From: Candidatus Poribacteria bacterium
GTDB lineage: Bacteria; Poribacteria; WGA-4E; PCPOR2b
Direction of reading: 5' to 3'
Assembly (NCBI GenBank): GCA_022822005.1
Contig: JAJECO010000063.1
Span: forward strand, 1-64,000
Length of the DNA stretch: 64,000 nucleotides
Shown here: positions 1-64,000 of the stretch, in pieces
Layout of the letters: each line of letters starts with the position of its first letter
Position numbering within the stretch: the stretch's first letter is position 1
The notes under the pieces: model-generated
The model's input: the letters and a program-made list of their open reading frames with translations, nothing else
Told to the model about the DNA's origin: nothing
Databases searched by the model: none
Program-made: the position numbers and the translations under genes

Positions 1-145
1 GTTATAGGGACCGTTGCAAACCGGGGGGAGAATCCCTCCCCGCTCGCAGTGGATTGACAAATCCACTGCAAACCCTCGTCCCAAATGGCTTGGATATGTC
101 TATCCAAGCCGAGCGGGTTTGGCAACTAGCAACTTAGGTTACTAT
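1..145. repeat. Composite palindromic intergenic repeat, copy A
   Basis: Two adjacent hairpins are seen: an imperfect CAGTGGATT/AATCCACTG hairpin at about 41-70 and GGCTTGGATA...TATCCAAGCC at 87-110. The end signature AACTAGCAACTTAGGTT follows at 124-140. The same modules recur near 11.95, 15.95, 16.1, 18.6, 25.1, 47.0 and 59.2 kb. From about 190 to 265 there is a second GC-rich patch of CCGATNNATCGGG type that also recurs between genes. No gene is visible before 302. Confidence 0.75.
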
Positions 146-301
146 GGTAAATCCTAAAAACAGATAGATGCTTTGGCTCCTCGTGTCCTGTCCCGCTTGT
201 CCCGATACAATCGGGGACTCATCGGGATGCGGTGCGGTTAGAAACCGCCCCTACCGGACCTGGGGGCGATGTGGTGCGGTTTGGGAGAGAGGTGGAAGAT
301 T

Positions 302-2713
302 GTGAAAAACGCTGATCAGCCTATTTCAAAAGAACTACTGGAAACCTTAGATACAATTCAGCAGCGTGTATTATGGTTGGCGACGCTTATTATCCACTAT
401 GCGAACAACCTACGTCCCAGTCCAGATCAGGCGAAGGTTGGAGGGCACCAAGCGTCCTCCGCATCAATGGTCTCGATCATGACGGCGCTCTACTTCCATT
501 TCCTTCAAGCTGGGGACCGTGTCTCGGTTAAACCGCACGCCTCGCCGGTTTTTCATGCAATCCAATACCTGCTGGGTCAACTGCCGAAAAAGTATCTGAC
601 CATGTTTCGATCGTTCGGGGGGCTGCAGGCGTATCCGAGCCGAACGAAGGATCCGGACGCAGTCGACTTTTCAACCGGCTCTGTAGGTCTGGGAGCGGTT
701 GCGCCGGCTTTTGGGGCATTGGCACATCGCTATGCGTTGTCCCACTTCGGTCATGTGAGCTCACATCGTTTCGTAGGGGTGATTGGCGACGCTGAGTTGG
801 ATGAAGGCAATGTGTGGGAGGCGATTCTGGACCAAGCGCTCGCCGGTATAGACAACCTACTGTGGATCGTGGACCTCAACCGGCAAAGCTTGGACCGAGT
901 GGTACCGGGCATCCGTGCGCGTCAGCTTCAACGTCTATTTGAGGAGAGTGGGTGGCAGGTGCTTGAAACCAAGTACGGTCGGCGGCTTCAGAGTCTCTTT
1001 GAACAACCGGGTGGTGCCGCCTTGCGCCGACGGATAGACGAAATGAGCAATGAGGAGTATCAGGCGCTGATTCGGCTGCCCGGTGAGGAACTCCGAACTC
1101 GGATCATTGATTGTGAAGGGATTGATAACGCTGAAGTTGCCTCGGCGATTCAAGACATCTCGGACGAGACGCTGCCGTCGGTGATAAGTAACTTGGGCGG
1201 GCACGACTTGGAGGAGCTCCTTGATGTGTTGTTGCAGGCTGAGGCGGAACCTGAACGACCGACAATTATCTTCGCTTATACGATTAAGGGTTGGGGGCTG
1301 CCTATCGCGGGACACCCACTCAACCATTCGATGCTCTTGAGTGAAGGGCAGATAGATAATTTACGGGAGCGTTTGGGCATTTCCGCAGCCGACGAGTGGG
1401 AACGGTTTGATCCCGGTTCGCCCCCCGGTCAACTGTGTCGGGAGGTTGCGGATCGGCTCTTTCCTCCCAATCCCATGCCACCGGAACTGATTTCCGCCGA
1501 TGATGTGCCGACATCGCTCTCTCTCCCGACCCAGGGGGATTTGAGTACGCAGCAGTCTTTGGGGCGGTTGCTGATGCGGGTGGCGCGTGTGCCGAAATTG
1601 GCGGATCGGATTGTCACGACTTCGCCGGATGTCTCGGTGTCTACCAACCTGTCTGGGTGGATTATCAAGACAGGTGTGTTCACACCGCACGAGGTGCAGG
1701 ATTATGAAAGCGAGGCGAATCAACTCCGAAGCTGGCAGCACGGACCCGATGGGCAGCACATTGAGTTGGGCATCTCGGAGATGAACCTCTTTACGTTATT
1801 GGGGATGCTCGGATTGTCGGCTGAACTGTGCGGGCAACATGTCATTCCGATTGGCACGGTCTACGACCCGTTTGTGTGCCGTGGTCTTGAAGCACTCATC
1901 TATGCCCAGTATTCGGGCGCGAAATTTATTTTCGCTGGGACACCGTCGGGTATCACGTTGTCACCGGAGGGCGGTGCGCACCAATCGACTGTCACGCCTT
2001 CACTCGGTGCGGAGATCCCCCGACTCAATGCTTACGAGCCATGTTTTGCACAGGAAGTAGAGTGGATATTACTGGAGGCGCTTCGTCAGTGTTGTGATCG
2101 GGAGGAAGGACGCTCGACCTATCTGCGGCTGTCCACCAAGCTGATTGATCAGGAGCTGCTCACGCCGGCTCTGGGGCGCTTGGGGGAGGAAGAATTGCAG
2201 CGTCAGGTGCTGGCTGGCGGATACCGGTTGGTAGATTGGCGCAACGCCGATCCGGTCGTGCCGAGAGAGCGGTTGGTTCATATTGCGACAACTGGCGTTA
2301 TGATCCCAGAAGCGATTGAGGCTGCGGAAATCCTTCGCGAACAGCGGATAGCTGCGAATGTGCTGAATATGACGAGTCCGCGCCGACTGTTTGAGGCGTG
2401 GCAGACGATGCAGCAGTCCCCCGGATACAGTCGTGGCAGGGATGCCACTCCCACAGATGAGGGATCCGCTCCGTTCGATTGGCTGATCCCAACGAATGAG
2501 CGACACGCGCCGATTGTCACGGTCCACGATGGCGCCGCGCACGCCCTATCTTGGCTGGGGAGCGTCTATGGGGAGTTGGTCATCCCGCTCGGCGTGGATG
2601 AGTTTGGTCAATCGGGCGATCGTGCGGAGCTTTACCGACACTTCGGGATCGACGCCGACGGTATCGCTGCCGCAGCACTGTCCGCATTAAGTCGGTGTGG
2701 TATATCTGTTTAG
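302..2713 (+). CDS. aceE: Homodimeric-type pyruvate dehydrogenase E1 (AceE-like, thiamine diphosphate enzyme)
   Basis: Predicted thiamine-diphosphate-dependent E1 that decarboxylates pyruvate (or a related 2-oxoacid) and passes the acyl group to a lipoylated E2. The protein has the single-chain transketolase-like layout of AceE. The diphosphate-binding motif GDAELDEGN is followed about 25 residues later by the DLNRQSLD segment that matches the NLQRLDG region of AceE. The HNHSML segment, the pyrimidine-binding half with EMN, and the C-terminal DEFGQSGDRAELYRHFGID, which mirrors the AceE tail, are also present. At about 804 residues it is somewhat shorter than typical AceE (near 890). I chose the GTG at 302 because AGGTGG lies 6 bases upstream; an in-frame ATG at 269 is the alternative. 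No E2 or E3 gene is nearby, but a separate E1 alpha/beta pair (36.4-38.9 kb) and lipoyl synthase (54.6 kb) are in the window. The 2-oxoacid specificity is inferred. Confidence 0.85.
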   Translation: MKNADQPISKELLETLDTIQQRVLWLATLIIHYANNLRPSPDQAKVGGHQASSASMVSIMTALYFHFLQAGDRVSVKPHASPVFHAIQYLLGQLPKKYLTMFRSFGGLQAYPSRTKDPDAVDFSTGSVGLGAVAPAFGALAHRYALSHFGHVSSHRFVGVIGDAELDEGNVWEAILDQALAGIDNLLWIVDLNRQSLDRVVPGIRARQLQRLFEESGWQVLETKYGRRLQSLFEQPGGAALRRRIDEMSNEEYQALIRLPGEELRTRIIDCEGIDNAEVASAIQDISDETLPSVISNLGGHDLEELLDVLLQAEAEPERPTIIFAYTIKGWGLPIAGHPLNHSMLLSEGQIDNLRERLGISAADEWERFDPGSPPGQLCREVADRLFPPNPMPPELISADDVPTSLSLPTQGDLSTQQSLGRLLMRVARVPKLADRIVTTSPDVSVSTNLSGWIIKTGVFTPHEVQDYESEANQLRSWQHGPDGQHIELGISEMNLFTLLGMLGLSAELCGQHVIPIGTVYDPFVCRGLEALIYAQYSGAKFIFAGTPSGITLSPEGGAHQSTVTPSLGAEIPRLNAYEPCFAQEVEWILLEALRQCCDREEGRSTYLRLSTKLIDQELLTPALGRLGEEELQRQVLAGGYRLVDWRNADPVVPRERLVHIATTGVMIPEAIEAAEILREQRIAANVLNMTSPRRLFEAWQTMQQSPGYSRGRDATPTDEGSAPFDWLIPTNERHAPIVTVHDGAAHALSWLGSVYGELVIPLGVDEFGQSGDRAELYRHFGIDADGIAAAALSALSRCGISV

Positions 2714-2715
2714 CC

Positions 2716-3450
2716 CTATTGTATCGTCAGCGGAACGGTGTTGGATTCAAGGGTTGCCAAGCCCCGGTAGGAATTCATCAGGAGATAGATCCCGTCCAGT
2801 TGCGCCGCCTCATGGTGCCGAAGCCCTTCAAGCTCTTTCTCCAAATTGTGGATCATGCGCTCCTTCATGTCGTCGGGCATCTGATCGTTTGATTGCACTA
2901 TCCGAATTTCGTTCTTTATCTCCAGCACCTCTGGCGGTTCAGGCGAAAAGATCTCCCGATAGACTTTCAGGTCCATAACTACCTGCAACGTATAATCGCC
3001 CGGACCGAGCCTATAGTAGGACTTCAGGTCTTTTAATCCCGCCTTTCTGGTCTCTCCCGCCTTCAGTTCCGTTCCGTGGATACAACTCACCACCCTGTCC
3101 TCCCACATCACTGTCCTCGTTTTCGCAGGGAAGGTTATCGGCGGTTTGGGCGAGATAACTTGCCCCAGCCGGTCTTTGACGACCAATTTTGAAAATGCCC
3201 CTCTGCCTGTGACCGCCGCATACGGCACAAGTAGGTCGAACTTTCCCGTCTGGAGCGTTATCTCAAGCGGTATCGGTTCCGTGAGGCTGTAGCTCGGTTG
3301 TGTCGATGATAGGTGAAGCTCCCCAAGGGATGCCGGTGTCGCTGGTTCCGCCGGTTCGGGCTTGGCTTCAATCTCTTGCGTCGTCCCGCTCAGGCAACCG
3401 GTGGTATAGAGACTCCATAGGGTCAGGCATATTAGAAGTCGGGTTCTCAT
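2716..3450 (-). CDS. Predicted lipoprotein of unknown function
   Basis: A 244-residue protein with a lipoprotein signal: positively charged start (MRTR), a hydrophobic stretch, and a lipobox-like TTGC with Cys near residue 19. The mature part is soluble and has a beta-rich look (alternating hydrophobic residues, YSLTEPIPLEITLQTGKFD, GDYTLQVVMDL). This suggests an immunoglobulin-like or intermolecular-chaperone-type domain, but I do not recognise the family. It starts with an ATGA overlap with the small gene at 3447-3611, so the two are probably translated together. Its stop lies two bases from the stop of the convergent aceE-like gene, leaving no room for a separate terminator. Function unknown; probably anchored to a membrane facing the periplasm. 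Confidence 0.75.
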   Translation of the reverse strand: MRTRLLICLTLWSLYTTGCLSGTTQEIEAKPEPAEPATPASLGELHLSSTQPSYSLTEPIPLEITLQTGKFDLLVPYAAVTGRGAFSKLVVKDRLGQVISPKPPITFPAKTRTVMWEDRVVSCIHGTELKAGETRKAGLKDLKSYYRLGPGDYTLQVVMDLKVYREIFSPEPPEVLEIKNEIRIVQSNDQMPDDMKERMIHNLEKELEGLRHHEAAQLDGIYLLMNSYRGLATLESNTVPLTIQ

Positions 3451-3611
3451 AGTATCCTCCTGTTACTTCTTTGGATTGGAAGAAAAACATCCACGAATCT
3501 ACGCAAATCTTCACCAATGGTATTTTCTTTTCGCATACCACAGAAATAAGAGGTATTGGTGCTGAAAACATCTACTAATTGCGTTGCTTTTTGTTCCCTC
3601 TGTACTGCCAT
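3447..3611 (-). CDS. Small 54-residue protein upstream of the lipoprotein
   Basis: A short frame beginning MAVQREQKATQLVDVFS and ending IQRSNRRIL. Support is structural: AAAGGAG lies 7 bases before the ATG at 3611, and the stop overlaps the next start as ATGA, a classic coupling arrangement. An extended minus-10 box lies just upstream. The composition is polar with no signal peptide or membrane segment. I recognise no family. It could be a small protein or a leader that couples translation to the lipoprotein gene; the absence of homology evidence keeps confidence moderate. Confidence 0.5.
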   Translation of the reverse strand: MAVQREQKATQLVDVFSTNTSYFCGMRKENTIGEDLRRFVDVFLPIQRSNRRIL

Positions 3612-3638
3612 CGGATAGCTCCTTTCAAGTAGATTGGC

Positions 3639-3647
3639 ATTGTATCA
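3639..3647 (-). promoter_or_regulatory. Candidate extended -10 promoter (TGATACAAT)
   Basis: On the minus strand TGA-TACAAT sits about 28 bases before the ATG of the 54-residue gene. No convincing -35 box is seen, as is usual for extended -10 promoters. Confidence 0.35.
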
Positions 3648-3701
3648 CAATCTGGGTTTAGAGAGTGGCCCAAATTTCCGATGGCAGGACATTTTATACA
3701 A

Positions 3702-3739
3702 AAAAAGAGGGGACAGGCTTTCACCTATCCCCTCTTTTA
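3702..3739 (-). terminator. Intrinsic terminator after the 165-residue lipoprotein gene
   Basis: Arms AAAAGAGGGGATAGG and its near-complement pair around a short loop, and on the minus-strand transcript a run of seven U follows. It lies 20 bases beyond the stop at 3759. A near-copy of the same hairpin occurs at 4343-4368. Confidence 0.85.
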
Positions 3740-3758
3740 GACAGTCAGCTGACTATCC

Positions 3759-4256
3759 TTAATCGCCGTCACCTTCACCTTGACCGCCATGCTCACCGCC
3801 ACCTTCACCTTGACCGCCTTGCTCGCCGCTGTCACCGCTACCGGAGCCAACCTCTGGGTGGGCGCCCCATGTATTAAAAACCTGACCGGCTGCGTCAAGC
3901 CTAACGTCCATCACTTCCGCCGGCGCTAAATCTTTCGGAGTGGTGGGGCCCAACTCAACCCCGTTAGAGAGATGCACCTCGACTCTGACTCGGGTTAGCG
4001 TTGCATTGGTGGTATTGGTGACTGTACCAATAAACGCCTCCTGTCCTGCGTCATAGTTAAGTATCAGCTGTGCACCGTTTCGTATTTCGTCATAAGTGTC
4101 CGATTTAAGATATTGGGTGCCGGACTCCTCCCCTTCTCCGTGCGAGGCTTCCCCGCCATTATCCATGACCTCATTCGTTGCTTCATCGCAGCCGATAAGA
4201 CTTGCTATACATAATATAACAAACGTCGCTTTGAATACAACAAACATCACTTTCAT
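3759..4256 (-). CDS. Lipoprotein with FxLYD-like beta domain and Gly/Glu-rich tail
   Basis: A 165-residue predicted lipoprotein. The signal sequence ends in the lipobox LIGC (Cys about residue 23). After an acidic linker comes a compact domain with the pattern YDEIRNGAQLILNYD, then FIGTVTNTTNATLTRVRVEVHLSNG. This resembles the small extracellular FxLYD-type beta domains found in many bacterial lipoproteins. The last 35 residues are a low-complexity run of GGQGEGG/GGEHGGQGEG units that could bind metal or act as a flexible spacer. It stands alone with its own terminator at 3702-3739. Function unknown; the domain resemblance is by eye. Confidence 0.7.
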   Translation of the reverse strand: MKVMFVVFKATFVILCIASLIGCDEATNEVMDNGGEASHGEGEESGTQYLKSDTYDEIRNGAQLILNYDAGQEAFIGTVTNTTNATLTRVRVEVHLSNGVELGPTTPKDLAPAEVMDVRLDAAGQVFNTWGAHPEVGSGSGDSGEQGGQGEGGGEHGGQGEGDGD

Positions 4257-4342
4257 TGTGAAACTCCTTTCGTTATTAAGTTGAACAGTAGAACGCCTAT
4301 AATGTAATAAGGATTACATTCTCCTTCCCGTTGGCACAAAAA

Positions 4343-4368
4343 AAGGGATAGGCTTTCACCTATCCCTT
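4343..4368 (-). terminator. Second copy of the same intrinsic terminator
   Basis: AAGGGATAGG and CCTATCCCTT pair across a six-base loop, and the minus-strand transcript continues into seven U. The loop and inner stem match the terminator at 3702-3739. It lies just downstream of the gene remnant at 4391-4444. Confidence 0.75.
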
Positions 4369-4390
4369 GTACGGCGTCTTTATACTCATT

Positions 4391-4444
4391 TTACTTTTGT
4401 TGGGGACGCTGGTCCCGTGCCCACCCTTTTAACTCCTTTATCAT
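4391..4444 (-). pseudogene. Remnant of a gene 3' end
   Basis: The last 17 codons of a frame (MIKELKGWARDQRPQQK, then stop) sit directly before the terminator at 4343-4368, while everything upstream is repeat-derived sequence. This looks like the tail of a gene whose body was lost when repeats inserted or recombined. I cannot identify the parent gene; it may be an isolated chance reading frame. Confidence 0.3.
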
Positions 4445-4489
4445 CGCGGAATTGATTGTAGCAAAGTCCCCCTGACAAGTGGTACATCC

Positions 4490-4800
4490 CGATAAAATCG
4501 GGGGGGATTTAGGGGGTTGCCTTTCAATTCTGTGGGAGGGGCATCCCTGCCCCGATACTGGCGCGCCAAGAGCGACATTCCCGTAGGGGTGCCCCTTGTG
4601 TTTTCGGTTCGTAGGGGTTGGGTCGCCCAACCCCAGCGGGCGAGGTTTCCTCGCCCCTACGATTGCGGACTCGGGTGATTCTTTGCTGTTAGCCCCAGCG
4701 GGGCGACATATTTATAGCTGTGGGAGGGGCATCCTTGCCCCGATCTCCGGGCGCCCACCCCATAAGCCCCAGCGGGGCGACATGTGCCATCTGTCTGAAT
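4490..4800. repeat. GC-rich interspersed repeat cluster
   Basis: Several short modules are strung together: GTGGGAGGGGCATCC at about 4531 and 4721, GTAGGGGTTGGGTCGCCCAACCCC near 4611, and two units of AGCCCCAGCGGGGCGACAT near 4691 and 4767. The same CCCC...GGGGCGACATGT unit recurs at 18427-18500 and, diverged, at 25072-25140. The 4257-4954 gap contains only these repeats, the terminator and the remnant above. Confidence 0.7.
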
Positions 4801-4895
4801 CGCAGATTGCACTCTCCCACACGAAAGCGATTTATGCACACTCCTCAAGTAAATGTAACCAAGCTGAAAAAAATCGAGGGCGGGGTGTCGTTTCG

Positions 4896-4925
4896 ACTTT
4901 CAGTCCCCTATTCATCGGGGAAGTA
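4896..4925. repeat. 30-bp direct repeat, copy 1 (copy 2 at 5656-5685)
   Basis: The two 30-base segments differ at only two positions. Copy 2 covers the start codon and first codons (MNRELKV) of the 83-residue gene. Copy 1 therefore carries an orphan version of that gene start (MNRGLKV on the minus strand). It looks like a partial duplication. Confidence 0.6.
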
Positions 4926-4954
4926 AATGTAACATAAAGAATTGTGAGATGCCC

Positions 4955-5419
4955 TCATTCATCTGTGTCGAAATCCCAATAGATGGAAACGGAGTCGGCA
5001 CCCCGACCGTGTAAAAAGTCGGGACCGCCAAGATATTCTTCGAAGTGTGAAAGACGGACTCTATATGTCCTTTGATCCGTTTTTATCTCATAGCTATAGG
5101 GGTTATCCAAAGACTGATCCGGTGTCCATTTAGCCGATAAAATCTGCTCCGGCGTAAACCCAAGACACAGCAGCGTCTCATAAGGTGTTTCGTACATCGG
5201 CATGCCAAGCCGAATGTGTTTCGCACGTGGATAATACTTGACATAACTGTTACGCGTATTGTATTGCGGACTGTCCACCCACACAGGTGGACCACGGCGG
5301 ATGTCCGGATGTTCCCGCAGATCGGTGTTCGGGTCAAACTGGTTCATATCGAAGACCACCTCGACCTGCAAACTCGACAGAAACGCGATGAGGATGTACC
5401 ATAGGTTTGATGTTAGCAT
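4955..5419 (-). CDS. Hypothetical protein with N-terminal hydrophobic segment
   Basis: A 154-residue protein. Residues 4-20 are hydrophobic (NLWYILIAFLSSLQVEVVF) and could be a signal peptide or an anchor. The rest is polar and rich in Tyr, Pro and Asp, and ends WDFDTDE. I recognise no family. It begins four bases after the stop of the 83-residue gene at 5424-5675, so the two form a small operon and are probably translated in a coupled way; no strong ribosome-binding site is seen for this gene. It lies at the distal end of the minus-strand accessory island. Confidence 0.55.
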   Translation of the reverse strand: MLTSNLWYILIAFLSSLQVEVVFDMNQFDPNTDLREHPDIRRGPPVWVDSPQYNTRNSYVKYYPRAKHIRLGMPMYETPYETLLCLGFTPEQILSAKWTPDQSLDNPYSYEIKTDQRTYRVRLSHFEEYLGGPDFLHGRGADSVSIYWDFDTDE

Positions 5420-5423
5420 AGGA

Positions 5424-5675
5424 TTAGTTCTCGTCGCTTTGCGCTCTTAGCGTCATCTCCATCTCTGACTTGCTGAGATGGAAGTTTGGTGTGTAACCTT
5501 CAGCCTCCGCCACTTCTTCGATTTTGTCGATCAGTTCTCCGGGATTATAAGCAATGACGCTTTGGACATCATGGAAAAGCACAACCATCTGCCGCTTGTC
5601 TCCTCCGTCCAAATACTCCCCCATCTGACTCTCTATGTTTGCTTCAATCCTAGAAACTTTCAGTTCCCTATTCAT
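5424..5675 (-). CDS. Small hypothetical protein (83 residues)
   Basis: A small acidic soluble protein (MNRELKVSRIEANIES... to TLRAQSDEN), likely mixed alpha/beta, with no signal peptide or membrane segment. No family recognised. The 5' end lies in a 30-bp direct repeat whose other copy is at 4896-4925, and no good Shine-Dalgarno is visible, so the exact start is uncertain. It is followed after four bases by the 154-residue gene. Confidence 0.5.
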   Translation of the reverse strand: MNRELKVSRIEANIESQMGEYLDGGDKRQMVVLFHDVQSVIAYNPGELIDKIEEVAEAEGYTPNFHLSKSEMEMTLRAQSDEN

Positions 5676-5726
5676 CAGGGAAGTAGTTCAAATGGATCGG
5701 GGAGGTCCTTGCGGTTATGCCCGGTG

Positions 5727-6176
5727 TCACTTAGGTGGTTTCCACTCGGTTCCTTTGAGCACATCAAGTGCTGCCTTCAATCTAATTTTTGGGTCTGGGT
5801 TGTCGAGCAACTCTTCGACGGTCTTGAAAGCCTTATCCGCAATTTTTGATATGGTGGCGAGTTGTGCTTGCCGTAGACTTTCTTTTGCGTCTTCCAGTTC
5901 TCCCTGAAAGAGAAGGTCTTTGTTTCGCCAGTTGTGGACTGTCTGGCGCGACACCCCGACTTCGTCCGCTACCTCCTGGTCACTCTTTCCTGCGATAATT
6001 AGAGGGAGTGCCAGCGACTGTTTACTTTCGATCTCCGCCCGATCAGCTTTCTGTTTCTTCTCAAGTTTGGGGTCGTATTCTTCGATATACGTGCCTGCAC
6101 AGTGGAAGATACGACCTTCCTCGCTGTCGGTATCGAGCCACTTGATGATGGTCCCAGAGAAGTATAATATCATCAT
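5727..6176 (-). CDS. Phage-type helix-turn-helix protein (phBC6A51-like)
   Basis: A small DNA-binding protein. Its core is a clear helix-turn-helix, LIIAGKSDQEVADEVGVSR followed by QTVHNWRNKD. After it comes a charged helical region and a C-terminal segment (LLDNPDPKIRLKAALDVLKG) typical of phBC6A51-like phage proteins and of transposase or terminase-small-subunit HTH modules. The first in-frame ATG has no good ribosome-binding site. A much better start, ATG at 6240 with AGGAG six bases upstream, lies in another frame that would join this one by a single-base shift near 6160 (see 6061-6240). The gene may therefore be frameshifted, or the sequence may have an error there. It is the only recognisable phage-like element in the island. 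Confidence 0.65.
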   Translation of the reverse strand: MMILYFSGTIIKWLDTDSEEGRIFHCAGTYIEEYDPKLEKKQKADRAEIESKQSLALPLIIAGKSDQEVADEVGVSRQTVHNWRNKDLLFQGELEDAKESLRQAQLATISKIADKAFKTVEELLDNPDPKIRLKAALDVLKGTEWKPPK

Positions 6177-6240
6177 GCCTCGAAGTTTCGCCTTGTTCTT
6201 TGTAACTTTCTATTAACCATTGATTGTAATTATCTGACAT
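6061..6240 (-). pseudogene. Probable true 5' end of the HTH gene, in a shifted frame
   Basis: On the minus strand an ATG at 6240 is preceded by AGGAG with a 6-base spacer and opens the frame MSDNYNQWLIESYKEQGETS. This looks protein-like, but continued in the same frame it becomes Arg-rich and stops at 6061. Dropping one base near 6160 joins ...SRHDDII to FSGTIIKWLDTDSEE, which is the frame of the HTH gene. I read this as the authentic amino terminus separated by a +1 shift; a stand-alone 59-residue protein is less likely. Confidence 0.45.
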
Positions 6241-6272
6241 AATCCGCTCCTATCTAACCTCGCCCGTAACTC

Positions 6273-6427
6273 CTATCCCGCCTTGCTGATCTGCTGGCGC
6301 AACGCTTTCAATTTGAACTTTATATCCCGCCTGATGGCGGTGAGTGTCCGATAGTAGATAACCACGATGATAAGCAATGCTACGATGAGGCTGATGGGTA
6401 TGGGGGCTATTTTGAGGATGCTTTCAC
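6273..6427 (-). pseudogene. Small single-span membrane protein, apparently frameshifted
   Basis: A GTG at 6427 overlaps the stop of the upstream gene as GTGA, but this frame ends after six codons (MKASSK). One additional base in the AAAA run would carry it into a frame reading IAPIPISLIVALLIIVVIYY, then a basic amphipathic tail TLTAIRRDIKFKLKALRQQ, ending at 6273. The total of 155 bases is one short of 52 codons. The reconstructed 51-residue protein has one membrane span and a positively charged cytoplasmic tail, as in holin-like or toxin-like small proteins. It is a decayed gene or a homopolymer sequencing error. Confidence 0.45.
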
Positions 6428-7272
6428 TGGTTCAACCTCTTTAGTTCGCAAACGGCATATAAGGCGGTTAGCGGTCCTATTCCCTTTTGTTTGCTGATTT
6501 TTGGGTTAATATAACTCGGTTGAATATACAGAACTTTGTCGAAGTTGCATTTGTATTCATGTTCTTTGGCTGCGCCTTGTAGTGTGAAGAAGCCTATGGT
6601 TTCGTAGTTGGTGATTATCAGCCATGCTTGGTCGCAGTGATCCTTGTATTTCGGTATATCTTTGTTTTTCGTGTCTATGACGGCTTGCATCTCTTCGGCT
6701 TCGATTGTTTTGTAGGGTCTCGTTGATACAGGGCGTATGCCATCGTGGTATTTTTCATCTATATTTACCCCGTCTAGCGGGCCGCGGTATAAAATCTCTA
6801 TGCTTGATATGTCGTGTTCTATGAATAATCCGTCATATTTTTCGGGATTTTTCCGTCTGTATATTTCGCTTCGTGTGATTGATTCGTTGTGCATTGTTGT
6901 GATTGCATTCACTATCTTTTCTGCCTTTTCTGCTCTTTTTGAAGTGTCTGTTGACGGTGTTACAAAAAAGTCCGCAGTCCAGATAAATGATGGCATGTCT
7001 GTTTCTTGTAAGATTTGTTTTACTTTTTCTCTTACTTCGCCTTTGACAGCTTCTTCATATTCTAAATTAAAGTCTTTTTCCTTTGCTGACTCGTCAATGA
7101 GGGTAAAGTTCCTGACTTCGCATCCTATTCTGTCGCATCCTATTTCAAAATAGAAGTCGGGCGGATCTTTTTTGGTGTGTCTAACCTTGTTTATTTGGAT
7201 GTTCTTTTCTTCTTTTAGGTACTCGGTTATTATGCTAACTGCCAATTGTTCGTAGTGTTCTTTCTTTGTCAT
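6424..7272 (-). CDS. Candidate PD-(D/E)XK-type nuclease of the accessory island
   Basis: A 282-residue soluble protein with no close family recognised. Near residue 38-57 it has KKDPPDFYFEIGCDRIGCEVRNF: a PD pair followed about 12 residues later by E-V-R flanked by hydrophobic strands. This matches the shape of a restriction-like PD...(D/E)X(K/R) core, preceded by an alpha helix with Glu. The body is Lys/Glu rich and the coding strand is AT-rich, unlike the neighbouring metabolic genes, which suggests transfer. The start at 7272 is chosen because GAGGG lies 5 bases upstream; an ATG at 7284 is also in frame. It follows the DNA methylase gene by 125 bases on the same strand, which would fit a restriction or defence role. 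The nuclease call is by eye and uncertain. Confidence 0.5.
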   Translation of the reverse strand: MTKKEHYEQLAVSIITEYLKEEKNIQINKVRHTKKDPPDFYFEIGCDRIGCEVRNFTLIDESAKEKDFNLEYEEAVKGEVREKVKQILQETDMPSFIWTADFFVTPSTDTSKRAEKAEKIVNAITTMHNESITRSEIYRRKNPEKYDGLFIEHDISSIEILYRGPLDGVNIDEKYHDGIRPVSTRPYKTIEAEEMQAVIDTKNKDIPKYKDHCDQAWLIITNYETIGFFTLQGAAKEHEYKCNFDKVLYIQPSYINPKISKQKGIGPLTALYAVCELKRLNQ

Positions 7273-7397
7273 GATTGCCCTCATAGTGAGTTACAAAAAT
7301 CGTGTTTGCCGATCCCCTACATGCCGCTCCGAATTTGCGATACCGCGTTAATTTGCGTTTCGTAGCCCGAAGCCAAAACGATTTAGATAGCAATATC

Positions 7398-10358
7398 CTA
7401 TTTACCACCGCGTATAGAAGGTTCTTGGCTTAACTTTCTGCGGAGTAACTCAAGCGGTCCACCAGATGCGAGAATCGGCTCTGGCAATCTTAATACATCG
7501 CGTGCAAATGCTTCGTCTAATTCCTTCCGAATAGGATCGCTATCAATTTCATGTAGGGGCAAAAGTGGCTGTTCACTCATAGCATCAAACAGCTTCACGG
7601 CTTCAGCAAGCAACTTTGGTTCAAGAGCCGTTACGTCCAGAATGGGTAAAGTGTGCAACATTGATTTACCTATGCTTCCCCTTCCCGACTGTTGCTTATT
7701 AGCATGCCACCAATATAACAACAAACCCAGCGTCGTGTTTGCCCATAAAACGAGTGCCTTTTCCTGATCAACGGATGAAAGGCTAATCGACGGCCATGCA
7801 CGACCACCGATGGTTTTCTGGGGCGTGAACTGCATCGCTGTTGACTGACTGTTGAACTGGAAATCGCAGTTGGAATGACAATGTGATGCGGTGTTCCAAA
7901 CACTTTCCACTTTAAGATCCACTATCGCTTGTTCCCCTGATGTGGATCCTTGTCGTGGAAAACCCTCACTATCTCCCTCAAACGACATGGTTCGCTCACG
8001 TTCTGCATCATGAGCCCAAAGCACGGGGTAAGTTGGCACACGATTTGGCGTAATTGGAGAAATATCGAATGGCCCTCTGATGCCCCCTGTCGATGTATTA
8101 CCCCTGATGTCCAGAGAGTAAGGACCAATTTCCCCGATTTTCGCCACCGTTGTCAGAGGTATATCAACAATCTCTGACTTATCCATGGTGGGCAACCAGA
8201 TGCTTTTTTTATGTGCAAGTTGATACGCCGTTTGAGCCAGAGAGAGATCCGCAATACGCGATAAATTCCAACCGCCAGAAACGGGTAACGGAGCGTCCAA
8301 CGCCTGACCAATCACCTCATCGCCAAAGCGAAGAGGGGTGCCGTTTACTGGACCATCTTCAAGGCGACGGAGATTCTTACTCTCTATCAACCGACGAATC
8401 TGTTCAGCTGCAATCACTCCAAGCAACGGAAATTGTGGTCGTTCGTTCAGTATGATAAACGTTGCTCTTGCACTTCCTGTCTCAGATTTACGTCCGATAA
8501 TCAGGCATTCCCCCATATGTGTATCGGCTGAAAACGATAGGTCTGCACTAGCCGCCCCCGCTATAGAAATTATTACAAGATGACTGTAACGTTCAGCCAA
8601 AAGCGCGCGGGACTTCTCCCAAGCATCACCTGAAATGAGACTGAGCGGCATCACCAAAGCCAATACGCCACCTAACTTCAACTTGCGGTCAGCAAGTACC
8701 AAAAAAATTGATGCCTCCCCCGCATTACCATGAGCACTAGTATCCTTTGTTAAACTTTTCGTAGCTTTGCCCATCAACCGTTGTTCCTCATCACTTGAAC
8801 TGAAGGCAGCAAACATCGGATTGGGAACACCAATCTTCTCGCCCTCATGTCCAGTGGAACGGGTAAAAGGCGGATTCATGATTGCTACGTCGAAAGACGC
8901 ATGAGGAAGGGAACGCCAAGTGTTCTGCTCAGCCTCGCCCATACCCTCCATACTTGTCGCGGTGATGGAGAGGATTTCAAACCTTCCTTGAGAGTCCAAC
9001 AGGTCCAACGAGCCAAGCGCAACCTCACCATTAGATTGCTTACCGTAAGCCACAGTTAGTATGGAGCTCTGCTTATACTTCACGCTGGGGTGTGCCCCCG
9101 CCAGCATTGATGCTGTGAGATGTGTTGCCGCCGGCAGAACATCACAACCAACAAGAGTAGTCGCCATCATGTCGGGGTGAAGTGCTTTGGCATCTCCACC
9201 GGCTAATTCGTGTAATTGACTTATGCGCTGATAGGCAGTCGAAAGCAGTGTTCCTGTTCCACATGCAAAGTCAGCGATCCGAAGCTCTGTCACATCAGCC
9301 GCGCTCGACCATGATCCACTTTTTGGTGGTGTGTCTGGGGTAATAGCCAACCCAACCAGTAACGCCGCTGCCCCCGGCGTAGTGTAGTAAGCCGCAAGGA
9401 ATTTTCGATCAGCAATGAGACGTTGGAAAACAGCACCAGTCAAATCATGGGAACGCATCAATCGCGCCTGTAAGAGTTTGTCAGCCGTTCCAGCTAAACC
9501 CTCGATAAGCAGCTGACTCTCTGCTGTTGGAATCACTTCAAGTATACGACGGGCAATGTCAAAGATGGGCCAGTAATTGACTTTGAGTATCTTCCGCCAT
9601 TCAGTCAGGACAGCAGACTTGGTTAGGCCACTGTCTGATCCTCGCAGTTGTTCGAGCGAATTAACGTTTGCTAATTCATCTGGTCCACCCGCTAAATTCT
9701 CCTGAAATACGAAGGCGTTAGCTAAAATTGTGGCGGCCATACGGCGTGTCTGGTCACTGTCTGTCTGCCGTAATTCTGCACCTATCTGGTGAATTGCTCC
9801 CGGATGTTCCTCAAGCATTTCCCTTAATAAGCCAGCCGCCTCACTAACGCCGGTAACTAATTGATCCGCAGCCTTTTCGATAACTTCGGGTGGAACTGAC
9901 GCATACTGCACAAGAATTGAGAGATCAGAGACACCCCCAAGAATCCAACCAGAACGGGGCCAACGGGAAGGTGCAGATGGATCACTACCAGTATAAAGTG
10001 CCATTTCTATATCACCCGCATCTTCTAATTCGCTCTGTAAAAAGGATCCCTCCTTCGTTCTCAGTCTCTGAGGCAAGCGCACGGCAATAGATGATAAAAT
10101 TGTCCTTCCTGTAGCACGTATCTGTTTCCCAAGACGTGCTATTGCGTCTGATTCAACAGTAGGTGCCGGTAATACCTCGGTTTCAATCACTACAGGAGAA
10201 ACAGTGGATTCTATAACCAAGATATCAGGCCGTTCATTACTTTCTTTCAACATACCACTGTTTTCTGAACGAACAACATTAGATTGCTGCCAAGCGCGAC
10301 GTGTCCCTCTCAATACTCCGGCAAGGGCATCATTAATTGTATGTTCAGTCGTTGCCAT
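7398..10358 (-). CDS. N6-adenine DNA methyltransferase with nuclease-like N-terminus (type IIG/type I-like)
   Basis: A 986-residue predicted restriction-modification protein that would methylate adenine in DNA using S-adenosylmethionine. The SAM-binding motif I, IADFACGTGTLL, is near residue 361, and the catalytic motif IV NPPF (in DVAIMNPPFTR) near residue 493, with the spacing usual for gamma-class N6-adenine methylases. A helical region of about 240 residues precedes motif I, and a long C-terminal part (residues about 650-986) would be the target-recognition region. Near residues 44-60 RPDILVIES...VVIETEV resembles a restriction-nuclease core but lacks the usual Lys (E-T-E), so nuclease activity is doubtful. 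The start is well supported by AAAGGAG four bases before the ATG. No HsdS or HsdR gene is adjacent. Flanking genes on the same strand are an AT-rich candidate nuclease and a membrane protein, suggesting a mobile defence cassette. Confidence 0.8.
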   Translation of the reverse strand: MATTEHTINDALAGVLRGTRRAWQQSNVVRSENSGMLKESNERPDILVIESTVSPVVIETEVLPAPTVESDAIARLGKQIRATGRTILSSIAVRLPQRLRTKEGSFLQSELEDAGDIEMALYTGSDPSAPSRWPRSGWILGGVSDLSILVQYASVPPEVIEKAADQLVTGVSEAAGLLREMLEEHPGAIHQIGAELRQTDSDQTRRMAATILANAFVFQENLAGGPDELANVNSLEQLRGSDSGLTKSAVLTEWRKILKVNYWPIFDIARRILEVIPTAESQLLIEGLAGTADKLLQARLMRSHDLTGAVFQRLIADRKFLAAYYTTPGAAALLVGLAITPDTPPKSGSWSSAADVTELRIADFACGTGTLLSTAYQRISQLHELAGGDAKALHPDMMATTLVGCDVLPAATHLTASMLAGAHPSVKYKQSSILTVAYGKQSNGEVALGSLDLLDSQGRFEILSITATSMEGMGEAEQNTWRSLPHASFDVAIMNPPFTRSTGHEGEKIGVPNPMFAAFSSSDEEQRLMGKATKSLTKDTSAHGNAGEASIFLVLADRKLKLGGVLALVMPLSLISGDAWEKSRALLAERYSHLVIISIAGAASADLSFSADTHMGECLIIGRKSETGSARATFIILNERPQFPLLGVIAAEQIRRLIESKNLRRLEDGPVNGTPLRFGDEVIGQALDAPLPVSGGWNLSRIADLSLAQTAYQLAHKKSIWLPTMDKSEIVDIPLTTVAKIGEIGPYSLDIRGNTSTGGIRGPFDISPITPNRVPTYPVLWAHDAERERTMSFEGDSEGFPRQGSTSGEQAIVDLKVESVWNTASHCHSNCDFQFNSQSTAMQFTPQKTIGGRAWPSISLSSVDQEKALVLWANTTLGLLLYWWHANKQQSGRGSIGKSMLHTLPILDVTALEPKLLAEAVKLFDAMSEQPLLPLHEIDSDPIRKELDEAFARDVLRLPEPILASGGPLELLRRKLSQEPSIRGGK

Positions 10359-10407
10359 GGTTCTCCTTTCACCTTAAAACTACCCTTCATCTGGGCGGCA
10401 CGTAAGG

Positions 10408-10552
10408 TTATCGGACATCTTTTTTGGGTTTTATTACATCTGTGATAGCCACATCTGTGATAGCCCTAAAACCCGCGCTGTTACTGGATCTTTACTTCCC
10501 GTTTTTCCTCAAATAACCCTCAGAATGTCCGATGAGGATATTTATCGGATAT
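10408..10552. promoter_or_regulatory. Candidate operator cluster, TTATCGGAYAT repeats
   Basis: TTATCGGACAT at 10408-10418 and TTATCGGATAT at 10542-10552 are direct copies. A third, inverted copy ATGTCCGAT lies at 10525-10533, giving a short palindrome with the second. All are in the 236-bp gap upstream of the methylase gene, where an autoregulator could bind. No regulator is identified. Confidence 0.35.
10436..10465. repeat. Tandem duplication of a 15-bp unit
   Basis: ACATCTGTGATAGCC occurs twice head to tail (10436-10450 and 10451-10465) within the region upstream of the methylase gene. Confidence 0.8.
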
Positions 10553-10594
10553 TTCCTTTTTTTCTTGGTGCCTGTAACATTATTACTGTTTTTT

Positions 10595-11119
10595 CTATAG
10601 TTTTGTGTTGCCTCTAGGGGGGTGTTTCATTCCTTCCCATTTTTTGTTTTTATCTAGGATTTTTCGCCTTATGTTATCTATGTCTGCTATTTCTTGGTAC
10701 ATTGGGGTGAATTTTCCATCTTTGTCGCTTTCTTGTGTCCGTTCTACTAGTGTTGTGATTCGTTCTGCCAATTTCAATTCTGGATTTTGTGGATCTTGCT
10801 CTGTTATAAGTGTTTGAACTATGGTGGCTAGTTGGCGGACTAGTATTAATAGTGCGCCTATGGCGTAACGTGTTTGGGTTGTAAGGTCAATGTATTCTGC
10901 TCTAACTCTTTTTTCTTTTGTTTTGCTCAATAGTGTTTTTGTTGTCCATTTGATGTGTCTAGGTGATAATTTGTATTTCTTCCCCCATATGTTTTTTGCC
11001 AGGGCTTTTATTTCTTCTCTCCATATTATCAGGATTGTTGTTGCGACTGTTCCAGATACAAGTATGCACGCTGCTATTACGTGTGATGCTCCGGGATTGT
11101 TGTTTAACCATTCTAACAT
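10595..11119 (-). CDS. Membrane-anchored hypothetical protein of the island
   Basis: A 174-residue protein with one clear N-terminal membrane segment (about residues 13-33, HVIAACILVSGTVATTILII). A second, weaker hydrophobic patch lies near residues 86-95 (YAIGALLILV). The rest is basic and helical, with possible coiled-coil character. AAGGAA seven bases before the ATG supports the start. The coding strand is strongly AT-rich, like the candidate nuclease gene and unlike the surrounding genome, so these genes probably arrived together. It lies 236 bases upstream of the methylase gene on the same strand. Membrane proteins often accompany defence or phage cassettes, but nothing here fixes a function. 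Confidence 0.6.
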   Translation of the reverse strand: MLEWLNNNPGASHVIAACILVSGTVATTILIIWREEIKALAKNIWGKKYKLSPRHIKWTTKTLLSKTKEKRVRAEYIDLTTQTRYAIGALLILVRQLATIVQTLITEQDPQNPELKLAERITTLVERTQESDKDGKFTPMYQEIADIDNIRRKILDKNKKWEGMKHPPRGNTKL

Positions 11120-11242
11120 TGTATTTCCTTCTTTATCTTTGGTTATAGGCTGCCATAACCTCTACCATTGTGCATGTCCTTTGACTAAGTTACATGCACC
11201 GCGTATTGGTCTAATAGGTTATCTCTAAACATCTTCAGCGCC

Positions 11243-11581
11243 TCAAATCCCCATCTTTTGAAGTTCCGCCACAAAGCAGGCATGGGGACGGGTGCCTCCC
11301 TTCCGGCTTTTATCCCTTCGCGATTCGTGGCGCGTCAGGTGGTCGATGTGGTTCTGGTTAAGTTGTCGTATCGAAGCGTCCATGTCGGACAACCGCTGAT
11401 TCATTTCGCCTCGGAGGTCAGAAAAGCCCTGATTCATCTCTGATCTCACTTCCGAGATTTGTGTAGTCATCTCCAATTTCACGGTTTCGATTTGATTGTC
11501 GGTCTTGTTTTGGCGTTGTTCAAGCCGTTCGGTCCTAATTTCCGATGGCAGTACATATTTCCTCGTAGTGTGGTCTATCAT
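11243..11581 (-). CDS. Coiled-coil hypothetical protein
   Basis: A 112-residue protein whose middle (residues about 15-80) is a continuous heptad-like coiled coil with repeated units: EMTTQISEVRSEMNQGFSD, then LRGEMNQRLSDMD. Such short coiled-coil proteins are common next to phage, toxin and mobile genes. The C-terminal 25 residues (SRKGGTRPHACFV) look unlike the rest, so the 3' end may be out of frame or truncated. The segment encoding VLPSEIR shares about 18 bases with non-coding sequence at 3672-3690, hinting at a dispersed relative. No good ribosome-binding site is seen. Confidence 0.45.
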   Translation of the reverse strand: MIDHTTRKYVLPSEIRTERLEQRQNKTDNQIETVKLEMTTQISEVRSEMNQGFSDLRGEMNQRLSDMDASIRQLNQNHIDHLTRHESRRDKSRKGGTRPHACFVAELQKMGI

Positions 11582-12341
11582 TATCAGGACCCAAGCAAAT
11601 TTTGAAATGTCCTTTTTCGTTTTCCACGATGTATATTTTTTAAATAGGACTTGCGCAGCTAAACGGTTAAAGCCCTGTAGTTCGGCGATTCATCGCCGCA
11701 GGACACCGGTCCCAACGCCCGATAAATCGGGCAACTACAATCGAAGTACGTCAGTCCTGTTAAAGAAAATGATAACACATCTGGTAGACAGCATCAACTG
11801 AGTCAGAAGCATTCATCCTTGATGGAATACACATGTCGCCCCGCCCCGATAAATCCCCGATAAATTGGGCAACTACAGCAAGGCCTGAGGTTTATAATAG
11901 GTCTCGGTGTCTCCCCGATAAAATCGGAACAGGCGGAACGGAGCCATTTTTGTCCGTATGCAGTGGATTTGACAATCCACTGCGAGCGGTAATTGATTCA
12001 ATCTAGCTTTGATTCGATCGGTTTGCAGTGGTTTCTATAACTGGCAATTTAGGTTAATTCATGGTAAATGTGGGCTGTCCTCGGCATCAATTCTATGCCA
12101 TTTATTGATTTCTAACACCCTATAGGGTAACATGTGTTAAGTAAATCGTCAAAATTTTTGTTAATTTTTTCTCTGTCTGATGCGCCGAAACCCAGTCAGG
12201 GAGCGGGTTTGACGGACGGGACAAATTTTGCAAATCACCCCGACAAATCGGCTGGAAAACGTTGAAATTTTTTCAAAAGTGTTAGATTTTGTTAGATTCT
12301 GTTAGGTGAACCTAAGCTGCTAATTGATAAATCGAGCAACA
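11582..12341. repeat. Repeat-filled intergenic region, including composite repeat copy H
   Basis: No gene is visible. The stretch holds several CCCGATAAATCGGG-type hairpins (about 11708-11735, 11850-11875, 11913-11928) and the composite palindrome module TGCAGTGGATTT...AATCCACTGCGAGCGG at about 11959-11990. An end signature, AACTGGCAATTTAGGTTAA, lies near 12039-12057. It also contains a short palindrome CCCTATAGGG flanked by TAACAC/GTGTTA near 12115-12140. This gap closes the accessory island on its right side. Confidence 0.65.
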
Positions 12342-12373
12342 GAAACCGAGTTTTGAAGAAAAAACTCGGTTTC
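12342..12373. repeat. AAACCGAGTTTT hairpin, copy 1
   Basis: GAAACCGAGTTTT pairs with AAAACTCGGTTTC across a short loop, 27 bases after the stop of the VOC gene, where it can serve as its terminator. Near-identical hairpins lie at 35329-35360 and 36369-36400. Confidence 0.7.
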
Positions 12374-12399
12374 AGGGCAAATGACTTTTCAAATAGGTG

Positions 12400-12912
12400 T
12401 TAGGCGTTGCTCCAATCGTATTCGTGGACGACCTGTTCTCCTGTGCCGATTTCATTGAGTTCGAGCAGGTTGCCGTCTGGATCGTAAAAGAAGAGCACAT
12501 GCCATTCACCTTCGCCCGCGAAGCGGACGGGTGGGGAGACAAATTCTACGCCCGCTGCCTTTAGCCGTTCGTAAGTAGCGGGGACATCTTCGACACCGAA
12601 ACAGATGTGTGCACTCGGCACATGGTTGACCGGGTAGCGTTGGACGGGGCTGGTGGGATTGAGCCATTGGATGAGATCCAGTGTGAAGCCCGGTCCGTCG
12701 TTTCGGGTGTGGCCATGGATGCCATCGGGTGCTCGTAGCCGATATTCGCGCATGTGCACCTTGGGGATCGCAACCATTTCGGAGATTGGACCGTCGTTGT
12801 GTTCTTCGGGGGAGACGACCTCCAGTCCAAGTAGGTCGCGATAGAAGTGCAGCGACTTTTCCAGATCGCTGACCATGACGGCGACATGATCGATTTTGAT
12901 TGAGGTGCTCAT
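12400..12912 (-). CDS. VOC (glyoxalase/dioxygenase) superfamily protein
   Basis: A 170-residue vicinal-oxygen-chelate fold protein of the glyoxalase / bleomycin-resistance / ring-cleaving dioxygenase superfamily. Two beta-alpha-beta-beta-beta modules are visible: KIDHVAVMVSDLEKSLHFY at the start, with the metal-ligand His at residue 9, and HICFGVEDVPATYERLKAAG in the second half, ending in FFYDPDGNLLELNE with the usual C-terminal Glu ligand. The substrate cannot be told; the DLIQW and YDWSNA parts give no clue. It stands alone, with a hairpin just downstream and an SDR gene about 310 bases upstream on the same strand. Confidence 0.8.
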   Translation of the reverse strand: MSTSIKIDHVAVMVSDLEKSLHFYRDLLGLEVVSPEEHNDGPISEMVAIPKVHMREYRLRAPDGIHGHTRNDGPGFTLDLIQWLNPTSPVQRYPVNHVPSAHICFGVEDVPATYERLKAAGVEFVSPPVRFAGEGEWHVLFFYDPDGNLLELNEIGTGEQVVHEYDWSNA

Positions 12913-13222
12913 AGGGGTTGTTCCTTTCTAATCTGTGTTTGGATTCCTTATTTCTAGGCCTTACGCATTTCAGGGCGGGACAAGATGCCCCGCCTACGGC
13001 TAGCTGTGCAAGTCCTGATTTCTGGTAGGTATGCAGAAGTGAGTCTGAGTCTACAGGTTCAACTGACTGATTAACACCTCCGTGAAATCTGACAGAATTT
13101 TTGTAAAAGTGTTAGATGAGGCGAGTATGTCCTCACTCCCACGCTTCCTCACATACTCGCTCCCTCCGTCTTCTTTCGTTTCACGCTTCAACAATGCGTT
13201 ATTTTTATTATCAGAATTGGTA
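12913..13222. other. Intergenic region without recognised genes
   Basis: No protein-like frame is convincing. A TTTTTGTAAAAGTGTTAGAT segment near 13092-13112 resembles TTTCAAAAGTGTTAGATTT near 12271, so it is probably another dispersed repeat. The rest has no visible structure. Confidence 0.4.
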
Positions 13223-13969
13223 TTACTTCGTGGTGTATCCGCCGTCGACCGTCATTACGGAGCCTGTGGTATACGACGACTCGTCGCTTGCCAAGAATAA
13301 CGCAGCATAGGCAACCTCCATCGGTTCCGCGAAACGCTCGAAAAGGTTCGCCTTACGGTACGGTGCGAGATGTTCCTCTGGGATGTTTGCCGCCATGGGT
13401 GTGTTCATGGATCCGGGACAGATTGCGTTGACCCGGATACCCTCTCCCGCGTGGTCGCACGCCATCGCTCTGACCAGTCCGATGACGCCGTGCTTGGAGG
13501 CGTTGTAGGACGCTTGGTTCGGCTGACCGACGAGCCCTGAAATGGACGAGATACAGATAATGCTCCCGCCACCCTGACGCCGCATCTGTGGGATAGCAGC
13601 CCTTGAGCACAGAAAGGTGCCTTTGAGGTTCACACCCAAGACGTAGTCCCACTCCTCCTCGGTGGTGTCGGGGACGTTTTTCTCGACCTGTACCCCCGCA
13701 TTATTGACCAAGACATCGGCGTGGCCATAGGAATCAACGGCTGCAGCAATCATCCGTTCAGCGTCCTCGCTCTTAGAGACATCCGCCCGAACAAAAATCG
13801 CATCGCCACCTTCCGCGCGGATAGCGCTCACTGTTTCCGCTCCAGCCTCTATATTGATATCGGGAACGACGACCTTGGCACCTTCGCGGCTGAATAGCAG
13901 CGCCATCGCCTGACCTAATCCCATGCCTGAGCCGGTGATAACGGCAACCTTATCTTTCAATCGTGACAT
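13223..13969 (-). CDS. Short-chain dehydrogenase/reductase (SDR)
   Basis: A classical 248-residue SDR that would oxidise or reduce an alcohol/ketone with NAD(P). The cofactor motif TGSGMGLG is at residues 12-19, NNAG at 89-92, and the catalytic Ser142, Tyr155 and Lys159 (YNASK) are all present. The C-terminal segment YTTGSVMTVDGGYT is the usual family ending. Asp37 (VVPDIN) after the second strand favours NAD(H). Closest in style to FabG/glucose-1-dehydrogenase-like or sorbitol/gluconate dehydrogenases; the substrate is not determinable. It is followed by the VOC gene and preceded by a MITE-like repeat and the CoA-transferase gene, all on the minus strand, but the gaps are too long to assume one operon. 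Confidence 0.88.
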   Translation of the reverse strand: MSRLKDKVAVITGSGMGLGQAMALLFSREGAKVVVPDINIEAGAETVSAIRAEGGDAIFVRADVSKSEDAERMIAAAVDSYGHADVLVNNAGVQVEKNVPDTTEEEWDYVLGVNLKGTFLCSRAAIPQMRRQGGGSIICISSISGLVGQPNQASYNASKHGVIGLVRAMACDHAGEGIRVNAICPGSMNTPMAANIPEEHLAPYRKANLFERFAEPMEVAYAALFLASDESSYTTGSVMTVDGGYTTK

Positions 13970-14028
13970 CGGCTTTTACCTCCTCTCTGTTCAACGATGA
14001 TTTATAGTGAATTCTAAAAATAAATGAA

Positions 14029-14175
14029 GGGTGCTCATAAATCTAGTGACTGCAATTCGATTCTGTAGCTCAGTTGAGGGGGGATTGGGGGAAACGGTTA
14101 AAACCCAATCGGTATCCACATAAACCATTTGAGGTTGTTCAGGCTACAGGCATCAAGACCTACTTATGAGCACCC
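14029..14175. mobile_element. MITE-like element with 12-bp terminal inverted repeats
   Basis: GGGTGCTCATAA at 14029-14040 is exactly inverted at 14164-14175, enclosing about 120 bp without a coding frame. No clear target duplication is visible. It is probably a small non-autonomous element or an old hairpin-forming repeat. The remainder of the 13970-14332 gap holds CCCGATAAATCGGG-type repeats at about 14200-14300. Confidence 0.5.
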
Positions 14176-14332
14176 CTCAAATACATAGACACTTTCGCCC
14201 GCCGGTAGGTGCGGTTTTCAACCCTGGTCTCGACTTATCGGACCGCACTGTATAGGCGCAGTCCCCGATAAATCGGGATCCCGACCTGTCGGGAGAAACA
14301 GCGCCCACCAAAGGTTAGAACGGTGGTTTCAT

Positions 14333-15877
14333 TTAGAAGTTTGGGAATCTCAAGGGTTGGTCGGTGAACACCTTTTCATCGATTACCGAAACGTCCTCGA
14401 CAATTGGTTTGAAGCCCATCCCGTTCAGTACATCGCGTTGGATGTCAATTCCCGGTGCGACCTCCTTTAGTTCAACACCACGATCCGTCAGTTGGAAGGT
14501 CGCACGCTCGGTGACATACAACACCTCCTGTCCGGTCTCGCGGGCGTATCTGCCGCTGAAGGTGATTTGCTCGACATGATCGACAAACTTGGGGACTACC
14601 CCTTCCTTAACGACGCTGACGCTGCCCTCCTGAATTTCAACCTCTGACTTCACGGCGAGTGTGCCGCAGAATACCACCTTCTTTGCGTTCTGGGAGATGT
14701 CGATGAAACCGCCGCAGCCGGGGATGCGGTTACCAAACTTGCTGACGTTCACGTTGCCGTGTCCATCCACTTGGGCGTGCGAAAGGAATGCGATGTCGAT
14801 GCCGCCGCCCTGATACGAATCGAACTGGTACGGCTGATCCAGGATTACCATCGGATAGTACATCGCACCGGAATCGAGTCCGCCAGCGGGAATGCCGCCC
14901 AAGCTGCCCTGCTCGATGCTGAGGGTAATCTGATCTTCAATCCCGCTCTCCTCGGCGATCATCCCGACACCAAAGGGCATACCAAATCCGAGATTCACCA
15001 CAGCGTTCGGACGCAGTTCCAACGCCGCCCGTTTGACGATGACTTTGCGTTCATCGAGCGAGAGTCGCCCCATGCTCAGGTCGCCTTCACGCGCCTCACC
15101 ACACAACGCCGGATCGTAGTTGATCTGGTAGGTCTGTTTCTGGTCCGGGGCAAGGACGAGCGCATCGACAAGCGTACCGGGGATCTTGACCATGCGGGGA
15201 TCGATGCCACGTTTCCCGACCATCCGCTTAACCTGTGCGATGACCTTTCCCCCGGAGTTCCGCGCCGCCTGTGCGTCCGATAGCATCTCGAAATAGGCAG
15301 CCTCATCCTCCATCGAGATATTGCCATCGGGATCGGCGGTGGTGCCGCGGATGAAGGCGACATTCACGGGGAAGCTGTGGTACATCAGATACTCCTTGCC
15401 CCGCAGTGTCACCACTTCCACCAGGTCTTCCGTCGCCCGTTCGTTCAGTTTACCGCCCTCGATTCGTGGGTCCGCGAATGTGTGCAAGCCGACGTGGGTG
15501 ATGTAACCCGGCGCACCGGCGGCGATGCTCCGCATCAGGCAGGATAACGCGCCCTGTGGAAGGTTGTACGCCTCCGTTTTGTTTTCGATCGCGAGTTGTG
15601 CCATGGGTGGGGACATCCCCCAATGTCCGCCGATGTCTCGTTTAATCAGGCGCGGATCGGCGAGGTGTCCCAAGCCGAGTTCGCCCTGATCGCCCATGCC
15701 GCTGATGTGGACGACGGTTAGATCGCGCGGTTGAAGCGTTGACCGGAATCGCTGCCCTAACGCCTCAATGAGTTTTTCGGGGATGGCGTGGCCCGCGCCG
15801 CTACCGCCAATAACGAGGGTATCCCCGCTTTGTACCATTTGGGCAGCTTCTTCTGCGGTGATAATCGGTTTTATCAT
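14333..15877 (-). CDS. Family I acyl-CoA:carboxylate CoA-transferase, fused alpha-beta
   Basis: A 514-residue CoA-transferase with both halves in one chain, as in propionate or 3-oxoacid/acetate CoA-transferases. The N-terminal half carries the glycine-rich GDTLVIGGSGAGHAIPEKL and later FIRGTTADPDGNISME, the hallmark of the alpha part. The beta half begins near VNLGFGMP. It contains ITLSIEQGSLGGIPAGG, where the Glu is the expected catalytic residue that forms the glutamyl-CoA intermediate, and later FCGTLAV. It would move CoA between a short or branched-chain acyl-CoA and a carboxylate, in fatty-acid or ketone degradation. No adjacent thiolase or dehydrogenase fixes the substrate. It is the distal gene of no obvious operon. 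Confidence 0.85.
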   Translation of the reverse strand: MIKPIITAEEAAQMVQSGDTLVIGGSGAGHAIPEKLIEALGQRFRSTLQPRDLTVVHISGMGDQGELGLGHLADPRLIKRDIGGHWGMSPPMAQLAIENKTEAYNLPQGALSCLMRSIAAGAPGYITHVGLHTFADPRIEGGKLNERATEDLVEVVTLRGKEYLMYHSFPVNVAFIRGTTADPDGNISMEDEAAYFEMLSDAQAARNSGGKVIAQVKRMVGKRGIDPRMVKIPGTLVDALVLAPDQKQTYQINYDPALCGEAREGDLSMGRLSLDERKVIVKRAALELRPNAVVNLGFGMPFGVGMIAEESGIEDQITLSIEQGSLGGIPAGGLDSGAMYYPMVILDQPYQFDSYQGGGIDIAFLSHAQVDGHGNVNVSKFGNRIPGCGGFIDISQNAKKVVFCGTLAVKSEVEIQEGSVSVVKEGVVPKFVDHVEQITFSGRYARETGQEVLYVTERATFQLTDRGVELKEVAPGIDIQRDVLNGMGFKPIVEDVSVIDEKVFTDQPLRFPNF

Positions 15878-15933
15878 TTAATGACTCCTGATAATCGGAT
15901 TTGATCGAGAATTTTTATCGCTTGGTTATTATT

Positions 15934-16098
15934 AATCTAAGTTGCTAGTTGTCAGACTCGCTCGGCTTTGATAGGCATATCCAAGCCATCTTTGTACCTG
16001 TGCAGTGGATTTGTCAATCCACTGCGAGCGGTTAATGGGCTTTATTCAGTTCCCATTCTCCCGTTTTACAACATTTTCCATAACTAGCAACTTAGGTT
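15934..16098. repeat. Composite palindromic repeat, copy B, with 17-bp inverted ends
   Basis: The element starts AATCTAAGTTGCTAGTT and ends AACTAGCAACTTAGGTT, inverted with 16 of 17 matches. Inside are the CGGCTTTGATAGG...CCAAGCC hairpin and the TGCAGTGGATTT...AATCCACTGCGAGCGG hairpin. It is the most complete copy with this end type. Confidence 0.8.
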
Positions 16099-16100
16099 AT

Positions 16101-16213
16101 CATAATTTACTTCCTGCTCGACTTGGATAGCCATATCCAAGTCCGACTTGCGGGGGTGTTGTGGATTTGTCAATCCACAACGAGCAGGACCATTAGCATT
16201 TATCTAACAGTGT
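16101..16213. repeat. Composite palindromic repeat, copy C
   Basis: It contains CTGCTCGACTTGGATAG...ATATCCAAGTC and GTTGTGGATTT...AATCCACAACGAGCAGG, and ends GACCATTAGCATTTATCTAACA. It shares this right end with copies at 46979-47101 and 59209-59332. It directly abuts copy B. Confidence 0.8.
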
Positions 16214-16230
16214 ACTAGTACCATTGGTTA

Positions 16231-18333
16231 TTACACTTCTGCACAATGTATAATCGCGACCTCCCAAGGTTCGATGGTCAGTTGGAACGCACCATATGTA
16301 ATCGGTATGTCGCGTTGAGCCAATAGGTCATGGACGTGGTTTGTATGCCACTTGGGACGTAAGGTGACGCGTGCCTGCTGCGGTTCGAGGTTAAAGGCGA
16401 ACAGCAGCCATCCGCCTCGCCGCGATTTGCGGACAATGGGCACCACCCTATCACCTTCGACCGACACTGTGGGACGTACGCCAAATTCATCTGCTAATCC
16501 AAGAACTAAGTCGGGCTGCCCTACATCCCCGAATCCCGCTGACAGCGTAAAACCGAACCATGTAAGTCGCTGATCGCTTGTCTGAACGGCTACGGTCTCA
16601 CCATTCAGAGATGCGATTGACCGGGTGTCGTTACGCGCTTCTAAAATGGCATACCCGCACGGTGTCTGAATCGTCGCATCCCCGTAGGGGGTGTCGATGA
16701 TGTTCCGTCCACATTCGATGTCGTATGGTGTTACCGCTGAGAAGTCGGCTACCCGTACACCGAACCGATCGGCGAACCCTTCCGGTGGACGGTAGCTGGA
16801 CTGTCCGTCGGCGGAATACATGCCGAAACTCCCCTCCGCCACGAAATGCGTCTCTGGGCTCTCCTGCAACGTCCGTTCAATCCGTGCCTGTGTCTCGGCG
16901 TCCATCAGTGTGACGTTGGGCAGGAATAGGAGCCGGTATCCCGACCAGTCCATCCGCGGTGTAATCACCTCCGCGGAGATGCCGTGCGTCCAGAGTGTCC
17001 GGTACACGCCCCGCAGATCCGCCAAGAAACGGTCGGATTCGTTGTTGTAGCTGAAAAGTTCCTGCGATTCGGGGTGGTACACGATACCTACCTCGGCACG
17101 TGGACATTCCAGAGGCAGGTGTTCCGCGAATTTCTCAATCTGTGCAATCGCACGCGCTGCTGCATCGAAACGGGAGGTTGGCTCGCCGTCCAGTGCGACC
17201 AGGTTATAGCCGGGCGACTCGAAACTGAGATACTCCGGTCGATATTGCCAGAACATTGTCCCCGCCGCACCGCACGCTAAGGTCATCCAGAGCAGCGTGG
17301 TCAGTTCTCGTGGGTCGGATTGTTTTTTCCATGTTACCCCGCCCCTCGACATGCCTGCGTAGATCTCTTCGTTCCACCAACGCCCGTTGCGCCCGGCGCT
17401 CCGCGACCAGTCGAAGCTGAACGCTCGATCCGCAATCTGGTAGGGGTCATCCGATGTGAGCAGATTGTTGGACGACATCGACATCCCCCAGCTATCCACA
17501 ATCCGCGCACACCGCTCATCCCAAGGACGTGGGGACCAGCCGCCGTGTGACCGCACCTCATGCTGGGGATCAATCGCCTCGACTTCGTCCACCATCCAAC
17601 CCAGATGGTCCGCTAAGTTCTCGTAGTGAAATTCGCGGTAGAGCAGCATCTCGACCACGTTTTGATCGGATCGGGGCGGTTCCACATCTTCCCAGCGGCG
17701 GTAACGGCGCGAGAAACGGGTGTTGAGCGAGTCCAGCGTGAACCGTTCGCGCAGCCACCCTTTGTACTTGGCGATTGTGTTTTCGCAGTAGCACGGGTAG
17801 CCATCGCCGTCCCGGTGCCAGACCGATGCGAGGTTCGCTCCATCCCAGAGTCCCCAGATTAGCAGGCTGGGACGGTCCTTATACCGGTTGACGACATGGC
17901 GCAAGAGTCCGCCGCCGTATTCGCGCCAAGCGGGATGGTCGTAGCAGTGGATCATCGCGCCTTGGGGATACGCGGGACCCGCATCGGGTTCCGCGCGTTG
18001 ACCTCGATGATTGACGACCCGCATATCGGGATGCTCGCGGGTCAGCCACTCCGGACATGCGCCGTGCGTTCCCAGCACGATGTCGAGCCAGACGGACAGT
18101 CCATGTTTTTCTGCCAAATCGAACATATAGTCGAAATCGTCCAGTTCGTAGATGCCGGGACGTGGCTCCATCCAGTTCCAGTAGGTAAAACTACGCACAA
18201 CCCGGAAACCCGCCTCACTTAACCGGGCAAAGTCTGCGTCCCAACAGTCGAGCTTGGGCGTGGGTGCGCGGTAGTACTCTACCCCGACGGGAAATGGAGT
18301 CTTTGGATGTGCAAGATGTTTTGTGGTGGGCAT
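16231..18333 (-). CDS. GH42-like beta-galactosidase family protein with altered acid/base site
   Basis: A 700-residue glycoside-hydrolase-like protein: N-terminal TIM barrel (VGVEYYRAP..., SEAGFRVVRSFTYWNWMEPRPGIYELDDFD), central trimerisation-like domain (EVGIVYHPESQELFSYN, LLFLPNVTLMD), and a C-terminal beta domain. This is the order of GH42 enzymes (usual length 650-700). The nucleophile region RWWNEEIYAG is present. At the acid/base position, where GH42 has Asn-Glu after the tryptophan strand, this protein reads IWGLWDGANL, so the catalytic Glu seems replaced. Either another residue serves, or the protein is a non-hydrolytic relative. The start at 18333 is set by CAGGAG seven bases upstream. 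There is no signal peptide, so it acts in the cytoplasm. Substrate unknown. Confidence 0.75.
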   Translation of the reverse strand: MPTTKHLAHPKTPFPVGVEYYRAPTPKLDCWDADFARLSEAGFRVVRSFTYWNWMEPRPGIYELDDFDYMFDLAEKHGLSVWLDIVLGTHGACPEWLTREHPDMRVVNHRGQRAEPDAGPAYPQGAMIHCYDHPAWREYGGGLLRHVVNRYKDRPSLLIWGLWDGANLASVWHRDGDGYPCYCENTIAKYKGWLRERFTLDSLNTRFSRRYRRWEDVEPPRSDQNVVEMLLYREFHYENLADHLGWMVDEVEAIDPQHEVRSHGGWSPRPWDERCARIVDSWGMSMSSNNLLTSDDPYQIADRAFSFDWSRSAGRNGRWWNEEIYAGMSRGGVTWKKQSDPRELTTLLWMTLACGAAGTMFWQYRPEYLSFESPGYNLVALDGEPTSRFDAAARAIAQIEKFAEHLPLECPRAEVGIVYHPESQELFSYNNESDRFLADLRGVYRTLWTHGISAEVITPRMDWSGYRLLFLPNVTLMDAETQARIERTLQESPETHFVAEGSFGMYSADGQSSYRPPEGFADRFGVRVADFSAVTPYDIECGRNIIDTPYGDATIQTPCGYAILEARNDTRSIASLNGETVAVQTSDQRLTWFGFTLSAGFGDVGQPDLVLGLADEFGVRPTVSVEGDRVVPIVRKSRRGGWLLFAFNLEPQQARVTLRPKWHTNHVHDLLAQRDIPITYGAFQLTIEPWEVAIIHCAEV

Positions 18334-18426
18334 TTGGTAGCTCCTGTATGTAACCAATGGTGCTAGTTTGCAGCTGTTGATAACGTGATGGGTGAAACGT
18401 GGAAACTATTGGCTCTTCGGTGCCTT

Positions 18427-18500
18427 TAGCCCCGGAGGGGCGACATGTTTATAGGACACGGATAAACAAATACCCCAAAGCCCCGGAGGGGCGACATGTG
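18427..18500. repeat. GGGGCGACATGT repeat pair
   Basis: Two units of AGCCCCGGAGGGGCGACATGT about 50 bp apart, the same unit as at 4691-4790. Each forms a CCCC...GGGG mini-hairpin. The rest of 18334-18695 has no gene. Confidence 0.65.
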
Positions 18501-18626
18501 CAGCCGAAGGGTACAACCTAAGAAGAATCAATCAGCTACCCCACTAATGAATCAATGAACGCTTCAATAATGTGGGAAAGATCCTCTCACTACCTAGCAC
18601 CAAAGGTTATGTAGTTAACGAAGAAT

Positions 18627-18690
18627 CTGCTGGATTTGCCAATCCAGCAGGAGCAGTCTGCTGTTTTTTGAGAATCTAAGTTGATACTTG
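18627..18690. repeat. Degenerate composite repeat, copy F
   Basis: CTGCTGGATTTGCCAATCCAGCAGG forms a hairpin at 18627-18651, followed by GAATCTAAGTTG near 18672. Both are diverged pieces of the composite palindrome family. Confidence 0.5.
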
Positions 18691-18695
18691 CGCTG

Positions 18696-18724
18696 TTGAC
18701 GGGGTTGTGGACCTCTGCTATACT
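18696..18724 (+). promoter_or_regulatory. Sigma-70-type promoter TTGACG-N17-TATACT
   Basis: -35 TTGACG at 18696-18701 and -10 TATACT at 18719-18724 with 17-bp spacing. It would start transcription near 18731, giving a leader of about 147 bases before the P-loop gene at 18878. Confidence 0.7.
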
Positions 18725-18804
18725 GAACCGGATCAACGGTTATGAACCAACGCGGACCACTGTTCCATCGGGGTGTTCGGACAGATGGATCTGGCATCGC
18801 TTTT

Positions 18805-18859
18805 GTAGGGGCAGGTCTTGTACCTGCCCAAAGCGGGCAACCACAAGGGTTGCCCCTAC
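18805..18859 (+). repeat. Three-way-junction hairpin in the leader of the P-loop gene
   Basis: Outer arms GTAGGGGCA (18805-18813) and TGCCCCTAC (18851-18859) are exact complements. They can enclose GGGCAGGT/ACCTGCCC (18809-18829) and GGGCAACC/GGGTTGCCC (18835-18855). It lies between the promoter and the ribosome-binding site, so it may affect expression, though similar GC-rich modules occur elsewhere as repeats. Confidence 0.55.
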
Positions 18860-18877
18860 TTTTCAGGAGGAGAAATT

Positions 18878-19543
18878 ATGAAACTGATCCTCGTCGGCTG
18901 TGAGTACGCCGGTAAGACAACGTTAGCCAATGAAATTGTAAAATGGATTGATGACACACTGGGTGGTGCTCGCGGCTTCCATGACCATTTTACCATCCCT
19001 GCTTCCGAATTAACAGAAGAAGATCAGAAACAATTTATGGCGCTGAGTCCACGGCTCAAGGAGATGTTTCAGCGTTATATCATTGAATATCACCTTCAGC
19101 CTGCGTTCTACAACGATCCGGACCACAACATGACCGGCTTTCATATTGAGGAGGCGGTCTATGCGCCGTTGTATTACGGCTATGGGGGCAAAGGTGAATA
19201 TGCCGAGCGTACAACGATGGCACGGGCGGTGGAGAAAACGATTATGGAGGTAGCTCCCGACACGGTGCTTATCCTGCTGAACGCTTCAGCCGAAGTTATT
19301 GCACAACGGATGCGCGAGAATCCCAATCCACTCGGTGTCTTACAGGAGAAGGATATTGAATATGTGCTGCAACGGTTTGAGGAAGAGTATGCAGCCTCGC
19401 TGATCCGCAGAAAATTTATCCTTGATACCACGACTGCTACCGTGGAGGAGACGCTTGCCGAATTTGCGGAGCAGATTAAACATTACCTGACGGATACGGA
19501 TCGCCTGCGGATGCTCGCCCATCAGGCGTTACAGGCGAAATGA
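18878..19543 (+). CDS. P-loop NTPase, nucleoside/deoxynucleoside-kinase-like
   Basis: A 221-residue P-loop protein. The Walker A motif GCEYAGKTT is at residues 7-15. The hydrophobic strand VAPDTVLILLNASAEVIAQRM with following Arg-rich helix is the shape of a kinase LID and Walker B region, as in deoxynucleoside kinases and thymidylate-kinase-like AAA proteins. The phosphate acceptor is not determinable. The start is firm: CAGGAGGAG lies seven bases before the ATG at 18878. A good sigma-70 promoter and a structured leader lie upstream. The MBL-fold gene follows after 21 bases, so the two form a plus-strand operon ending at the terminator at 20443. Confidence 0.7.
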   Translation: MKLILVGCEYAGKTTLANEIVKWIDDTLGGARGFHDHFTIPASELTEEDQKQFMALSPRLKEMFQRYIIEYHLQPAFYNDPDHNMTGFHIEEAVYAPLYYGYGGKGEYAERTTMARAVEKTIMEVAPDTVLILLNASAEVIAQRMRENPNPLGVLQEKDIEYVLQRFEEEYAASLIRRKFILDTTTATVEETLAEFAEQIKHYLTDTDRLRMLAHQALQAK

Positions 19544-19564
19544 GCCGAAAGGGGAAATCTATCC

Positions 19565-20437
19565 ATGAAACGTGCGCCTTATGTAACCGTTGCGGCTGTG
19601 TCTGTCCTTTTGTGCATCGCGGCTTGGGCGCAAAGGGATTACTCAAGGATTAAGATTAAAACCACTCATGTTGCCGGGAATATCTATATGTTGGAGGGGG
19701 CTGGCGGGAATATCGGTGTATCGGCGGGACCGGACGGAATTCTGATCGTTGATGATCAATTCGCGCCATTGGCGGAAAAGATTCGGAACGCGCTCAAGGA
19801 ACTGGATGAGGGACCGTTAGAATTTCTGCTTAATACCCACTTTCACGGGGATCACACCGGCGGCAACGCTGTCTTTGGAAATGAGGCGCATATCGTCGCT
19901 CACACCAATGTCCGGAAACGGCTACAGATAGAAGATGCTCCCCAAGAAGCCCTACCGGTTGTCACATTTGAGGATTCGTTGTCTATCCACTTCAACGGAG
20001 AAGAGATCCGTGTTATCCACTTTCCCAATAGTCATACGGATGGGGACAGCGTCATTTTCTTCACCGAGTCGAACGTTGTGCATATGGGGGATCTCTTTTT
20101 CTCTGGTCGCTTTCCCTATGTTGATTTAAGCAGCGGTGGGGATGTGGAGGGACTAATAAAGCATATTGAAAAACTCTTAACTGAACTCCCGCCTGACGTG
20201 AAGCTAATCCCAGGACACGGTCCGCTTTCGAATCTTGATGACCTCAAGACTTATCATCAGACGCTTGTCGCTACAACGGAGGTGGTTCGAGATCAGATAG
20301 AGGCAGGAAAGAGTTTGGAAGAAATTAAAGCGGCGGGACTTCCCAAAAAGTGGCGTTCTTGGGGAGCGGGTTTCATTTCGACGAGCCGATGGATTGAAAT
20401 CGTCCACCAGAGTCTGGCGAAAGTAGGTGACCTTTAA
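19565..20437 (+). CDS. Secreted MBL-fold metallo-hydrolase
   Basis: A 290-residue metallo-beta-lactamase-fold hydrolase with an N-terminal signal peptide (MKRAPYVTVAAVSVLLCIAAWA, cleavage near AWA-Q). The zinc ligands are all present: HFHGDH (His92, His94, Asp96, His97), His157 (PNSHTDGD), Asp176 (HMGD) and His218 (IPGHGP). The pattern fits the subclass-B-like 'MBL fold' exported hydrolases whose substrates are often unknown; it is not necessarily an antibiotic hydrolase. It would act in the periplasm. It follows the P-loop gene by 21 bases and is followed directly by a strong bidirectional terminator shared with the convergent amt1 gene. Confidence 0.85.
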   Translation: MKRAPYVTVAAVSVLLCIAAWAQRDYSRIKIKTTHVAGNIYMLEGAGGNIGVSAGPDGILIVDDQFAPLAEKIRNALKELDEGPLEFLLNTHFHGDHTGGNAVFGNEAHIVAHTNVRKRLQIEDAPQEALPVVTFEDSLSIHFNGEEIRVIHFPNSHTDGDSVIFFTESNVVHMGDLFFSGRFPYVDLSSGGDVEGLIKHIEKLLTELPPDVKLIPGHGPLSNLDDLKTYHQTLVATTEVVRDQIEAGKSLEEIKAAGLPKKWRSWGAGFISTSRWIEIVHQSLAKVGDL

Positions 20438-20442
20438 TAAAA

Positions 20443-20508
20443 AAACGCAGATTTCATAGAACCTCGTGGGTGATGCCCCATCGGCGTAGTTCTATAAAAT
20501 CTGCGTTT
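20443..20508. terminator. Bidirectional terminator between the MBL-fold gene and amt1
   Basis: AAACGCAGATTTCATAGAAC at 20443-20462 pairs with GTTCTATAAAATCTGCGTTT at 20489-20508. A run of A precedes and T-rich sequence follows, so it can stop transcription from both sides. Confidence 0.85.
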
Positions 20509-20518
20509 CTTTGTATTT

Positions 20519-21910
20519 CTACAGGTTGTAGCCTCGCTCGTTGTGCAGAGCAAGGTCTAAGCCTTCCTGCTCATCGTTGTACTTGACACGTAAACCAACG
20601 GCCCTGTCAACAACTTTGAGAATGATGAAGGAACCGATACCGCTCCAAAGTATGGTCACAACAAGACTGATAAACTGACTGCCAAGTTGTGCGCCGATAC
20701 TCTTATCCATCCCCATCCCACCTAATCCTTCCGCAGCGAATATACCGGTTAGCAAACAACCAACAATGCCGCCGATGCCGTGTACGCCGAAAGCATCAAG
20801 CGAATCGTCGTATCCCAGGCTATGCTTGAGGCTGGTTGCTCCCCAGAAGCAGATCGCGCCTGAGGCGAATCCGATAACCAACGCACCACCGGGTCCAACG
20901 CTACCGGAAGCTGGGGTAATTGCTACAAGCCCAGCAACTGCGCCGGTGACAATACCGAGGACACTCGGTTTCTTGTACTTAATCCACTCAATAAACATCC
21001 AAACCACGGCGGCGGTGCCGGTGGAGATTTGTGTGACTAACATCGCCATCCCTGCTGCGCCGTCGGCAGCCAACGCGCTACCAGCATTGAAACCGAACCA
21101 GCCGACCCAGAGCATGGAGGCACCAATGACTGTCAGCGTCAGGTTGTGAGGCGGCATCGGGATCTCAGGATAGCCGAGGCGTTTGCCAACCATTAGTGCG
21201 GCAACAAGCGCTGCAATGCCTGCGTTGACGTGCACCACAGTTCCGCCCGCAAAATCGAGCGCGCCCAAGATATCGCCAAAGTATGAGCCATCGCCTGCCC
21301 ACGCCATGTGACAGATTGGGGCGTACACAATTATAGACCAGATTCCCATGAACCAGAGCATGGCAGAGAATTTCATTCGTTCGGCGAAGGCGCCTGCGAT
21401 AAGTGCCGGTGTGATGATCGCGAAGGTCATCTGGAAGCAGATAAACACTGTTTCCGGGATAGTGCCGGATAAGCTATCCGCATTCACACCTTTGAGGAAA
21501 ACCTTGCCAAGCCCACCGAAAAATGAGTGGGCATTGGTCACTTTCATACTCATGCCGGTGGTATCGAAGGCGATACTGTAACCTATCACAATCCATATAA
21601 TGGTAATCAGTCCGGTCAGCGAAAAACACTGCATCAATAGCGACAGGACATTCTTGACACGCACCAGTCCGCCATAGAACAGGGCAAGACCGGGAATGGT
21701 CATGAACAGAACCAGCGCTGTTGCTGTGAGCAGCCAAGCGGTGTCGCCCGAATCGAGCGCGTCTTCAGCGAGAGCAAGGTTCGGGAGTGCTAAGAACATC
21801 AGTACCAGCAGCATTCCCAAAGCACTGCTGGCCCTACTGCGGCTTAGAAGCCTGCTAGGCTTTTTTCTATGCTTCTGAAACCTAAACACATTCTGTGGTT
21901 GTTGGTGCAT
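20519..21910 (-). CDS. amt: Ammonium transporter Amt (copy 1)
   Basis: A 463-residue ammonium channel of the Amt/MEP/Rh family. A cleavable-looking signal (LLVLMFLALPNLALAED) precedes eleven membrane spans. The twin-histidine pore is visible in GTVVHVNAGIAALV and DAFGVHGIGGIVG, and PxLAxxYGG-like (IPGLALFYGGLVR) and FNAGSALA segments are typical. It conducts ammonia/ammonium for nitrogen scavenging. The start is ATG at 21910 with GGAGGT four bases upstream; the ATG at 21922 is itself part of that ribosome-binding site. No GlnK gene is adjacent. It is separate from, and sequence-distinct from, amt2 at 32458. It has its own sigma-70-type promoter and shares a terminator with the convergent MBL-fold gene. 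Confidence 0.93.
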   Translation of the reverse strand: MHQQPQNVFRFQKHRKKPSRLLSRSRASSALGMLLVLMFLALPNLALAEDALDSGDTAWLLTATALVLFMTIPGLALFYGGLVRVKNVLSLLMQCFSLTGLITIIWIVIGYSIAFDTTGMSMKVTNAHSFFGGLGKVFLKGVNADSLSGTIPETVFICFQMTFAIITPALIAGAFAERMKFSAMLWFMGIWSIIVYAPICHMAWAGDGSYFGDILGALDFAGGTVVHVNAGIAALVAALMVGKRLGYPEIPMPPHNLTLTVIGASMLWVGWFGFNAGSALAADGAAGMAMLVTQISTGTAAVVWMFIEWIKYKKPSVLGIVTGAVAGLVAITPASGSVGPGGALVIGFASGAICFWGATSLKHSLGYDDSLDAFGVHGIGGIVGCLLTGIFAAEGLGGMGMDKSIGAQLGSQFISLVVTILWSGIGSFIILKVVDRAVGLRVKYNDEQEGLDLALHNERGYNL

Positions 21911-22098
21911 TTTGACCTCCATCTAAGTTTAGATGATCGTTACCTACCCCAATAAGATCTCCGATAAGTCGTCCAATAAATCGAGACTCGGGGCGAGACC
22001 AGGGTTCGTTCCCCCGTACCGAGGGCGGGCGAGACCAGGGGGGCAGGTGGGATTACGTTACGCGTGACTTGGAAACTGTTTCAAACTCCTCGTTAGGC

Positions 22099-22127
22099 AG
22101 TATAACACCATCGGTTTCAAAAGTAAA
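22099..22127 (-). promoter_or_regulatory. Candidate sigma-70 promoter of amt1 (TTTACT-N17-TATACT)
   Basis: On the minus strand -35 TTTACT (22127-22122) and -10 TATACT (22104-22099) with 17-bp spacing, about 190 bases before the amt1 start. The rest of the 21911-22208 gap is GC-rich with CCGATAA-type repeats and no gene. Confidence 0.5.
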
Positions 22128-22208
22128 TAGAAATTTTTCGTTTTATGTGATTTGAGGATAGGTTCTTTTTCTACGGGACGGGTAGGGCACCCACCAAAAC
22201 GTAGAAGT

Positions 22209-25007
22209 CTATCCTCTCAACGAAAGGTAGCCCGATCCCTTTACACCAACTTGCCCCAATTGGAGATGTAGATTCATCAGTGTGACATCTATTCCTACGG
22301 TATGTGTATTCTGCCCATGCTCTGGGTAGTAGAAACTGAATAAGTGTCCCGGCATCGTCAAAAATTCGACCACTTCGTCGATACGCGCCGGATGAAGTTG
22401 GTAGGTAGAGATCAGGGTTTGCTCATCAAGTGTCTCCAAGTATTTACGATATGTGTTGAATCCTTGAGAGTTCCGTTTGACGGACCGCCTATCAATGCGT
22501 CCCATAGCACATAGGCGTTTGGCTACAAGCTGTAGGAAAGCCGCTTCACCACCGGAGATGAGAGGGACATGCACATCCGCATATTGGGTTGTTCGTGTAT
22601 GACGCGAATCAACGACAATGATCCGCGTACTTCGCTCTTCTGACCGGCGGCGCTGGATCATGTGAAAAAGGATAGGATGATTCTCCGCCATGTCTGCACC
22701 AATAATGAGCAGAATGTTTGCATGTTGGATATCTTCGGAAGCGGTCATGGGTTCATCTGTTCCAAAGGGGTTAATGTGATCCCGGATTGACCTCGATCGC
22801 TCAATTTTTACAGCGCATGCCTTGTAGGAAGGCTGCCGGGAGTAGGGGTCAAATTGGGATAAGGTCAGCTTATTGGTCTCCTCATAGTGCATTGGGATAA
22901 AAATCTGTCCGCCCTGAACTTGGTAAGTGATATACGCGCGTGCCTGAATCTCTCCCCTCCGAGAAATAAGGCTGACCAATTCATTGGGACCAATCCCTAA
23001 TTTTCGTGCGTCATCCCCGTTGATTTCGACATAAATCTCCTCCGGGTAGAGTTTGCGAAGGACGGAAGATTTGCATGTCCGTGTCTGTGTATGCCATTGG
23101 GCTGTAGTGCCCCGACCGGTTAGCAACCAAAACGGATATTCGGCATCGGGCGCCTCAAGGGACTGGCGTGGCTCTTCAAAGAGGAATTTTGCTTTGCCAT
23201 CAGGATGGTAGTAGTGACCGTCAGAAAACAATCGGCGTTCATTTCCGTTTAACGATGTTCCTTCCTTAAAGGGCCATTGAATACCACCCAAATTGTCCAA
23301 CATTTGATAGTCTCTGATACCGGTGATATCACAAGGTTGACCTTTGGAAACTTTTTTGAGGATACCGAAGACCTCCTCCGGCGTTTCCCAATCTCTGAAT
23401 AGTTCGGTGCAGCCCCAGTAATGGGCGATTAACTTAAAGATGTTAAAATCGGAGAGTGCAATGCCGGGGGCTTGAGTAACTTTTTTGATTAAACCGATGC
23501 GGCGTTCCGAGTTGATGAAAGTCCCTTCTTTTTCGCCCCATGCCGCAGCGGGCAATACCAGATCCGCCCTTTGAGCGGACTCTGTCGTGTGATACATATC
23601 CTGAACGACGAGAAAATCGAGTTGCTGAATGATTTTGTTAAAACGACCCTGATTAATCCAAGAGTGGGAGGAATTGGTGGCAATAATCCATAACCCCTTA
23701 ATCTGGCTACTAGTAATGCCATCGATAATCTGGTCGTAAGCCCAACTATTTTCCTGTGGTATTTGGGACACATCAATACCGAGAATATCGGAAACCTTCT
23801 GGCGGTGCTGTGGATTGGTAAAGTCGTGACCGCCGAGGAGATTGGTTGTGTTACTGAAAAGCCTTGACCCCATCGCGTTGCATTGGCCTGTGATCGAGTT
23901 TGCGCCGGTGCCGGGTCGTCCGATGTTGCCAGTCATCAGGGCGAGATTGATAATCGACTGAGCGACACGAACGCCTTCATAACTCTGATTCACACCCATT
24001 GTCCACCAGAAGGAAACGCGCTCCCCTTGGGCAATCGTGTCCGCCAGATGATAGAGCCGAGTGACCTCAATCCCTGTTTTCGAACTGACGAACTCCGGCG
24101 TATAGGATTTGACATGTTCGGCAAAGTCGTTGAAGTCGGTAGTGTGTCTCTCAATATATGTTTTGTCGATGTTGCCACCTTCGATGAGAATGTGAGCGAG
24201 CCCGTAGAAAAGATGGAGGTCTGACTTCGGACGGATCGGATAGTGCTGGGTAGCAGCCATCGCCGTCTCTGTGGCGCGTGGATCGATCACAGCGATCTCT
24301 GGGTCGTTTTTGTTCATCATGACACGTTCCCACATGATCGGGTGCGCCACGCAGAGGTTTGAGCCAATAAGAACAATTACATCGGACTCTTCAAAATCCT
24401 TATAGGTATAGGGTGGTGCGTCAAAGCCAAAGGATTGTTTGTACGAAACAACAGAGGTTGCCATACATTGCCGTGTATTGCCATCCCCGTGTAGGATACC
24501 CATGCCGAATTTGGCCAGCGCGCCAAGGTAAGCCATCTCCTCCATCGGTATCTGACCGGTACTCAGAAAAGCGACGGAAGATCTCCCGTATTTCTCTTGG
24601 ATGGCTTTGAAACGTGTTGTGAAGGTGGATAGTGCGGTGTGCCAATCCACAGGTTCCAGTTTATCGTGGGAGCTGCGTAACAGTGGCGTGGTTGCGCGAT
24701 CTGGAGATTTCAACGGAGTCAGTGCTTCCCAGCCCTTGGGACATGCCATGCCTAAGTTCACCGGGTATTCTGTGGTGGGGGTGATATTGACCGCCTGACC
24801 ATCTTTCAGATGGATGTCCAAGCAGCAACCCGTCGAGCAGAAACCACAGATTGATCGCGTTGTGGCATCCGGTTTCAGCTGTTGGGGGACTTTGCCAAGA
24901 CCGTATTTTCCAGTCTCTAAGCGCCGGTCATGAGTCAGCTTTCCGTCCGACTGATGAAAGATCGAACTGATTTTTTCTTTGAGGATCTGCGATTGTTTAT
25001 CTTTCAT
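22209..25007 (-). CDS. narB: Molybdopterin assimilatory nitrate reductase with C-terminal partial domain duplication
   Basis: A 932-residue catalytic subunit of the NarB/NasA/NapA type. It would reduce nitrate to nitrite with a Mo-bis-MGD cofactor. The N-terminal [4Fe-4S] motif CGFCSTGCC...MACPKGW starts near residue 54, and the Lys after the last Cys fits nitrate reductases. The molybdopterin domains follow ([34 protein letters not shown]), then the dinucleotide-binding C-domain ([20 protein letters not shown]). Unusually, the last about 170 residues (762-932) repeat the region around 205-370: [16 protein letters not shown] corresponds to [17 protein letters not shown], and [12 protein letters not shown] to [12 protein letters not shown], ending GQVGVKGSG as the first copy has [10 protein letters not shown]. 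It is the last gene of the nitrate operon, without a clear ribosome-binding site, after repeat copy G. Confidence 0.85.
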
Positions 25008-25011
25008 AACG

Positions 25012-25214
25012 CAAGTTGCTAGTGTTGAAAATCCATCGGTTTTCTGTTAAAACTGAAACTCTACCTTTCGCTCCAGAGGAGCGATATGTCTATAGAACCA
25101 CGATAGAGTGAATCCCTGCGCTCCAGCGGAGCGCAATGTGTATAGCAAAAGCGGTTATGGCTTGGATATGTCTATCCAAGCCGAGCAGGTTTTACAACTA
25201 GCAACTTAGGTTTT
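25012..25214. repeat. Composite palindromic repeat, copy G, inside the nitrate operon
   Basis: Ends GCAAGTTGCTAG and AACTAGCAACTTAGGTT are inverted. Inside are two diverged GGAGCG(A/C)NATGTNTATAG units and the GGCTTGGATATG...TATCCAAGCC hairpin. It fills nearly all of the space between the dmsBC-like gene and narB, so it is transcribed in the operon and could influence mRNA processing. Confidence 0.75.
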
Positions 25215-25219
25215 CAAAC

Positions 25220-26899
25220 CTAAAAATCCCCCGGCATCTTAAGGCTAACAGCGGTGGTAAAGAAGAGATACCGCTCGCAAAACTCTCCGATGAGTGTTAA
25301 CGAGAAGGTCACAATGCTTAACCCGATGAGTAGAACCGTATCGGAGGAGTTGGGGTCTATGTTGTGTGAGGCGTAATAGACAAGCAGGGGTAGAAGTAAG
25401 CCGCCTAACCCGCCGGTGAGAAAGCGAAGCAGCGTTACCCGATTAAGTTTTCCGACCATTAACAGTGCGGCACGCTTAAATATGGAGTAGGAATGGTCTT
25501 TCAGATAGCGAAAGATTGACGCTTCCCAAAGCATTTTCAGTGCGGATATGACTGTTAATCCGAGGCACAGCGGACCGATGGAAAACAGAAATATTTCCTT
25601 TCGTCCAGCTGAATCGATGAACAGAACGCTTACGGTTGAGGTGATCAGCGTGGTTGAGAGTCCAAGGATAGCAACCGTTGTGAAGAACTTGAACCCGCTT
25701 ATGAATTCTCTCCACAATTCCTTTCGGCAGTCTGCATAGACCAAAACGGAAAATACGACACCTAACATCCCACTCATTATCACCCCAAGACCGAGCATGA
25801 AGTGGGTATCTTCCATGCCTCCCATCCAGAATGAGGCGGCGTAAAGCACTGCGAGGATGGCGAAAAGACCAAAGACAAGGACTTCCCGGCTCAACCACGA
25901 TTTTTTCAAACCGACAACGACACGAAAGGCGTACAGCGGTCGCCCCAAATGAAACACGCTCGCTCCGAGTGCCAACAGTCCGGAACATAGCGCGACGACG
26001 GAACGTATTGGGTTCAAATAAGGTGCTACAGAGTTATTTAGAAATGTATTCAGCAACATATCCACGCAAAACGCCCCGACGGATAACTGAGTGAGCACTA
26101 GCATAATAATGAGCGGTGGATGGGCGTGTTGAGGATTAAGGTGATGGTAGTCGCTCGGTAACATGTTTCTGGGAGCGACTTGGCGTGACTTATAGGTTGT
26201 CGTTGGCAGTGTATAGTCAGAAGCCGGTGCCCCCGGAACCAGTGCCGTCGCTTGACTCTCTTCGAGGATCTTTTCTTTCTCTACCACCTTAATAGCGAGT
26301 GCTTGGGTTGGACATGCCTGTACGCACGCCGGAGCTTCGCCTTCGCTCAGCCGGTCGGCGCACATATCGCATTTTCGGACAATTCCGTGTGCCTTGTCGT
26401 ACTGGGGAACTTCGTAGGGGCATTTTAGGGTGCAATAGACGCAACCGATACACTGGTCGTCAAGATGTTTGACTATGCCTGTGATCTCATCTTTTTCATA
26501 GGCGTTGACGGGGCAGCCGTGCATGCACGCAGGCTCCACACAATGATGGCAGGCGGTCGTTACATGTTGCTGAATCGGTTTTTCTTCGGTGCCACCAAGA
26601 AGTTGTCCTACGGAACGCCATGTCTCGTTTTCGTCCAGACCGTTGAGACTGTGACATGCTGTTACGCAAGCCTTGCAGCCGCTACACCGATCTAAATCTA
26701 CTTCAAAGGCGTACTGCTGACCTTGTTTCGGCTGAGACAGCGGCATTAAATCCCTATAGTATTTTTGCTGGAGAGGGAGTTGGTGATTTTCGTGCTGCTG
26801 GGCGTATTTTTCGACCGCAGTAATTTCCCGTTGTTCCGCCAATGCACTAACGACAAGTTGTTGTAGTTCAAACTCGGATATTTTTTTCGGAGTTTTCAC
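25220..26899 (-). CDS. Fused DmsB-DmsC-like iron-sulfur and membrane-anchor subunit
   Basis: A 559-residue fusion of an electron-transfer and a membrane subunit. Residues about 60-200 hold all sixteen cysteines of four [4Fe-4S] clusters (72/75/78/82, 117/120/125/129, 150/153/156/160, 177/180/192/196), as in DmsB/NrfC proteins. From about residue 260 onward there are eight predicted membrane spans of the DmsC/NrfD anchor type (PLIIMLVLTQLSVGAF, HLGRPLYAFRV with the conserved HLGRP). It would take electrons from quinol or another membrane donor and deliver them to the nitrate reductase encoded next. The start is GTG at 26899, with GGAG eight bases upstream; it overlaps the stop of the 33-residue ORF as GTGA. 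The fusion and its place beside narB suggest an assimilatory reductase that is linked to the membrane. Confidence 0.88.
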   Translation of the reverse strand: MKTPKKISEFELQQLVVSALAEQREITAVEKYAQQHENHQLPLQQKYYRDLMPLSQPKQGQQYAFEVDLDRCSGCKACVTACHSLNGLDENETWRSVGQLLGGTEEKPIQQHVTTACHHCVEPACMHGCPVNAYEKDEITGIVKHLDDQCIGCVYCTLKCPYEVPQYDKAHGIVRKCDMCADRLSEGEAPACVQACPTQALAIKVVEKEKILEESQATALVPGAPASDYTLPTTTYKSRQVAPRNMLPSDYHHLNPQHAHPPLIIMLVLTQLSVGAFCVDMLLNTFLNNSVAPYLNPIRSVVALCSGLLALGASVFHLGRPLYAFRVVVGLKKSWLSREVLVFGLFAILAVLYAASFWMGGMEDTHFMLGLGVIMSGMLGVVFSVLVYADCRKELWREFISGFKFFTTVAILGLSTTLITSTVSVLFIDSAGRKEIFLFSIGPLCLGLTVISALKMLWEASIFRYLKDHSYSIFKRAALLMVGKLNRVTLLRFLTGGLGGLLLPLLVYYASHNIDPNSSDTVLLIGLSIVTFSLTLIGEFCERYLFFTTAVSLKMPGDF

Positions 26900-26997
26900 T
26901 GGATGTCTCCTATAAACTCAGATGGATACTGTTTACTGCGGTAGCGCACAAGCGGCTTTCCTGTAGCAGCATCCACAAGTTGCAGCTTGTACTCCAT
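26896..26997 (-). CDS. 33-residue small protein between narK and the dmsBC-like gene
   Basis: The frame MEYKLQLVDAATGKPLV followed by RYRSKQYPSEFIGDIQ starts 8 bases after the narK stop and ends in a GTGA overlap with the next gene. It fills the gap exactly. Codon composition is like its neighbours and the sequence is protein-like (beta-strand LQLVDAATGKPLVRY). No cysteine, signal or membrane segment. The arrangement suggests translational coupling: a small accessory protein of the reductase complex, or a coupling leader. I do not know a family for it. Confidence 0.6.
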   Translation of the reverse strand: MEYKLQLVDAATGKPLVRYRSKQYPSEFIGDIQ

Positions 26998-27005
26998 TGA
27001 GATCT

Positions 27006-28352
27006 TCAAACTACAGCTTCTTCCTTTAGCCTTGCCCGGTCGGCGAGCGCGGCTTCAAATGCCTTTTTCTCAGCTTCTTGAACTGCGGGCGAGAATCGGA
27101 CGAACACGCTGCAGAATGCTGCAAGCGTAACCATAACCCCAAGGTATAGCAATCCCTGTTGCGTTGTGATGTTGTCCGCACGGAAAAGGAAACCTGCGGC
27201 GACCGCTCCTGCGTTTCCTCCTGCGCCAACGAGTCCGGCTACTGCGCCTAAAGCCTTTTTGTTGATGAAAGGCACAATACCGTAGGTCGCGCCTTCCGAC
27301 ATCTGCACGAAGAAGCTGAAGACAATCATTGTGGCAACAGCGGCAGTCAAAACTCCCATCTGGGAGAAGAGTATAAGTGCGAGACCCTCGCCGAGGAGGG
27401 CGACGAATAGGAATAGAACACGCCCTCTCAACCCCATCTTTTTCGCGAACCGATCGGAAAACATACCACCCATGGTACGCGCGAAGATGTTCATCAAGCC
27501 GAACAGTCCGGCAATCAGTCCCGCTGTCTTTACGTCTAAGCCAAATCGGTCGTGATAGTAAAGCGCAGCGATATTGTTAATCGTCAATTCAACGCCGAAG
27601 CAGACTGCATAGATAATAAACAACGCCCAGACGCGGTAATCTTTAATTATGAGTATGAACGACTCGATGCCTTTTCTTTCAGTGGCAGGGAGTTCGCCCC
27701 GAGCGCGTAGCTCCTTGTAATCGCCGTCTGGCGCATCGCGTGTGACGACATAGTAAGCGATGCCGGTGAGAAACAGTGCTGCACCGGGGACAATCATTGC
27801 CAAACGCCAACCGAGAAATGTATCGACGCCCAAAGTGAGGAACGCGGTAAAAATCAGCGGCATAACCATCTGCGTCACACCACCACCTAAATTCCCCCAA
27901 CCGGCTGTTGTGGCATTTGCTGTGCCGATGACATTGGGGGCGAACATCACGGAGGTATGATACTGCGTAATGACGAATGACGCACCAATCGCACCAATCG
28001 CTAATCTGAAAAGCAGGAAACTTTCGTAACTCTTGGCGAGCCCAATCCCCATCACAGGGAGTGAGCCGATAAGCAACAGCCATGTGTACACCCGCCTTGA
28101 ACCGATCCGGTCGCAGAGCGGACCAATAAGAATCCGCACGAGCACGGTAATTGCAACTGAAGCGATGATGGTATTACCGATTTGGGCTTTGGTCAGCATC
28201 AGGTCTTCTCGGACGATTGCCATTAGGGGGGCGATTCCGAACCAGCCGAAAAAAGCTAAGAAGAATGCACCCCATGTCATGTGAAAGGCACGCATCTGTA
28301 CCGTTTTCAAACTGAATAGATTAATTCGTGTTGCCTTGTTATTGATGTCCAT
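27006..28352 (-). CDS. narK: Nitrate/nitrite MFS transporter, NarK type
   Basis: A 448-residue major-facilitator protein with about twelve membrane spans. The start region TWGAFFLAFFGWFGIAPLMAIVREDL, the loop GPLCDRIGSRR, and the nitrate-signature-like glycine-rich segments GWGNLGGGVTQ (helix 5) and AGLVGAGGNAGAVAAG (helix 11) mark it as a NarK/NrtP-type nitrate porter. It would import nitrate for reduction inside the cell, possibly with nitrite exchange. ATG at 28352 is chosen because GGAAGG precedes it; the longer frame would need a TTG start. It lies 44 bases after nirBD and directly before the 33-residue ORF in the same operon. The C-terminal 30 residues are cytoplasmic and charged. Confidence 0.92.
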   Translation of the reverse strand: MDINNKATRINLFSLKTVQMRAFHMTWGAFFLAFFGWFGIAPLMAIVREDLMLTKAQIGNTIIASVAITVLVRILIGPLCDRIGSRRVYTWLLLIGSLPVMGIGLAKSYESFLLFRLAIGAIGASFVITQYHTSVMFAPNVIGTANATTAGWGNLGGGVTQMVMPLIFTAFLTLGVDTFLGWRLAMIVPGAALFLTGIAYYVVTRDAPDGDYKELRARGELPATERKGIESFILIIKDYRVWALFIIYAVCFGVELTINNIAALYYHDRFGLDVKTAGLIAGLFGLMNIFARTMGGMFSDRFAKKMGLRGRVLFLFVALLGEGLALILFSQMGVLTAAVATMIVFSFFVQMSEGATYGIVPFINKKALGAVAGLVGAGGNAGAVAAGFLFRADNITTQQGLLYLGVMVTLAAFCSVFVRFSPAVQEAEKKAFEAALADRARLKEEAVV

Positions 28353-28396
28353 TAGGTATATTCCTTCCAATTTGAGCTTTTGTAGTCGAAGCAGTG

Positions 28397-31300
28397 CTAA
28401 GAATTCGATATATCGGATTCAGAAACATTTACACCCACTCGCTCCCTGATATAATCCAGCTGTCCATCAGGACGTTCCATCCGCAGGTAAGGCGTGGTTG
28501 GGGCTTTCGCTGCCCCTTTCTCAGGCCCTCTGGGCAACGCGCCGATATTGCAGAAGTTTTCGGTTGACAAAGTCGCATCGAGTTCATTTTGGGGTGGAAG
28601 CTCAAGGTAGACATCGTTGTCTTTGACTTTTACCGGGAAGGTGAGAACTTCGTAGTCCTCGCCGCTCAGACATGATCCCGATTTGAGGCAGAACGTCTTT
28701 TTGTGCAGTGGACAGGCGATTTTCGGCGTACCCTGTGCATCACCGATGATGCCGCGAGAGAGAACAAACGCCTTCTTGTGCGGACACATATTTTGCGTTG
28801 CGTACCACTCGCCACGAGAGGAGAAATTGAACACGGCAATCTGTGTGTTTCCATATTTAATTGCTGCGCCGCCGTCGTGGGGGAAGTCAGAAACGCTCCC
28901 GACTTTGACCCACTGTTTGTCTGGAGATTCGCGCAATGCTTTCAACTTTGCGCTTGAGGGTAAGGTTACATCTTCGATTGGAATGAGGTCCTTCTCCCAA
29001 TACTTTGGGCGTTGCTGTCCACGCTCCGAGACAAACTCGATGCCGGTTTCGGTCTCATCGGTGTTGATGAATTGTCGGAACTTATTCCGAATGTCCGGAT
29101 TCATGACCACCTCTCTCCACTCACATTTGTAGGTGTCAACGAGATGCGCCATCTGTCTCTCCAATTCATCGCAGATACCAAGTTTGTCGTGGACAATTAC
29201 GTTGCGAAGGTAATCAATGCCTCCCTCCATCTTTTCTAGCCAGACGGAGGTTCGCGTGAGCTTGTCAGCGGTCATGATGTAGAACATGATAAAGCAGTCG
29301 AGGTACTTAATGGCTGTCTCCTCATCAATGTCGCTTGCGAGTAGATCGGCGTGTCGCGGATTGGAACCACCGTTCCCGCAGACATAGAGGTTATAGCCCT
29401 GTTCGGTCGCGATCAATCCGAAATCCTTGCCCTGTGCCTCGGCGCATTCTCGGATGCAACCGGAAACAGCGGCTTTCATCTTATGTGGTGAACGAATGCC
29501 GCGGTAGCGTTCTTCGACCTGAATGGCGAACTTTACTGAGTCTTGGACAGCGTAGCGACACCATGTTGTACCGACACAACTCTTGACGGTCCGCAACGCC
29601 TTTCCGTAGGCATGACCGCTCTCGAAGCCCGCGTTGACCAGTTCTTCCCAAATGTCGGGCAGTTGGTGCAGCTGTGCGCCGAACATGTCGATGCGTTGTC
29701 CACCGGTAATCTTCGTGTAAAGCTCATATTTCTTAGCGATGGAACCGAGTGCGATGAGTTTATCGGGTGTAATTTCGCCGCCGGGGACACGTGGAATGAT
29801 AGAATAAAGACCACCACGCTGCATGTTCGCCAAGAAACGGTCATTGGTGTCCTGCAATGTTTGATGTTTGTCAAACATGATGTTCTCGTTCCACAGGCTC
29901 GCTAACATCGATGTGACGGCCGGTTTGCAAATTTCACAGCCGTTGCCATGTCCATACTCGGTGATGAGGCTGTCGAAAGTTTTGATCTGCTTAACTTTGA
30001 TAATATCGAATAGTTCCTGACGGGTGTAAGGGAAGTGTTCGCACAGATCCGTATTGATTTCTAATCCCGCTGCCTCCAATTCCTGTTTGAGTAGGTCAGT
30101 CACGAGCGGTACGCAGCCACCGCAGCCCGTGCCCGCTTTCGTGAAGCTCTTTACTTCCCCGACAGTTGTCAATTCGTTGTCACGAATTGCACAGCAGATA
30201 TCGCCCTTGCTGACGCTATTACACTGACAGACTTGTGCTTGATCGGGCATCTCCGTGGCGGATACGACGACACCGTCGCCGCTTGAACCGAGCACCAACG
30301 CCCCCGGTTCTGCTGTCAATTCGGTTTCATTCTGTGAGAGCATCATGAGGCTCCCGTAATCGGAAGCGTCACCGACCAAAATGCCGCCGACCAACTTTTT
30401 CCCGTCTGGGGTAAAGAGAAGTTTTTTGTAGATACCGCCGAAGGGATCTTCATAGGTGAGTGGTTTGGCGGTGGATTCATCCGCGGTATAGTCCCCGAAA
30501 CTGGCCACATCAACGCCCATCAGCTTGAGTTTTGTCGACAGATCGGCGCCGGTAAAGGTTCGTGCCCCATCGCCGGTCAGGCGTGCGGCGAGGATTTCTG
30601 CCATTTCATACCCCGGTGCGACGAGACCGTAAATCATCCCGCCGTGCAAGGCGACTTCACCGATAGCGTAGATGTCCGAGTCGTCGGTCTGCAAACAATC
30701 ATTTATGACGACGCCACCCCGTTCGTGGACTTCGATCCCGCACTCGCGCGCAAGTTCATCGCGGGGGCGGATGCCGGCAGAGACAATGACCATTCCAACA
30801 TCAATCGCTTCACCGCTGTTGAATACCATACCCTCAACTTTACTGTTACCGATAATCTCTTTGGTCGCTGTCTCGACATGGACATGAACGCCGAGCTCCT
30901 CAATTTTCTTGATGAGAAGATTGGAACCAGCTTCATCCACCTGTCGAGGCATCAAACCGGGCATGAATTCGACAACATGTGTTTTGAGACCAAGGTCGTA
31001 GGCAGCTTTTGCCGCTTCCAAGCCGAGCAATCCTCCACCAATAACGGCTGCCGCTTCGACCCTCTGTGCATAGTCGAGAATTCCTTGAAGATCCTCAATG
31101 GTCCTGTAGACGAAGACACCGTCTTTATCGACACCCGGAATTGGCGGCACAAAAGGATAGGAGCCGGTCGCAAGTACGACGATGTCGTAGGGGATTTCCT
31201 TCCCGTTTTCTGATCGGACGACTCGCAGCTCGCGGTCGATGGCAGTTGCTTTATCACCCACATGGAGCGAAATACCTTGCGCTTCGTACCACTGGGTGTT

Positions 31301-31522
31301 TGTGAGCATCAGTTGTTCAGGGTCACGATTCGTAAAGAATTGGGTGAGACCGACGCGGTCGTAAGCTGCACGAGGTTCTTCACAGAACGTCACAATCTGA
31401 AACTTGCGATCAACATCAAACTCGACTAACTTTTCGCAGAACCGATGTCCGACCATGCCGTTTCCGATAACAACAACTGTGTTCAGGGCGCTCGTTTTTC
31501 TGGTAAAATTTGAATCGTTCAT
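28397..31522 (-). CDS. nirB: Assimilatory nitrite reductase, NirB-NirD fusion
   Basis: A 1041-residue NAD(P)H-dependent nitrite reductase with the small subunit fused at the C-terminus. Order: FAD domain (VVVIGNGMVGHRF, residues 16-28), NAD-binding part (VIGGGLLGLEAAKAA), BFD-like [2Fe-2S] region (CQCNSVSKGDICC...GTGCGGC), and the siroheme/[4Fe-4S] reductase with KSCVGTTWCRYAV and SGCIRECAEAQ providing the four Cys. A Rieske-type NirD domain follows, with CPHK and CPLHKK ligands. It reduces nitrite to ammonium in the cytoplasm. ATG at 31522 is used; the longer frame would start inside the leader terminator. It is preceded by an ANTAR-type antitermination leader and follows nasT. Usual NirB plus NirD lengths add up to this size. 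Confidence 0.93.
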   Translation of the reverse strand: MNDSNFTRKTSALNTVVVIGNGMVGHRFCEKLVEFDVDRKFQIVTFCEEPRAAYDRVGLTQFFTNRDPEQLMLTNTQWYEAQGISLHVGDKATAIDRELRVVRSENGKEIPYDIVVLATGSYPFVPPIPGVDKDGVFVYRTIEDLQGILDYAQRVEAAAVIGGGLLGLEAAKAAYDLGLKTHVVEFMPGLMPRQVDEAGSNLLIKKIEELGVHVHVETATKEIIGNSKVEGMVFNSGEAIDVGMVIVSAGIRPRDELARECGIEVHERGGVVINDCLQTDDSDIYAIGEVALHGGMIYGLVAPGYEMAEILAARLTGDGARTFTGADLSTKLKLMGVDVASFGDYTADESTAKPLTYEDPFGGIYKKLLFTPDGKKLVGGILVGDASDYGSLMMLSQNETELTAEPGALVLGSSGDGVVVSATEMPDQAQVCQCNSVSKGDICCAIRDNELTTVGEVKSFTKAGTGCGGCVPLVTDLLKQELEAAGLEINTDLCEHFPYTRQELFDIIKVKQIKTFDSLITEYGHGNGCEICKPAVTSMLASLWNENIMFDKHQTLQDTNDRFLANMQRGGLYSIIPRVPGGEITPDKLIALGSIAKKYELYTKITGGQRIDMFGAQLHQLPDIWEELVNAGFESGHAYGKALRTVKSCVGTTWCRYAVQDSVKFAIQVEERYRGIRSPHKMKAAVSGCIRECAEAQGKDFGLIATEQGYNLYVCGNGGSNPRHADLLASDIDEETAIKYLDCFIMFYIMTADKLTRTSVWLEKMEGGIDYLRNVIVHDKLGICDELERQMAHLVDTYKCEWREVVMNPDIRNKFRQFINTDETETGIEFVSERGQQRPKYWEKDLIPIEDVTLPSSAKLKALRESPDKQWVKVGSVSDFPHDGGAAIKYGNTQIAVFNFSSRGEWYATQNMCPHKKAFVLSRGIIGDAQGTPKIACPLHKKTFCLKSGSCLSGEDYEVLTFPVKVKDNDVYLELPPQNELDATLSTENFCNIGALPRGPEKGAAKAPTTPYLRMERPDGQLDYIRERVGVNVSESDISNS

Positions 31523-31542
31523 GTTCTGTAGGATCCTTCTCC

Positions 31543-31588
31543 AAAAAAAAGCGTCCATTCGTGATCGGTTTTGGTCACAAATGGACGC
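31543..31588 (-). terminator. Leader terminator (attenuator) of nirBD
   Basis: Arms 31551-31564 and 31575-31588 pair almost perfectly, with AATGGACGC as the 3' arm on the transcript. Eight U follow (31550-31543), only about 20 bases before the nirBD start. Its 5' arm shares GGCGTCC with the upstream AAAGGC hairpin, so the two structures exclude each other. Confidence 0.88.
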
Positions 31589-31622
31589 CTTTGTCCGTTA
31601 TCCCGCCATCTTTGGCTTGGAA
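31583..31622 (-). promoter_or_regulatory. ANTAR-target RNA hairpins P1 and P2 in the nirBD leader
   Basis: P2: GGAC-AAAGGC-GTCC (31596-31583) is a perfect stem with a six-base loop having A at position 1 and G at position 4. P1: GCC-AAAGAT-GGC (31616-31605), extendable to about 31622-31601 with a small bulge, also has an A1/G4 hexaloop. Paired hexaloop hairpins with the second overlapping a terminator are the recognised target of NasT/AmiR-type ANTAR proteins. Binding would prevent terminator formation. Confidence 0.82.
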
Positions 31623-31681
31623 TCTTTAGTTTTTATCTTTACTTCATCGCGGCGGATTAGTTCGCCATTGAACGATTACGC

Positions 31682-32281
31682 CTATCTGTTTTTCAATACT
31701 TCTGTGATTGAAAGTACATCCTGGGCAACTTCTGCCATACGTTTCTTCCTGTCCATTGCCATTTTCTGTAACAACCGATACGCTTCCGCTTCCGTGCAGC
31801 CTCGCTGTTCCATAACGACTCCCTTAGCACGTTCAATAACCTTGCGTTCGGCGAGGCTCGTTTTGGTTTTTTCTAACTCTTGTGCCAACGCTTGAAACTC
31901 ACGAAAACGGGCGATGGCAGCTTCGATGATTGGCTGAATGCGTTCGGGACTGAGGCCATTGACCACATAGGCGGAAACGCCTGCCTGAGTCGCTGCATGA
32001 ATGCTTTCTGAGCGATTGTCTCGTGTAAACATGACGATTGGCACCGACTGCTTTTGGCTAATTGTTGCAACATCAGTCAGCATATGCTGACTTGGAACAT
32101 CTGCGCCAATAAGAATGACATCGGGTTTCACCGTTTCCGCCCGTGGAAGCAAATCTGTGACTGATGCAGTGTGCGCTGCTACGGTGTACTCGCTTGCTTC
32201 CAGCGCCTGAACTAGCATGTTCGCTCGCTCTGTATCGTCATCAAAAATTAGGATACGTGATAGAGAAGTCGTGTTGCTCAT
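31682..32281 (-). CDS. nasT: NasT-like ANTAR-domain antitermination regulator
   Basis: A 199-residue two-domain regulator. The N-terminal half is a receiver-like domain (RILIFDDDTERANMLVQALEAS) in which Asp61 of VILIGADVPSQ stands where the phosphoacceptor is expected, though the surroundings are atypical. The C-terminal half is a clear ANTAR RNA-binding domain: LAERKVIERAKGVVMEQRG then CTEAEAYRLLQKMAMDRKK. By family knowledge it binds tandem hexaloop hairpins and lets RNA polymerase pass a terminator. Such hairpins are seen before nirBD and before nasT itself. ATG at 32281 has AAAGG seven bases upstream; an ATG at 32305 has none. NasT is normally held inactive by the nitrate sensor NasS, which is absent here. 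Confidence 0.9.
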   Translation of the reverse strand: MSNTTSLSRILIFDDDTERANMLVQALEASEYTVAAHTASVTDLLPRAETVKPDVILIGADVPSQHMLTDVATISQKQSVPIVMFTRDNRSESIHAATQAGVSAYVVNGLSPERIQPIIEAAIARFREFQALAQELEKTKTSLAERKVIERAKGVVMEQRGCTEAEAYRLLQKMAMDRKKRMAEVAQDVLSITEVLKNR

Positions 32282-32324
32282 CCTCGAACCTTTTATCTTG
32301 TCCATTTAAAGCAACATCTCAGGT

Positions 32325-32371
32325 AAAAAAAAGCGCCCATCTGTAGGAGCACGCCCCTATCAAATGGACGC
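32325..32371 (-). terminator. Leader terminator (attenuator) of nasT
   Basis: GGCGTCCAT pairs with ATGGGCGC (arms about 32371-32364 and 32340-32333, one U-G pair), with inner pairing ATAGGGG/CTCCTA. A run of U (32332-32325) follows. It closely resembles the nirBD attenuator and lies about 45 bases upstream of the nasT start. Confidence 0.82.
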
Positions 32372-32449
32372 CTTTGTCCACAAGGAGGAACTAATGAATT
32401 ATTGTATCTCTGTAGGCGTTCAGATGTAGAGCTTTTACCTGAACGCCTA
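32365..32449 (-). promoter_or_regulatory. ANTAR-target RNA hairpins in the nasT leader
   Basis: P2: TGGAC-AAAGGC-GTCCA (32380-32365), same core and loop as in the nirBD leader, overlapping the terminator 5' arm. P1: a long stem TAGGCGTTCAG/CTGAACGCCTA (32449-32413) capped by GTA-AAAGCTC-TAC, again presenting AAAG. It begins nine bases after the amt2 stop, so it lies on read-through mRNA from amt2. Confidence 0.75.
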
Positions 32450-32457
32450 TCCATGTT

Positions 32458-33825
32458 CTAGTTAATAGAAGATATTGTAAAATCTGGATACGCACTGGAA
32501 CCGTGCTCGGCGTAATCCAATCCTTCCAGCTCTTCTTCTTCGCTAGCACGCAACCCAACAATCGTTTTGATACCGTAAAACAGAATAAAACCTGCTACCA
32601 TACACCATGCAAAAACGGCAACAACACCAATGAACTGAGCACCGAGGAACTTGAACGCTGCGCCTTTATCCGCTGCGTAGAAGATGCCTTGTTCGGTATG
32701 GAAGACCCCAAGCAAGAGCGTCCCCAAAGCGCCGCAAACGCCGTGTACAGAGATCGCGCCGACCGGATCGTCAATTCTGAGTTTTTCAATTATCAGGACC
32801 GAAAAGACGACCACAACCCCTGCGATTGCACCAATAATTACTGCAGCCACCGGTGTAACAAATGCACACGGTGCAGTGATTGCAACGAGTCCGGCAAGCG
32901 CGCCGTTGAGTGCCATGCCGGCATCGGGTTTCTTGAGTTTGAACCAGGCAGTTATCATGGCTAAAATTGCGCCCGCTGCGGCAGCGAGGTTTGTCGTTAC
33001 AGCGATTAATGCAATGGGTTTTGCATCTGCTGCCATCTGGCTGCCCGGATTAAATCCGAACCACCCAAGCCATAGGATAAAGACACCGAGTGCTGCCAGC
33101 GGCAGATTATGTCCGGGAATCGGACGAGGGTTCCCATTTGCGTCATATTTGCCGGTACGAGCACCGAGTACGATTGCGCCTGTTAAGGCGAGCCAGCCAC
33201 CCGTTGAGTGGACAACCGTTGAGCCTGCAAAATCCAACATTCCCAGACTCGACAACCAACCGCCTCCCCAGATCCAGTGTCCGACGATTGGATAGATTAA
33301 ACCGGTAATGAAAACACTATAAATCAGATAGCTTCTAAACTTTGTGCGTTCAGCCATCGCACCGGAAACAATTGTCGCTGCGGTGGCAGCGAAGACCAGT
33401 TGGAACAACCATGCAGCGAGTGTTGGGACGGAACTCCACTCCAGTGAGCTGAACCCTTTCGTCTCCCCTGAGACGAACCACCCACTCAATCCCATGAAGC
33501 CGTTACCATCACCAAACATAATTGCGAATCCAATCGCCCAGTAAGCGATAGCTCCCATCGAGAAATCCATTAGGTTTTTCATCAGGATATTGACGGCATT
33601 TTTCGCACGGGTAAATCCCGCTTCGACCATGGAGAAACCTGCCTGCATAAAGAAAACCAGAAAGGCGGCAATCAATACCCAGAGGGTGTCAGCGATATAT
33701 TTTGAAGTTTCGATTTTTTCACCTTCGACGAAGCCATCTAAGGCGAATACGTTTGTACCGAGACATAGCGTCAAGATCAGAACAATTCCTGCAATCCCGT
33801 AATTGCTCAGAAAGCTTTTTTTCAT
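32458..33825 (-). CDS. amt: Ammonium transporter Amt (copy 2), first gene of the nitrate operon
   Basis: A 455-residue Amt-family ammonium channel with an N-terminal signal-like segment (GIAGIVLILTLCLGTNVFALDG) and eleven spans. The pore histidines are in GSTVVHSTGGWLALTGA and GAISVHGVCGALGTLLLG; FFMQAGFSMVEAGFTRAKN is the family's N-terminal signature. It is clearly different in sequence from amt1 (VEAGF versus LALFYGG type), so the two are not recent duplicates. It is transcribed first, ahead of nasT and nirBD, with a sigma-54-type promoter about 140 bases upstream of the start, as expected for nitrogen-limitation control. No GlnK/GlnB gene is adjacent. Confidence 0.93.
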   Translation of the reverse strand: MKKSFLSNYGIAGIVLILTLCLGTNVFALDGFVEGEKIETSKYIADTLWVLIAAFLVFFMQAGFSMVEAGFTRAKNAVNILMKNLMDFSMGAIAYWAIGFAIMFGDGNGFMGLSGWFVSGETKGFSSLEWSSVPTLAAWLFQLVFAATAATIVSGAMAERTKFRSYLIYSVFITGLIYPIVGHWIWGGGWLSSLGMLDFAGSTVVHSTGGWLALTGAIVLGARTGKYDANGNPRPIPGHNLPLAALGVFILWLGWFGFNPGSQMAADAKPIALIAVTTNLAAAAGAILAMITAWFKLKKPDAGMALNGALAGLVAITAPCAFVTPVAAVIIGAIAGVVVVFSVLIIEKLRIDDPVGAISVHGVCGALGTLLLGVFHTEQGIFYAADKGAAFKFLGAQFIGVVAVFAWCMVAGFILFYGIKTIVGLRASEEEELEGLDYAEHGSSAYPDFTISSIN

Positions 33826-33965
33826 TTTTGTCTCCTTAGTAAGTGGGGACCTTCGTGGGCAAATTGTGAGCTACCCGTAAAGCGGAAGAAAGATTGACGA
33901 CAGGTTGTAGTTGCTTAGATTGTTTATCTTTCCGATGCCAAGAACCAAATTCTTTTGCTAATGTA

Positions 33966-33981
33966 GGCAAAAAAGATGCCA
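33966..33981 (-). promoter_or_regulatory. Sigma-54 (-24/-12) promoter of amt2
   Basis: TGGCATCTTTTTTGCC on the minus strand has GG and GC separated by exactly ten bases. This matches the TGGCAC-N5-TTGC consensus well. Transcription would start near 33955, leaving a leader of about 130 bases. Confidence 0.7.
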
Positions 33982-34116
33982 GCAGTTAATGGGAGTGTCT
34001 TTTGCGGCTGGAGAAACGACTGAAAGACAGCAGCAGTGGGATGATAGCTGAATCTTTTAAGATTATTGGCTGCGCTATATTCATCGCAGAAAGGTGATAT
34101 AATTTTCGGCAATTTG

Positions 34117-34151
34117 CTGAAATTTTAGGCAGCGAATCACCTAAATTTCAG
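34117..34151. promoter_or_regulatory. Inverted repeat upstream of the sigma-54 promoter
   Basis: CTGAAATTTTAGG (34117-34129) and CCTAAATTTCAG (34140-34151) are near-perfect inverted arms. They lie about 150 bp upstream of the sigma-54 promoter, the usual distance for an NtrC-like enhancer, though the sequence is not the canonical NtrC site. The remaining 33826-34296 gap has no gene. Confidence 0.4.
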
Positions 34152-34198
34152 GCAAGCAGGATCCACTGTATCCTGATTTACCTCCGCTCTGTCTTGGC

Positions 34199-34228
34199 TT
34201 TACATTTTACAAAGGGTTTAGGTATAAT
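34199..34228 (+). promoter_or_regulatory. Sigma-70 promoter TTTACA-N18-TATAAT
   Basis: -35 TTTACA at 34199-34204 and -10 TATAAT at 34223-34228. It would start near 34235, about 60 bases before the Gfo/Idh/MocA gene. Confidence 0.7.
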
Positions 34229-34296
34229 CTTACAAAGGTTTTGTATTTGGCATAATAATCGGGGGAAGGATTTTCTATTCCAACTGAGGAGGGATT

Positions 34297-35286
34297 ATGA
34301 GTCAGCCGGTAAAAGTTGGTTTTGTTGGAACAGGTGGCATCGCAAATGGCCATCTCCGTAACCTTGCAGAGATGAAAAATGTGCACATCGCAGCCCTTTG
34401 TGATGTTGATGAAGCACGCGTGAACGCAGCAGTCGAAACCTACGGTGGACAGCCATACACGGATTATCGGGAGATGTTTGATGGGGCGGATCTGGATGCT
34501 GTCTATTTCTGCCTACCTCCCTTTGCTCACTCCGACGCGGAGATAGTTGCAGCGGAGAGGGGGTTACACCTGTTTGTGCAGAAACCGGTTGTGCTGGAAC
34601 TTGAGACCGGGATCCGCATTTTGGAAGCAGTTAAACAGTCGGGCGTGATCTCCTGTGTCGGCTATCAGGGGCGGTATATGAATGTTGCGAACGCTGTGCG
34701 CGAGTTCCTCGCAGATAAGGCAATCGGCATGATTGCGTCTCATCGCTGGGGAGGCGTCCCTGGGGGACCGAGCCATTGGTGGTGTGTGATGGAGAAGTCG
34801 GGCGGGATGCTACACGAACAGGCGACCCACCAACTCGATATGATTCGGTACATCGCTGGTGAGATCGTCGAGGTCTATAAGATTGATGCGATGAAGGTTA
34901 ATGTCGATCAGGAAAACCATACGATTCCCGATGCGGAGGTGGTCACGCTTCAGTTTGAGAGTGGGACCGTTGGCTATATTTCGACCAGTTCTGCGTTGGT
35001 TAATGGTGGCGGGGGGACGCGCACCGATTTTATCGTTGAGGGGCACTATACGCTTCAGCTCGCTTGGGGTGATGTGCGGATTCTTCCCGAAGACGCAGCG
35101 ACGATTGAGATACCCGATGGAGAACCCCTTTCGATTGATGAGGCGTTTATCGGTGCAATTCAGACCGGGGATCGATCGCTGATCCGATCGTCCTATGCGG
35201 ATGGGCTGAAATCCGCAGCGGTATCAATTGCTGCGAACCAATCGTCCCGTGAACATCGACCGGTACGCGTACCGTTGATCTCGTAG
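34297..35286 (+). CDS. Gfo/Idh/MocA-family oxidoreductase
   Basis: A 329-residue NAD(P)-dependent sugar or polyol dehydrogenase. The Rossmann motif VGFVGTGGIANGH is at residues 7-19. At the family's E-K-P signature it reads VQKPVV (Gln95-Lys96-Pro97), keeping the catalytic Lys but changing Glu to Gln. The C-terminal alpha/beta domain has GGMLHEQATHQLDMIRY with the substrate-binding/catalytic His region. The substrate is unknown; such genes in this kind of genome usually act on unusual sugars or inositol-like compounds. Good ribosome-binding site GAGGAGGG. It is followed after 165 bases by an amidohydrolase gene on the same strand, with a hairpin between, so they may be partly coupled or independent. 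Confidence 0.88.
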   Translation: MSQPVKVGFVGTGGIANGHLRNLAEMKNVHIAALCDVDEARVNAAVETYGGQPYTDYREMFDGADLDAVYFCLPPFAHSDAEIVAAERGLHLFVQKPVVLELETGIRILEAVKQSGVISCVGYQGRYMNVANAVREFLADKAIGMIASHRWGGVPGGPSHWWCVMEKSGGMLHEQATHQLDMIRYIAGEIVEVYKIDAMKVNVDQENHTIPDAEVVTLQFESGTVGYISTSSALVNGGGGTRTDFIVEGHYTLQLAWGDVRILPEDAATIEIPDGEPLSIDEAFIGAIQTGDRSLIRSSYADGLKSAAVSIAANQSSREHRPVRVPLIS

Positions 35287-35328
35287 AGGAGGAAGGCTCA
35301 CGTAGAAAGAAAGCGCGAGGCACGAGGA

Positions 35329-35360
35329 GAAACCGAGTTTTTTCTTGAAAACTCGGTTTC
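35329..35360. repeat. AAACCGAGTTTT hairpin, copy 2 (likely terminator)
   Basis: GAAACCGAGTTTT pairs with AAAACTCGGTTTC. The flanking CTGTCCCACGATTTCT is also shared with the copy at 36369-36400, so about 55 bp are duplicated after two neighbouring genes. Confidence 0.75.
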
Positions 35361-35451
35361 TGTCCCACGATTTCTTAATATGAACGGAGAAAATCTCATA
35401 ACAGAAATATAACAGAGGCGGAAGTAGTATCTAAATAAACGGAGGTAACGG

Positions 35452-36294
35452 ATGATTATCGACACACATACACATTTCTACGATCCAACCCGGTCCGAGG
35501 GGGTTCCTTGGCCCGACCCTAACGATGATGTGCTTTATCGACCTGTGTACCCGGAACATCACAAAGCGCTTGCCGTCCCCGAAGGTGTGACCGGAACCGT
35601 CGTTGTCGAGGCGAGCACATGGGTTGAAGATAACCAGTGGATACTTGACCTCGCGGAAGATGAACCGTTTATCGTTGGGTTTGTTGGGAATTTAGATATC
35701 GAGTCGGCGGATTTTGAGAGTAATCTTGAGCGCTATGCCGCGAATCCACTTTTCCGGGGTGTACGGCTTCGCGGGGTAGATATCGGGAAGGTTGTGAACG
35801 ATGGAAATCTCGCGAACATTAAGAGGTTGGCTGCGAAGGATCTGTCGGTAGACCTTTTATCATCACCGGATAGCTTGCCGGATGTCGCCGCACTGGCATC
35901 AAACGTCCCCGAACTGCGCATTGTCATTAACCATGTCGCCGGTGTGCCTATTGATGGCGGCGCACCAGATGCAGCGTGGGTCGAGGGGATGCAGCGCGCG
36001 GCGGCAAATGACCATGTCTTTTGTAAGGTGTCGGGGTTGGTGGAAAACACAAAGGACAAGCCCTCACCGACCGATGTGGCGTATTATGCACCGACGGTTG
36101 ATGTGTTGTGGGAGGCATTTGGCGCAGATCGGTTGGTCTACGGCAGCAATTGGCCCGTATCCGAACGCTTTGCGGACTATGGGACGGTGCAGCGCATTGT
36201 GTCCCAATACTTCAACGCCAAGGGGGTTGTGGCTGCTGAGAAGTATTTTTGGAGGAATGCTACGGCAGCATACAAGTGGCTAAATCGAGGATAA
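35452..36294 (+). CDS. Amidohydrolase family 2 protein (lactonase-like)
   Basis: A 280-residue TIM-barrel metal-dependent hydrolase of the amidohydrolase-2 group, which includes lactonases and decarboxylases. The N-terminal metal motif IDTHTHFYDP is present, as are VVEASTWVEDNQWIL, INHVAGVPIDG (His) and the C-terminal LVYGSNWPVSE. In many family members the last motif is GSDWP with a metal or catalytic Asp; here it is Asn, a change seen in some subgroups. Together with the upstream Gfo/Idh/MocA enzyme it suggests oxidation of a sugar to a lactone followed by ring opening; this pairing is inference. Start with GGAGG eight bases upstream. A hairpin 75 bases after the stop ends the unit. Confidence 0.83.
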   Translation: MIIDTHTHFYDPTRSEGVPWPDPNDDVLYRPVYPEHHKALAVPEGVTGTVVVEASTWVEDNQWILDLAEDEPFIVGFVGNLDIESADFESNLERYAANPLFRGVRLRGVDIGKVVNDGNLANIKRLAAKDLSVDLLSSPDSLPDVAALASNVPELRIVINHVAGVPIDGGAPDAAWVEGMQRAAANDHVFCKVSGLVENTKDKPSPTDVAYYAPTVDVLWEAFGADRLVYGSNWPVSERFADYGTVQRIVSQYFNAKGVVAAEKYFWRNATAAYKWLNRG

Positions 36295-36368
36295 CTTAAA
36301 GCGACATTTTGATACTGCGCTATCGGTAAAAGATTGGTTCATATCAAAGAAAGTGCAAAACGCAAAGA

Positions 36369-36400
36369 GAAACCGAGTTTTTTCTTCAAAACTCGGTTTC
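36369..36400. repeat. AAACCGAGTTTT hairpin, copy 3 (likely terminator)
   Basis: The same GAAACCGAGTTTT/AAAACTCGGTTTC hairpin as at 35329, placed between the convergent amidohydrolase and E1 beta genes. It can terminate both. Confidence 0.75.
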
Positions 36401-36433
36401 TGTCCCACGATTTCTGAATATGATTCAAGACAT

Positions 36434-37393
36434 TTATCCAGCATCAAGAACTTCCCTGATGCCTGCAACGATATTGTCCCGGTCCGGGAAGACATGGTCC
36501 TCAAGTCCGGGGCTATACGGTATCGGTACGTGCAATGCACAGACGCGCTTGGGCGGCGTTTTCAGCTTTGCAAAGGTCTCCCTATCTTCGGTGACCACGG
36601 TTATGATCTCTGCCGATGCCCCGGCGGTGGGGCCCGCCTCGTCCGCGATGACCAGTCGTCCCGTTTTCTGCACAGAGGCGTGGATTGCTGCTTCGTCCAT
36701 AGGCACAAGGCTGCGCGGATCGATGACCTCGACGGAAACACCCTCTTTCTCAAGGGTATCGGCTGCGGCAAGCCCTTCATGTACGAGCCATGCGAGTGCC
36801 ACCAACGTCACATCGCTACCCTCCCGTTTGATGTCAGCGACCCCCAACGGCACAGTGTAGTCGCCCTCGGGCACGTCGCCTTCAACCCCCATGAGCCGGT
36901 TGGATTCAAACGAGATAACAGGGTTGTCGTCGCGGATGGCAGATTTGAGCAACCCCTTCATATCGTAAGGTGTCGAAGGTAAAATCATCTTCAATCCCGC
37001 AAGATTCATAAACATCGAGTAAGGACTCTGCGAGTGCTGGGCGGCGACCCGTCTGCCGCCTCCGACTGAGGCACGAAATGTGATAGGGAACTTCGCTTGG
37101 CCCCCGAACATATAGTGGATTTTCGCCGCCTGATTCACGATCTGGTCCATAGCGACGAAGGAAAAGGTTATCATGCCCCAGTTGATGATCGGTCGATAGC
37201 CGGACCCCGCTGCGCCGATGGCAATGCCCGTAAAAGCCCCCTCGGCGATAGGCGTGGCGCGTACCCGATCGGCACCAAATTCCTTGACCAATTCGTCCTG
37301 CGCGCTGGTCGCGAGATGAAATGTGGTTGGGTCGCGCTGCATCTCCTCAATGAGCGCGTCCGTTCCGGCTTGTGCATAAGAGATTTTTGGCAT
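36434..37393 (-). CDS. pdhB: 2-oxoacid/acetoin dehydrogenase E1 component, beta subunit
   Basis: A 319-residue transketolase pyrimidine-binding protein, the beta half of a heterotetrameric E1. Seen are IAEGAFTGIAIGAA with the Glu that activates thiamine diphosphate, FRASVGGGRRVAAQHSQS and the C-terminal transketolase domain (VEVIDPRSLVPMDE, IADEAGPTAGASAEI). With E1 alpha it would decarboxylate pyruvate, a branched-chain oxoacid or acetoin. It is the last gene of the minus-strand set E1 alpha, DCC protein, E1 beta; a small thiol-type protein gene sits between the two subunits, which is unusual. No E2 or E3 gene is present within the window. Start ATG at 37393 with GGGGG about nine bases upstream. 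Confidence 0.87.
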   Translation of the reverse strand: MPKISYAQAGTDALIEEMQRDPTTFHLATSAQDELVKEFGADRVRATPIAEGAFTGIAIGAAGSGYRPIINWGMITFSFVAMDQIVNQAAKIHYMFGGQAKFPITFRASVGGGRRVAAQHSQSPYSMFMNLAGLKMILPSTPYDMKGLLKSAIRDDNPVISFESNRLMGVEGDVPEGDYTVPLGVADIKREGSDVTLVALAWLVHEGLAAADTLEKEGVSVEVIDPRSLVPMDEAAIHASVQKTGRLVIADEAGPTAGASAEIITVVTEDRETFAKLKTPPKRVCALHVPIPYSPGLEDHVFPDRDNIVAGIREVLDAG

Positions 37394-37435
37394 AGTAGGT
37401 TGCCCCCATAATTTTCAATCAGGAACGAAAAGATT

Positions 37436-37876
37436 TCATGGAAGAAAGCGGCACTGTTCTTCGGGACTCGGAATCCGACACGCATCTCTCTGCCCGAACC
37501 ATCGGTATCGATTTCGGGCGACAGTTCGATAAACAAAATCGCGAATGCCTCGTGGAACAAGGCGTAGCAGGCTCAAAACTCCCCACGCCCCTCCCAAACG
37601 TCGATATACCTCTAAAAATGCATCCGATTCCTCGCGAATTCCCCGTTCGTCTAAATAAAACATAGACCACTCTTGCGGTGCTTCGGAGAGTGGTGGTAGC
37701 AGTTGTTCGGCGGTTTCGCCTTGAATTGGCGCGAACCTGAAGACCCCTCTGCTGTCAATCTTCAAAATCAGATCCACGAATCGGTTACACATACCGCACA
37801 CACCGTCAAAGAAGATAATGGGTGTATCCTGCGTCTTTGTTGTTTTATCTATCTCTGAAGTCATATCAAGGTGCAT
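37436..37876 (-). CDS. DCC-family thiol-disulfide oxidoreductase-like protein (DUF393)
   Basis: A 146-residue protein of the DCC family, named for Asp-Cys-Cys. IIFFDGVCGMCNRFVDLIL contains the D-x-x-C-x-x-C motif near residues 24-30. The following FRFAPIQGETAEQLL and the C-terminal FVYRTVARNRYRWFG are characteristic of the family. The biochemical role is not established; a thioredoxin-like activity is assumed for the family. It sits between the E1 alpha and E1 beta genes on the same strand (20 bases after E1 alpha, 42 before E1 beta), so it is probably co-transcribed with them. ATG at 37864 (MTSEIDK) is an alternative start. Confidence 0.8.
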   Translation of the reverse strand: MHLDMTSEIDKTTKTQDTPIIFFDGVCGMCNRFVDLILKIDSRGVFRFAPIQGETAEQLLPPLSEAPQEWSMFYLDERGIREESDAFLEVYRRLGGAWGVLSLLRLVPRGIRDFVYRTVARNRYRWFGQRDACRIPSPEEQCRFLP

Positions 37877-37896
37877 GTATCTAAAAAGGTGGCTTA

Positions 37897-38862
37897 TTAG
37901 TCGGCGAAGATATCTTCGACCGCTGCTTCCGGGTCCGGGAATGGGCTGGCCTCAGAAAATTTGACCGCGTCCTCAATTGCTGCAAGGATTTCATCGTCCA
38001 TTTGTTGCCACGCCTCCTCGGTCAGAAGCCCTTGATCCGTTAGGTTTGTGGCAAAGCGGTTAATCGGGTCTCGCTGCCGCCACTCTTCGATCTCTTCCTT
38101 TGGACGTGGGTCCTCTTGCCCCGGTCTTTCAGTATGGCCGCGCCAACGATAGGTTTTGCATTCGATGAGGCTGGGACCTTGACCCGCACGCGCACGGCTG
38201 ACCGCGGCTTCGGCGGCTTCATAGACCGCCATCACATCGTTGCCATCGACAACCACCCCCGGAATACCATAGCCGGCGGCGCGGGCTGCCACATCGCTGA
38301 GAGCTAAGGTGTCTGCTGCGATGGTGCCAGCAGAATAGAGGTTGTTCTCACACACGTAGAGCATCGGCAGCTTCCACGTTGCGGCGATGTTGATCGATTC
38401 GTGGAAAGGGCCCGCATTTGAAGCGCCATCCCCGAAAAAGGATACGGCGACCCGTCCCTTGCCTTCAAGTTGGGCAGCCAGACCGGCGCCGGTTACGATC
38501 GGAATACCGCCAGCGACAATACCGTTGGCTCCCAACATACCGATACTGAAATCAGCGATGTGCATAGAGCCGCCTTTGCCTTTGCAGTAGCCGGTTTGTC
38601 TGCCGTAAAGTTCAGCCATCATCCGATTCAAATCGGCACCTTTGGCGAGACAATGCCCGTGACCGCGGTGGGTGCTGATGATCTGATCGTCTCTGTTCAA
38701 CGCCGCGCACACCCCCACGGCGACAGCTTCCTCACCGATGTAGCAGTGCACAACGCCGTAGATGGCACCTGCCTGATAGTCGTCTGATGCACGCTCCTCG
38801 AAGCGCCGGATAGTCTGCATCGAGCGGAGCATCTCAATCTGTTTTTCCCTTGTGAGCGTCAT
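37897..38862 (-). CDS. pdhA: 2-oxoacid/acetoin dehydrogenase E1 component, alpha subunit
   Basis: A 321-residue thiamine-diphosphate-binding alpha subunit. The cofactor motif begins with GDGASNAG near residue 144 and ends with NN at 173-174. STHRGHGHCLAKG, GRQTGYCKGKGGSMH and TYRWRGHTERPG (the phosphorylation-loop region in related enzymes) are present. It works with the beta subunit encoded at 36434. Which oxoacid is used cannot be decided from sequence alone. It lies 33 bases after a membrane-protein gene on the same strand and may belong to the longer minus-strand unit starting near 42 kb. Confidence 0.88.
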   Translation of the reverse strand: MTLTREKQIEMLRSMQTIRRFEERASDDYQAGAIYGVVHCYIGEEAVAVGVCAALNRDDQIISTHRGHGHCLAKGADLNRMMAELYGRQTGYCKGKGGSMHIADFSIGMLGANGIVAGGIPIVTGAGLAAQLEGKGRVAVSFFGDGASNAGPFHESINIAATWKLPMLYVCENNLYSAGTIAADTLALSDVAARAAGYGIPGVVVDGNDVMAVYEAAEAAVSRARAGQGPSLIECKTYRWRGHTERPGQEDPRPKEEIEEWRQRDPINRFATNLTDQGLLTEEAWQQMDDEILAAIEDAVKFSEASPFPDPEAAVEDIFAD

Positions 38863-38895
38863 GTTTGTTCCCTCCCAAAAATCTCACCTCTCGCT

Positions 38896-39438
38896 TCAAG
38901 CTTCAGTCTGTGCTCGTCGAAATAGCACCGTGCGCGCTAGCACAATAACAGCAACCACGAGCGCAACGACAGGACCGAACCAGGCACCTTCTTTTGGTAC
39001 GGTCAATATAAAAATATAGATAAATCCGAGCAGATACCACAACCTATCCAACCGTCCTCGCACTAACCGAGCTGCAAGATACGCACAGATAAGCGTGGTA
39101 AACGCAATCCATATCCATGAAAATAGGGGCGGTGTCCATCCATAGAAAGGGATGCTAATGAGCGCGTAACCTGCCCACCCTGTTGGAAAGAGGTCAAAGG
39201 CGTGGTGGACGGCGAACCCGATGCTGACGCCTATCGCAAAGGCGTGTAATCCAAAGCCGATCCTTAATGCGAGTAACAGCAGTATAAGCGGGATGAGCGG
39301 GCTGTGCGTGATGATGGAACGGTGGAGTAGCAAATCCGTGCGTTGATCTATGTCTGGCATGCCGATTCCGCAATGTAAGCCCACTACAATGAACACGGGG
39401 GTTACTAGAGTAAGCAGTAACTTGCCCATTGTTTGCAT
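38896..39438 (-). CDS. Multi-span membrane protein, YdjM/DUF457-like metal-dependent hydrolase
   Basis: A 180-residue integral membrane protein with five or six predicted spans. MPDIDQRTDLLLHRSIITHS and later GFAVHHAFDLFP recreate the PDxD...HR...THS...HxxxD pattern of the LexA-regulated YdjM/DUF457 membrane-bound hydrolase family, so a metal site at the membrane face is likely. The real substrate is unknown. It lies between a ThDP enzyme gene (13 bases downstream of its stop) and E1 alpha (33 bases) on the same strand, so it is probably co-transcribed; there is no obvious functional link. Confidence 0.65.
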   Translation of the reverse strand: MQTMGKLLLTLVTPVFIVVGLHCGIGMPDIDQRTDLLLHRSIITHSPLIPLILLLLALRIGFGLHAFAIGVSIGFAVHHAFDLFPTGWAGYALISIPFYGWTPPLFSWIWIAFTTLICAYLAARLVRGRLDRLWYLLGFIYIFILTVPKEGAWFGPVVALVVAVIVLARTVLFRRAQTEA

Positions 39439-39451
39439 GTCAACTCTCCTA

Positions 39452-41182
39452 CTATGCGGGTCTATCGCCCTGCTTTACGGGCGCTGTCCGGCTATCGACA
39501 CCGGGCAGCATTTTTGCCGGATCACGGGTCACGATTACATCAATGATGGTGGGTATATGCCGTGCAGCGATGCCTTCAGCGAATGCTGCCCCCAGCTTGG
39601 AGGGCTCCGATACACGAATACCGTGGCAGCCAAGTTCGCGGGCAACGTTCGCATAATGGGTTTCGCTCAGGTCGCTCGATTGGTAGCGTCCCCCGTACAG
39701 GCTGTGCTGGAGGGCTTTGACGTAACCGGACGCCGCGTTGTTCACAATGGCAAGGGTGAAGCCGAGTCCCAGACGTCGCGCAGTCTCAAGTTCCCCCAGC
39801 ACCATATTGAATCCGGCATCGCCGGTGAGTCCTACCACCGGTGAATCTGGTGCCGCGAGTTGCGCGCCCATGGTCCCCGGCAGACCGTACCCGATGGAGG
39901 CGAAGCCCCGATTTGCGATGTAGGAGCGTCCCGCGCGGTTTGAGTCGTAGAGCAGCCCGGTCCAATGGGCGGCAAATCCACCGTCAACAACAAGAATCCC
40001 ATCGTTGGGCATGACACCTTGTAGCTCCCGAACCAATCGTGCCATGTGGATGGGACGCTCCTCGGAGGCGTAGCGGGGTTCCGCTTCTACTCGCCAAGCG
40101 GCCATCCGTTCTGCCACTTCTGCTAAGTAGGCTGCGTGTTGTGTTTGTAGGCTTTTTGTATCGTCAGATAGACTGGCGTGGAGATCGAGCAGCCCCTCAA
40201 CAGCATCGCCCCAGAGTGCGACTTTCGTGGGTGTCGTGCGTCCAATCTCTTCCGCTACGATATCGAGATGGATTAACGGAACCCCTTTCGGCATCAGCGC
40301 GTAGCGTTTGGTAGCAATCTCGCCCATCTTGCAGCCGACTGCGAGGATGCAATCTGAGGTTTCGATGAGGTCGTTGGCAACCCGTGACCACCGACCGAAT
40401 AAACCCACGCTCAGTGGATGTGTGCACGGGATGGCACCCTTCCCGCTCAATGTCTGCGCAACAGGGACACTGAAATCTTCGGCGAACTTGAGTAACGCTT
40501 CGTAGGCACCTGAAAGATGGATGCCGCCACCCGCGAGTATAATTGGTCGCTCAGAGCGGCGGAACAGCGTTGCGGCTCGTTCAACAGCTTCACGCCCCGG
40601 ACGAGGACGCAGGGCTGGGATGCAGAGGGTGTCGGGGTCGGCGTAGAATTCGTCGCTTGGGTAGTCACATTCTCCGTGTGCTATATCTTCGGGGACATCC
40701 AGAACGACGGGACCCGGTCGCCCGGAGGTGGCGATGGCGTAGGCGCGTCGTACCAGTTCGGGGATGCGTAGCCCGTCTTCGATTCGAATTAACGCCTTGA
40801 CCGATGGGGCGAGGATTTCCGATTGACGTGCCTCCTGTGTCATGTTTTTCCAAGAGTGTGCACGATTGCTATTACCAACGATGACAACGAGGGGCACGCC
40901 TGCGTTCAACGATTCGACAAGCCCTGTGACTAAATTTGTCGCTCCGGGACCGAGTGTGGCGTCGCAGATGCCGGGGCGTCCGGTCACCCGCGCCCAAGCG
41001 TCAGCAGCGAACACACCGCACCGCTCATCGTTGATAAGTGTATGGTTAAGCCCTAACTCACGGACCGCGTCGTAGAAGGGCAATAGCTGAAATCCAGCCA
41101 TACCGAACATCGGCGCGGGGTCGTGGCACTTGAGCATTTCGGCGAGTGCTTGACCGCCGTTCATCTGTCGAAATGAAGACAT
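39452..41182 (-). CDS. Thiamine-diphosphate enzyme, acetolactate-synthase-like
   Basis: A 576-residue three-domain ThDP enzyme of the acetolactate synthase / glyoxylate carboligase / benzoylformate decarboxylase superfamily. INDERCGVFAADAWARVTG holds the cofactor-activating Glu. The central domain (RPIILAGGGIHLSGAYEAL) and the C-terminal GDAGFNMVLGELETARR...NN cofactor motif follow. The family's reactions are C-C bond formation or decarboxylation of 2-oxoacids; the exact one is undetermined, and no regulatory small subunit is adjacent, which argues against a dedicated amino-acid biosynthetic acetolactate synthase. The start at 41182 is set by GGAGG six bases upstream; a longer in-frame extension would overlap the upstream gene. 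It directly follows the duplicated-domain gene at 41203. Confidence 0.83.
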   Translation of the reverse strand: MSSFRQMNGGQALAEMLKCHDPAPMFGMAGFQLLPFYDAVRELGLNHTLINDERCGVFAADAWARVTGRPGICDATLGPGATNLVTGLVESLNAGVPLVVIVGNSNRAHSWKNMTQEARQSEILAPSVKALIRIEDGLRIPELVRRAYAIATSGRPGPVVLDVPEDIAHGECDYPSDEFYADPDTLCIPALRPRPGREAVERAATLFRRSERPIILAGGGIHLSGAYEALLKFAEDFSVPVAQTLSGKGAIPCTHPLSVGLFGRWSRVANDLIETSDCILAVGCKMGEIATKRYALMPKGVPLIHLDIVAEEIGRTTPTKVALWGDAVEGLLDLHASLSDDTKSLQTQHAAYLAEVAERMAAWRVEAEPRYASEERPIHMARLVRELQGVMPNDGILVVDGGFAAHWTGLLYDSNRAGRSYIANRGFASIGYGLPGTMGAQLAAPDSPVVGLTGDAGFNMVLGELETARRLGLGFTLAIVNNAASGYVKALQHSLYGGRYQSSDLSETHYANVARELGCHGIRVSEPSKLGAAFAEGIAARHIPTIIDVIVTRDPAKMLPGVDSRTAPVKQGDRPA

Positions 41183-41202
41183 AGATTCCTCCACCCCCTC
41201 AG

Positions 41203-41994
41203 TTACAAAGAGAGTAATTCTGCAAAGGTGGGCACCGTCATGCCTACCATCACACCGCGTTTGGCAGCGTGTGCGTTGATGTGTGAGATGATCCCACTCT
41301 CCCATGCGGAACGCGCATCGCCGATGCGAGCGGTCATGGCGTCAACTGTGACCGCTGGGACCGCAGCCTTGTCAAGGATTTCGAGGCGCTGAATCCCAGC
41401 CATATCTATCCCCCCACCGGCATCGTTGAATACCCCACCTCGTGCCTGCACAGCGAGTCCGTAGTCGGGGCGTCCCGCAAGCCTCCCACCGTGTGAACCC
41501 GTGATGATAATCGCGTCCTCATCGTCAGGTTGAACAAGCGATGCGGAATCACAGGCGATTACCCGCACCGGCGCCTCACGCAGTAGCTTGCGCGTTTCTT
41601 CGTAGGTCGGCGCGTCACCTTCAAACACCTTGCCACGCTGCATGATTTCTGCCGTTTCTTGACAGGTCTGACCTATCGCACATCCGAGGGCACTGGCGGT
41701 TGCGTTACAGTGGCGGATCTGCCCACGCGCAAGCATGTCAGCACCGTCGCCAATGCGTGCAGATGTATGGGCAACCGCTGCGGCTGCTATCCCTAACCGT
41801 TGTAAGTATTCGAGTGCTCCGATACCCGCGCCATCCAGTCCAACTCCCGCATCATTGAAAATTACACCACGCAAACCTGCGAGTGCTGCGAGATATCCGC
41901 AATAGCTGCCTCCGTGGGAGCCAGTCACGAGTACGGTCCCCCGGGACTCGGGTCCGAGTTTGGTAATGCTGTCAGCGACTTGAACGGGTTGCAT
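41203..41994 (-). CDS. Internally duplicated protein of unknown function, partner of the ThDP enzyme
   Basis: A 263-residue soluble protein made of two similar halves. TGSHGGSYCGYLAALAGLRGV then FNDAGVGLDGAGIGALEYL in the first half matches TGSHGGRLAGRPDYG, ARGGVFNDAGGGIDMAGIQRLEIL in the second. Each half then has a (T/S)ARIGD segment and a hydrophobic strand. The GSHGG and NDAG motifs repeated in both halves suggest two equivalent binding or active sites. I know of similar sequences next to ThDP enzymes but of no assigned activity. It lies 20 bases upstream of the ThDP enzyme start on the same strand, so the two are almost certainly co-expressed. Confidence 0.65.
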   Translation of the reverse strand: MQPVQVADSITKLGPESRGTVLVTGSHGGSYCGYLAALAGLRGVIFNDAGVGLDGAGIGALEYLQRLGIAAAAVAHTSARIGDGADMLARGQIRHCNATASALGCAIGQTCQETAEIMQRGKVFEGDAPTYEETRKLLREAPVRVIACDSASLVQPDDEDAIIITGSHGGRLAGRPDYGLAVQARGGVFNDAGGGIDMAGIQRLEILDKAAVPAVTVDAMTARIGDARSAWESGIISHINAHAAKRGVMVGMTVPTFAELLSL

Positions 41995-42436
41995 TAGATC
42001 TTTCTGGTCAGTTGAGATTCATATCTCAATGCTGGACTTAGATGCTTATTGAGATCGGGACAGATGTGCCATTATACCACAACCCCAAAACGGAAACAAA
42101 GAAATCCGCTTATCGCTAGGGCTGTTCAGTTTTAGGCTTATTACGCATTTTGTTTGAAAAGTCGGAGTCGGGAAGTCGCTCATAGAGCGACGTGTCGGGA
42201 TTGGGAAATCCCTCCCCGATAAATCCCCGATGAATCGGGACTCCGACAAGCCGAGAGCAGGCAGGCGGGATGCAAGCACCTACAGAAAAACTAAATGACC
42301 CTAGCTTATCGCTGACTTGGCGATTGCTCGGGTGGTCAAATTGTGGTATGCTTTTTACACATCCCGCGGGGCATTTTTTCTTTTCGATTAATCTGCCCCA
42401 GTCGTTCTGGCGGAGGTCATGCTACATGGAGGAGAT
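41995..42436. other. Intergenic region with repeats and a promoter
   Basis: No convincing gene. CCCCGATAAATCCCCGATGAATCGGG-type repeats fill about 42205-42245. The right part holds the promoter of the ADP-ribosylglycohydrolase gene. Confidence 0.5.
42324..42352 (+). promoter_or_regulatory. Sigma-70 promoter TTGCTC-N17-TATGCT
   Basis: -35 TTGCTC at 42324-42329 and -10 TATGCT at 42347-42352, about 85 bases before the ADP-ribosylglycohydrolase start. Confidence 0.6.
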
Positions 42437-43216
42437 ATGATAGGCGCAGTAATCGGTGATATTGTCGGTTCTATCTACGAATGGGACCGAATCAAAACCA
42501 AGGATTTTCCGTTCTTTAGCTATCATTGTGATTTCACAGATGATTCGGTTTGTACTGTGGCTGTCGCTGATATTCTGTTACACGACCTTCCGCCCGCAGA
42601 GACGATGCAGGAGTGGTGTCGGCGTTATCCGAGACGCGGCTACGGTGGAATGTTTGGAGATTGGATCTATTTCGATGAGCCTGAACCCTACGGAAGTTAC
42701 GGAAACGGTGCGGCGATGCGGGTTTCACCGGCGGCATTCCTATACCGTGGAGACTTGGCTGCAGCGCTTGTTGCCTCCGATAGAGTGACCGATATCACCC
42801 ACAATCACCCCGAAGGTATCAAAGGTGCAAGAGCAACAACGCACGCTATCTGGCTCGCATATCGAGGCGAGAATGTAGCCAACATCCGTGAGGTTATCGC
42901 GGCTGAATACAACTACGACTTGACCCGGACGGTGGACGATATACGGCCCGATTACTTTTTCAATGAGACCTGCCAAGATACGGTGCCACAGGCGATCACA
43001 TGTGCGCTGGAATCGGATAGTTTTGAAGATGCGGTGCGCAACGCCATCTCTCTGGGGGGCGATGCCGATACCCTTGCAGCCATTGCTGGTCCTATTGCCG
43101 AAGCACTATACGGTATCCCCCAAGACATCAGAGAGCGGGCGGAAAATCGCTATCTCGCTGATGCACCGGACATTCGCGAAGTGATACAGGAGATGTATCG
43201 GGTTGCTGGCGAATAA
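42437..43216 (+). CDS. ADP-ribosylglycohydrolase family protein
   Basis: A 259-residue ARH-fold hydrolase that would release ADP-ribose from modified proteins or small molecules with Mg2+. Both metal-binding motifs are present: FTDDSV (residues 33-38) and SLGGDADTLAAIAG near the C-terminus. The start MIGAVIGDIVGS with the early Gly-Asp is typical for DraG/ARH proteins, and the length fits the compact family members. The ATG at 42437 is supported by GGAGGAG immediately upstream. It is monocistronic: its own promoter lies upstream, and the next gene is convergent after 13 bases. No ADP-ribosyltransferase is visible in the window, so its target is unknown. Confidence 0.88.
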   Translation: MIGAVIGDIVGSIYEWDRIKTKDFPFFSYHCDFTDDSVCTVAVADILLHDLPPAETMQEWCRRYPRRGYGGMFGDWIYFDEPEPYGSYGNGAAMRVSPAAFLYRGDLAAALVASDRVTDITHNHPEGIKGARATTHAIWLAYRGENVANIREVIAAEYNYDLTRTVDDIRPDYFFNETCQDTVPQAITCALESDSFEDAVRNAISLGGDADTLAAIAGPIAEALYGIPQDIRERAENRYLADAPDIREVIQEMYRVAGE

Positions 43217-43229
43217 TACCAACGGCGTA

Positions 43230-44471
43230 CTACCGTCGTTGTAGGCGGAGATGGATTAAGAAGCTGAGTGTGCCGACGACGGTTAGGCTTGCGCCGGTCA
43301 AGAAAAAACTGCGATAGCCGAATGCCGCAATGATGTAACCGCCGCCCAACGCCATGGCTGAAAAACTCAATCCCGAAGCCATCTCGCCGGCACCGGACAT
43401 CGTCCCCCGCCAGCCCGGTGATACCCTTTCCATGGTGTAGACCAAAAACGCCGGATACCGGATTGAAGTCAGTGCAATTGTGCCAATATAACCGAGTCCG
43501 GCGGCGCCCCAGTGAGAGATGAGGGCCAGCGGCAACATACTGAAGGCTGTTCCCAACGATGCCCACGCAGCGGTGCGACCGCTGCCCCAGCGTACAGTCA
43601 GTAGGGGGACAATCAACGCTGTCGGTATGGAGAGCAGCCTGCCGACAGCGGATAACACGCCGATGTGGACCGTGGAGATCTGCAAACCGGCATCCATGTA
43701 GACGTTGAAGAAGGTGAAGAGTGTGCCCACACCTGTTACCACAAGGAGTCGGACCAGCGTCAGGAATGCAATTAACCGTAAGGGCGATGTTTCCCCTTTA
43801 GCTTGGCGTTCTTTGATCGGTTGGGGGTGACCTTCGTGGGTCCCTACAATTGCCAGGACCGAGGGAATCAGTAGCAGACTCGCAACTAACAGCGAGTATC
43901 GGTAAGGTGCGGCTTGGTCGAGCGAAGCACCGAGATATGTGGCAAAGAATCCCGGCAGGAAACCACCGATCAGGCTCCCGGCAAATCCAGCCAGCGACCA
44001 GACTGCTGCTTGCACGGAAAAGACGTGATTGCGTTCGCTTTGGTGGGTGACCGTCATTACAAACGGTGCGGTGTTGACAAAATACATAGCGAAACCGATG
44101 AAAGCGAAACACCAAGTTATAAACAACCACCCAGCCTGCCAGTTCCCTGTGTGTAGTTCCGTGAAGGGCAGTAGTCCGCAGCCGATCGTGAGGAGGGTCA
44201 ACCCGAGGATCATCATGCGGCGATTGCCGAAACGTCCGCTGAGCGTTCCGGCGGGCAGGCAACAGAGGGCAAAGACCAGCATCCCAGACCCGTTGACCAA
44301 CCCGACAAATTCAGGTCCATATCCCAAGCGGAGCAGGTACAGGTTGAATAAAACGGTATAGACACCGCCATCGACAGTGAGCCCAATTAGCATCGTGGTG
44401 ACGAGGTAAAGGCGCACATCGCGATTGAAATCGCGCAGCACATGGAGATAGGTGGAGGTCGCTCTGTTCAT
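43230..44471 (-). CDS. Major facilitator superfamily transporter
   Basis: A 413-residue MFS protein with twelve predicted membrane spans. The loop between helices 2 and 3, AGTLSGRFGNRRMMILGL, is the MFS signature. A central cytoplasmic loop (EGHPQPIKERQAKGETSP) separates the halves. It is the distal gene of a minus-strand operon with threonine aldolase (15-base gap) and the enolase-superfamily dehydratase. It may therefore import or export a hydroxy-acid, sugar acid or amino acid handled by them; this is inference from context. No substrate-specific motif is recognised. Confidence 0.82.
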   Translation of the reverse strand: MNRATSTYLHVLRDFNRDVRLYLVTTMLIGLTVDGGVYTVLFNLYLLRLGYGPEFVGLVNGSGMLVFALCCLPAGTLSGRFGNRRMMILGLTLLTIGCGLLPFTELHTGNWQAGWLFITWCFAFIGFAMYFVNTAPFVMTVTHQSERNHVFSVQAAVWSLAGFAGSLIGGFLPGFFATYLGASLDQAAPYRYSLLVASLLLIPSVLAIVGTHEGHPQPIKERQAKGETSPLRLIAFLTLVRLLVVTGVGTLFTFFNVYMDAGLQISTVHIGVLSAVGRLLSIPTALIVPLLTVRWGSGRTAAWASLGTAFSMLPLALISHWGAAGLGYIGTIALTSIRYPAFLVYTMERVSPGWRGTMSGAGEMASGLSFSAMALGGGYIIAAFGYRSFFLTGASLTVVGTLSFLIHLRLQRR

Positions 44472-44486
44472 GCTGTTGGCGGTCGG

Positions 44487-45524
44487 CTATCCCCTCTCGA
44501 CCAACTGGCGTGTGGCATTTACCACATACGCCGCATCTTCGTGTGTGATATGCCGATGGGCAACCAGACGCGCGCCGGCAGGGGGACGCGGGTTCGCAAG
44601 GATGCCGCAAGTCTTCCACTTCTCAACGAGCGATTCAGAATCCCAACCCAATTCCTCGACGTTCACCATGGCGAAGTTGGTAGGGGTGGGAGGCCGTTGA
44701 ATCTTTACTCCTTCGATTGCTTCCAATCCCGCACAGAGCAGACGGGCAATTTCGTGGTCTTCCGCCAACCGATCCACCATCTGCTCCAACGCAACGATAC
44801 CCGCAGCCGCAATGACGCCGGCTTGCCGCATACCGCCGCCTATGCGTTTCCGCACGGCATCGGCTTCATCAATAAATGGGCGGGTGCCGCACAGTAACGA
44901 TCCCACCGGTGCACTCAGCCCTTTTGACACGCAGAACATCACAGAGTCAATGTGCCGGGTATAATCCTTCACATCCACCCCGTGTGCCACGACCGCATTA
45001 AAGATCCGGGCGCCGTCCATGTGGATTCTTAATCCGTGTGTCTTGGCTGATTTGGAAACCGATTCTACCTCTGTGGGTGTCCACGCCGATCCACCGCTCC
45101 CGTTGTGGGAATTCTCAATACACAGCAGGCTCGGTTGGGAAACATCCGCCGAATTGATTGCCTCCTCCAACCCTTCAGGTTGAACCACCCCGAACTCCGC
45201 CTGCATCGGGTGTGGTCTGACCCCGTTAAGGATGGCAAATTCGCCTCGCGCCCCGGCGAACAGATGGGCGCGTTCCTCAAAAAAGACATCGTCCCCTGAA
45301 TGGGTATGCACGAATAACGCGCAGGCGTTACCCATGGTCCCGCTGGGGACATAAAGCCCCGCTTCCATGCCGAGTTTCTCTGCAGCCAATTCTTGGAGTC
45401 TATTGACGGTGGCATCCTCTCCGTAACCGTCATCTCCGAGGGTTGCGTCCATCATGGCTTCTTTCATCTCTTGCGTCGGCAGGGTGACGGTATCGCTTCT
45501 CAGATCTACTCTTCTCTCTGGCAT
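44487..45524 (-). CDS. ltaE: Low-specificity L-threonine aldolase
   Basis: A 345-residue fold-type I PLP enzyme that splits L-threonine or L-allo-threonine (and related beta-hydroxy amino acids) into glycine and an aldehyde. DLRSDTVTLPTQEMKEAM at the start is the family signature. Asp170 (IHMDGARIFNA) would bind the pyridine nitrogen, and Lys201 (FCVSKGLSAPVGS) the PLP aldimine. GDDGYGEDATVN and the C-terminal RLVAHRHITHEDAAYV also match. It acts in the cytoplasm. It sits between the dehydratase gene (27-base gap) and the MFS transporter gene in one operon, which suggests degradation of an imported hydroxy compound, with threonine aldolase-type cleavage as one step. Confidence 0.93.
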   Translation of the reverse strand: MPERRVDLRSDTVTLPTQEMKEAMMDATLGDDGYGEDATVNRLQELAAEKLGMEAGLYVPSGTMGNACALFVHTHSGDDVFFEERAHLFAGARGEFAILNGVRPHPMQAEFGVVQPEGLEEAINSADVSQPSLLCIENSHNGSGGSAWTPTEVESVSKSAKTHGLRIHMDGARIFNAVVAHGVDVKDYTRHIDSVMFCVSKGLSAPVGSLLCGTRPFIDEADAVRKRIGGGMRQAGVIAAAGIVALEQMVDRLAEDHEIARLLCAGLEAIEGVKIQRPPTPTNFAMVNVEELGWDSESLVEKWKTCGILANPRPPAGARLVAHRHITHEDAAYVVNATRQLVERG

Positions 45525-45551
45525 TATTTTTCTCTGTGTCCGTCAAATGGT

Positions 45552-46688
45552 CTAATGCGGTGCAACTCTGAAATGTTTCACCACGTCTTCATTCAATTCA
45601 AATCCCAATCCCGGACGGTTAGGCACTTCGATGAATCCGTCTGGATCGACCTCTACCGTTGGTGTCAAGAGTTCGGAGATGATTGGCGAATCGGGGAATG
45701 CGATGGGCGTCTCGAAATACGGCATGTTCGGCAATACCGCAGCGAGATGAATTTCTGCTGCCACTCCGACGACGTGACACCACGCATGTGGAACGCAGAT
45801 TAGCCCCCTACGATAGGCGGCTTCAGCAATCCGCGCGATCTCTCGAATCCCGCCCGAACGGACTGAACTGGGCTGGACCACATCCACGCGTCCCTTCTCC
45901 ATAATATCCTCAAACTCGAACCGGGTGGTGAAACCCCAATCACCTACCGCAATGCGGGTGTCTACCGCATCCGCCAACCGGGCGTAACCGGGGAGATTGT
46001 CCGCCGGTAGGGGCGCTTCGATAAAATACGGACGGTACTCCTCGATTGCACGGATCGAGGCGATGGCTTGGCCTACCTCGTACCAGCAGTTCTGGACATC
46101 GATCAGGATTTCTCTGTCCTCACCGATTGTCTCGCGCACGGCTCCTACGATCTCAGCATCGCGCTGTATGCTGACGTGCCCGAAACCGCCGGGCCACTCC
46201 TCCAGTTTCATTGCGCGGAAGTTCCGATCCTTTGCCAGCGTAAAACGCTCAATAATCTCTGCTACATCCTCACCCGGCGGATAGACGGTCGCATAAGGCA
46301 TCACCTTCTTTTTAATTTCACCGGCTTCCCGCACAGTACAGCAGGCGTGCCAGATCAGTTCGCAGACCGGCTTACCGAGTGCCTTGCCTGCAATATCCCA
46401 GAGTGCGGTCTCCACCGCGCCGATGGCTGCGATGGTAACGCCACGTCGTCCAAATAAACCGGTGGCGGAGTACATCTTCTGCCAGAGCCGTTCAACCTGC
46501 AGTGGGTCTTCGCCGCCCAGAAGCCCTTGTAAGCCACCATCGGTGCGGATAATGGCGTCGATCACCAGCGACGGCGATTCCGCCTGCCCAATCCCGGTGA
46601 TGCCCTCATCGGTATGTACGCGCACTAAGGTTTCGTCCGCTTTGCCCGGATCTGACAACGCAATGGTTTCTATTTCTGTAATTTTCAT
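45552..46688 (-). CDS. Mandelate racemase/enolase-superfamily dehydratase
   Basis: A 378-residue enolase-superfamily protein with an N-terminal capping domain (MKITEIETIALSD) and a TIM barrel. Metal ligands appear in ILIDVQN (Asp) and YFIEAPL (Glu); the third position reads AVGDWGF, with Asp where Glu is usual. The second-strand motif is MKLEE (KxE rather than KxK), and PHAWCH supplies the His typical of the mandelate-racemase subgroup. Such proteins dehydrate sugar acids such as galactonate or gluconate. The altered motif residues mean the substrate should not be guessed. It is the promoter-proximal gene of the operon with ltaE and the MFS transporter, with a sigma-70 promoter at 46739-46768. 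Confidence 0.85.
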   Translation of the reverse strand: MKITEIETIALSDPGKADETLVRVHTDEGITGIGQAESPSLVIDAIIRTDGGLQGLLGGEDPLQVERLWQKMYSATGLFGRRGVTIAAIGAVETALWDIAGKALGKPVCELIWHACCTVREAGEIKKKVMPYATVYPPGEDVAEIIERFTLAKDRNFRAMKLEEWPGGFGHVSIQRDAEIVGAVRETIGEDREILIDVQNCWYEVGQAIASIRAIEEYRPYFIEAPLPADNLPGYARLADAVDTRIAVGDWGFTTRFEFEDIMEKGRVDVVQPSSVRSGGIREIARIAEAAYRRGLICVPHAWCHVVGVAAEIHLAAVLPNMPYFETPIAFPDSPIISELLTPTVEVDPDGFIEVPNRPGLGFELNEDVVKHFRVAPH

Positions 46689-46738
46689 TATATTTTCGTT
46701 CCTCGTTTCTGATACATTGGGATTTCCTTCAATGGCGG

Positions 46739-46768
46739 ATTATAGCACGCGTTCCGAAGTCGAATCAA
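46739..46768 (-). promoter_or_regulatory. Sigma-70 promoter TTGATT-N18-TATAAT
   Basis: On the minus strand -35 TTGATT (46768-46763) and -10 TATAAT (46744-46739), about 50 bases before the dehydratase start. Confidence 0.65.
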
Positions 46769-46799
46769 GTGGATTGCGGTTGGCTAGCGGTTCTCCATA

Positions 46800-46930
46800 A
46801 GATGGTGAAGATCGAGTCATTTACGGGCAAGGAAACCTCACCCCTCCTACGATTGAGATAGATCCTTCCCTCGACCCTGTTGAGGCATACATAGGGCTCC
46901 ATAGGGGTTGGGTTTCCCAACCCGTTGGGC
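46800..46930. repeat. GC-rich interspersed repeat modules
   Basis: GTTGGGTTTCCCAACC and ACCTCACCCCTCCTACGATT modules resemble those near 4610-4665. No gene is visible between 46769 and 47123 other than these and copy D. Confidence 0.5.
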
Positions 46931-46978
46931 GCTGTGCTTTAATTTGTATAACGGTTACGGCATACGGCGTATTGCTCT

Positions 46979-47101
46979 GTCAAGTAAATTATGACAAGTC
47001 ACTCCCTGCTCGGCTTGGATAGCCATATCCAAGCCCGATTTGCGGCGGTGTTGTGGATTTGTCAATCCACAACGAGCAGGACCATTAGCATTTATCTGAC
47101 A
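46979..47101. repeat. Composite palindromic repeat, copy D, with imperfect inverted ends
   Basis: Left end TGTCAAGTAAATTATGACAAGTC and right end GACCATTAGCATTTATCTGACA are imperfect inverted repeats of about 22 bp. Inside are CTGCTCGGCTTGGATAG...CCAAGCC and GTTGTGGATTT...AATCCACAACGAGCAGG, so the whole folds as a stem with two hairpins. It is almost identical to copy C and close to copy E. Confidence 0.85.
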
Positions 47102-47123
47102 GTGTAGTATGCCTGCTACTATC

Positions 47124-48488
47124 TTAGGAGAAAAACCGGGGAAGCAGTTCTTTTGACGCGAGGAGCAATTCATCAAGCATCGCTTCCGCTTTGTCGGGTA
47201 GGATTGCCATCTCATCAATCAGCAACGCCTGAAGCGCGAGGTCCCGGTCTCCCTTGACTGCGGCATCGGCGACCAATTCGTGCCACACGAACCGTTTCTC
47301 CAGAATGCCTTTAAGCACCGGCGGTGCTTCCCCCATCTGTATTGCCCGTACGCCCCCTGAGTCCGTTACGCCCTCCAACTCAACTTCAGCCGTCGCCGGG
47401 AGGTTGGTGATTGCGCCCTGATTGGCGACGTTGACAATAAAAACCTCGCGACGCCCATTGGCAATGGCACCGATGAGGCTCGCAATGCCCTCGCCGGTGA
47501 TCGAGTTGTCCTGCGCGTCGGGAAGTTCGATCTCGTCCAGAAGTGCCTGATACTCCTTAAAGAAGTCGGCGCGGATCTCAGGTTCGGCGGGCGCTGCGGT
47601 CGGTTTCCCGGTTTCGTATCCGTGTCCCAAAAGGCTCTCGTACATGCCATAAGGTAAGTTCTTCGGTCCGCCCTGCACCTGTGTCAGAAACGGGTAAAAT
47701 TCTATGATGTGATCGTCGGACGGATAAACGATGTGGTATCCGTAAATCTGCGACAACCTCGCACTGAGCACTCGTCCTTTCGGCGCTTGGCGTTCAGCGA
47801 CACGTCGCATCAATTCTGGATACATGTCTTCTCCCTTGTGGAGGACGCGGGTGAACCAGAAGTAATGATTTGTTCCGACCCACCTGCAATCCAACTCTGT
47901 CGGCGGAACACCGAGGATTTCTGCCGCATACGCGATTCCCGCTTGCACGCCGTGGCAGATGCCGATGACGTTCACATCGGTATGCTTGTGCATAGCGCGT
48001 AACAACGTTGCCATCGGATTTGAGTGGTTAAACATGATAGCGTTGGGACAACGCTTCTCCATGTCCTGACAGATGTTGATGTAAGCGGGAATTGACCGTA
48101 GTGCCATCATCATCCCTGCGGGTCCACAGGTGTCACCGATCACTTGAGAGATACCGTATTTCTCTGGAATGCGGATATCGGCGTTGTGGAAGTACGAATT
48201 ATAGACATTCCGCGTGATCTCTGCACCGCTTCCGCCAATCGAGGAGATTGCGAAATCTGCACCGTCAACGGCGTCTGCAAGGTCGATTGTCGAACGAATT
48301 TTGAATCTCGTTCCTGCAACCTCTGCTAAACGCCTCCCCATCCCCGCCATTCTTTCAACTTTTTCGCTGTCGATGTCATAGAGAGCAAGCTCCGAATCGT
48401 TCAGATCTTGACTCAAGAGCAGATCTGGTATTGCGCGACGGAAATAGAGGCTTCCACCGCCGAGACATACAATCTTTTTCGCTGGCAT
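47124..48488 (-). CDS. Family 4 glycoside hydrolase (alpha-galactosidase/galacturonidase-like)
   Basis: A 454-residue GH4 enzyme. These enzymes cleave glycosides by an NAD+- and metal-dependent oxidation-elimination mechanism. The Rossmann start KIVCLGGGSLYFRRAI, the acidic DIDSEKVERM segment, and the metal-site residues in NVIGICHGVQAG (Cys-His) and WVGTNHYFWF (Asn-His) are present. The IGGSGAEITRN strand also fits. The NHxxW-type site is typical of the alpha-galactosidase/alpha-galacturonidase group rather than the phospho-beta-glucosidases, so a free glycoside is the likely substrate. There is no signal peptide; it is cytoplasmic. A consensus promoter lies at 48606-48634, back to back with the cytochrome b promoter. 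Confidence 0.87.
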   Translation of the reverse strand: MPAKKIVCLGGGSLYFRRAIPDLLLSQDLNDSELALYDIDSEKVERMAGMGRRLAEVAGTRFKIRSTIDLADAVDGADFAISSIGGSGAEITRNVYNSYFHNADIRIPEKYGISQVIGDTCGPAGMMMALRSIPAYINICQDMEKRCPNAIMFNHSNPMATLLRAMHKHTDVNVIGICHGVQAGIAYAAEILGVPPTELDCRWVGTNHYFWFTRVLHKGEDMYPELMRRVAERQAPKGRVLSARLSQIYGYHIVYPSDDHIIEFYPFLTQVQGGPKNLPYGMYESLLGHGYETGKPTAAPAEPEIRADFFKEYQALLDEIELPDAQDNSITGEGIASLIGAIANGRREVFIVNVANQGAITNLPATAEVELEGVTDSGGVRAIQMGEAPPVLKGILEKRFVWHELVADAAVKGDRDLALQALLIDEMAILPDKAEAMLDELLLASKELLPRFFS

Positions 48489-48605
48489 AATAGTACCTCC
48501 GTGATGAAATGAATTAGGGTTTGGGGATGGTTCTTTTCGTGTGAATTCAGTTTGAACGAACAGGAAATCGCCAACAGGGTTTGAACCAGCCCGGAATTTG
48601 TACGC

Positions 48606-48634
48606 ATTGTATGACAGGTCTCAAAGGTTGTCAA
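48606..48634 (-). promoter_or_regulatory. Sigma-70 promoter TTGACA-N17-TACAAT for the GH4 gene
   Basis: -35 TTGACA (48634-48629) and -10 TACAAT (48611-48606) on the minus strand, spacing 17, about 115 bases before the GH4 start. Confidence 0.75.
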
Positions 48635-48656
48635 CAGGAAGGATTCGGTTTTGATG

Positions 48657-48685
48657 TTGAGTTTTGTCGGCTCCGATTGTATAAT
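48657..48685 (+). promoter_or_regulatory. Sigma-70 promoter TTGAGT-N17-TATAAT for cytochrome b
   Basis: -35 TTGAGT at 48657-48662 and -10 TATAAT at 48680-48685, spacing 17. The -35 boxes of this and the divergent GH4 promoter are only about 22 bp apart. Confidence 0.75.
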
Positions 48686-48742
48686 TTGCACAGAGTTCAA
48701 CGACAATTTAGCCGAGCGCGTTTTCAAGGAGGGGACACACCG

Positions 48743-49903
48743 ATGAATAGTCGAATAAGCGCATTTTTGGCGGATCGATTGCCTCTTAAGAATGTGGAGA
48801 ACCACATTAAAAAGCCGCTGCCGAAACATATCAACTGGCTGTTTTCGCTTGGTAGCATGGCAGCCTTTCTGCTAATCCTTCAAGCTGTTACCGGCGCGTT
48901 TTTAGCGTTCTATTATTCTCCTTCGCCGGACCACGCGTATGACGCCGTGAACTATATTAGCAAGGAGGTGCTGTTCGGCGGCTTTGTGCGCGGCTTGCAC
49001 CATTGGGGTGCCAGTGTGCTGGTGATTGTCGTGTTCCTGCATCTGCTGCGCGTCGTGGCCTACGCGTCCTATAAACCGCCAAGAGAGATGACGTGGGTGA
49101 CCGGAGTGTTGATGCTCCTGATTGTGTTGGGCTTCGGCTTCACAGGCTACCTCCTGCCGTGGGATCAAAAAGCGTACTGGGCAACCGTGGTCGGCGTTAA
49201 AATTGCCGGTACTGCCCCTGTCATAGGGGACTTTGTGGCGAAGGTTCTCCGTGGTGGGGAGGAGGTCGGTGCGGTTACGCTTACCCGATTTTATGCGCTG
49301 CACACAATCTGGCTGCCGTGGCTCGCTTTTGGACTGATCGCCGTGCATCTGTTTTTCGTGCGCTATTACGGTTCGGCGGGAACCCCGAAAAACACCCCCG
49401 AAGATATGCGGTCAGGCAAACCGTTTTATCCAGATCAGCTCTTTGAGGATGCGGTCGCGATCCTCATCCTGTTTATCGTCCTTGCCTCAATGGCAATCTT
49501 TGTTCCCGTGCCGCTCGAAGAGCTTGCCGATCCAACCGATGCCAGTTACGATCCGCGTCCGGAGTGGTATTTCCTGTTTTTGTTCCAACTTCTCAAGTAT
49601 TTCGAGGGACCGCTTGAGGTGGTTGGTACTTTTGTGATTCCTACCGTTGGGTTTGTTCTACTTCTGTTCCTTCCCTTTTTGGACAGGAAAGAAGAACGGA
49701 CTTCCTTGCTGAAACGCCCGGTTGCGCTTACGGTCACCTGTCTGTCCGTTGTGCTGATTATGTTGCTCACTATTCTTGGGGCGATTGCGCCGAGACTGGA
49801 GCCTGTCCCTGAACAACCTCCCGCGGCTGAACAAACAGCGCCGAGTCAAGAGACTCCGGAGAAAGCGGAAGAAGAGGCGGTTTTTGATTTTGGATTGGAT
49901 TAG
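48743..49903 (+). CDS. Cytochrome b (bc/b6f-type complex subunit)
   Basis: A 386-residue membrane subunit of a quinol-oxidising bc-type complex. The N-terminal b6-like half has four spans with two heme-ligand His pairs: His86/87 with His187, and His100 with His202. The Qo-site motif PEWY is at residues 273-276 (PRPEWYFLFLFQ). The C-terminal half has at least three more spans, and the last 35 residues are Pro/Glu-rich (EPVPEQPPAAEQ) and probably cytoplasmic. The length matches classical cytochrome b (about 400). The ATG at 48743 has AAGGAGG upstream; in-frame sequence further upstream belongs to the promoter region. No Rieske or cytochrome c1 gene is adjacent, so its partners must lie elsewhere. 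Confidence 0.9.
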   Translation: MNSRISAFLADRLPLKNVENHIKKPLPKHINWLFSLGSMAAFLLILQAVTGAFLAFYYSPSPDHAYDAVNYISKEVLFGGFVRGLHHWGASVLVIVVFLHLLRVVAYASYKPPREMTWVTGVLMLLIVLGFGFTGYLLPWDQKAYWATVVGVKIAGTAPVIGDFVAKVLRGGEEVGAVTLTRFYALHTIWLPWLAFGLIAVHLFFVRYYGSAGTPKNTPEDMRSGKPFYPDQLFEDAVAILILFIVLASMAIFVPVPLEELADPTDASYDPRPEWYFLFLFQLLKYFEGPLEVVGTFVIPTVGFVLLLFLPFLDRKEERTSLLKRPVALTVTCLSVVLIMLLTILGAIAPRLEPVPEQPPAAEQTAPSQETPEKAEEEAVFDFGLD

Positions 49904-49942
49904 AAGTTTGGTTAGATTGAAGGATATATTGAGAAAGCTACT

Positions 49943-49976
49943 GGACATTGTTTGAATCCCGGATTAAACAGTGTCC
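49943..49976. terminator. Hairpin after the cytochrome b gene
   Basis: GGACATTGTTT pairs with AAACAGTGTCC (10 of 11), 40 bases after the stop. No U run follows, so it may be an mRNA 3' stabiliser or a weak terminator. The rest of the gap to 50142 has no gene. Confidence 0.5.
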
Positions 49977-50142
49977 GCGTAATCCTTTAATCCGTGATAA
50001 TCCACGATTCAGACAATCTTTCCATTCATTGTTTCGCTCCGTCAATCCTACCCAATCTTTTTTCCTTTGCATACCCCACCTTTAGTCCAACTCCATCGGT
50101 AAATCTTGATGCGTCTGTGTCCCAATAGTCCCCGCTTAATCC

Positions 50143-50172
50143 TTGACACGCCTCCTTCTAATATTCTATACT
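50143..50172 (+). promoter_or_regulatory. Sigma-70 promoter TTGACA-N18-TATACT
   Basis: Consensus -35 TTGACA at 50143-50148 and -10 TATACT at 50167-50172. The start would be near 50179, just 20 bases before the GTG start of the next gene. AAAGGAGG lies between. Confidence 0.78.
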
Positions 50173-50198
50173 GTCTGACTGCAAAAGGAGGCTGTAAC

Positions 50199-52559
50199 GT
50201 GGTACGACAGACAGCGCCAACAGTGCCATTCACCGAAACGTCCCGGACCGAGATTCGACTCCTTCACGTTTTAGCGATCTCCCTGATAGCGTGGGCGTGT
50301 CTGTTGCAACCTGTATCTGCCCAACATACAGATCCGTTGGGGAACCCTGTCTTCGATAAGAGCGGGAAGGAGCTGTATACGATCCAAGCGCGCTTTGGTG
50401 TGTTGGGAGGGGACTCGCTCCTGCGCCGTGACTCGGAATTTAGGAGTAAAACGAGCAACCGGAACTTTTTCACCTTCAATATTCCGGGCGAAAATGTGCT
50501 CCACCAGTTGACGGTCGGTAACTTCCCGACCAAATTTTCGAGTTTCACACTCAACAAGGAACTGTTTGATGCAGCCCGTTGGAATATAACAGTCCCGAAA
50601 GCGGGTGGCAGGGTCTCCGCGTTTGTGGGGCGGGTAACGAACAACACCTTCGCGCTATCCGGAGATCGGGTCAGGCCGATTGAAAACAGGGATATTGTGA
50701 GTAGTTCCGACTGGTTCATGGCGGGGTTGCGGGCGGAAGCAAATCTTGGTGCCCACGGCGTCCGATTGGGTTCGTTGCCGGAGTTCACCATGCCGTTGCC
50801 CAGGGTCGGATTTAACTATGTGAACCGTTTTTTTACCAACTACGATCTCACCCGCACGACCAACCCGTTTCGGGGGGTTACCATTGCCAATCCGCCGCCG
50901 GAGTTGTACCTGCGTTTCAGCGACGCCTCGCCAGAAAACCCCGGCGGTGCACGGGTTTATCGTGTCCGCGTGTTTATCGATGATGTCTTGGAGTACGACA
51001 TTGTCGGGGGCAGGGAACTGCCCGGTGTGCTGCTGTTCCCGAATGACAGTATGCGAGGCGGAGATTCACGCTGGGTGGATGGCGAAGGGACGTTTACCTA
51101 TCGATTTTTTCTGTTCAGTCCGCAGGCGATCGAGAGTGTGCGGTTTGAGGTTGATATCGCCAACGATTACCAAGTTGAACTGTCAACAAACAATCAGGAT
51201 TTTCACGTTGAACTGAGTGCGGCGGGCAACGTTAAGGACGAATCGAATCGCAGGATACATCGGTTCGAGTATGGCGAATTGACCGATGAGGCGACGATGG
51301 GGTTCGATCTTCAGACGACGCTGCTCGGATTTTCGATTGAAGCAGAACGTGCTTGGTATGTGCAAACGAAACAGTATCCACTCCTCAGCGGTAAGCGGGA
51401 CCACCGCACAACCGGTGCTTGGTTCATCGATGTAAATCGGAACTTCGGTCCCGTTACGTGGCGCAGCGAGGTTACACGGATTGCCCCTTTCTATACCGCA
51501 AGGAATTTCATAGATGATAACGACGACGACGATCCCTATGCGGATTCCCGCGAGCCGGAGATTCTGATTTCCGGGAACACAAAGGACGATCTGGATGGCG
51601 ATCGGGTCAAGGATTGGGATGACGATTTTCTGCTGTTCTTCGCCGATCCGCCGAGGTTTCGGTTAGGTCTCAACCGTGAGTCAATTGATTTCAACAACAA
51701 TGGTCAGCCGGACAACTTGGAGGACGACGATAAGCCGAACTACCGTTACGATTACGACGAGGGCTCTTCTGGGCATCACACCTACTTCAAGATTGAGCTA
51801 CCGTTTATCGATGGGCTTTCGGTGCTGCCCGGATATTATGCGAAACATCTCATTCTTCAACACAAGAGCGCGAGAGGATGGTATAATGTTCTATCTTACG
51901 CGCCGAAGTCGATTCCCCATTTTGGGACGATTCTCTTTCGTTATACCTTTCGCCGATCTCGCGATATTATCCCGGATGATGTTGTGATTCGTAGTACAGG
52001 CGAAATAATTGAGGATGATCTGGCGCTCCAAAGATATCTTGGTAATATCTTCACGATGGTTGTTGATTACCAAGATATCAAGAATCTCACAATCCGCAGC
52101 AAGTTCAAATATCAGCGGGATACTTTATTCCACAGCGGTCAGCGGGTTATTGATACTGCCTTGATTAACCAGATCCGCTACGACTATAAAGTTCGTGAAG
52201 ACCTGACCATTTCTCCAGCATTTCGGAGCGATCGGAACATCGGTTATACGTTTCCTTTTGATAAACGGTCTGCTTTTGATACCATCCGAAACGCTTATAT
52301 CTTGACCTTGACCCATCAAGTTGCGGCGCAGTTACAATTGAGTGCGGGCGCACAATTTTTGACTTGGCGTGATTTCAACGATGCACAACGCAATTTTAAC
52401 CGGACTGTTAGCTTTTTGGAGCTTGTGCTTCAGGGTGATGCCTTCGGGCAGCGAATGGGGCTGCTGATAACTGCTGATTACATTATCCAGAATTTCCTTG
52501 AACCAATTGGGGGCGGAGAAAGACACACGAACATTGGGATCTCACTGTTCTTACTGTAG
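50199..52559 (+). CDS. Large secreted protein, probable outer-membrane beta-barrel with calcium-binding loops
   Basis: A 786-residue exported protein. The start is GTG at 50199, with AAAGGAGG eight bases upstream and a consensus promoter; the longer frame would begin upstream of the promoter start. A signal peptide (LLHVLAISLIAWACLLQPVSAQ) is near residue 22-43. The body is rich in alternating Tyr/Phe/Arg strands (TWRSEVTRIAPFYT, LTISPAFRSDRNIGYTF) and ends ...HTNIGISLFLL, as in outer-membrane barrels. Around residues 440-520 there is an Asp-rich zone with DLDGDRVKDWDDDF and DFNNNGQPDNLEDDDK, like EF-hand or thrombospondin-3 calcium loops. Family not recognised. It precedes hflK by 60 bases on the same strand and may be co-transcribed. 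Confidence 0.7.
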   Translation: MVRQTAPTVPFTETSRTEIRLLHVLAISLIAWACLLQPVSAQHTDPLGNPVFDKSGKELYTIQARFGVLGGDSLLRRDSEFRSKTSNRNFFTFNIPGENVLHQLTVGNFPTKFSSFTLNKELFDAARWNITVPKAGGRVSAFVGRVTNNTFALSGDRVRPIENRDIVSSSDWFMAGLRAEANLGAHGVRLGSLPEFTMPLPRVGFNYVNRFFTNYDLTRTTNPFRGVTIANPPPELYLRFSDASPENPGGARVYRVRVFIDDVLEYDIVGGRELPGVLLFPNDSMRGGDSRWVDGEGTFTYRFFLFSPQAIESVRFEVDIANDYQVELSTNNQDFHVELSAAGNVKDESNRRIHRFEYGELTDEATMGFDLQTTLLGFSIEAERAWYVQTKQYPLLSGKRDHRTTGAWFIDVNRNFGPVTWRSEVTRIAPFYTARNFIDDNDDDDPYADSREPEILISGNTKDDLDGDRVKDWDDDFLLFFADPPRFRLGLNRESIDFNNNGQPDNLEDDDKPNYRYDYDEGSSGHHTYFKIELPFIDGLSVLPGYYAKHLILQHKSARGWYNVLSYAPKSIPHFGTILFRYTFRRSRDIIPDDVVIRSTGEIIEDDLALQRYLGNIFTMVVDYQDIKNLTIRSKFKYQRDTLFHSGQRVIDTALINQIRYDYKVREDLTISPAFRSDRNIGYTFPFDKRSAFDTIRNAYILTLTHQVAAQLQLSAGAQFLTWRDFNDAQRNFNRTVSFLELVLQGDAFGQRMGLLITADYIIQNFLEPIGGGERHTNIGISLFLL

Positions 52560-52619
52560 TGCGCTGCCTTAATCAGAAACCAATAAATCCAAATAGAACA
52601 ATTAAAAGGAGTAACAACC

Positions 52620-53585
52620 ATGCAAGGACAACCGTGGGATGAAATGCAGCCGTACATTCGACTCATTACCCCCAAGCGTATTATTATAGTTGTTGTTATT
52701 TTGCTTGCTATCATTGTATCCCTGACCAGTATGTACACCGTGGAAGCGGATGAGCTGGCTGTGGTGCTACGGTTTGGCAAGTACATCGAGACGACGCAGC
52801 CCGGCTTGCGTTTTAAGCTGCCATTTGGCATTGACCAAGTCATAGGCGTTCCTGTGGAAAGGGTGTTCAAGGAGGAATTTGGGTTTCGGACGCTCCGTGC
52901 CGGGGTTCGTACCCAATATGATCCCAGAGACTATTCTGACGAATCGCTGCTATTGACCGGCGACCTCAATATCGCTGATGTTGAGTGGGTGGTGCAATAT
53001 CAGATCAGCGAACCGCAAAAGTTTCTGTTTGCCATCCGTGATGCGACGCGTTCTCTGCGTGATCTCTCTGAAGCCGTCATGCGAACTGTCGTCGGTGACC
53101 GCACTGTTACAGAAGTGTTGACGGTCGGGCGTATCGAGATCGCCGCTGAGGTGAAACAGCGCCTCCAAGAATTACTGGATCGGTACAACACCGGTTTGCG
53201 CCTTGTGAACGTTACCTTGCAAGATGTGAATCCCCCGGAAACAGTGAAGCCCTCTTTTAATGCTGTTAATGAGGCAAAACAGGAGAAGGAGAAACTAATC
53301 AATGAAGCGCGGAAGGATTATAACGAATCTGTCCCCAAAGCCAAGGGTGTCGCGAAACAGCAGATTTTAGAGGCAGAGGGGTACGCGCTCAAGCGTGTCA
53401 ATGAGGCGAGAGGGGATGCCGACCGATTCAACGCGATTCGACGAGAATATCAGAATGCCAAGCCGGTGACCCGTCGTAGGCTCTATCTGGAGACTATGAA
53501 AATGGTGCTGCCCAAGGTCAAGGAAATCTATGTCATCGATGGTAAGGCGAATAGTCCACTCCCAATTTTACAACTCGATAAATAA
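52620..53585 (+). CDS. hflK: HflK-like SPFH/band-7 membrane protein
   Basis: A 321-residue prohibitin-like protein. One membrane span near residues 19-41 (RIIIVVVILLAIIVSLTSMY) is followed by the SPFH core (ELAVVLRFGKYIETTQPGLRFKLPFGIDQV, FGFRTLRAG) and a long C-terminal coiled coil (EAKQEKEKLINEARKDY). In well-studied bacteria HflK with HflC forms a large complex around the FtsH protease in the periplasm-facing membrane and modulates membrane protein turnover. The gene directly precedes hflC (30 bases), as is usual for this pair; AAAAGGAG gives a strong start. FtsH is not in the window. Confidence 0.88.
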   Translation: MQGQPWDEMQPYIRLITPKRIIIVVVILLAIIVSLTSMYTVEADELAVVLRFGKYIETTQPGLRFKLPFGIDQVIGVPVERVFKEEFGFRTLRAGVRTQYDPRDYSDESLLLTGDLNIADVEWVVQYQISEPQKFLFAIRDATRSLRDLSEAVMRTVVGDRTVTEVLTVGRIEIAAEVKQRLQELLDRYNTGLRLVNVTLQDVNPPETVKPSFNAVNEAKQEKEKLINEARKDYNESVPKAKGVAKQQILEAEGYALKRVNEARGDADRFNAIRREYQNAKPVTRRRLYLETMKMVLPKVKEIYVIDGKANSPLPILQLDK

Positions 53586-53615
53586 CAATTTTCATCTCCC
53601 GAAAGGACGTCTACG

Positions 53616-54590
53616 ATGAACCCTAAACCACTGATATCGATAATAGTCATTCTCATCATCGCTATTCCCTTAGCTTCAAATATATTCTATACAGTTCGTG
53701 AAGATGAACAGGTGGTGATAACCCAATTTGGTGAAGCCATCAAAACAACCAATGAAGCGGGACTGAAGGTAAAAACACCATTCATCCAGAAAGTCCAACG
53801 TCTGGAGAAACGGATTCTTGAATGGGACGGTTCCCCCAACGAGATAACGACGAAGGATAAGCGGTTTATCTGGTTAGACACCACTGCACGCTGGCGCATT
53901 ACAAATGCCCTTGCATTCTACGAGAAATTCCGAGGCGGGAGTCCAGAAGGGCTTGCCCAATCTCGGTTAGATGACATCATTGATTCGGCTGCCCGTGATT
54001 TGGTGACGGGCCAACTGCTGGTCGAAGTTGTGCGTAACTCAGACCGTATTCTGGATCTCAACCTGGAGGAGTTGGACCAAGATGAAGGAAGCGGTGATAG
54101 CGAACCGCTGGAAAGTATTTCGGTAGGACGGGATAAAATTGCGAAAATGATCCTTGAAAAGGCACAACAGAGCACCCCTCAAGACTGGGGCATAGAATTA
54201 ATCGATGTGCGGATTAAGCGGATCAACTATGTAGAAACGGTCCGTCGAGAGGTTTTCGCCCGAATGATTTCCGAACGGGATCGGATCGCCGCCAAGTACC
54301 GGTCAGAGGGTCAAGGCGAAGCTGCAGATATCATGGGGCAGAAGCAGAAGGAGTTGGAGCGCATTCAGTCTGAAGCGTACAAAACGGCGGAGCAGCTGAA
54401 AGGTGACGCTGACGCGCAAGCGATTAAGATTTATGCGGAATCGCACGGCAGAGATCCGGAGTTTTACGCGTTCCTTCAAACGCTGGAAACTTATCGCAGC
54501 ACAATCGATGCCAATACCAAGCTGATTTTGTCGACGGATAGCGACCTCTACAACTATCTCAAGGATGCCGGACTGACAGGCAGGCGTTAG
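53616..54590 (+). CDS. hflC: HflC-like SPFH/band-7 membrane protein
   Basis: A 324-residue partner of HflK. One N-terminal span (ISIIVILIIAIPLASNIFYTV) precedes the SPFH domain: EDEQVVITQFGEAIKTTNEAGLKVKTPF and VQRLEKRILEWDGSPNEITTKDK are characteristic HflC segments. The later IKRINYVETVRREVFARMISERDRIAAKYRSEGQGEA region is the signature HflC helix. With HflK it likely forms the FtsH-regulating cage. An insertion EELDQDEGSGDSEPLE near residue 150 is acidic and probably a loop. It lies 30 bases after hflK and 22 bases before lipA. AAAGGA precedes the ATG by eight bases. Confidence 0.9.
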   Translation: MNPKPLISIIVILIIAIPLASNIFYTVREDEQVVITQFGEAIKTTNEAGLKVKTPFIQKVQRLEKRILEWDGSPNEITTKDKRFIWLDTTARWRITNALAFYEKFRGGSPEGLAQSRLDDIIDSAARDLVTGQLLVEVVRNSDRILDLNLEELDQDEGSGDSEPLESISVGRDKIAKMILEKAQQSTPQDWGIELIDVRIKRINYVETVRREVFARMISERDRIAAKYRSEGQGEAADIMGQKQKELERIQSEAYKTAEQLKGDADAQAIKIYAESHGRDPEFYAFLQTLETYRSTIDANTKLILSTDSDLYNYLKDAGLTGRR

Positions 54591-54612
54591 GGTTGGAAAG
54601 GGATAGACGCGG

Positions 54613-55545
54613 ATGATCAAATCACTCCAATTATATCAAGAAAATAGCGGTGGCAGTGGGTGTTCGACCGGTAAAGAGCCGGTGCAATACTCCCCGACCC
54701 GTCGCCATCCACCGTGGATCCGGGCACGGGTTCCATCGGGACCGAACTATACCGAACTCAAGCGGCTGATGCGCGATCTTGAGCTGCACACCGTTTGTGA
54801 GGAGGCGCAGTGCCCAAATATCGGTGAGTGTTGGGAGAGCCGATCCGCCACCTTCATGATCTTGGGCGATGTCTGTACCCGCCGGTGCATGTTTTGTGCG
54901 GTCACCAAAGGCAATCCAGAGGGTGTTGATTTCGATGAACCCCGTCGGCTCGGTGAGGCTGTCGGTCATCTGAAGCTAAAGCATGTGGTGATTACTTCCG
55001 TCAACCGTGATGAACTTCCCGATGGCGGTGCCAGCATCTTTGCAGCGTGTATCCATGAATCTCGTCAGCATAGCCCCGGTTGCACCGTTGAGGTGCTGAT
55101 CCCAGATCTTGAAGGGAATTGGGACGCGCTTGGTGTCATTGTCGAAGCCAAACCCGACGTTCTCAATCATAACACGGAGACAGTGCCACGCCTCTATCGC
55201 AGGACACGTCCGCAAGCCAAATATCAGCGCACCTTAGATCTATTGCGCGTCGGCAAGGAGATGGATGGAACAATGCTAACCAAGTCGGGCTTGATGGTGG
55301 GCTTAGGGGAGAGCATCGAAGAATTGCTGGAGACAATGCAGGATATCCGCGATACGAATTGCGACCTTTTGACAGTCGGACAGTACCTTTCGCCGACATC
55401 GAGGCACCTGCCGATCCAGCGTTATTATACCCCAGAAGAATTTGAAGAGTTGAAAATAGCTGGCATGGAGATGGGGTTTCGGCATGTGGAATCGGGACCG
55501 CTCGTCCGAAGTTCGTATCATGCGCGAGAGCAGGCGCAGTTGTAA
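54613..55545 (+). CDS. lipA: Lipoyl synthase
   Basis: A 310-residue radical-SAM enzyme that inserts two sulfur atoms into protein-bound octanoyl chains to make lipoyl groups. Auxiliary-cluster cysteines are in CEEAQCPNIGEC (Cys62, 67, 73). The radical-SAM cluster is CTRRCMFC (Cys88, 92, 95), and the C-terminal RSSYHA supplies the Ser ligand. TSVNRDELPDGG and HNTETVPRLYRRTRP are further family signatures. The N-terminal 25 residues (NSGGSGCSTGKEP) are unusual and the true start may be slightly downstream, but GGAAAGGG lies upstream of the ATG used. It serves 2-oxoacid dehydrogenase complexes; two E1 systems are in the window (AceE-like and E1 alpha/beta). LipB is not seen. Confidence 0.95.
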   Translation: MIKSLQLYQENSGGSGCSTGKEPVQYSPTRRHPPWIRARVPSGPNYTELKRLMRDLELHTVCEEAQCPNIGECWESRSATFMILGDVCTRRCMFCAVTKGNPEGVDFDEPRRLGEAVGHLKLKHVVITSVNRDELPDGGASIFAACIHESRQHSPGCTVEVLIPDLEGNWDALGVIVEAKPDVLNHNTETVPRLYRRTRPQAKYQRTLDLLRVGKEMDGTMLTKSGLMVGLGESIEELLETMQDIRDTNCDLLTVGQYLSPTSRHLPIQRYYTPEEFEELKIAGMEMGFRHVESGPLVRSSYHAREQAQL

Positions 55546-55580
55546 TTCATATTAGAAGTTATACGGAAAGGAAGTCCAGG

Positions 55581-56582
55581 ATGTCCTCGCAGTACAAAAT
55601 TTTGATAGCCGATGCCCCATGGTCGGTAGAGCCGGAACGGGAGGTTTTCGGAGAGATAGGTGCGGAGATTATCGTTGCCGAAACGAAAACGGAGGAGGAG
55701 CTGCTCACCTTAGCCCCTCAGGTCGATGGGATACTCACTGACAGGCAGTCGATAACCAGCGATATCATAGCGGTTGCACAACGGTGTAAAGCGATCGCTC
55801 GATACGGGGTTGGGTTTGATAATGTGGCACTGAAAGAGGCGACAGCTTCAGGGATCGTTGTTACCAACGTTCCGGCTTACTGTATCGATGAGGTCACCGA
55901 CCACGCTATGGCATTGCTGTTAGCTTGTGCTCGCAAGATTCCGCTCTTCCATAAGCACATCAATAGTTGGAATCGGGATGTGGGTCCCCCGATGCGTCGT
56001 ATCCGTGGACAGACGTTAGGGGTCATCGGTTTTGGTAGGATTGGACGGGCAATCGCACCGAAAGCGCAAGCCTTTGGGTTGGAGGTTATCGTCTTTGATC
56101 AGTACATCACATCAGAGGCTGTTCAAGCGGAGGGTGCGATGAAGGTGGAACTCCCGGAACTTCTCGCAAAATCTGATTACATCTCGATTCACACGCCGTT
56201 GACGCCTGAAACGCAGAACTTAATCGGTGAAGCCGAACTCCGCCAGATGAAGCCCAATGCCTACCTCATCAACACTGCACGAGGGGGTATCATTGATATA
56301 GTTGCACTCCACAAGGCGTTGAGTGAAGGTTGGATTGCTGGGGCGGGCCAAGATGTGCTGCCGCAGGAACCCGCACCTCCCGATGAGCCGCTACTCTCGC
56401 TGGAAAACGTCATTTTAACGCCGCACGTTGCGTTCCTATCTGAAGAGTCAACATACGATGCCCAGAAAACCGCAGCGTCGGAGGTTGCACGGGTGTTGAC
56501 GGGACAGATGCCCGAATCTGTGGTGAATCCAGGAGTTCTGGACAGTCCCGCACTTCGCGCCAAAGCACTCGCGGGAAGATGA
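55581..56582 (+). CDS. NAD-dependent 2-hydroxyacid dehydrogenase
   Basis: A 333-residue D-isomer-specific 2-hydroxyacid dehydrogenase of the SerA/CtBP-like group. The nucleotide motif GFGRIG is at residues 150-155, and the catalytic Arg234 (NTARGG), Glu263 and His282 (LTPHVAFLSEES) are all present. GVGFDNVALKEATASGIVVTNVP in the substrate domain is typical. It would interconvert a 2-oxoacid and its D-2-hydroxyacid; there is no ACT domain, so it is not a regulated 3-phosphoglycerate dehydrogenase. It lies 35 bases after lipA in a plus-strand run starting at hflK; AAGGAAG supports the start. Substrate not determinable. Confidence 0.87.
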   Translation: MSSQYKILIADAPWSVEPEREVFGEIGAEIIVAETKTEEELLTLAPQVDGILTDRQSITSDIIAVAQRCKAIARYGVGFDNVALKEATASGIVVTNVPAYCIDEVTDHAMALLLACARKIPLFHKHINSWNRDVGPPMRRIRGQTLGVIGFGRIGRAIAPKAQAFGLEVIVFDQYITSEAVQAEGAMKVELPELLAKSDYISIHTPLTPETQNLIGEAELRQMKPNAYLINTARGGIIDIVALHKALSEGWIAGAGQDVLPQEPAPPDEPLLSLENVILTPHVAFLSEESTYDAQKTAASEVARVLTGQMPESVVNPGVLDSPALRAKALAGR

Positions 56583-56754
56583 GCAGACGAGAAATAGGGC
56601 AGCTTAAGCTTATCACTAAAACACAGGTGTCCAAACCGTGCCGACTGGCTTTCCCATTGGGGGTGGGTAGAGATTGCTTCCTGATATGATGGACAGGATT
56701 TGGGAACTGCCTCACAACCACAATCGACGTTGAAGTCAGCAATTTACATTGTTC

Positions 56755-57012
56755 TCACTCTTTTACTGAAGAGAGCGCGTTTTTCAACTGCGAGAGTTGT
56801 GCTTCTGGGAGATTTGTGATTTCAGCGATGAAAGTCATCTCCATTCCCTTGGCAAGCATTGCCTTTGCAGTTTCAATTCTGCCTTTCTGCTCACCTTCAA
56901 GTAGTCCTTCCTGCTTGCCCTCAAGTAGTCCTTCCTGCTTGCCCTCACGCAGCCCATTTTGAAAAATCTGCTCTCTTTCTCTCTCTAACGCTGTGACTAA
57001 CATTGTCTTCAC
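56755..57012 (-). pseudogene. C-terminal remnant of an Rpn-family nuclease / transposase-like gene
   Basis: An 85-codon frame that starts with GTG but has no N-terminal domain. The frame above the GTG still reads ETILKEV before meeting a stop, as the inside of a longer protein would. The sequence EREREQIFQNGLREGKQEG with GLLEG-K-QEG repeats, then the Leu-rich LPEAQLSQLKNAL tail, is the usual C-terminus of Rpn/YhgA-type PD-(D/E)XK nucleases (about 300 residues). The nuclease domain is absent, so the gene is a truncated relic. Confidence 0.65.
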
Positions 57013-57090
57013 CTCTTTGAGAATAGTTTCTTATATCGGCTGTCGTGAATATTCATCCCTAACGCCTTTTGAGCCAAGCAGCAATTCAGC

Positions 57091-58164
57091 TTATACTGCT
57101 TCTGCTACGCTGGACGCCGCGGAACGATAGGCTGCGTCAAGTAATTCCACCCCCCGCATCGCCGCTTCTCCCGGCGACCAATTCACATCTGTTGTTCCAA
57201 GAATCAGGTCCACGAAGTTGTTAGGGGGACCGTTGCACTCGTAAGCACCCCCATCTGGGGCGACATCGGCAACCTCGTCAACCCCGTTGTGCCGGCGCAA
57301 TTCCATGCGAGCGCGTTCAGCGTCGAGGAGGAGCATTCCCTCAGTGCCAAAGATGCGGATATCAACCTGAAATGGTTGATGCGTGGGTACTGTGCCTGTG
57401 CCGCTGACCGTGCCAACCGCACCGCTTGTGAAGCGCGTCGTAATTGCGTCATACAGATCCACCTGCGCTCCGGGTGCGGTCATCATACTGAAGACGGTCT
57501 CCGAGCGTAGACCCGACAGCCAGAACATCAATCCCGCTGAATGCGAAATTTGCCCATGCCCGTAACCACCTCCCGCGACTTGGGGATCCGCCCATGTTGC
57601 GGGATCCGGACTGAACATCGTTCCCTCGGACTGCCCACTGACTTCAGCGACATTCATTCCTTCACCGCTGAGTAGTCCGCGAATCGGTGAAGCCATGTGG
57701 CACAGCACATACTCGATTGTACCGACCCCGCCATCGTCCATGAGTTGCTTGGCGTGTTGGATGAACGGTTTGTGATGCCAGCCGTAGGGCACCAGTAGTT
57801 CGACACCGTTCTCGTCCGCCAATCGCACCAATTCTCGCGCATGTGCGGCACGAGTGGTAAGGGGTTTCTCACACATGACATGTAGCCCCTTTTCCAAGGC
57901 AGCGCGGGCGTGATCGTAGTGGAGTGTGTGCGGTGAGGCTACCACTACACCGTCCAACTCGCAATTATCGAGCAGATCGTGATAATCTTCGGTTGCATAC
58001 GCAAAGCCGAACGCCTGTTGCACCTGTTGTAATTCTTCTTTTCCTAAACGACAGACAGCCGTCAATTCCACATCGTCGCGCTCCGCAAAAACAGGCATGT
58101 GATTGCTGGTTGCCCACCATCCCGCACCGATGAATCCGAGACGCGCTTTTTTCTGTGCGCTCAT
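57091..58164 (-). CDS. Gfo/Idh/MocA-family oxidoreductase
   Basis: A 357-residue NAD(P)-dependent dehydrogenase. The Rossmann motif LGFIGAGWWATSNHM is at residues 9-23, and the catalytic E-K-P motif (CEKPLTT) is at 99-101, intact unlike in the 34.3-kb paralogue. GGGYGHGQISHSAGLMFWLSGL supplies the conserved C-terminal His. It would act on a sugar, inositol or sugar-acid-like compound. It stands alone between the Rpn-type remnant and the VWA gene (36 bases downstream of the VWA gene's stop). It is only distantly similar to the other Gfo/Idh/MocA enzyme, so the two are unlikely to share a substrate. Confidence 0.87.
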   Translation of the reverse strand: MSAQKKARLGFIGAGWWATSNHMPVFAERDDVELTAVCRLGKEELQQVQQAFGFAYATEDYHDLLDNCELDGVVVASPHTLHYDHARAALEKGLHVMCEKPLTTRAAHARELVRLADENGVELLVPYGWHHKPFIQHAKQLMDDGGVGTIEYVLCHMASPIRGLLSGEGMNVAEVSGQSEGTMFSPDPATWADPQVAGGGYGHGQISHSAGLMFWLSGLRSETVFSMMTAPGAQVDLYDAITTRFTSGAVGTVSGTGTVPTHQPFQVDIRIFGTEGMLLLDAERARMELRRHNGVDEVADVAPDGGAYECNGPPNNFVDLILGTTDVNWSPGEAAMRGVELLDAAYRSAASSVAEAV

Positions 58165-58200
58165 AACGCCTTCTCCATTCTCTGGGTAAAGATATCCATG

Positions 58201-59169
58201 CTAACGCCTAACGAGCCAGAATTCGCCTTCGCTGCGCGTTGCCAACATGCCGAGCAATACAGCGCCGGGAAAATCTTCCGCCATATCAATCGCCATTGTG
58301 AAAATTCGGATATCGGACGCCGCGCGTTCCTCAATAGCTTTTAGGTCGGGAATGCCCGAAGTCAGAATGCCATCGCTGAATAACACCACGATTGTGGGTC
58401 CTCTGTTGTGCGTCTCTTGCAACGCTTCAAGCATATCCCTATCTGAATAGCGCTCGCTTTTCACAGGCTTGGCACCCTCAAGGTAGGCGGTGGTATCTGC
58501 GATGTTTGCCTCGCTGACAGGGAGGAAGTCGGGTTGATAAAATTGGACCTCTTCGCTGAAGGTGCAGACGTTGAACTGATCGTGTGGTTCGAGAAATTCC
58601 AGTGAATTGCTCATGATGCGGAGGATTCGCTGAAGTTTTCGCGGCTTCAAGCCGACCATGCTTGATGAGAGATCGACACAGTAGATGATCTGCTGCGGTC
58701 CCTCCTGTCTTTCAATGAATTTGACCAGTCGGCTTTTGCGGCGTTCCTCTGGATCCACTTTCTTAATCGGGTTGGTTATCACCCGTTCCATCTGTGGCAT
58801 CGCTTGCGGTGTGACGCTGCCCGTTGATAAGCCCACATTGTCGTTCAGATTCATTGGTCCGAGGCTAAACTGTGTCGGTTCCGCTGCGGAAACAACACCC
58901 CGATCTGTGGCGGGTGCGTTGCTTGTCAAAATCTTCAGTGCCGGTTGGTTGGTCTGTACGTTTGCCTTTTGCCGCCGTACTTGCGGCCGTTTTCGGCGAT
59001 TCATCCGTTTCCTCTTGGGTTCTTCGACCTTCATCAGCACTGCGTTGATAGAGTCTTGATGCGCGACAAACTGCTCGCTGGTCCAGAAGAAAAAACCGAT
59101 GACACCAACAATGGCGTGTAAGGTGAAAGAAACAACGAGGGCTTTGCTTGATCTATACCTTGATAGCAT
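58201..59169 (-). CDS. Membrane-anchored von Willebrand factor A domain protein
   Basis: A 322-residue protein with one N-terminal membrane span (residues about 10-30, ALVVSFTLHAIVGVIGFFFW), resembling TonB-type anchors. A basic Pro/Arg linker (KRKRMNRRKRPQVRRQK) follows, and then a C-terminal VWA domain from about residue 158. The metal-ion-dependent adhesion site is complete at its core: DLSSS (Asp166, Ser168, Ser170), a Thr/Asp region and VVLFSDGILTSG. Such domains bind proteins with Mg2+. The partner is unknown. It lies between the Ycf48-repeat protein gene and the Gfo/Idh/MocA gene on the same strand, but is separated from the former by repeat copy E. Confidence 0.8.
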   Translation of the reverse strand: MLSRYRSSKALVVSFTLHAIVGVIGFFFWTSEQFVAHQDSINAVLMKVEEPKRKRMNRRKRPQVRRQKANVQTNQPALKILTSNAPATDRGVVSAAEPTQFSLGPMNLNDNVGLSTGSVTPQAMPQMERVITNPIKKVDPEERRKSRLVKFIERQEGPQQIIYCVDLSSSMVGLKPRKLQRILRIMSNSLEFLEPHDQFNVCTFSEEVQFYQPDFLPVSEANIADTTAYLEGAKPVKSERYSDRDMLEALQETHNRGPTIVVLFSDGILTSGIPDLKAIEERAASDIRIFTMAIDMAEDFPGAVLLGMLATRSEGEFWLVRR

Positions 59170-59208
59170 TCTGAAAAACTCTCAAATAGTGTGGTTCATT
59201 AGTACTTC

Positions 59209-59332
59209 GTCAAATAAATTGTGATAAGTCATCCACCGCTCGGCTTGGATAGACATATCCAAGCCATATTCGTATACATGCAGTGGATTTGTCAATCCAC
59301 TGCGAGCAGGACCATTAGCATTTATCTGACAG
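59209..59332. repeat. Composite palindromic repeat, copy E
   Basis: Left end CGTCAAATAAATTGTGATAAGTC and right end GACCATTAGCATTTATCTGACA as in copy D. Inside are CGCTCGGCTTGGATAG...CCAAGCC and TGCAGTGGATTT...AATCCACTGCGAGCAGG. The GTGG/CCAC arm differs from copies C and D by compensating changes on both sides. Confidence 0.85.
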
Positions 59333-59407
59333 TGTATTAGTTTAGTTTGGTTTATTGGTTCACTAGTTCATCGCTGTAAATGCAGTATGTCCGATTTACG
59401 CGTCGAG

Positions 59408-62400
59408 TTACCGCATGGACATCTGCTCAGAATCGCTCTTGCGCCGGAGGACAACGCCCCACTGACCGACTACCCACAGCGTATCGTCTGGGGCATGGAT
59501 AATAGTATACAGGTTATTGGAAATATCCGTGTGTTCGCGCTCCCATGTGGTGCCGCCATCCGTTGAACGAAGGATTGTGCCGGACGCACCGACGGCGTAG
59601 ACCTCCTGATCTGATAGCGCAAGGATGCCGTGGAGCGTTTCAGTGACACCGCTTGACAAGGCTTCCCACTTAAATCCACCGCCCGTTGTGCGGAGGATGA
59701 TGCCGTAATCGCCTGCCGCCCAGCCCTTCCGTTTTGTGATGAATGATACCCCATATAGGTCATAACCGGTGCTGGTTTCGTGGTGTTTCCAATATCCACC
59801 GCCGTTGATTGTTCGTTGGACAATGCCGCTATGTCCAACCGCCCAACCGAGCGGCGCGAAATCCATTTCGACCCTTTCGAGATCTTTTCCTGTGGAGGTG
59901 CGTTGGGGTGTCCAGATGGGACCGCCGTCTTGGTTATGGATAATCTGTCCATCCCTGCCGACCGCCCAACCTTCGGAGAAGTTACCAAACGCTACATCGT
60001 TTATCTCAAAGGGTAACGGCGGATCTTCCTCAAATATCCCTGGCCGCGTCGGGGTCTCTCCCGCCGACCATTTTGCGCCGTCCGTTGTGTAAAGCACGGT
60101 GCCGTCACGTCGCATTGACCAACCCCATCGTTCTGCGCCTTCGGAGTTTAAGCCCGATACATCGGCAAAATGAACGCCGACAAGGGTCTGTTCAGTGCCG
60201 CTTTGCAGGTGGGTCCAGGTTTTTCCACCATCCCGCGTTTCAAGTAGGATACCGTTATCTCCGGTAATCCAACCGTGTGTGCTGTCCAAGAAGAGGATCT
60301 GGCGGAAATCATCAAGTTGCTCGCCGAGTTGGCGTTCCCACGTTTGTCCGCCATTCTCGGTGTGATAGATATGTCCCGCATCGCCGACCGCCCACGCGTG
60401 CTGGTCACCGATGAAATGGACATTTGTGATTGGCAGCCCAGATTGACGACGAACCCGACGCTGGCGGTCCCTCGGTCTTTCTCGGTTTTCTGTTCCTGCC
60501 TGCGCGACCGCTGTGTCCTCGGTCTCGCTTTCAATCTCTCCCTCAGGCGTGAAACGTCCGGCACGGGATCGCTGTTCGGTCAGGTCCCTCTGGAAGATAT
60601 CGGTGAAATTGTCGTCCAGCGGGTTGGTGATCGTCGGCTCTGGTTCTTCAGCGGCGTCTGCTTTTGCTTCCGCGTCCGCCTGTTTGCTCTGTGCGATGAG
60701 CTCTGCCGGCGTCTCAAGTCCCACATAGTCCGACTCCCAACTCTCGCCTTGGTCGTCCGTCACGAGGATAGCCCCATTACGGTCGATTCCCCAAGCGCGC
60801 TGGTGGCTGTCGAACTTAATTCGACGGAGCCCTTCCGCCGGGATTTCCGGGAAGAGTTGTTTCCACGTCACGCCGCCGTCCTCTGTAGTGAAGGATCTAC
60901 CATCTCTGCCCACAATCCAACCGGACTTCGCATCGGCGAAATGGACTGCGGCAGCAGGCTGATGGGTTTTGTCCTGAATCTCCCAGTAGTCCCCGCTGTT
61001 GACCGTATGCAGAATCAACCCGCCTTCGACCCGTTGCGGGGTAATCGCCCATCCTTCGGTGCTATTAACGAAATGCAGTGCTGTGATTGGTTTGTCCGTC
61101 GTCCCGGTTTTCTGGCGTTTCCAGGTTACGCCGCCGTCCGTCGTGTGGAGCGTTTGTCCCTGATCCGCACCGAGCCAGCCTTCTTTTGTGTTTATAAACT
61201 GCATGGCGCTGATTCTGCTGAAGTTTCGCACCACCTTTTTGATGACCTGCCACGTTTGTCCACCGTTTTCTGTCCGAAGCAGCACACCGCGTCCAGCGAC
61301 CCACCCGTGGTTTTCATCGACGAAGGTGATTAGCCGCAAATCTTCCTGCACGCTGCTATGTTGGGGCGTCCATGTTTTGCCGCCGTCTGTTGTGTGTGCA
61401 ATCACGCCGCCGGATCCGACCGCCCACCCACGTAAAGTGGCGGATTCATCCCCTGTGCGATGAAAATAGGTGTCGGTGAAATCGGTCTGCCACGTTGCCT
61501 GACGGACGATCTCCCAATGATAGGTGACCTCCTCGATGGTCGGTGACTCCTCAACAACTTCGGTGGCGTCCCTGCGTTCTGCCAATGGGGGTAGTTCGGC
61601 TGGTAGTTCCTCTGCATCAACAGAGTAGCGCATCGCAATCCCGCCTTTGCCGACAGCGACCATCCCTTCTGGTGAAAGCGCGAATCCGTATAGGTCATTC
61701 TCCGTATCGCTCTCCTGCTTCTCCCATTTCTTCCCACCGTTGGTGGTCGTCAGTATCACGCCGCCATCGCCCACGATGAGCCCGTGCTTTTCATCGGCAA
61801 AGTAGACCTTGTTCAGGTTTGTCTCCACGCCGCTGGGCTGGAATCTCCAGGTTTTCCCGCCATCTTTGGTGTGTATGATTTCCCCAAACTGACCCGTCAC
61901 CCAGCCGGTTTTATTGTCGATAAAGTAGATTGCGTACAGTTCGTTGTAGGTAGGTGTCTTCTGTAGCGTCCATGTCAGTCCGCCGTTGGCTGTGTGGATG
62001 ACAATGCCGGGCCAACCGACCGACCAACCCTCCTTATCGTTGAGGAAGAACACCTCTTTTAGCATGTGAAATTCGCCCGGCGTCTGCTGTACCCACGATT
62101 CGCCGCCATCAGCGGTATGCAGGACTGTCCCCAGATCGCCAACGACCCAGCCCTTTTTCGGGCTGACGAAGTAGGTGCCCCGGAGCGAGTACCACCATCC
62201 ACTTTTTTGGGTTTCCCAACTCTGTCCGCCATCGGCGGTGTGGACAATCATGCCACGATCGCCGACCGCCCAACCCTCAAGGTCTGAAACAAAATAGAGG
62301 CTTCGGATGTGGTCCCAGATATCGGTTTGAACCTCAGTCCATGTTTCTCCGCCATCTTGGGTTACGGCGATGGTGCCTTTTTCGCCGACTGCGACCGCCC

Positions 62401-63445
62401 GGTTCCCGTCAGCGAACTGTATCTCCTCAAGATTGTTGGCAGTTGTGCCGCTGACTATCGCCCACGTTTCCCCGCCATCTTCCGAGTGCATAATTGTGCC
62501 CTGCCAACCGACCGCCCACGCCTCGTCTGACGTGGTGAACTGAACCCCGGTCAGATTATTTTCGGTGCCGCTCTCCAGCAATCGCCAGTTGTCTCCACCG
62601 TCCTCTGTGAATGTGATGAAACCGATATCAGCGACCGCCACGCCGCGTTTGTTGTCTACGAAATGGATGCTGTTGACAGTATCCCGAACATGCCCGTTGA
62701 TCAATGGGATGCGGCTGTCCTGACGCGTCCATTCGGCACCCCCGTTTGTCGTGTGGAAGATCGAGCCGTCAGTCCCGACAAGCCAGCCCTCAGTTTTGCT
62801 GATGAAGAAGACCCGCTTGTTATCGTTGATCATCCGATCCCGTTCACCCGCGTAGCGGTTACTCTGCTGCCGCCATGTTTTTCCACCGTCCTCTGTGAAG
62901 AAAATCCGATCATTCGCGCCGACAGTCCAGCCACGGCGTTTGCTCACGAACCAGACGCCGCTGAGCGGAAACTCGCTGATGTATTCATACCGTTCCCACG
63001 TTTTTCCGCCATTCTTCGTGTACAGAACATCGGCATCCTCTCCGACGATCCACCCCTCATCGGAGTTCGCAAAGTGGACATCCCTGAGCATTGCTAAGGT
63101 GCCGCTGTCTTGGAGCTGCCAGCGGCGTCCGTCATCGGTGGTCGCGATCAAACCCTTATCACCGACCGCCCAACCGTAGCGGTGGTTGGTGAAATAGACC
63201 GCCTTGAAATCACCTTCCGTTCCAACTTCTTGACGTTCCCACGTTTTTCCGCCATCGTTTGTATGAACGATCGTCCCCTTTTCGCCGACGAGCCATCCGC
63301 GTTCAGCATCTGCGAAGTGCAGATCTGTGAAGTCAACTTCCCAATCGGCTTTGCGGGTCACGTCCTGCCTACAGCCGATGAATAATAGTATGAATGCAAG
63401 CGCAAGTGTTGTCCCTCGGAATATATGTTGATATGTTTGTCTCAT
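59408..63445 (-). CDS. Giant Ycf48/BNR-repeat lipoprotein
   Basis: A 1345-residue predicted lipoprotein (lipobox LFIGC, Cys about residue 25) built from about 27-28 repeats of the type GWAVGxxGTIxHTxDGGxTWxxQ. These are Ycf48-like/BNR blades; seven or so form one beta-propeller, so three to four propellers are expected. Two low-complexity linkers interrupt the array: residues about 625-660 (ELPAELPPLAERRD) and about 925-1010 (acidic then Arg-rich, RPRDRQRRVRRQ). Most blades keep the GW and DGG...W core, so the fold is probably intact. Ycf48 itself helps photosystem II assembly; here there is no photosynthesis gene, and a scaffolding or binding role outside the cytoplasm is only inference. Confidence 0.88.
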   Translation of the reverse strand: MRQTYQHIFRGTTLALAFILLFIGCRQDVTRKADWEVDFTDLHFADAERGWLVGEKGTIVHTNDGGKTWERQEVGTEGDFKAVYFTNHRYGWAVGDKGLIATTDDGRRWQLQDSGTLAMLRDVHFANSDEGWIVGEDADVLYTKNGGKTWERYEYISEFPLSGVWFVSKRRGWTVGANDRIFFTEDGGKTWRQQSNRYAGERDRMINDNKRVFFISKTEGWLVGTDGSIFHTTNGGAEWTRQDSRIPLINGHVRDTVNSIHFVDNKRGVAVADIGFITFTEDGGDNWRLLESGTENNLTGVQFTTSDEAWAVGWQGTIMHSEDGGETWAIVSGTTANNLEEIQFADGNRAVAVGEKGTIAVTQDGGETWTEVQTDIWDHIRSLYFVSDLEGWAVGDRGMIVHTADGGQSWETQKSGWWYSLRGTYFVSPKKGWVVGDLGTVLHTADGGESWVQQTPGEFHMLKEVFFLNDKEGWSVGWPGIVIHTANGGLTWTLQKTPTYNELYAIYFIDNKTGWVTGQFGEIIHTKDGGKTWRFQPSGVETNLNKVYFADEKHGLIVGDGGVILTTTNGGKKWEKQESDTENDLYGFALSPEGMVAVGKGGIAMRYSVDAEELPAELPPLAERRDATEVVEESPTIEEVTYHWEIVRQATWQTDFTDTYFHRTGDESATLRGWAVGSGGVIAHTTDGGKTWTPQHSSVQEDLRLITFVDENHGWVAGRGVLLRTENGGQTWQVIKKVVRNFSRISAMQFINTKEGWLGADQGQTLHTTDGGVTWKRQKTGTTDKPITALHFVNSTEGWAITPQRVEGGLILHTVNSGDYWEIQDKTHQPAAAVHFADAKSGWIVGRDGRSFTTEDGGVTWKQLFPEIPAEGLRRIKFDSHQRAWGIDRNGAILVTDDQGESWESDYVGLETPAELIAQSKQADAEAKADAAEEPEPTITNPLDDNFTDIFQRDLTEQRSRAGRFTPEGEIESETEDTAVAQAGTENRERPRDRQRRVRRQSGLPITNVHFIGDQHAWAVGDAGHIYHTENGGQTWERQLGEQLDDFRQILFLDSTHGWITGDNGILLETRDGGKTWTHLQSGTEQTLVGVHFADVSGLNSEGAERWGWSMRRDGTVLYTTDGAKWSAGETPTRPGIFEEDPPLPFEINDVAFGNFSEGWAVGRDGQIIHNQDGGPIWTPQRTSTGKDLERVEMDFAPLGWAVGHSGIVQRTINGGGYWKHHETSTGYDLYGVSFITKRKGWAAGDYGIILRTTGGGFKWEALSSGVTETLHGILALSDQEVYAVGASGTILRSTDGGTTWEREHTDISNNLYTIIHAPDDTLWVVGQWGVVLRRKSDSEQMSMR

Positions 63446-63757
63446 TCGACTTTTTTCTCCTTAAAATGTCGTGGTGTCCCAATAAACTCAGAAAGTCCGA
63501 ATCCCGGTGGCGTGTCAGATCGGCTTTGGACCTGTCTCAACTCGATGCGCGAACGGAGAACAGTAGCGAAAACGCCTCCGAAATTCTTGATCCTTTGGAC
63601 GTAAAAGCGTCCTAAATGTTGAAGGGCTAATCCGTTTCTATCTTACAAAGTATAACATAATCCTGTCCTAAACCCTATACCAAAATTTACCGAAGCAGGA
63701 TGCGTGTCTGGACATTCTATTCGGCGGGGGTTTGGGCATCTGTTGCGCTCTGGCTTT
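63446..63757. other. Upstream region of the Ycf48-repeat gene
   Basis: No convincing gene. A TATACT box with an upstream AT-rich stretch lies near 63650 on the minus strand and may be the promoter of the giant lipoprotein gene. A plus-strand reading frame across its start appears to be a chance overlap. Confidence 0.35.
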
Positions 63758-63786
63758 TTGCTTGCGTTTCAAATGATGGGTATGCT
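63758..63786 (+). promoter_or_regulatory. Sigma-70 promoter TTGCTT-N17-TATGCT
   Basis: -35 TTGCTT at 63758-63763 and -10 TATGCT at 63781-63786. It would serve the gene starting at 63945, with a leader of about 150 bases that may hold regulation. Confidence 0.6.
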
Positions 63787-63944
63787 AAGATGAACGCATT
63801 ATTCACGGCGAAGAATTCATACAGATAAAGTTGCACACATCGCATTGGGAGGCGTTCTCGGACGGGGTTTGCTGGACTCAAAACTGGAACATGGAACGGT
63901 TGATAAGTTTTCTTATCGAACTTTTCTGATAGGAAGATAATCCA

Positions 63945-64000
63945 ATGAAAATAGTGAACCGCTTACCTTTATCTAAATTAGAAAAGGGGTTTATAGCAAC
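63945..64000 (+). CDS. Start of an unidentified gene, cut by the window end
   Basis: ATG at 63945 with AGGAAG eight bases upstream opens MKIVNRLPLSKLEKGFIA and runs off the end of the window. Eighteen residues are too few to name it. Promoter and ribosome-binding site make it a likely real gene. Confidence 0.55.
   Translation, partial: MKIVNRLPLSKLEKGFIA

Follow-up and report, generated by a model that had tools for sequence, protein, structure and literature searches.

The leader in front of the fused nitrite reductase gene nirBD in this poribacterial genome is strongly supported as a predicted ANTAR/NasT antiterminator element, on the grounds of a covariance model, covariation, and its conservation, across the order, in the interval from nasT to the nitrite reductase gene. 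This switch (leader 2) is the known NasT/ANTAR system's version in a new phylum. The parts that depart from the known NasT system are an incomplete leader before nasT (leader 1) and P0, a third hexaloop just behind the nasT stop codon. The window, i.e., the whole stretch of 64,000 nucleotides analysed, belongs to contig C66; the genome measures 6.0 Mb and is 97.8% complete. The order of genes on its minus strand is amt, nasT, fused nirBD, a NarK-family transporter gene, a gene for an Fe-S/DmsC-like protein, a molybdopterin reductase gene, and a second amt (Table 1). The two amt genes flanking the nitrate unit differ: for the one at 32458-33825, the general amt and marine-subtype models give the best scores, and for the one at 20519-21922 (minus strand), the AmtB model does. 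For comparison, we used nasT-centred stretches of at most 20 kb each from 42 relatives, which make 43 loci with the window; one relative, a Candidatus Poribacteria MAG, has a NasT 94% identical to that of the window. In the representatives examined gene by gene, nasT is followed by a ferredoxin-type nitrite reductase-like gene, narK, and a nasA-like gene, named from position and size except for narK, which matched the window's narK.

Table 1. Positions of the regulatory features and genes of the nitrate unit in the window
Feature	Positions	Strand	Remarks
sigma54-type promoter-like site CTGGCATCTTTTTTGCC (GG-N10-GC), upstream of amt	33966..33982	-	identical in G000, G003, G005
amt, ammonium transporter	32458..33825	-	PF00909 436 bits; TIGR00836 above cut-off
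Long hairpin, the 'AAAG loop' of the earlier note; not an A1/G4 hexaloop	32413..32449	-	stem kept, loop not
GUUCCU, 5' strand of possible outer helix under leader 1 P2	32386..32391	-	pairs with AGGGGC 32353-32358
Leader 1 P2 hexaloop hairpin GTGGAC-AAAGGC-GTCCAT	32364..32381	-	identical in three genomes
Leader 1 intrinsic terminator overlapping P2, T8 tract 32332-32325	32325..32373	-	fold -35.5 kcal/mol for 77 nt, z -5.1
nasT, degenerate receiver + ANTAR domain	31682..32284 (ORF start possible at 32305)	-	PF03861 78.7 bits
P0, third A1/G4 hexaloop hairpin GTTC-AATGGC-GAAC, just 3' of nasT stop codon	31660..31673	-	
Leader 2 P1 hexaloop hairpin GCC-AAAGAT-GGC	31605..31616	-	
Leader 2 P2 hexaloop hairpin GGAC-AAAGGC-GTCC	31583..31596	-	
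Leader 2 intrinsic terminator overlapping P2, T8 tract 31550-31543	31543..31591	-	fold -29.5 kcal/mol for 71 nt, z -5.1
nirBD, fused large + small subunits of assimilatory nitrite reductase	28397..31558 (from first ATG; true start probably 31522)	-	TIGR02374 1062.5 bits, TIGR02378 124.3 bits, both above cut-off
NarK-family nitrate/nitrite transporter	27006..28370	-	TIGR00886 311.3 bits, slightly under cut-off 311.7

The hairpin GGAC-AAAGGC-GTCC, an A1/G4 hexaloop overlapping a U-tailed terminator, had previously been placed before both nirBD and nasT, and it is present at both sites (31583-31596 and 32366-32379, minus strand) with a T8 tract after each. In both leaders, the 3' strand of the hexaloop hairpin forms part of a strong U-tailed terminator, and folding is well beyond that of shuffles (z about -5 to -6). 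The stretch GGACANNGGYGTCC has three copies in the whole 6.0-Mb genome, two in these leaders and one within a coding region, the latter being rejected as a further ANTAR leader for that location. Leader 2 carries A1 and G4 in both P1 and P2; the linker between the two core hairpins is 8 nt (31604-31597), and P2 and the terminator are mutually exclusive.

A P2 of the form RGACA-NN-GG-Y-GTCY with its terminator lies directly 3' of nasT and before the nitrite reductase gene in all 43 Poribacteria loci; the search pattern had A1 and G4 preset, and no locus failed it. P1 is found about 8 nt 5' of P2 across the loci, with G4 in 43 of 43 and A1 in about 37. Seven loci (L039, L043, L045, L050, L056, L058, and L059) contain, in the 3' arm of P1, an insert of about 40 nt that forms a hairpin of its own. 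This insertion explains an apparent loss of P1 in these relatives, which was rejected: the outer strand of P1 is kept and the hexaloop persists, loop position 1 being G in four of the seven. Pair counts and a covariance model were based on the leaders of 28 relatives, a set that leaves out the window and the two relatives closest to it. Paired cells amounted to 96%, against 18-52% in slid controls, and five pairs had changed on both sides. With the relatives-only model, leader 2 reaches 32.1 bits; its E-value is 2.5e-9 within the window and 2.4e-7 genome-wide, where it is the top match. The Rfam check proposed in the earlier note gave no match in the window at gathering thresholds. The next-best match of covariance model R1 in the own genome (C73:41402) was rejected as an ANTAR leader, having no P2 hexaloop, as were matches of 20-27 bits in G019, G020, and G030, which are lone P1-like hairpins or without a proper dual motif. 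A match of 22.6 bits away from nasT in another genome (G026:C1:1138453-1138503, L106) has both hexaloops, CCAACGUUGG and GACAGAGGUGUC, and is a possible further ANTAR target.

NasT is a receiver plus ANTAR protein, as in the NasS-NasT system, and no other ANTAR protein was found in the genome; the clear ANTAR domain attributed to it earlier is borne out by the Pfam match. When its alignment was mapped onto the residue numbering of PMC8934654, the main EutV RNA contacts R142, K149, E160, Y164, M172, and R177 were kept, with Gln in place of R168 and Arg in place of K147. Classically, NasS holds NasT until nitrate or nitrite frees it (PMC3795266). A search for NasS (NMT1_2 family) gave no match in the own genome, and only partial matches of 40 residues in 5 of 17 relatives. 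A NIT-domain search of the genome gave no match and is uninformative, as its control matched nowhere either. Furthermore, the receiver does not have the acceptor Asp and Lys of a phosphorylation-activated response regulator: the Asp is Gly here and is found in none of the 43 proteins, and the conserved Lys is lost. The ordinary NasT assumed in the earlier note does not fit these observations. Judging from its sequence, the protein appears to operate without NasS and without receiver phosphorylation; its signal could be the amount of NasT itself, or a ligand or partner of the pseudo-receiver.

In Paracoccus denitrificans, NasT binds the leader RNA, and a mutated hairpin abolishes growth on nitrate; its nasTS-leader-nasABGHC arrangement likewise has nasT directly 5' of a hairpin leader before nitrate/nitrite assimilation genes (PMC3795266, PMC5424462). 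Unlike in Paracoccus, no NasS was found in the genome, the receiver is without phospho-Asp, a third hexaloop is present, and three Poribacteria species have an extra one-hexaloop terminator before nasT. The eut leaders of Enterococcus faecalis and their regulator EutV share the receiver plus ANTAR architecture, the dual A1/G4 hexaloops, and the P2 overlapping a terminator, but EutV is activated through phosphorylation by EutW, for which the window NasT has no acceptor Asp (PMC3369931, PMC8934654). EutV can bind single hexaloops, and antitermination requires both at close spacing, naturally 5-12 nt in eut; 14 nt or an additional 20 nt impairs or abolishes it (PMC8934654, PMC3369931). In Bradyrhizobium diazoefficiens, NasT-interaction hairpins have been predicted in the leader of nirA, comparable to the hairpins before the nitrite reductase gene of our relatives; its NasT works with NasS and has many more target genes (PMC6759348), in contrast to the genome search here, which found these leaders only.

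Leader 1 is, as far as its sequence tells, a real and selected terminator with one NasT-type hexaloop, incomplete and holding half of the usual parts. It is confined to G000, G003, and G005, each of which has amt upstream; in the other 40 loci, no P2/terminator precedes nasT. Among the three genomes, the P2 and terminator show one or two differences in 56 positions, compared with 19 of 76 positions (25%) differing from G005 in the upstream flank and about 30% of the 4-fold sites in nasT and amt. Conservation so far above the flanks and 4-fold sites indicates that leader 1 is under purifying selection. The loop and stem of its P2 are those of leader 2, while the P2 loops of relatives vary. The second upstream AAAG-loop hairpin expected in each leader stands before nirBD (gcc-AAAGAT-ggc, 31616-31605) and fails before nasT, where a scan of the three genomes found no A1/G4 hexaloop with a stem of at least 3 bp within 170 nt 5' of P2. 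The relatives-only covariance model matched its P2 alone (15.2 bits, E=0.24 genome-wide). Since P1 is missing and EutV antitermination needs both hexaloops (PMC8934654, PMC3369931), we do not class leader 1 as a dual-hexaloop member, and the claim that NasT acts there on paired hexaloops falls. It is possible that leader 1 acts like a dual-hexaloop antiterminator despite the missing P1. Autoregulation of NasT through leader 1, the circuit that the earlier note drew, is plausible; the selected P2/terminator speaks for it, and the missing P1 and the restriction to three species speak against it. Separately, AAAUGGAC at the first possible nasT start codon (32297-32304) is complementary to GUCCAUUU (32362-32369, minus strand) in the leader 1 P2/terminator; this complementarity is kept in all three genomes and is perhaps due to chance.

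Leader 1 could instead work between amt and nasT as an ordinary intrinsic terminator or attenuator on which NasT does not act. Its P2-like top would then be left over from a partial duplication of leader 2, and leaky read-through or a weak internal promoter would supply nasT. We regard this as a considerable possibility that falls somewhat short of even. The missing P1 fits it, as does the stretch GGACAAAGGCGTCCATTTG, which both leaders share and which runs beyond the P2 stem in the manner of a duplication. A weak sigma70-like match at 32430-32401 could serve as the internal promoter; however, such matches are in the chance range (6 found, 3.5 expected), and in G005 the -10 element is lost. 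Moreover, the 5' strand of P2, GTGGAC, is dispensable for the core terminator and is nevertheless invariant in the three genomes, despite the 25% difference in the flank.

A doubtful reading at the other end is that an orphan ANTAR antiterminator sets the operon by its own amount, without NasS or receiver phosphorylation: a single-hexaloop leader 1 with an outer helix under P2 would provide positive feedback, and P0, where the nasT coding part of the message ends, would be a site of loading or titration. In leader 1 transcripts ending before the 3' arm of the terminator, the minimum-energy fold seats P2 on a GUUCCU/AGGGGC outer helix, which might stand in for P1. This predicted helix is without covariation and is weaker in G005. 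If this amount-control reading were true, the two-hexaloop rule for ANTAR antitermination would be broken.

P0 takes the general form GTTC-AANGNN-GAAC and lies between the nasT stop codon and P1 in the window and in most of the loci L032-L073. Counting A1/G4 loops on Watson-Crick stems of at least 4 bp, such a hexaloop is found in 32 of 43 loci, compared with 1.4 expected from dinucleotide shuffles. To our knowledge, a third hexaloop of this type is not part of the known ANTAR models. A1, A2, and G4 of the loop are nearly invariant (A2 in 34 of 38, G4 in 35 of 38), positions 3 and 5 vary, and the end of the stem changes from GC to AU among loci. The P0 pair counts are weaker support than those of P1/P2, as they depend mainly on a single base pair or two, and the covariation score of one slid control is about as high. 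The distance from P0 to P2 varies from 61 to 247 nt across loci; therefore, P0 is probably an independent, predicted NasT site.

Rfam RF00625 (Pseudomonas P11 RNA), which we take to be a nirBD/NasT leader, has the same order of hexaloop hairpins followed by a terminator. Its CUUC-AACGAU-GAAG resembles P0 and its GGAC-AAAGGC-GUCC equals P2 of the window; unlike leader 2, it has no counterpart of P1. The model scores 13.9 bits in the window and 28.5 bits in G056, both far below the gathering threshold of 70. Matches to P11 in two Nevskia genomes were at chance level (E 0.4-0.9) and were rejected. Alternatively, P0 could be a DNA operator (TTCA-N4-TGAA) at which a transcription factor binds, close to a promoter for the nitrite reductase operon, which we consider unlikely. 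Its TTCA/TGAA arms are symmetric, and some loci have the full palindrome TTCAACGTTGAA. The loop is not symmetric, since A2 and G4 are nearly invariant and positions 5 and 3, their counterparts in a palindrome, vary. Together with the GC-to-AU switch at the stem end, this asymmetry fits an RNA better than a DNA palindrome. In addition, no locus has a good sigma54-type site in the interval from nasT to P2, and in G056 the first and second hexaloops of the P11 model fall on P0 and P2, respectively, albeit below the cut-off (E=0.016).

That both leaders are complete dual-hexaloop ANTAR elements, P1 of leader 1 being supplied by the long hairpin at 32449-32413 (the model of the earlier note), is highly improbable: the hairpin persists in all three genomes, its stem showing a change from G-C to A-U, and has GUUC/GAAC in common with P0, but it was rejected because its loop is no hexaloop (11 nt in the minimum-energy fold, at best the 7-nt AAAGCUC closed by GUA/UAC) and is GAGGCUA in G005, with A1 lost, and its 3' end lies about 30 nt ahead of P2, as against the 5-12 nt natural in eut (PMC3369931, PMC8934654).

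The sigma54-type site upstream of amt scores 10/13, which is not significant alone, as 12 such sites occur per 64 kb on both strands. In 39 of 40 relatives, a sigma54-type site TTGGCA...TTGCT is found upstream of nasT, the fortieth locus being cut by the contig end. The near-consensus form in L034-L073 is TTGGCA[A/C/T]NNNNNTTGC[T/A], usually 65-170 nt before nasT. At a score of at least 12/13, both strands of these loci (1.6 Mb) contain only 36 sites, the majority being those upstream of nasT. In the three amt-nasT genomes, the site is weaker and located upstream of amt. Between nasT and P2, no locus has a site comparable in quality to those upstream of nasT. From this placement and the presence of RpoN in the genome, we infer that a single nitrogen-controlled promoter seems to drive transcription of the operon through the leaders.

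Our preferred reading, which we consider probable as a whole, is a nitrogen-controlled unit of amt, leader 1, nasT, leader 2, nirBD, narK, and the reductase genes. Transcription would probably start at the sigma54-type promoter upstream of amt under nitrogen shortage. NasT would then act on the P1 and P2 hexaloops of leader 2 and block the terminator, so that polymerase could proceed into nirBD, the transporter gene, and the reductase genes. Leader 1 would limit nasT expression, and partial relief by NasT through the single hexaloop would amount to positive feedback; this last step is much less certain than the rest of the model, the case for and against being about evenly balanced.

In the literature searched, we found no earlier report of NasT/ANTAR antitermination in the Poribacteria phylum. 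Our analysis would extend this mode of control to an uncultured phylum, in which an ANTAR regulator is retained across an order without the usual sensor or phosphorylation site. Leader 1 may serve as a natural test case of whether one hexaloop can suffice for antitermination.
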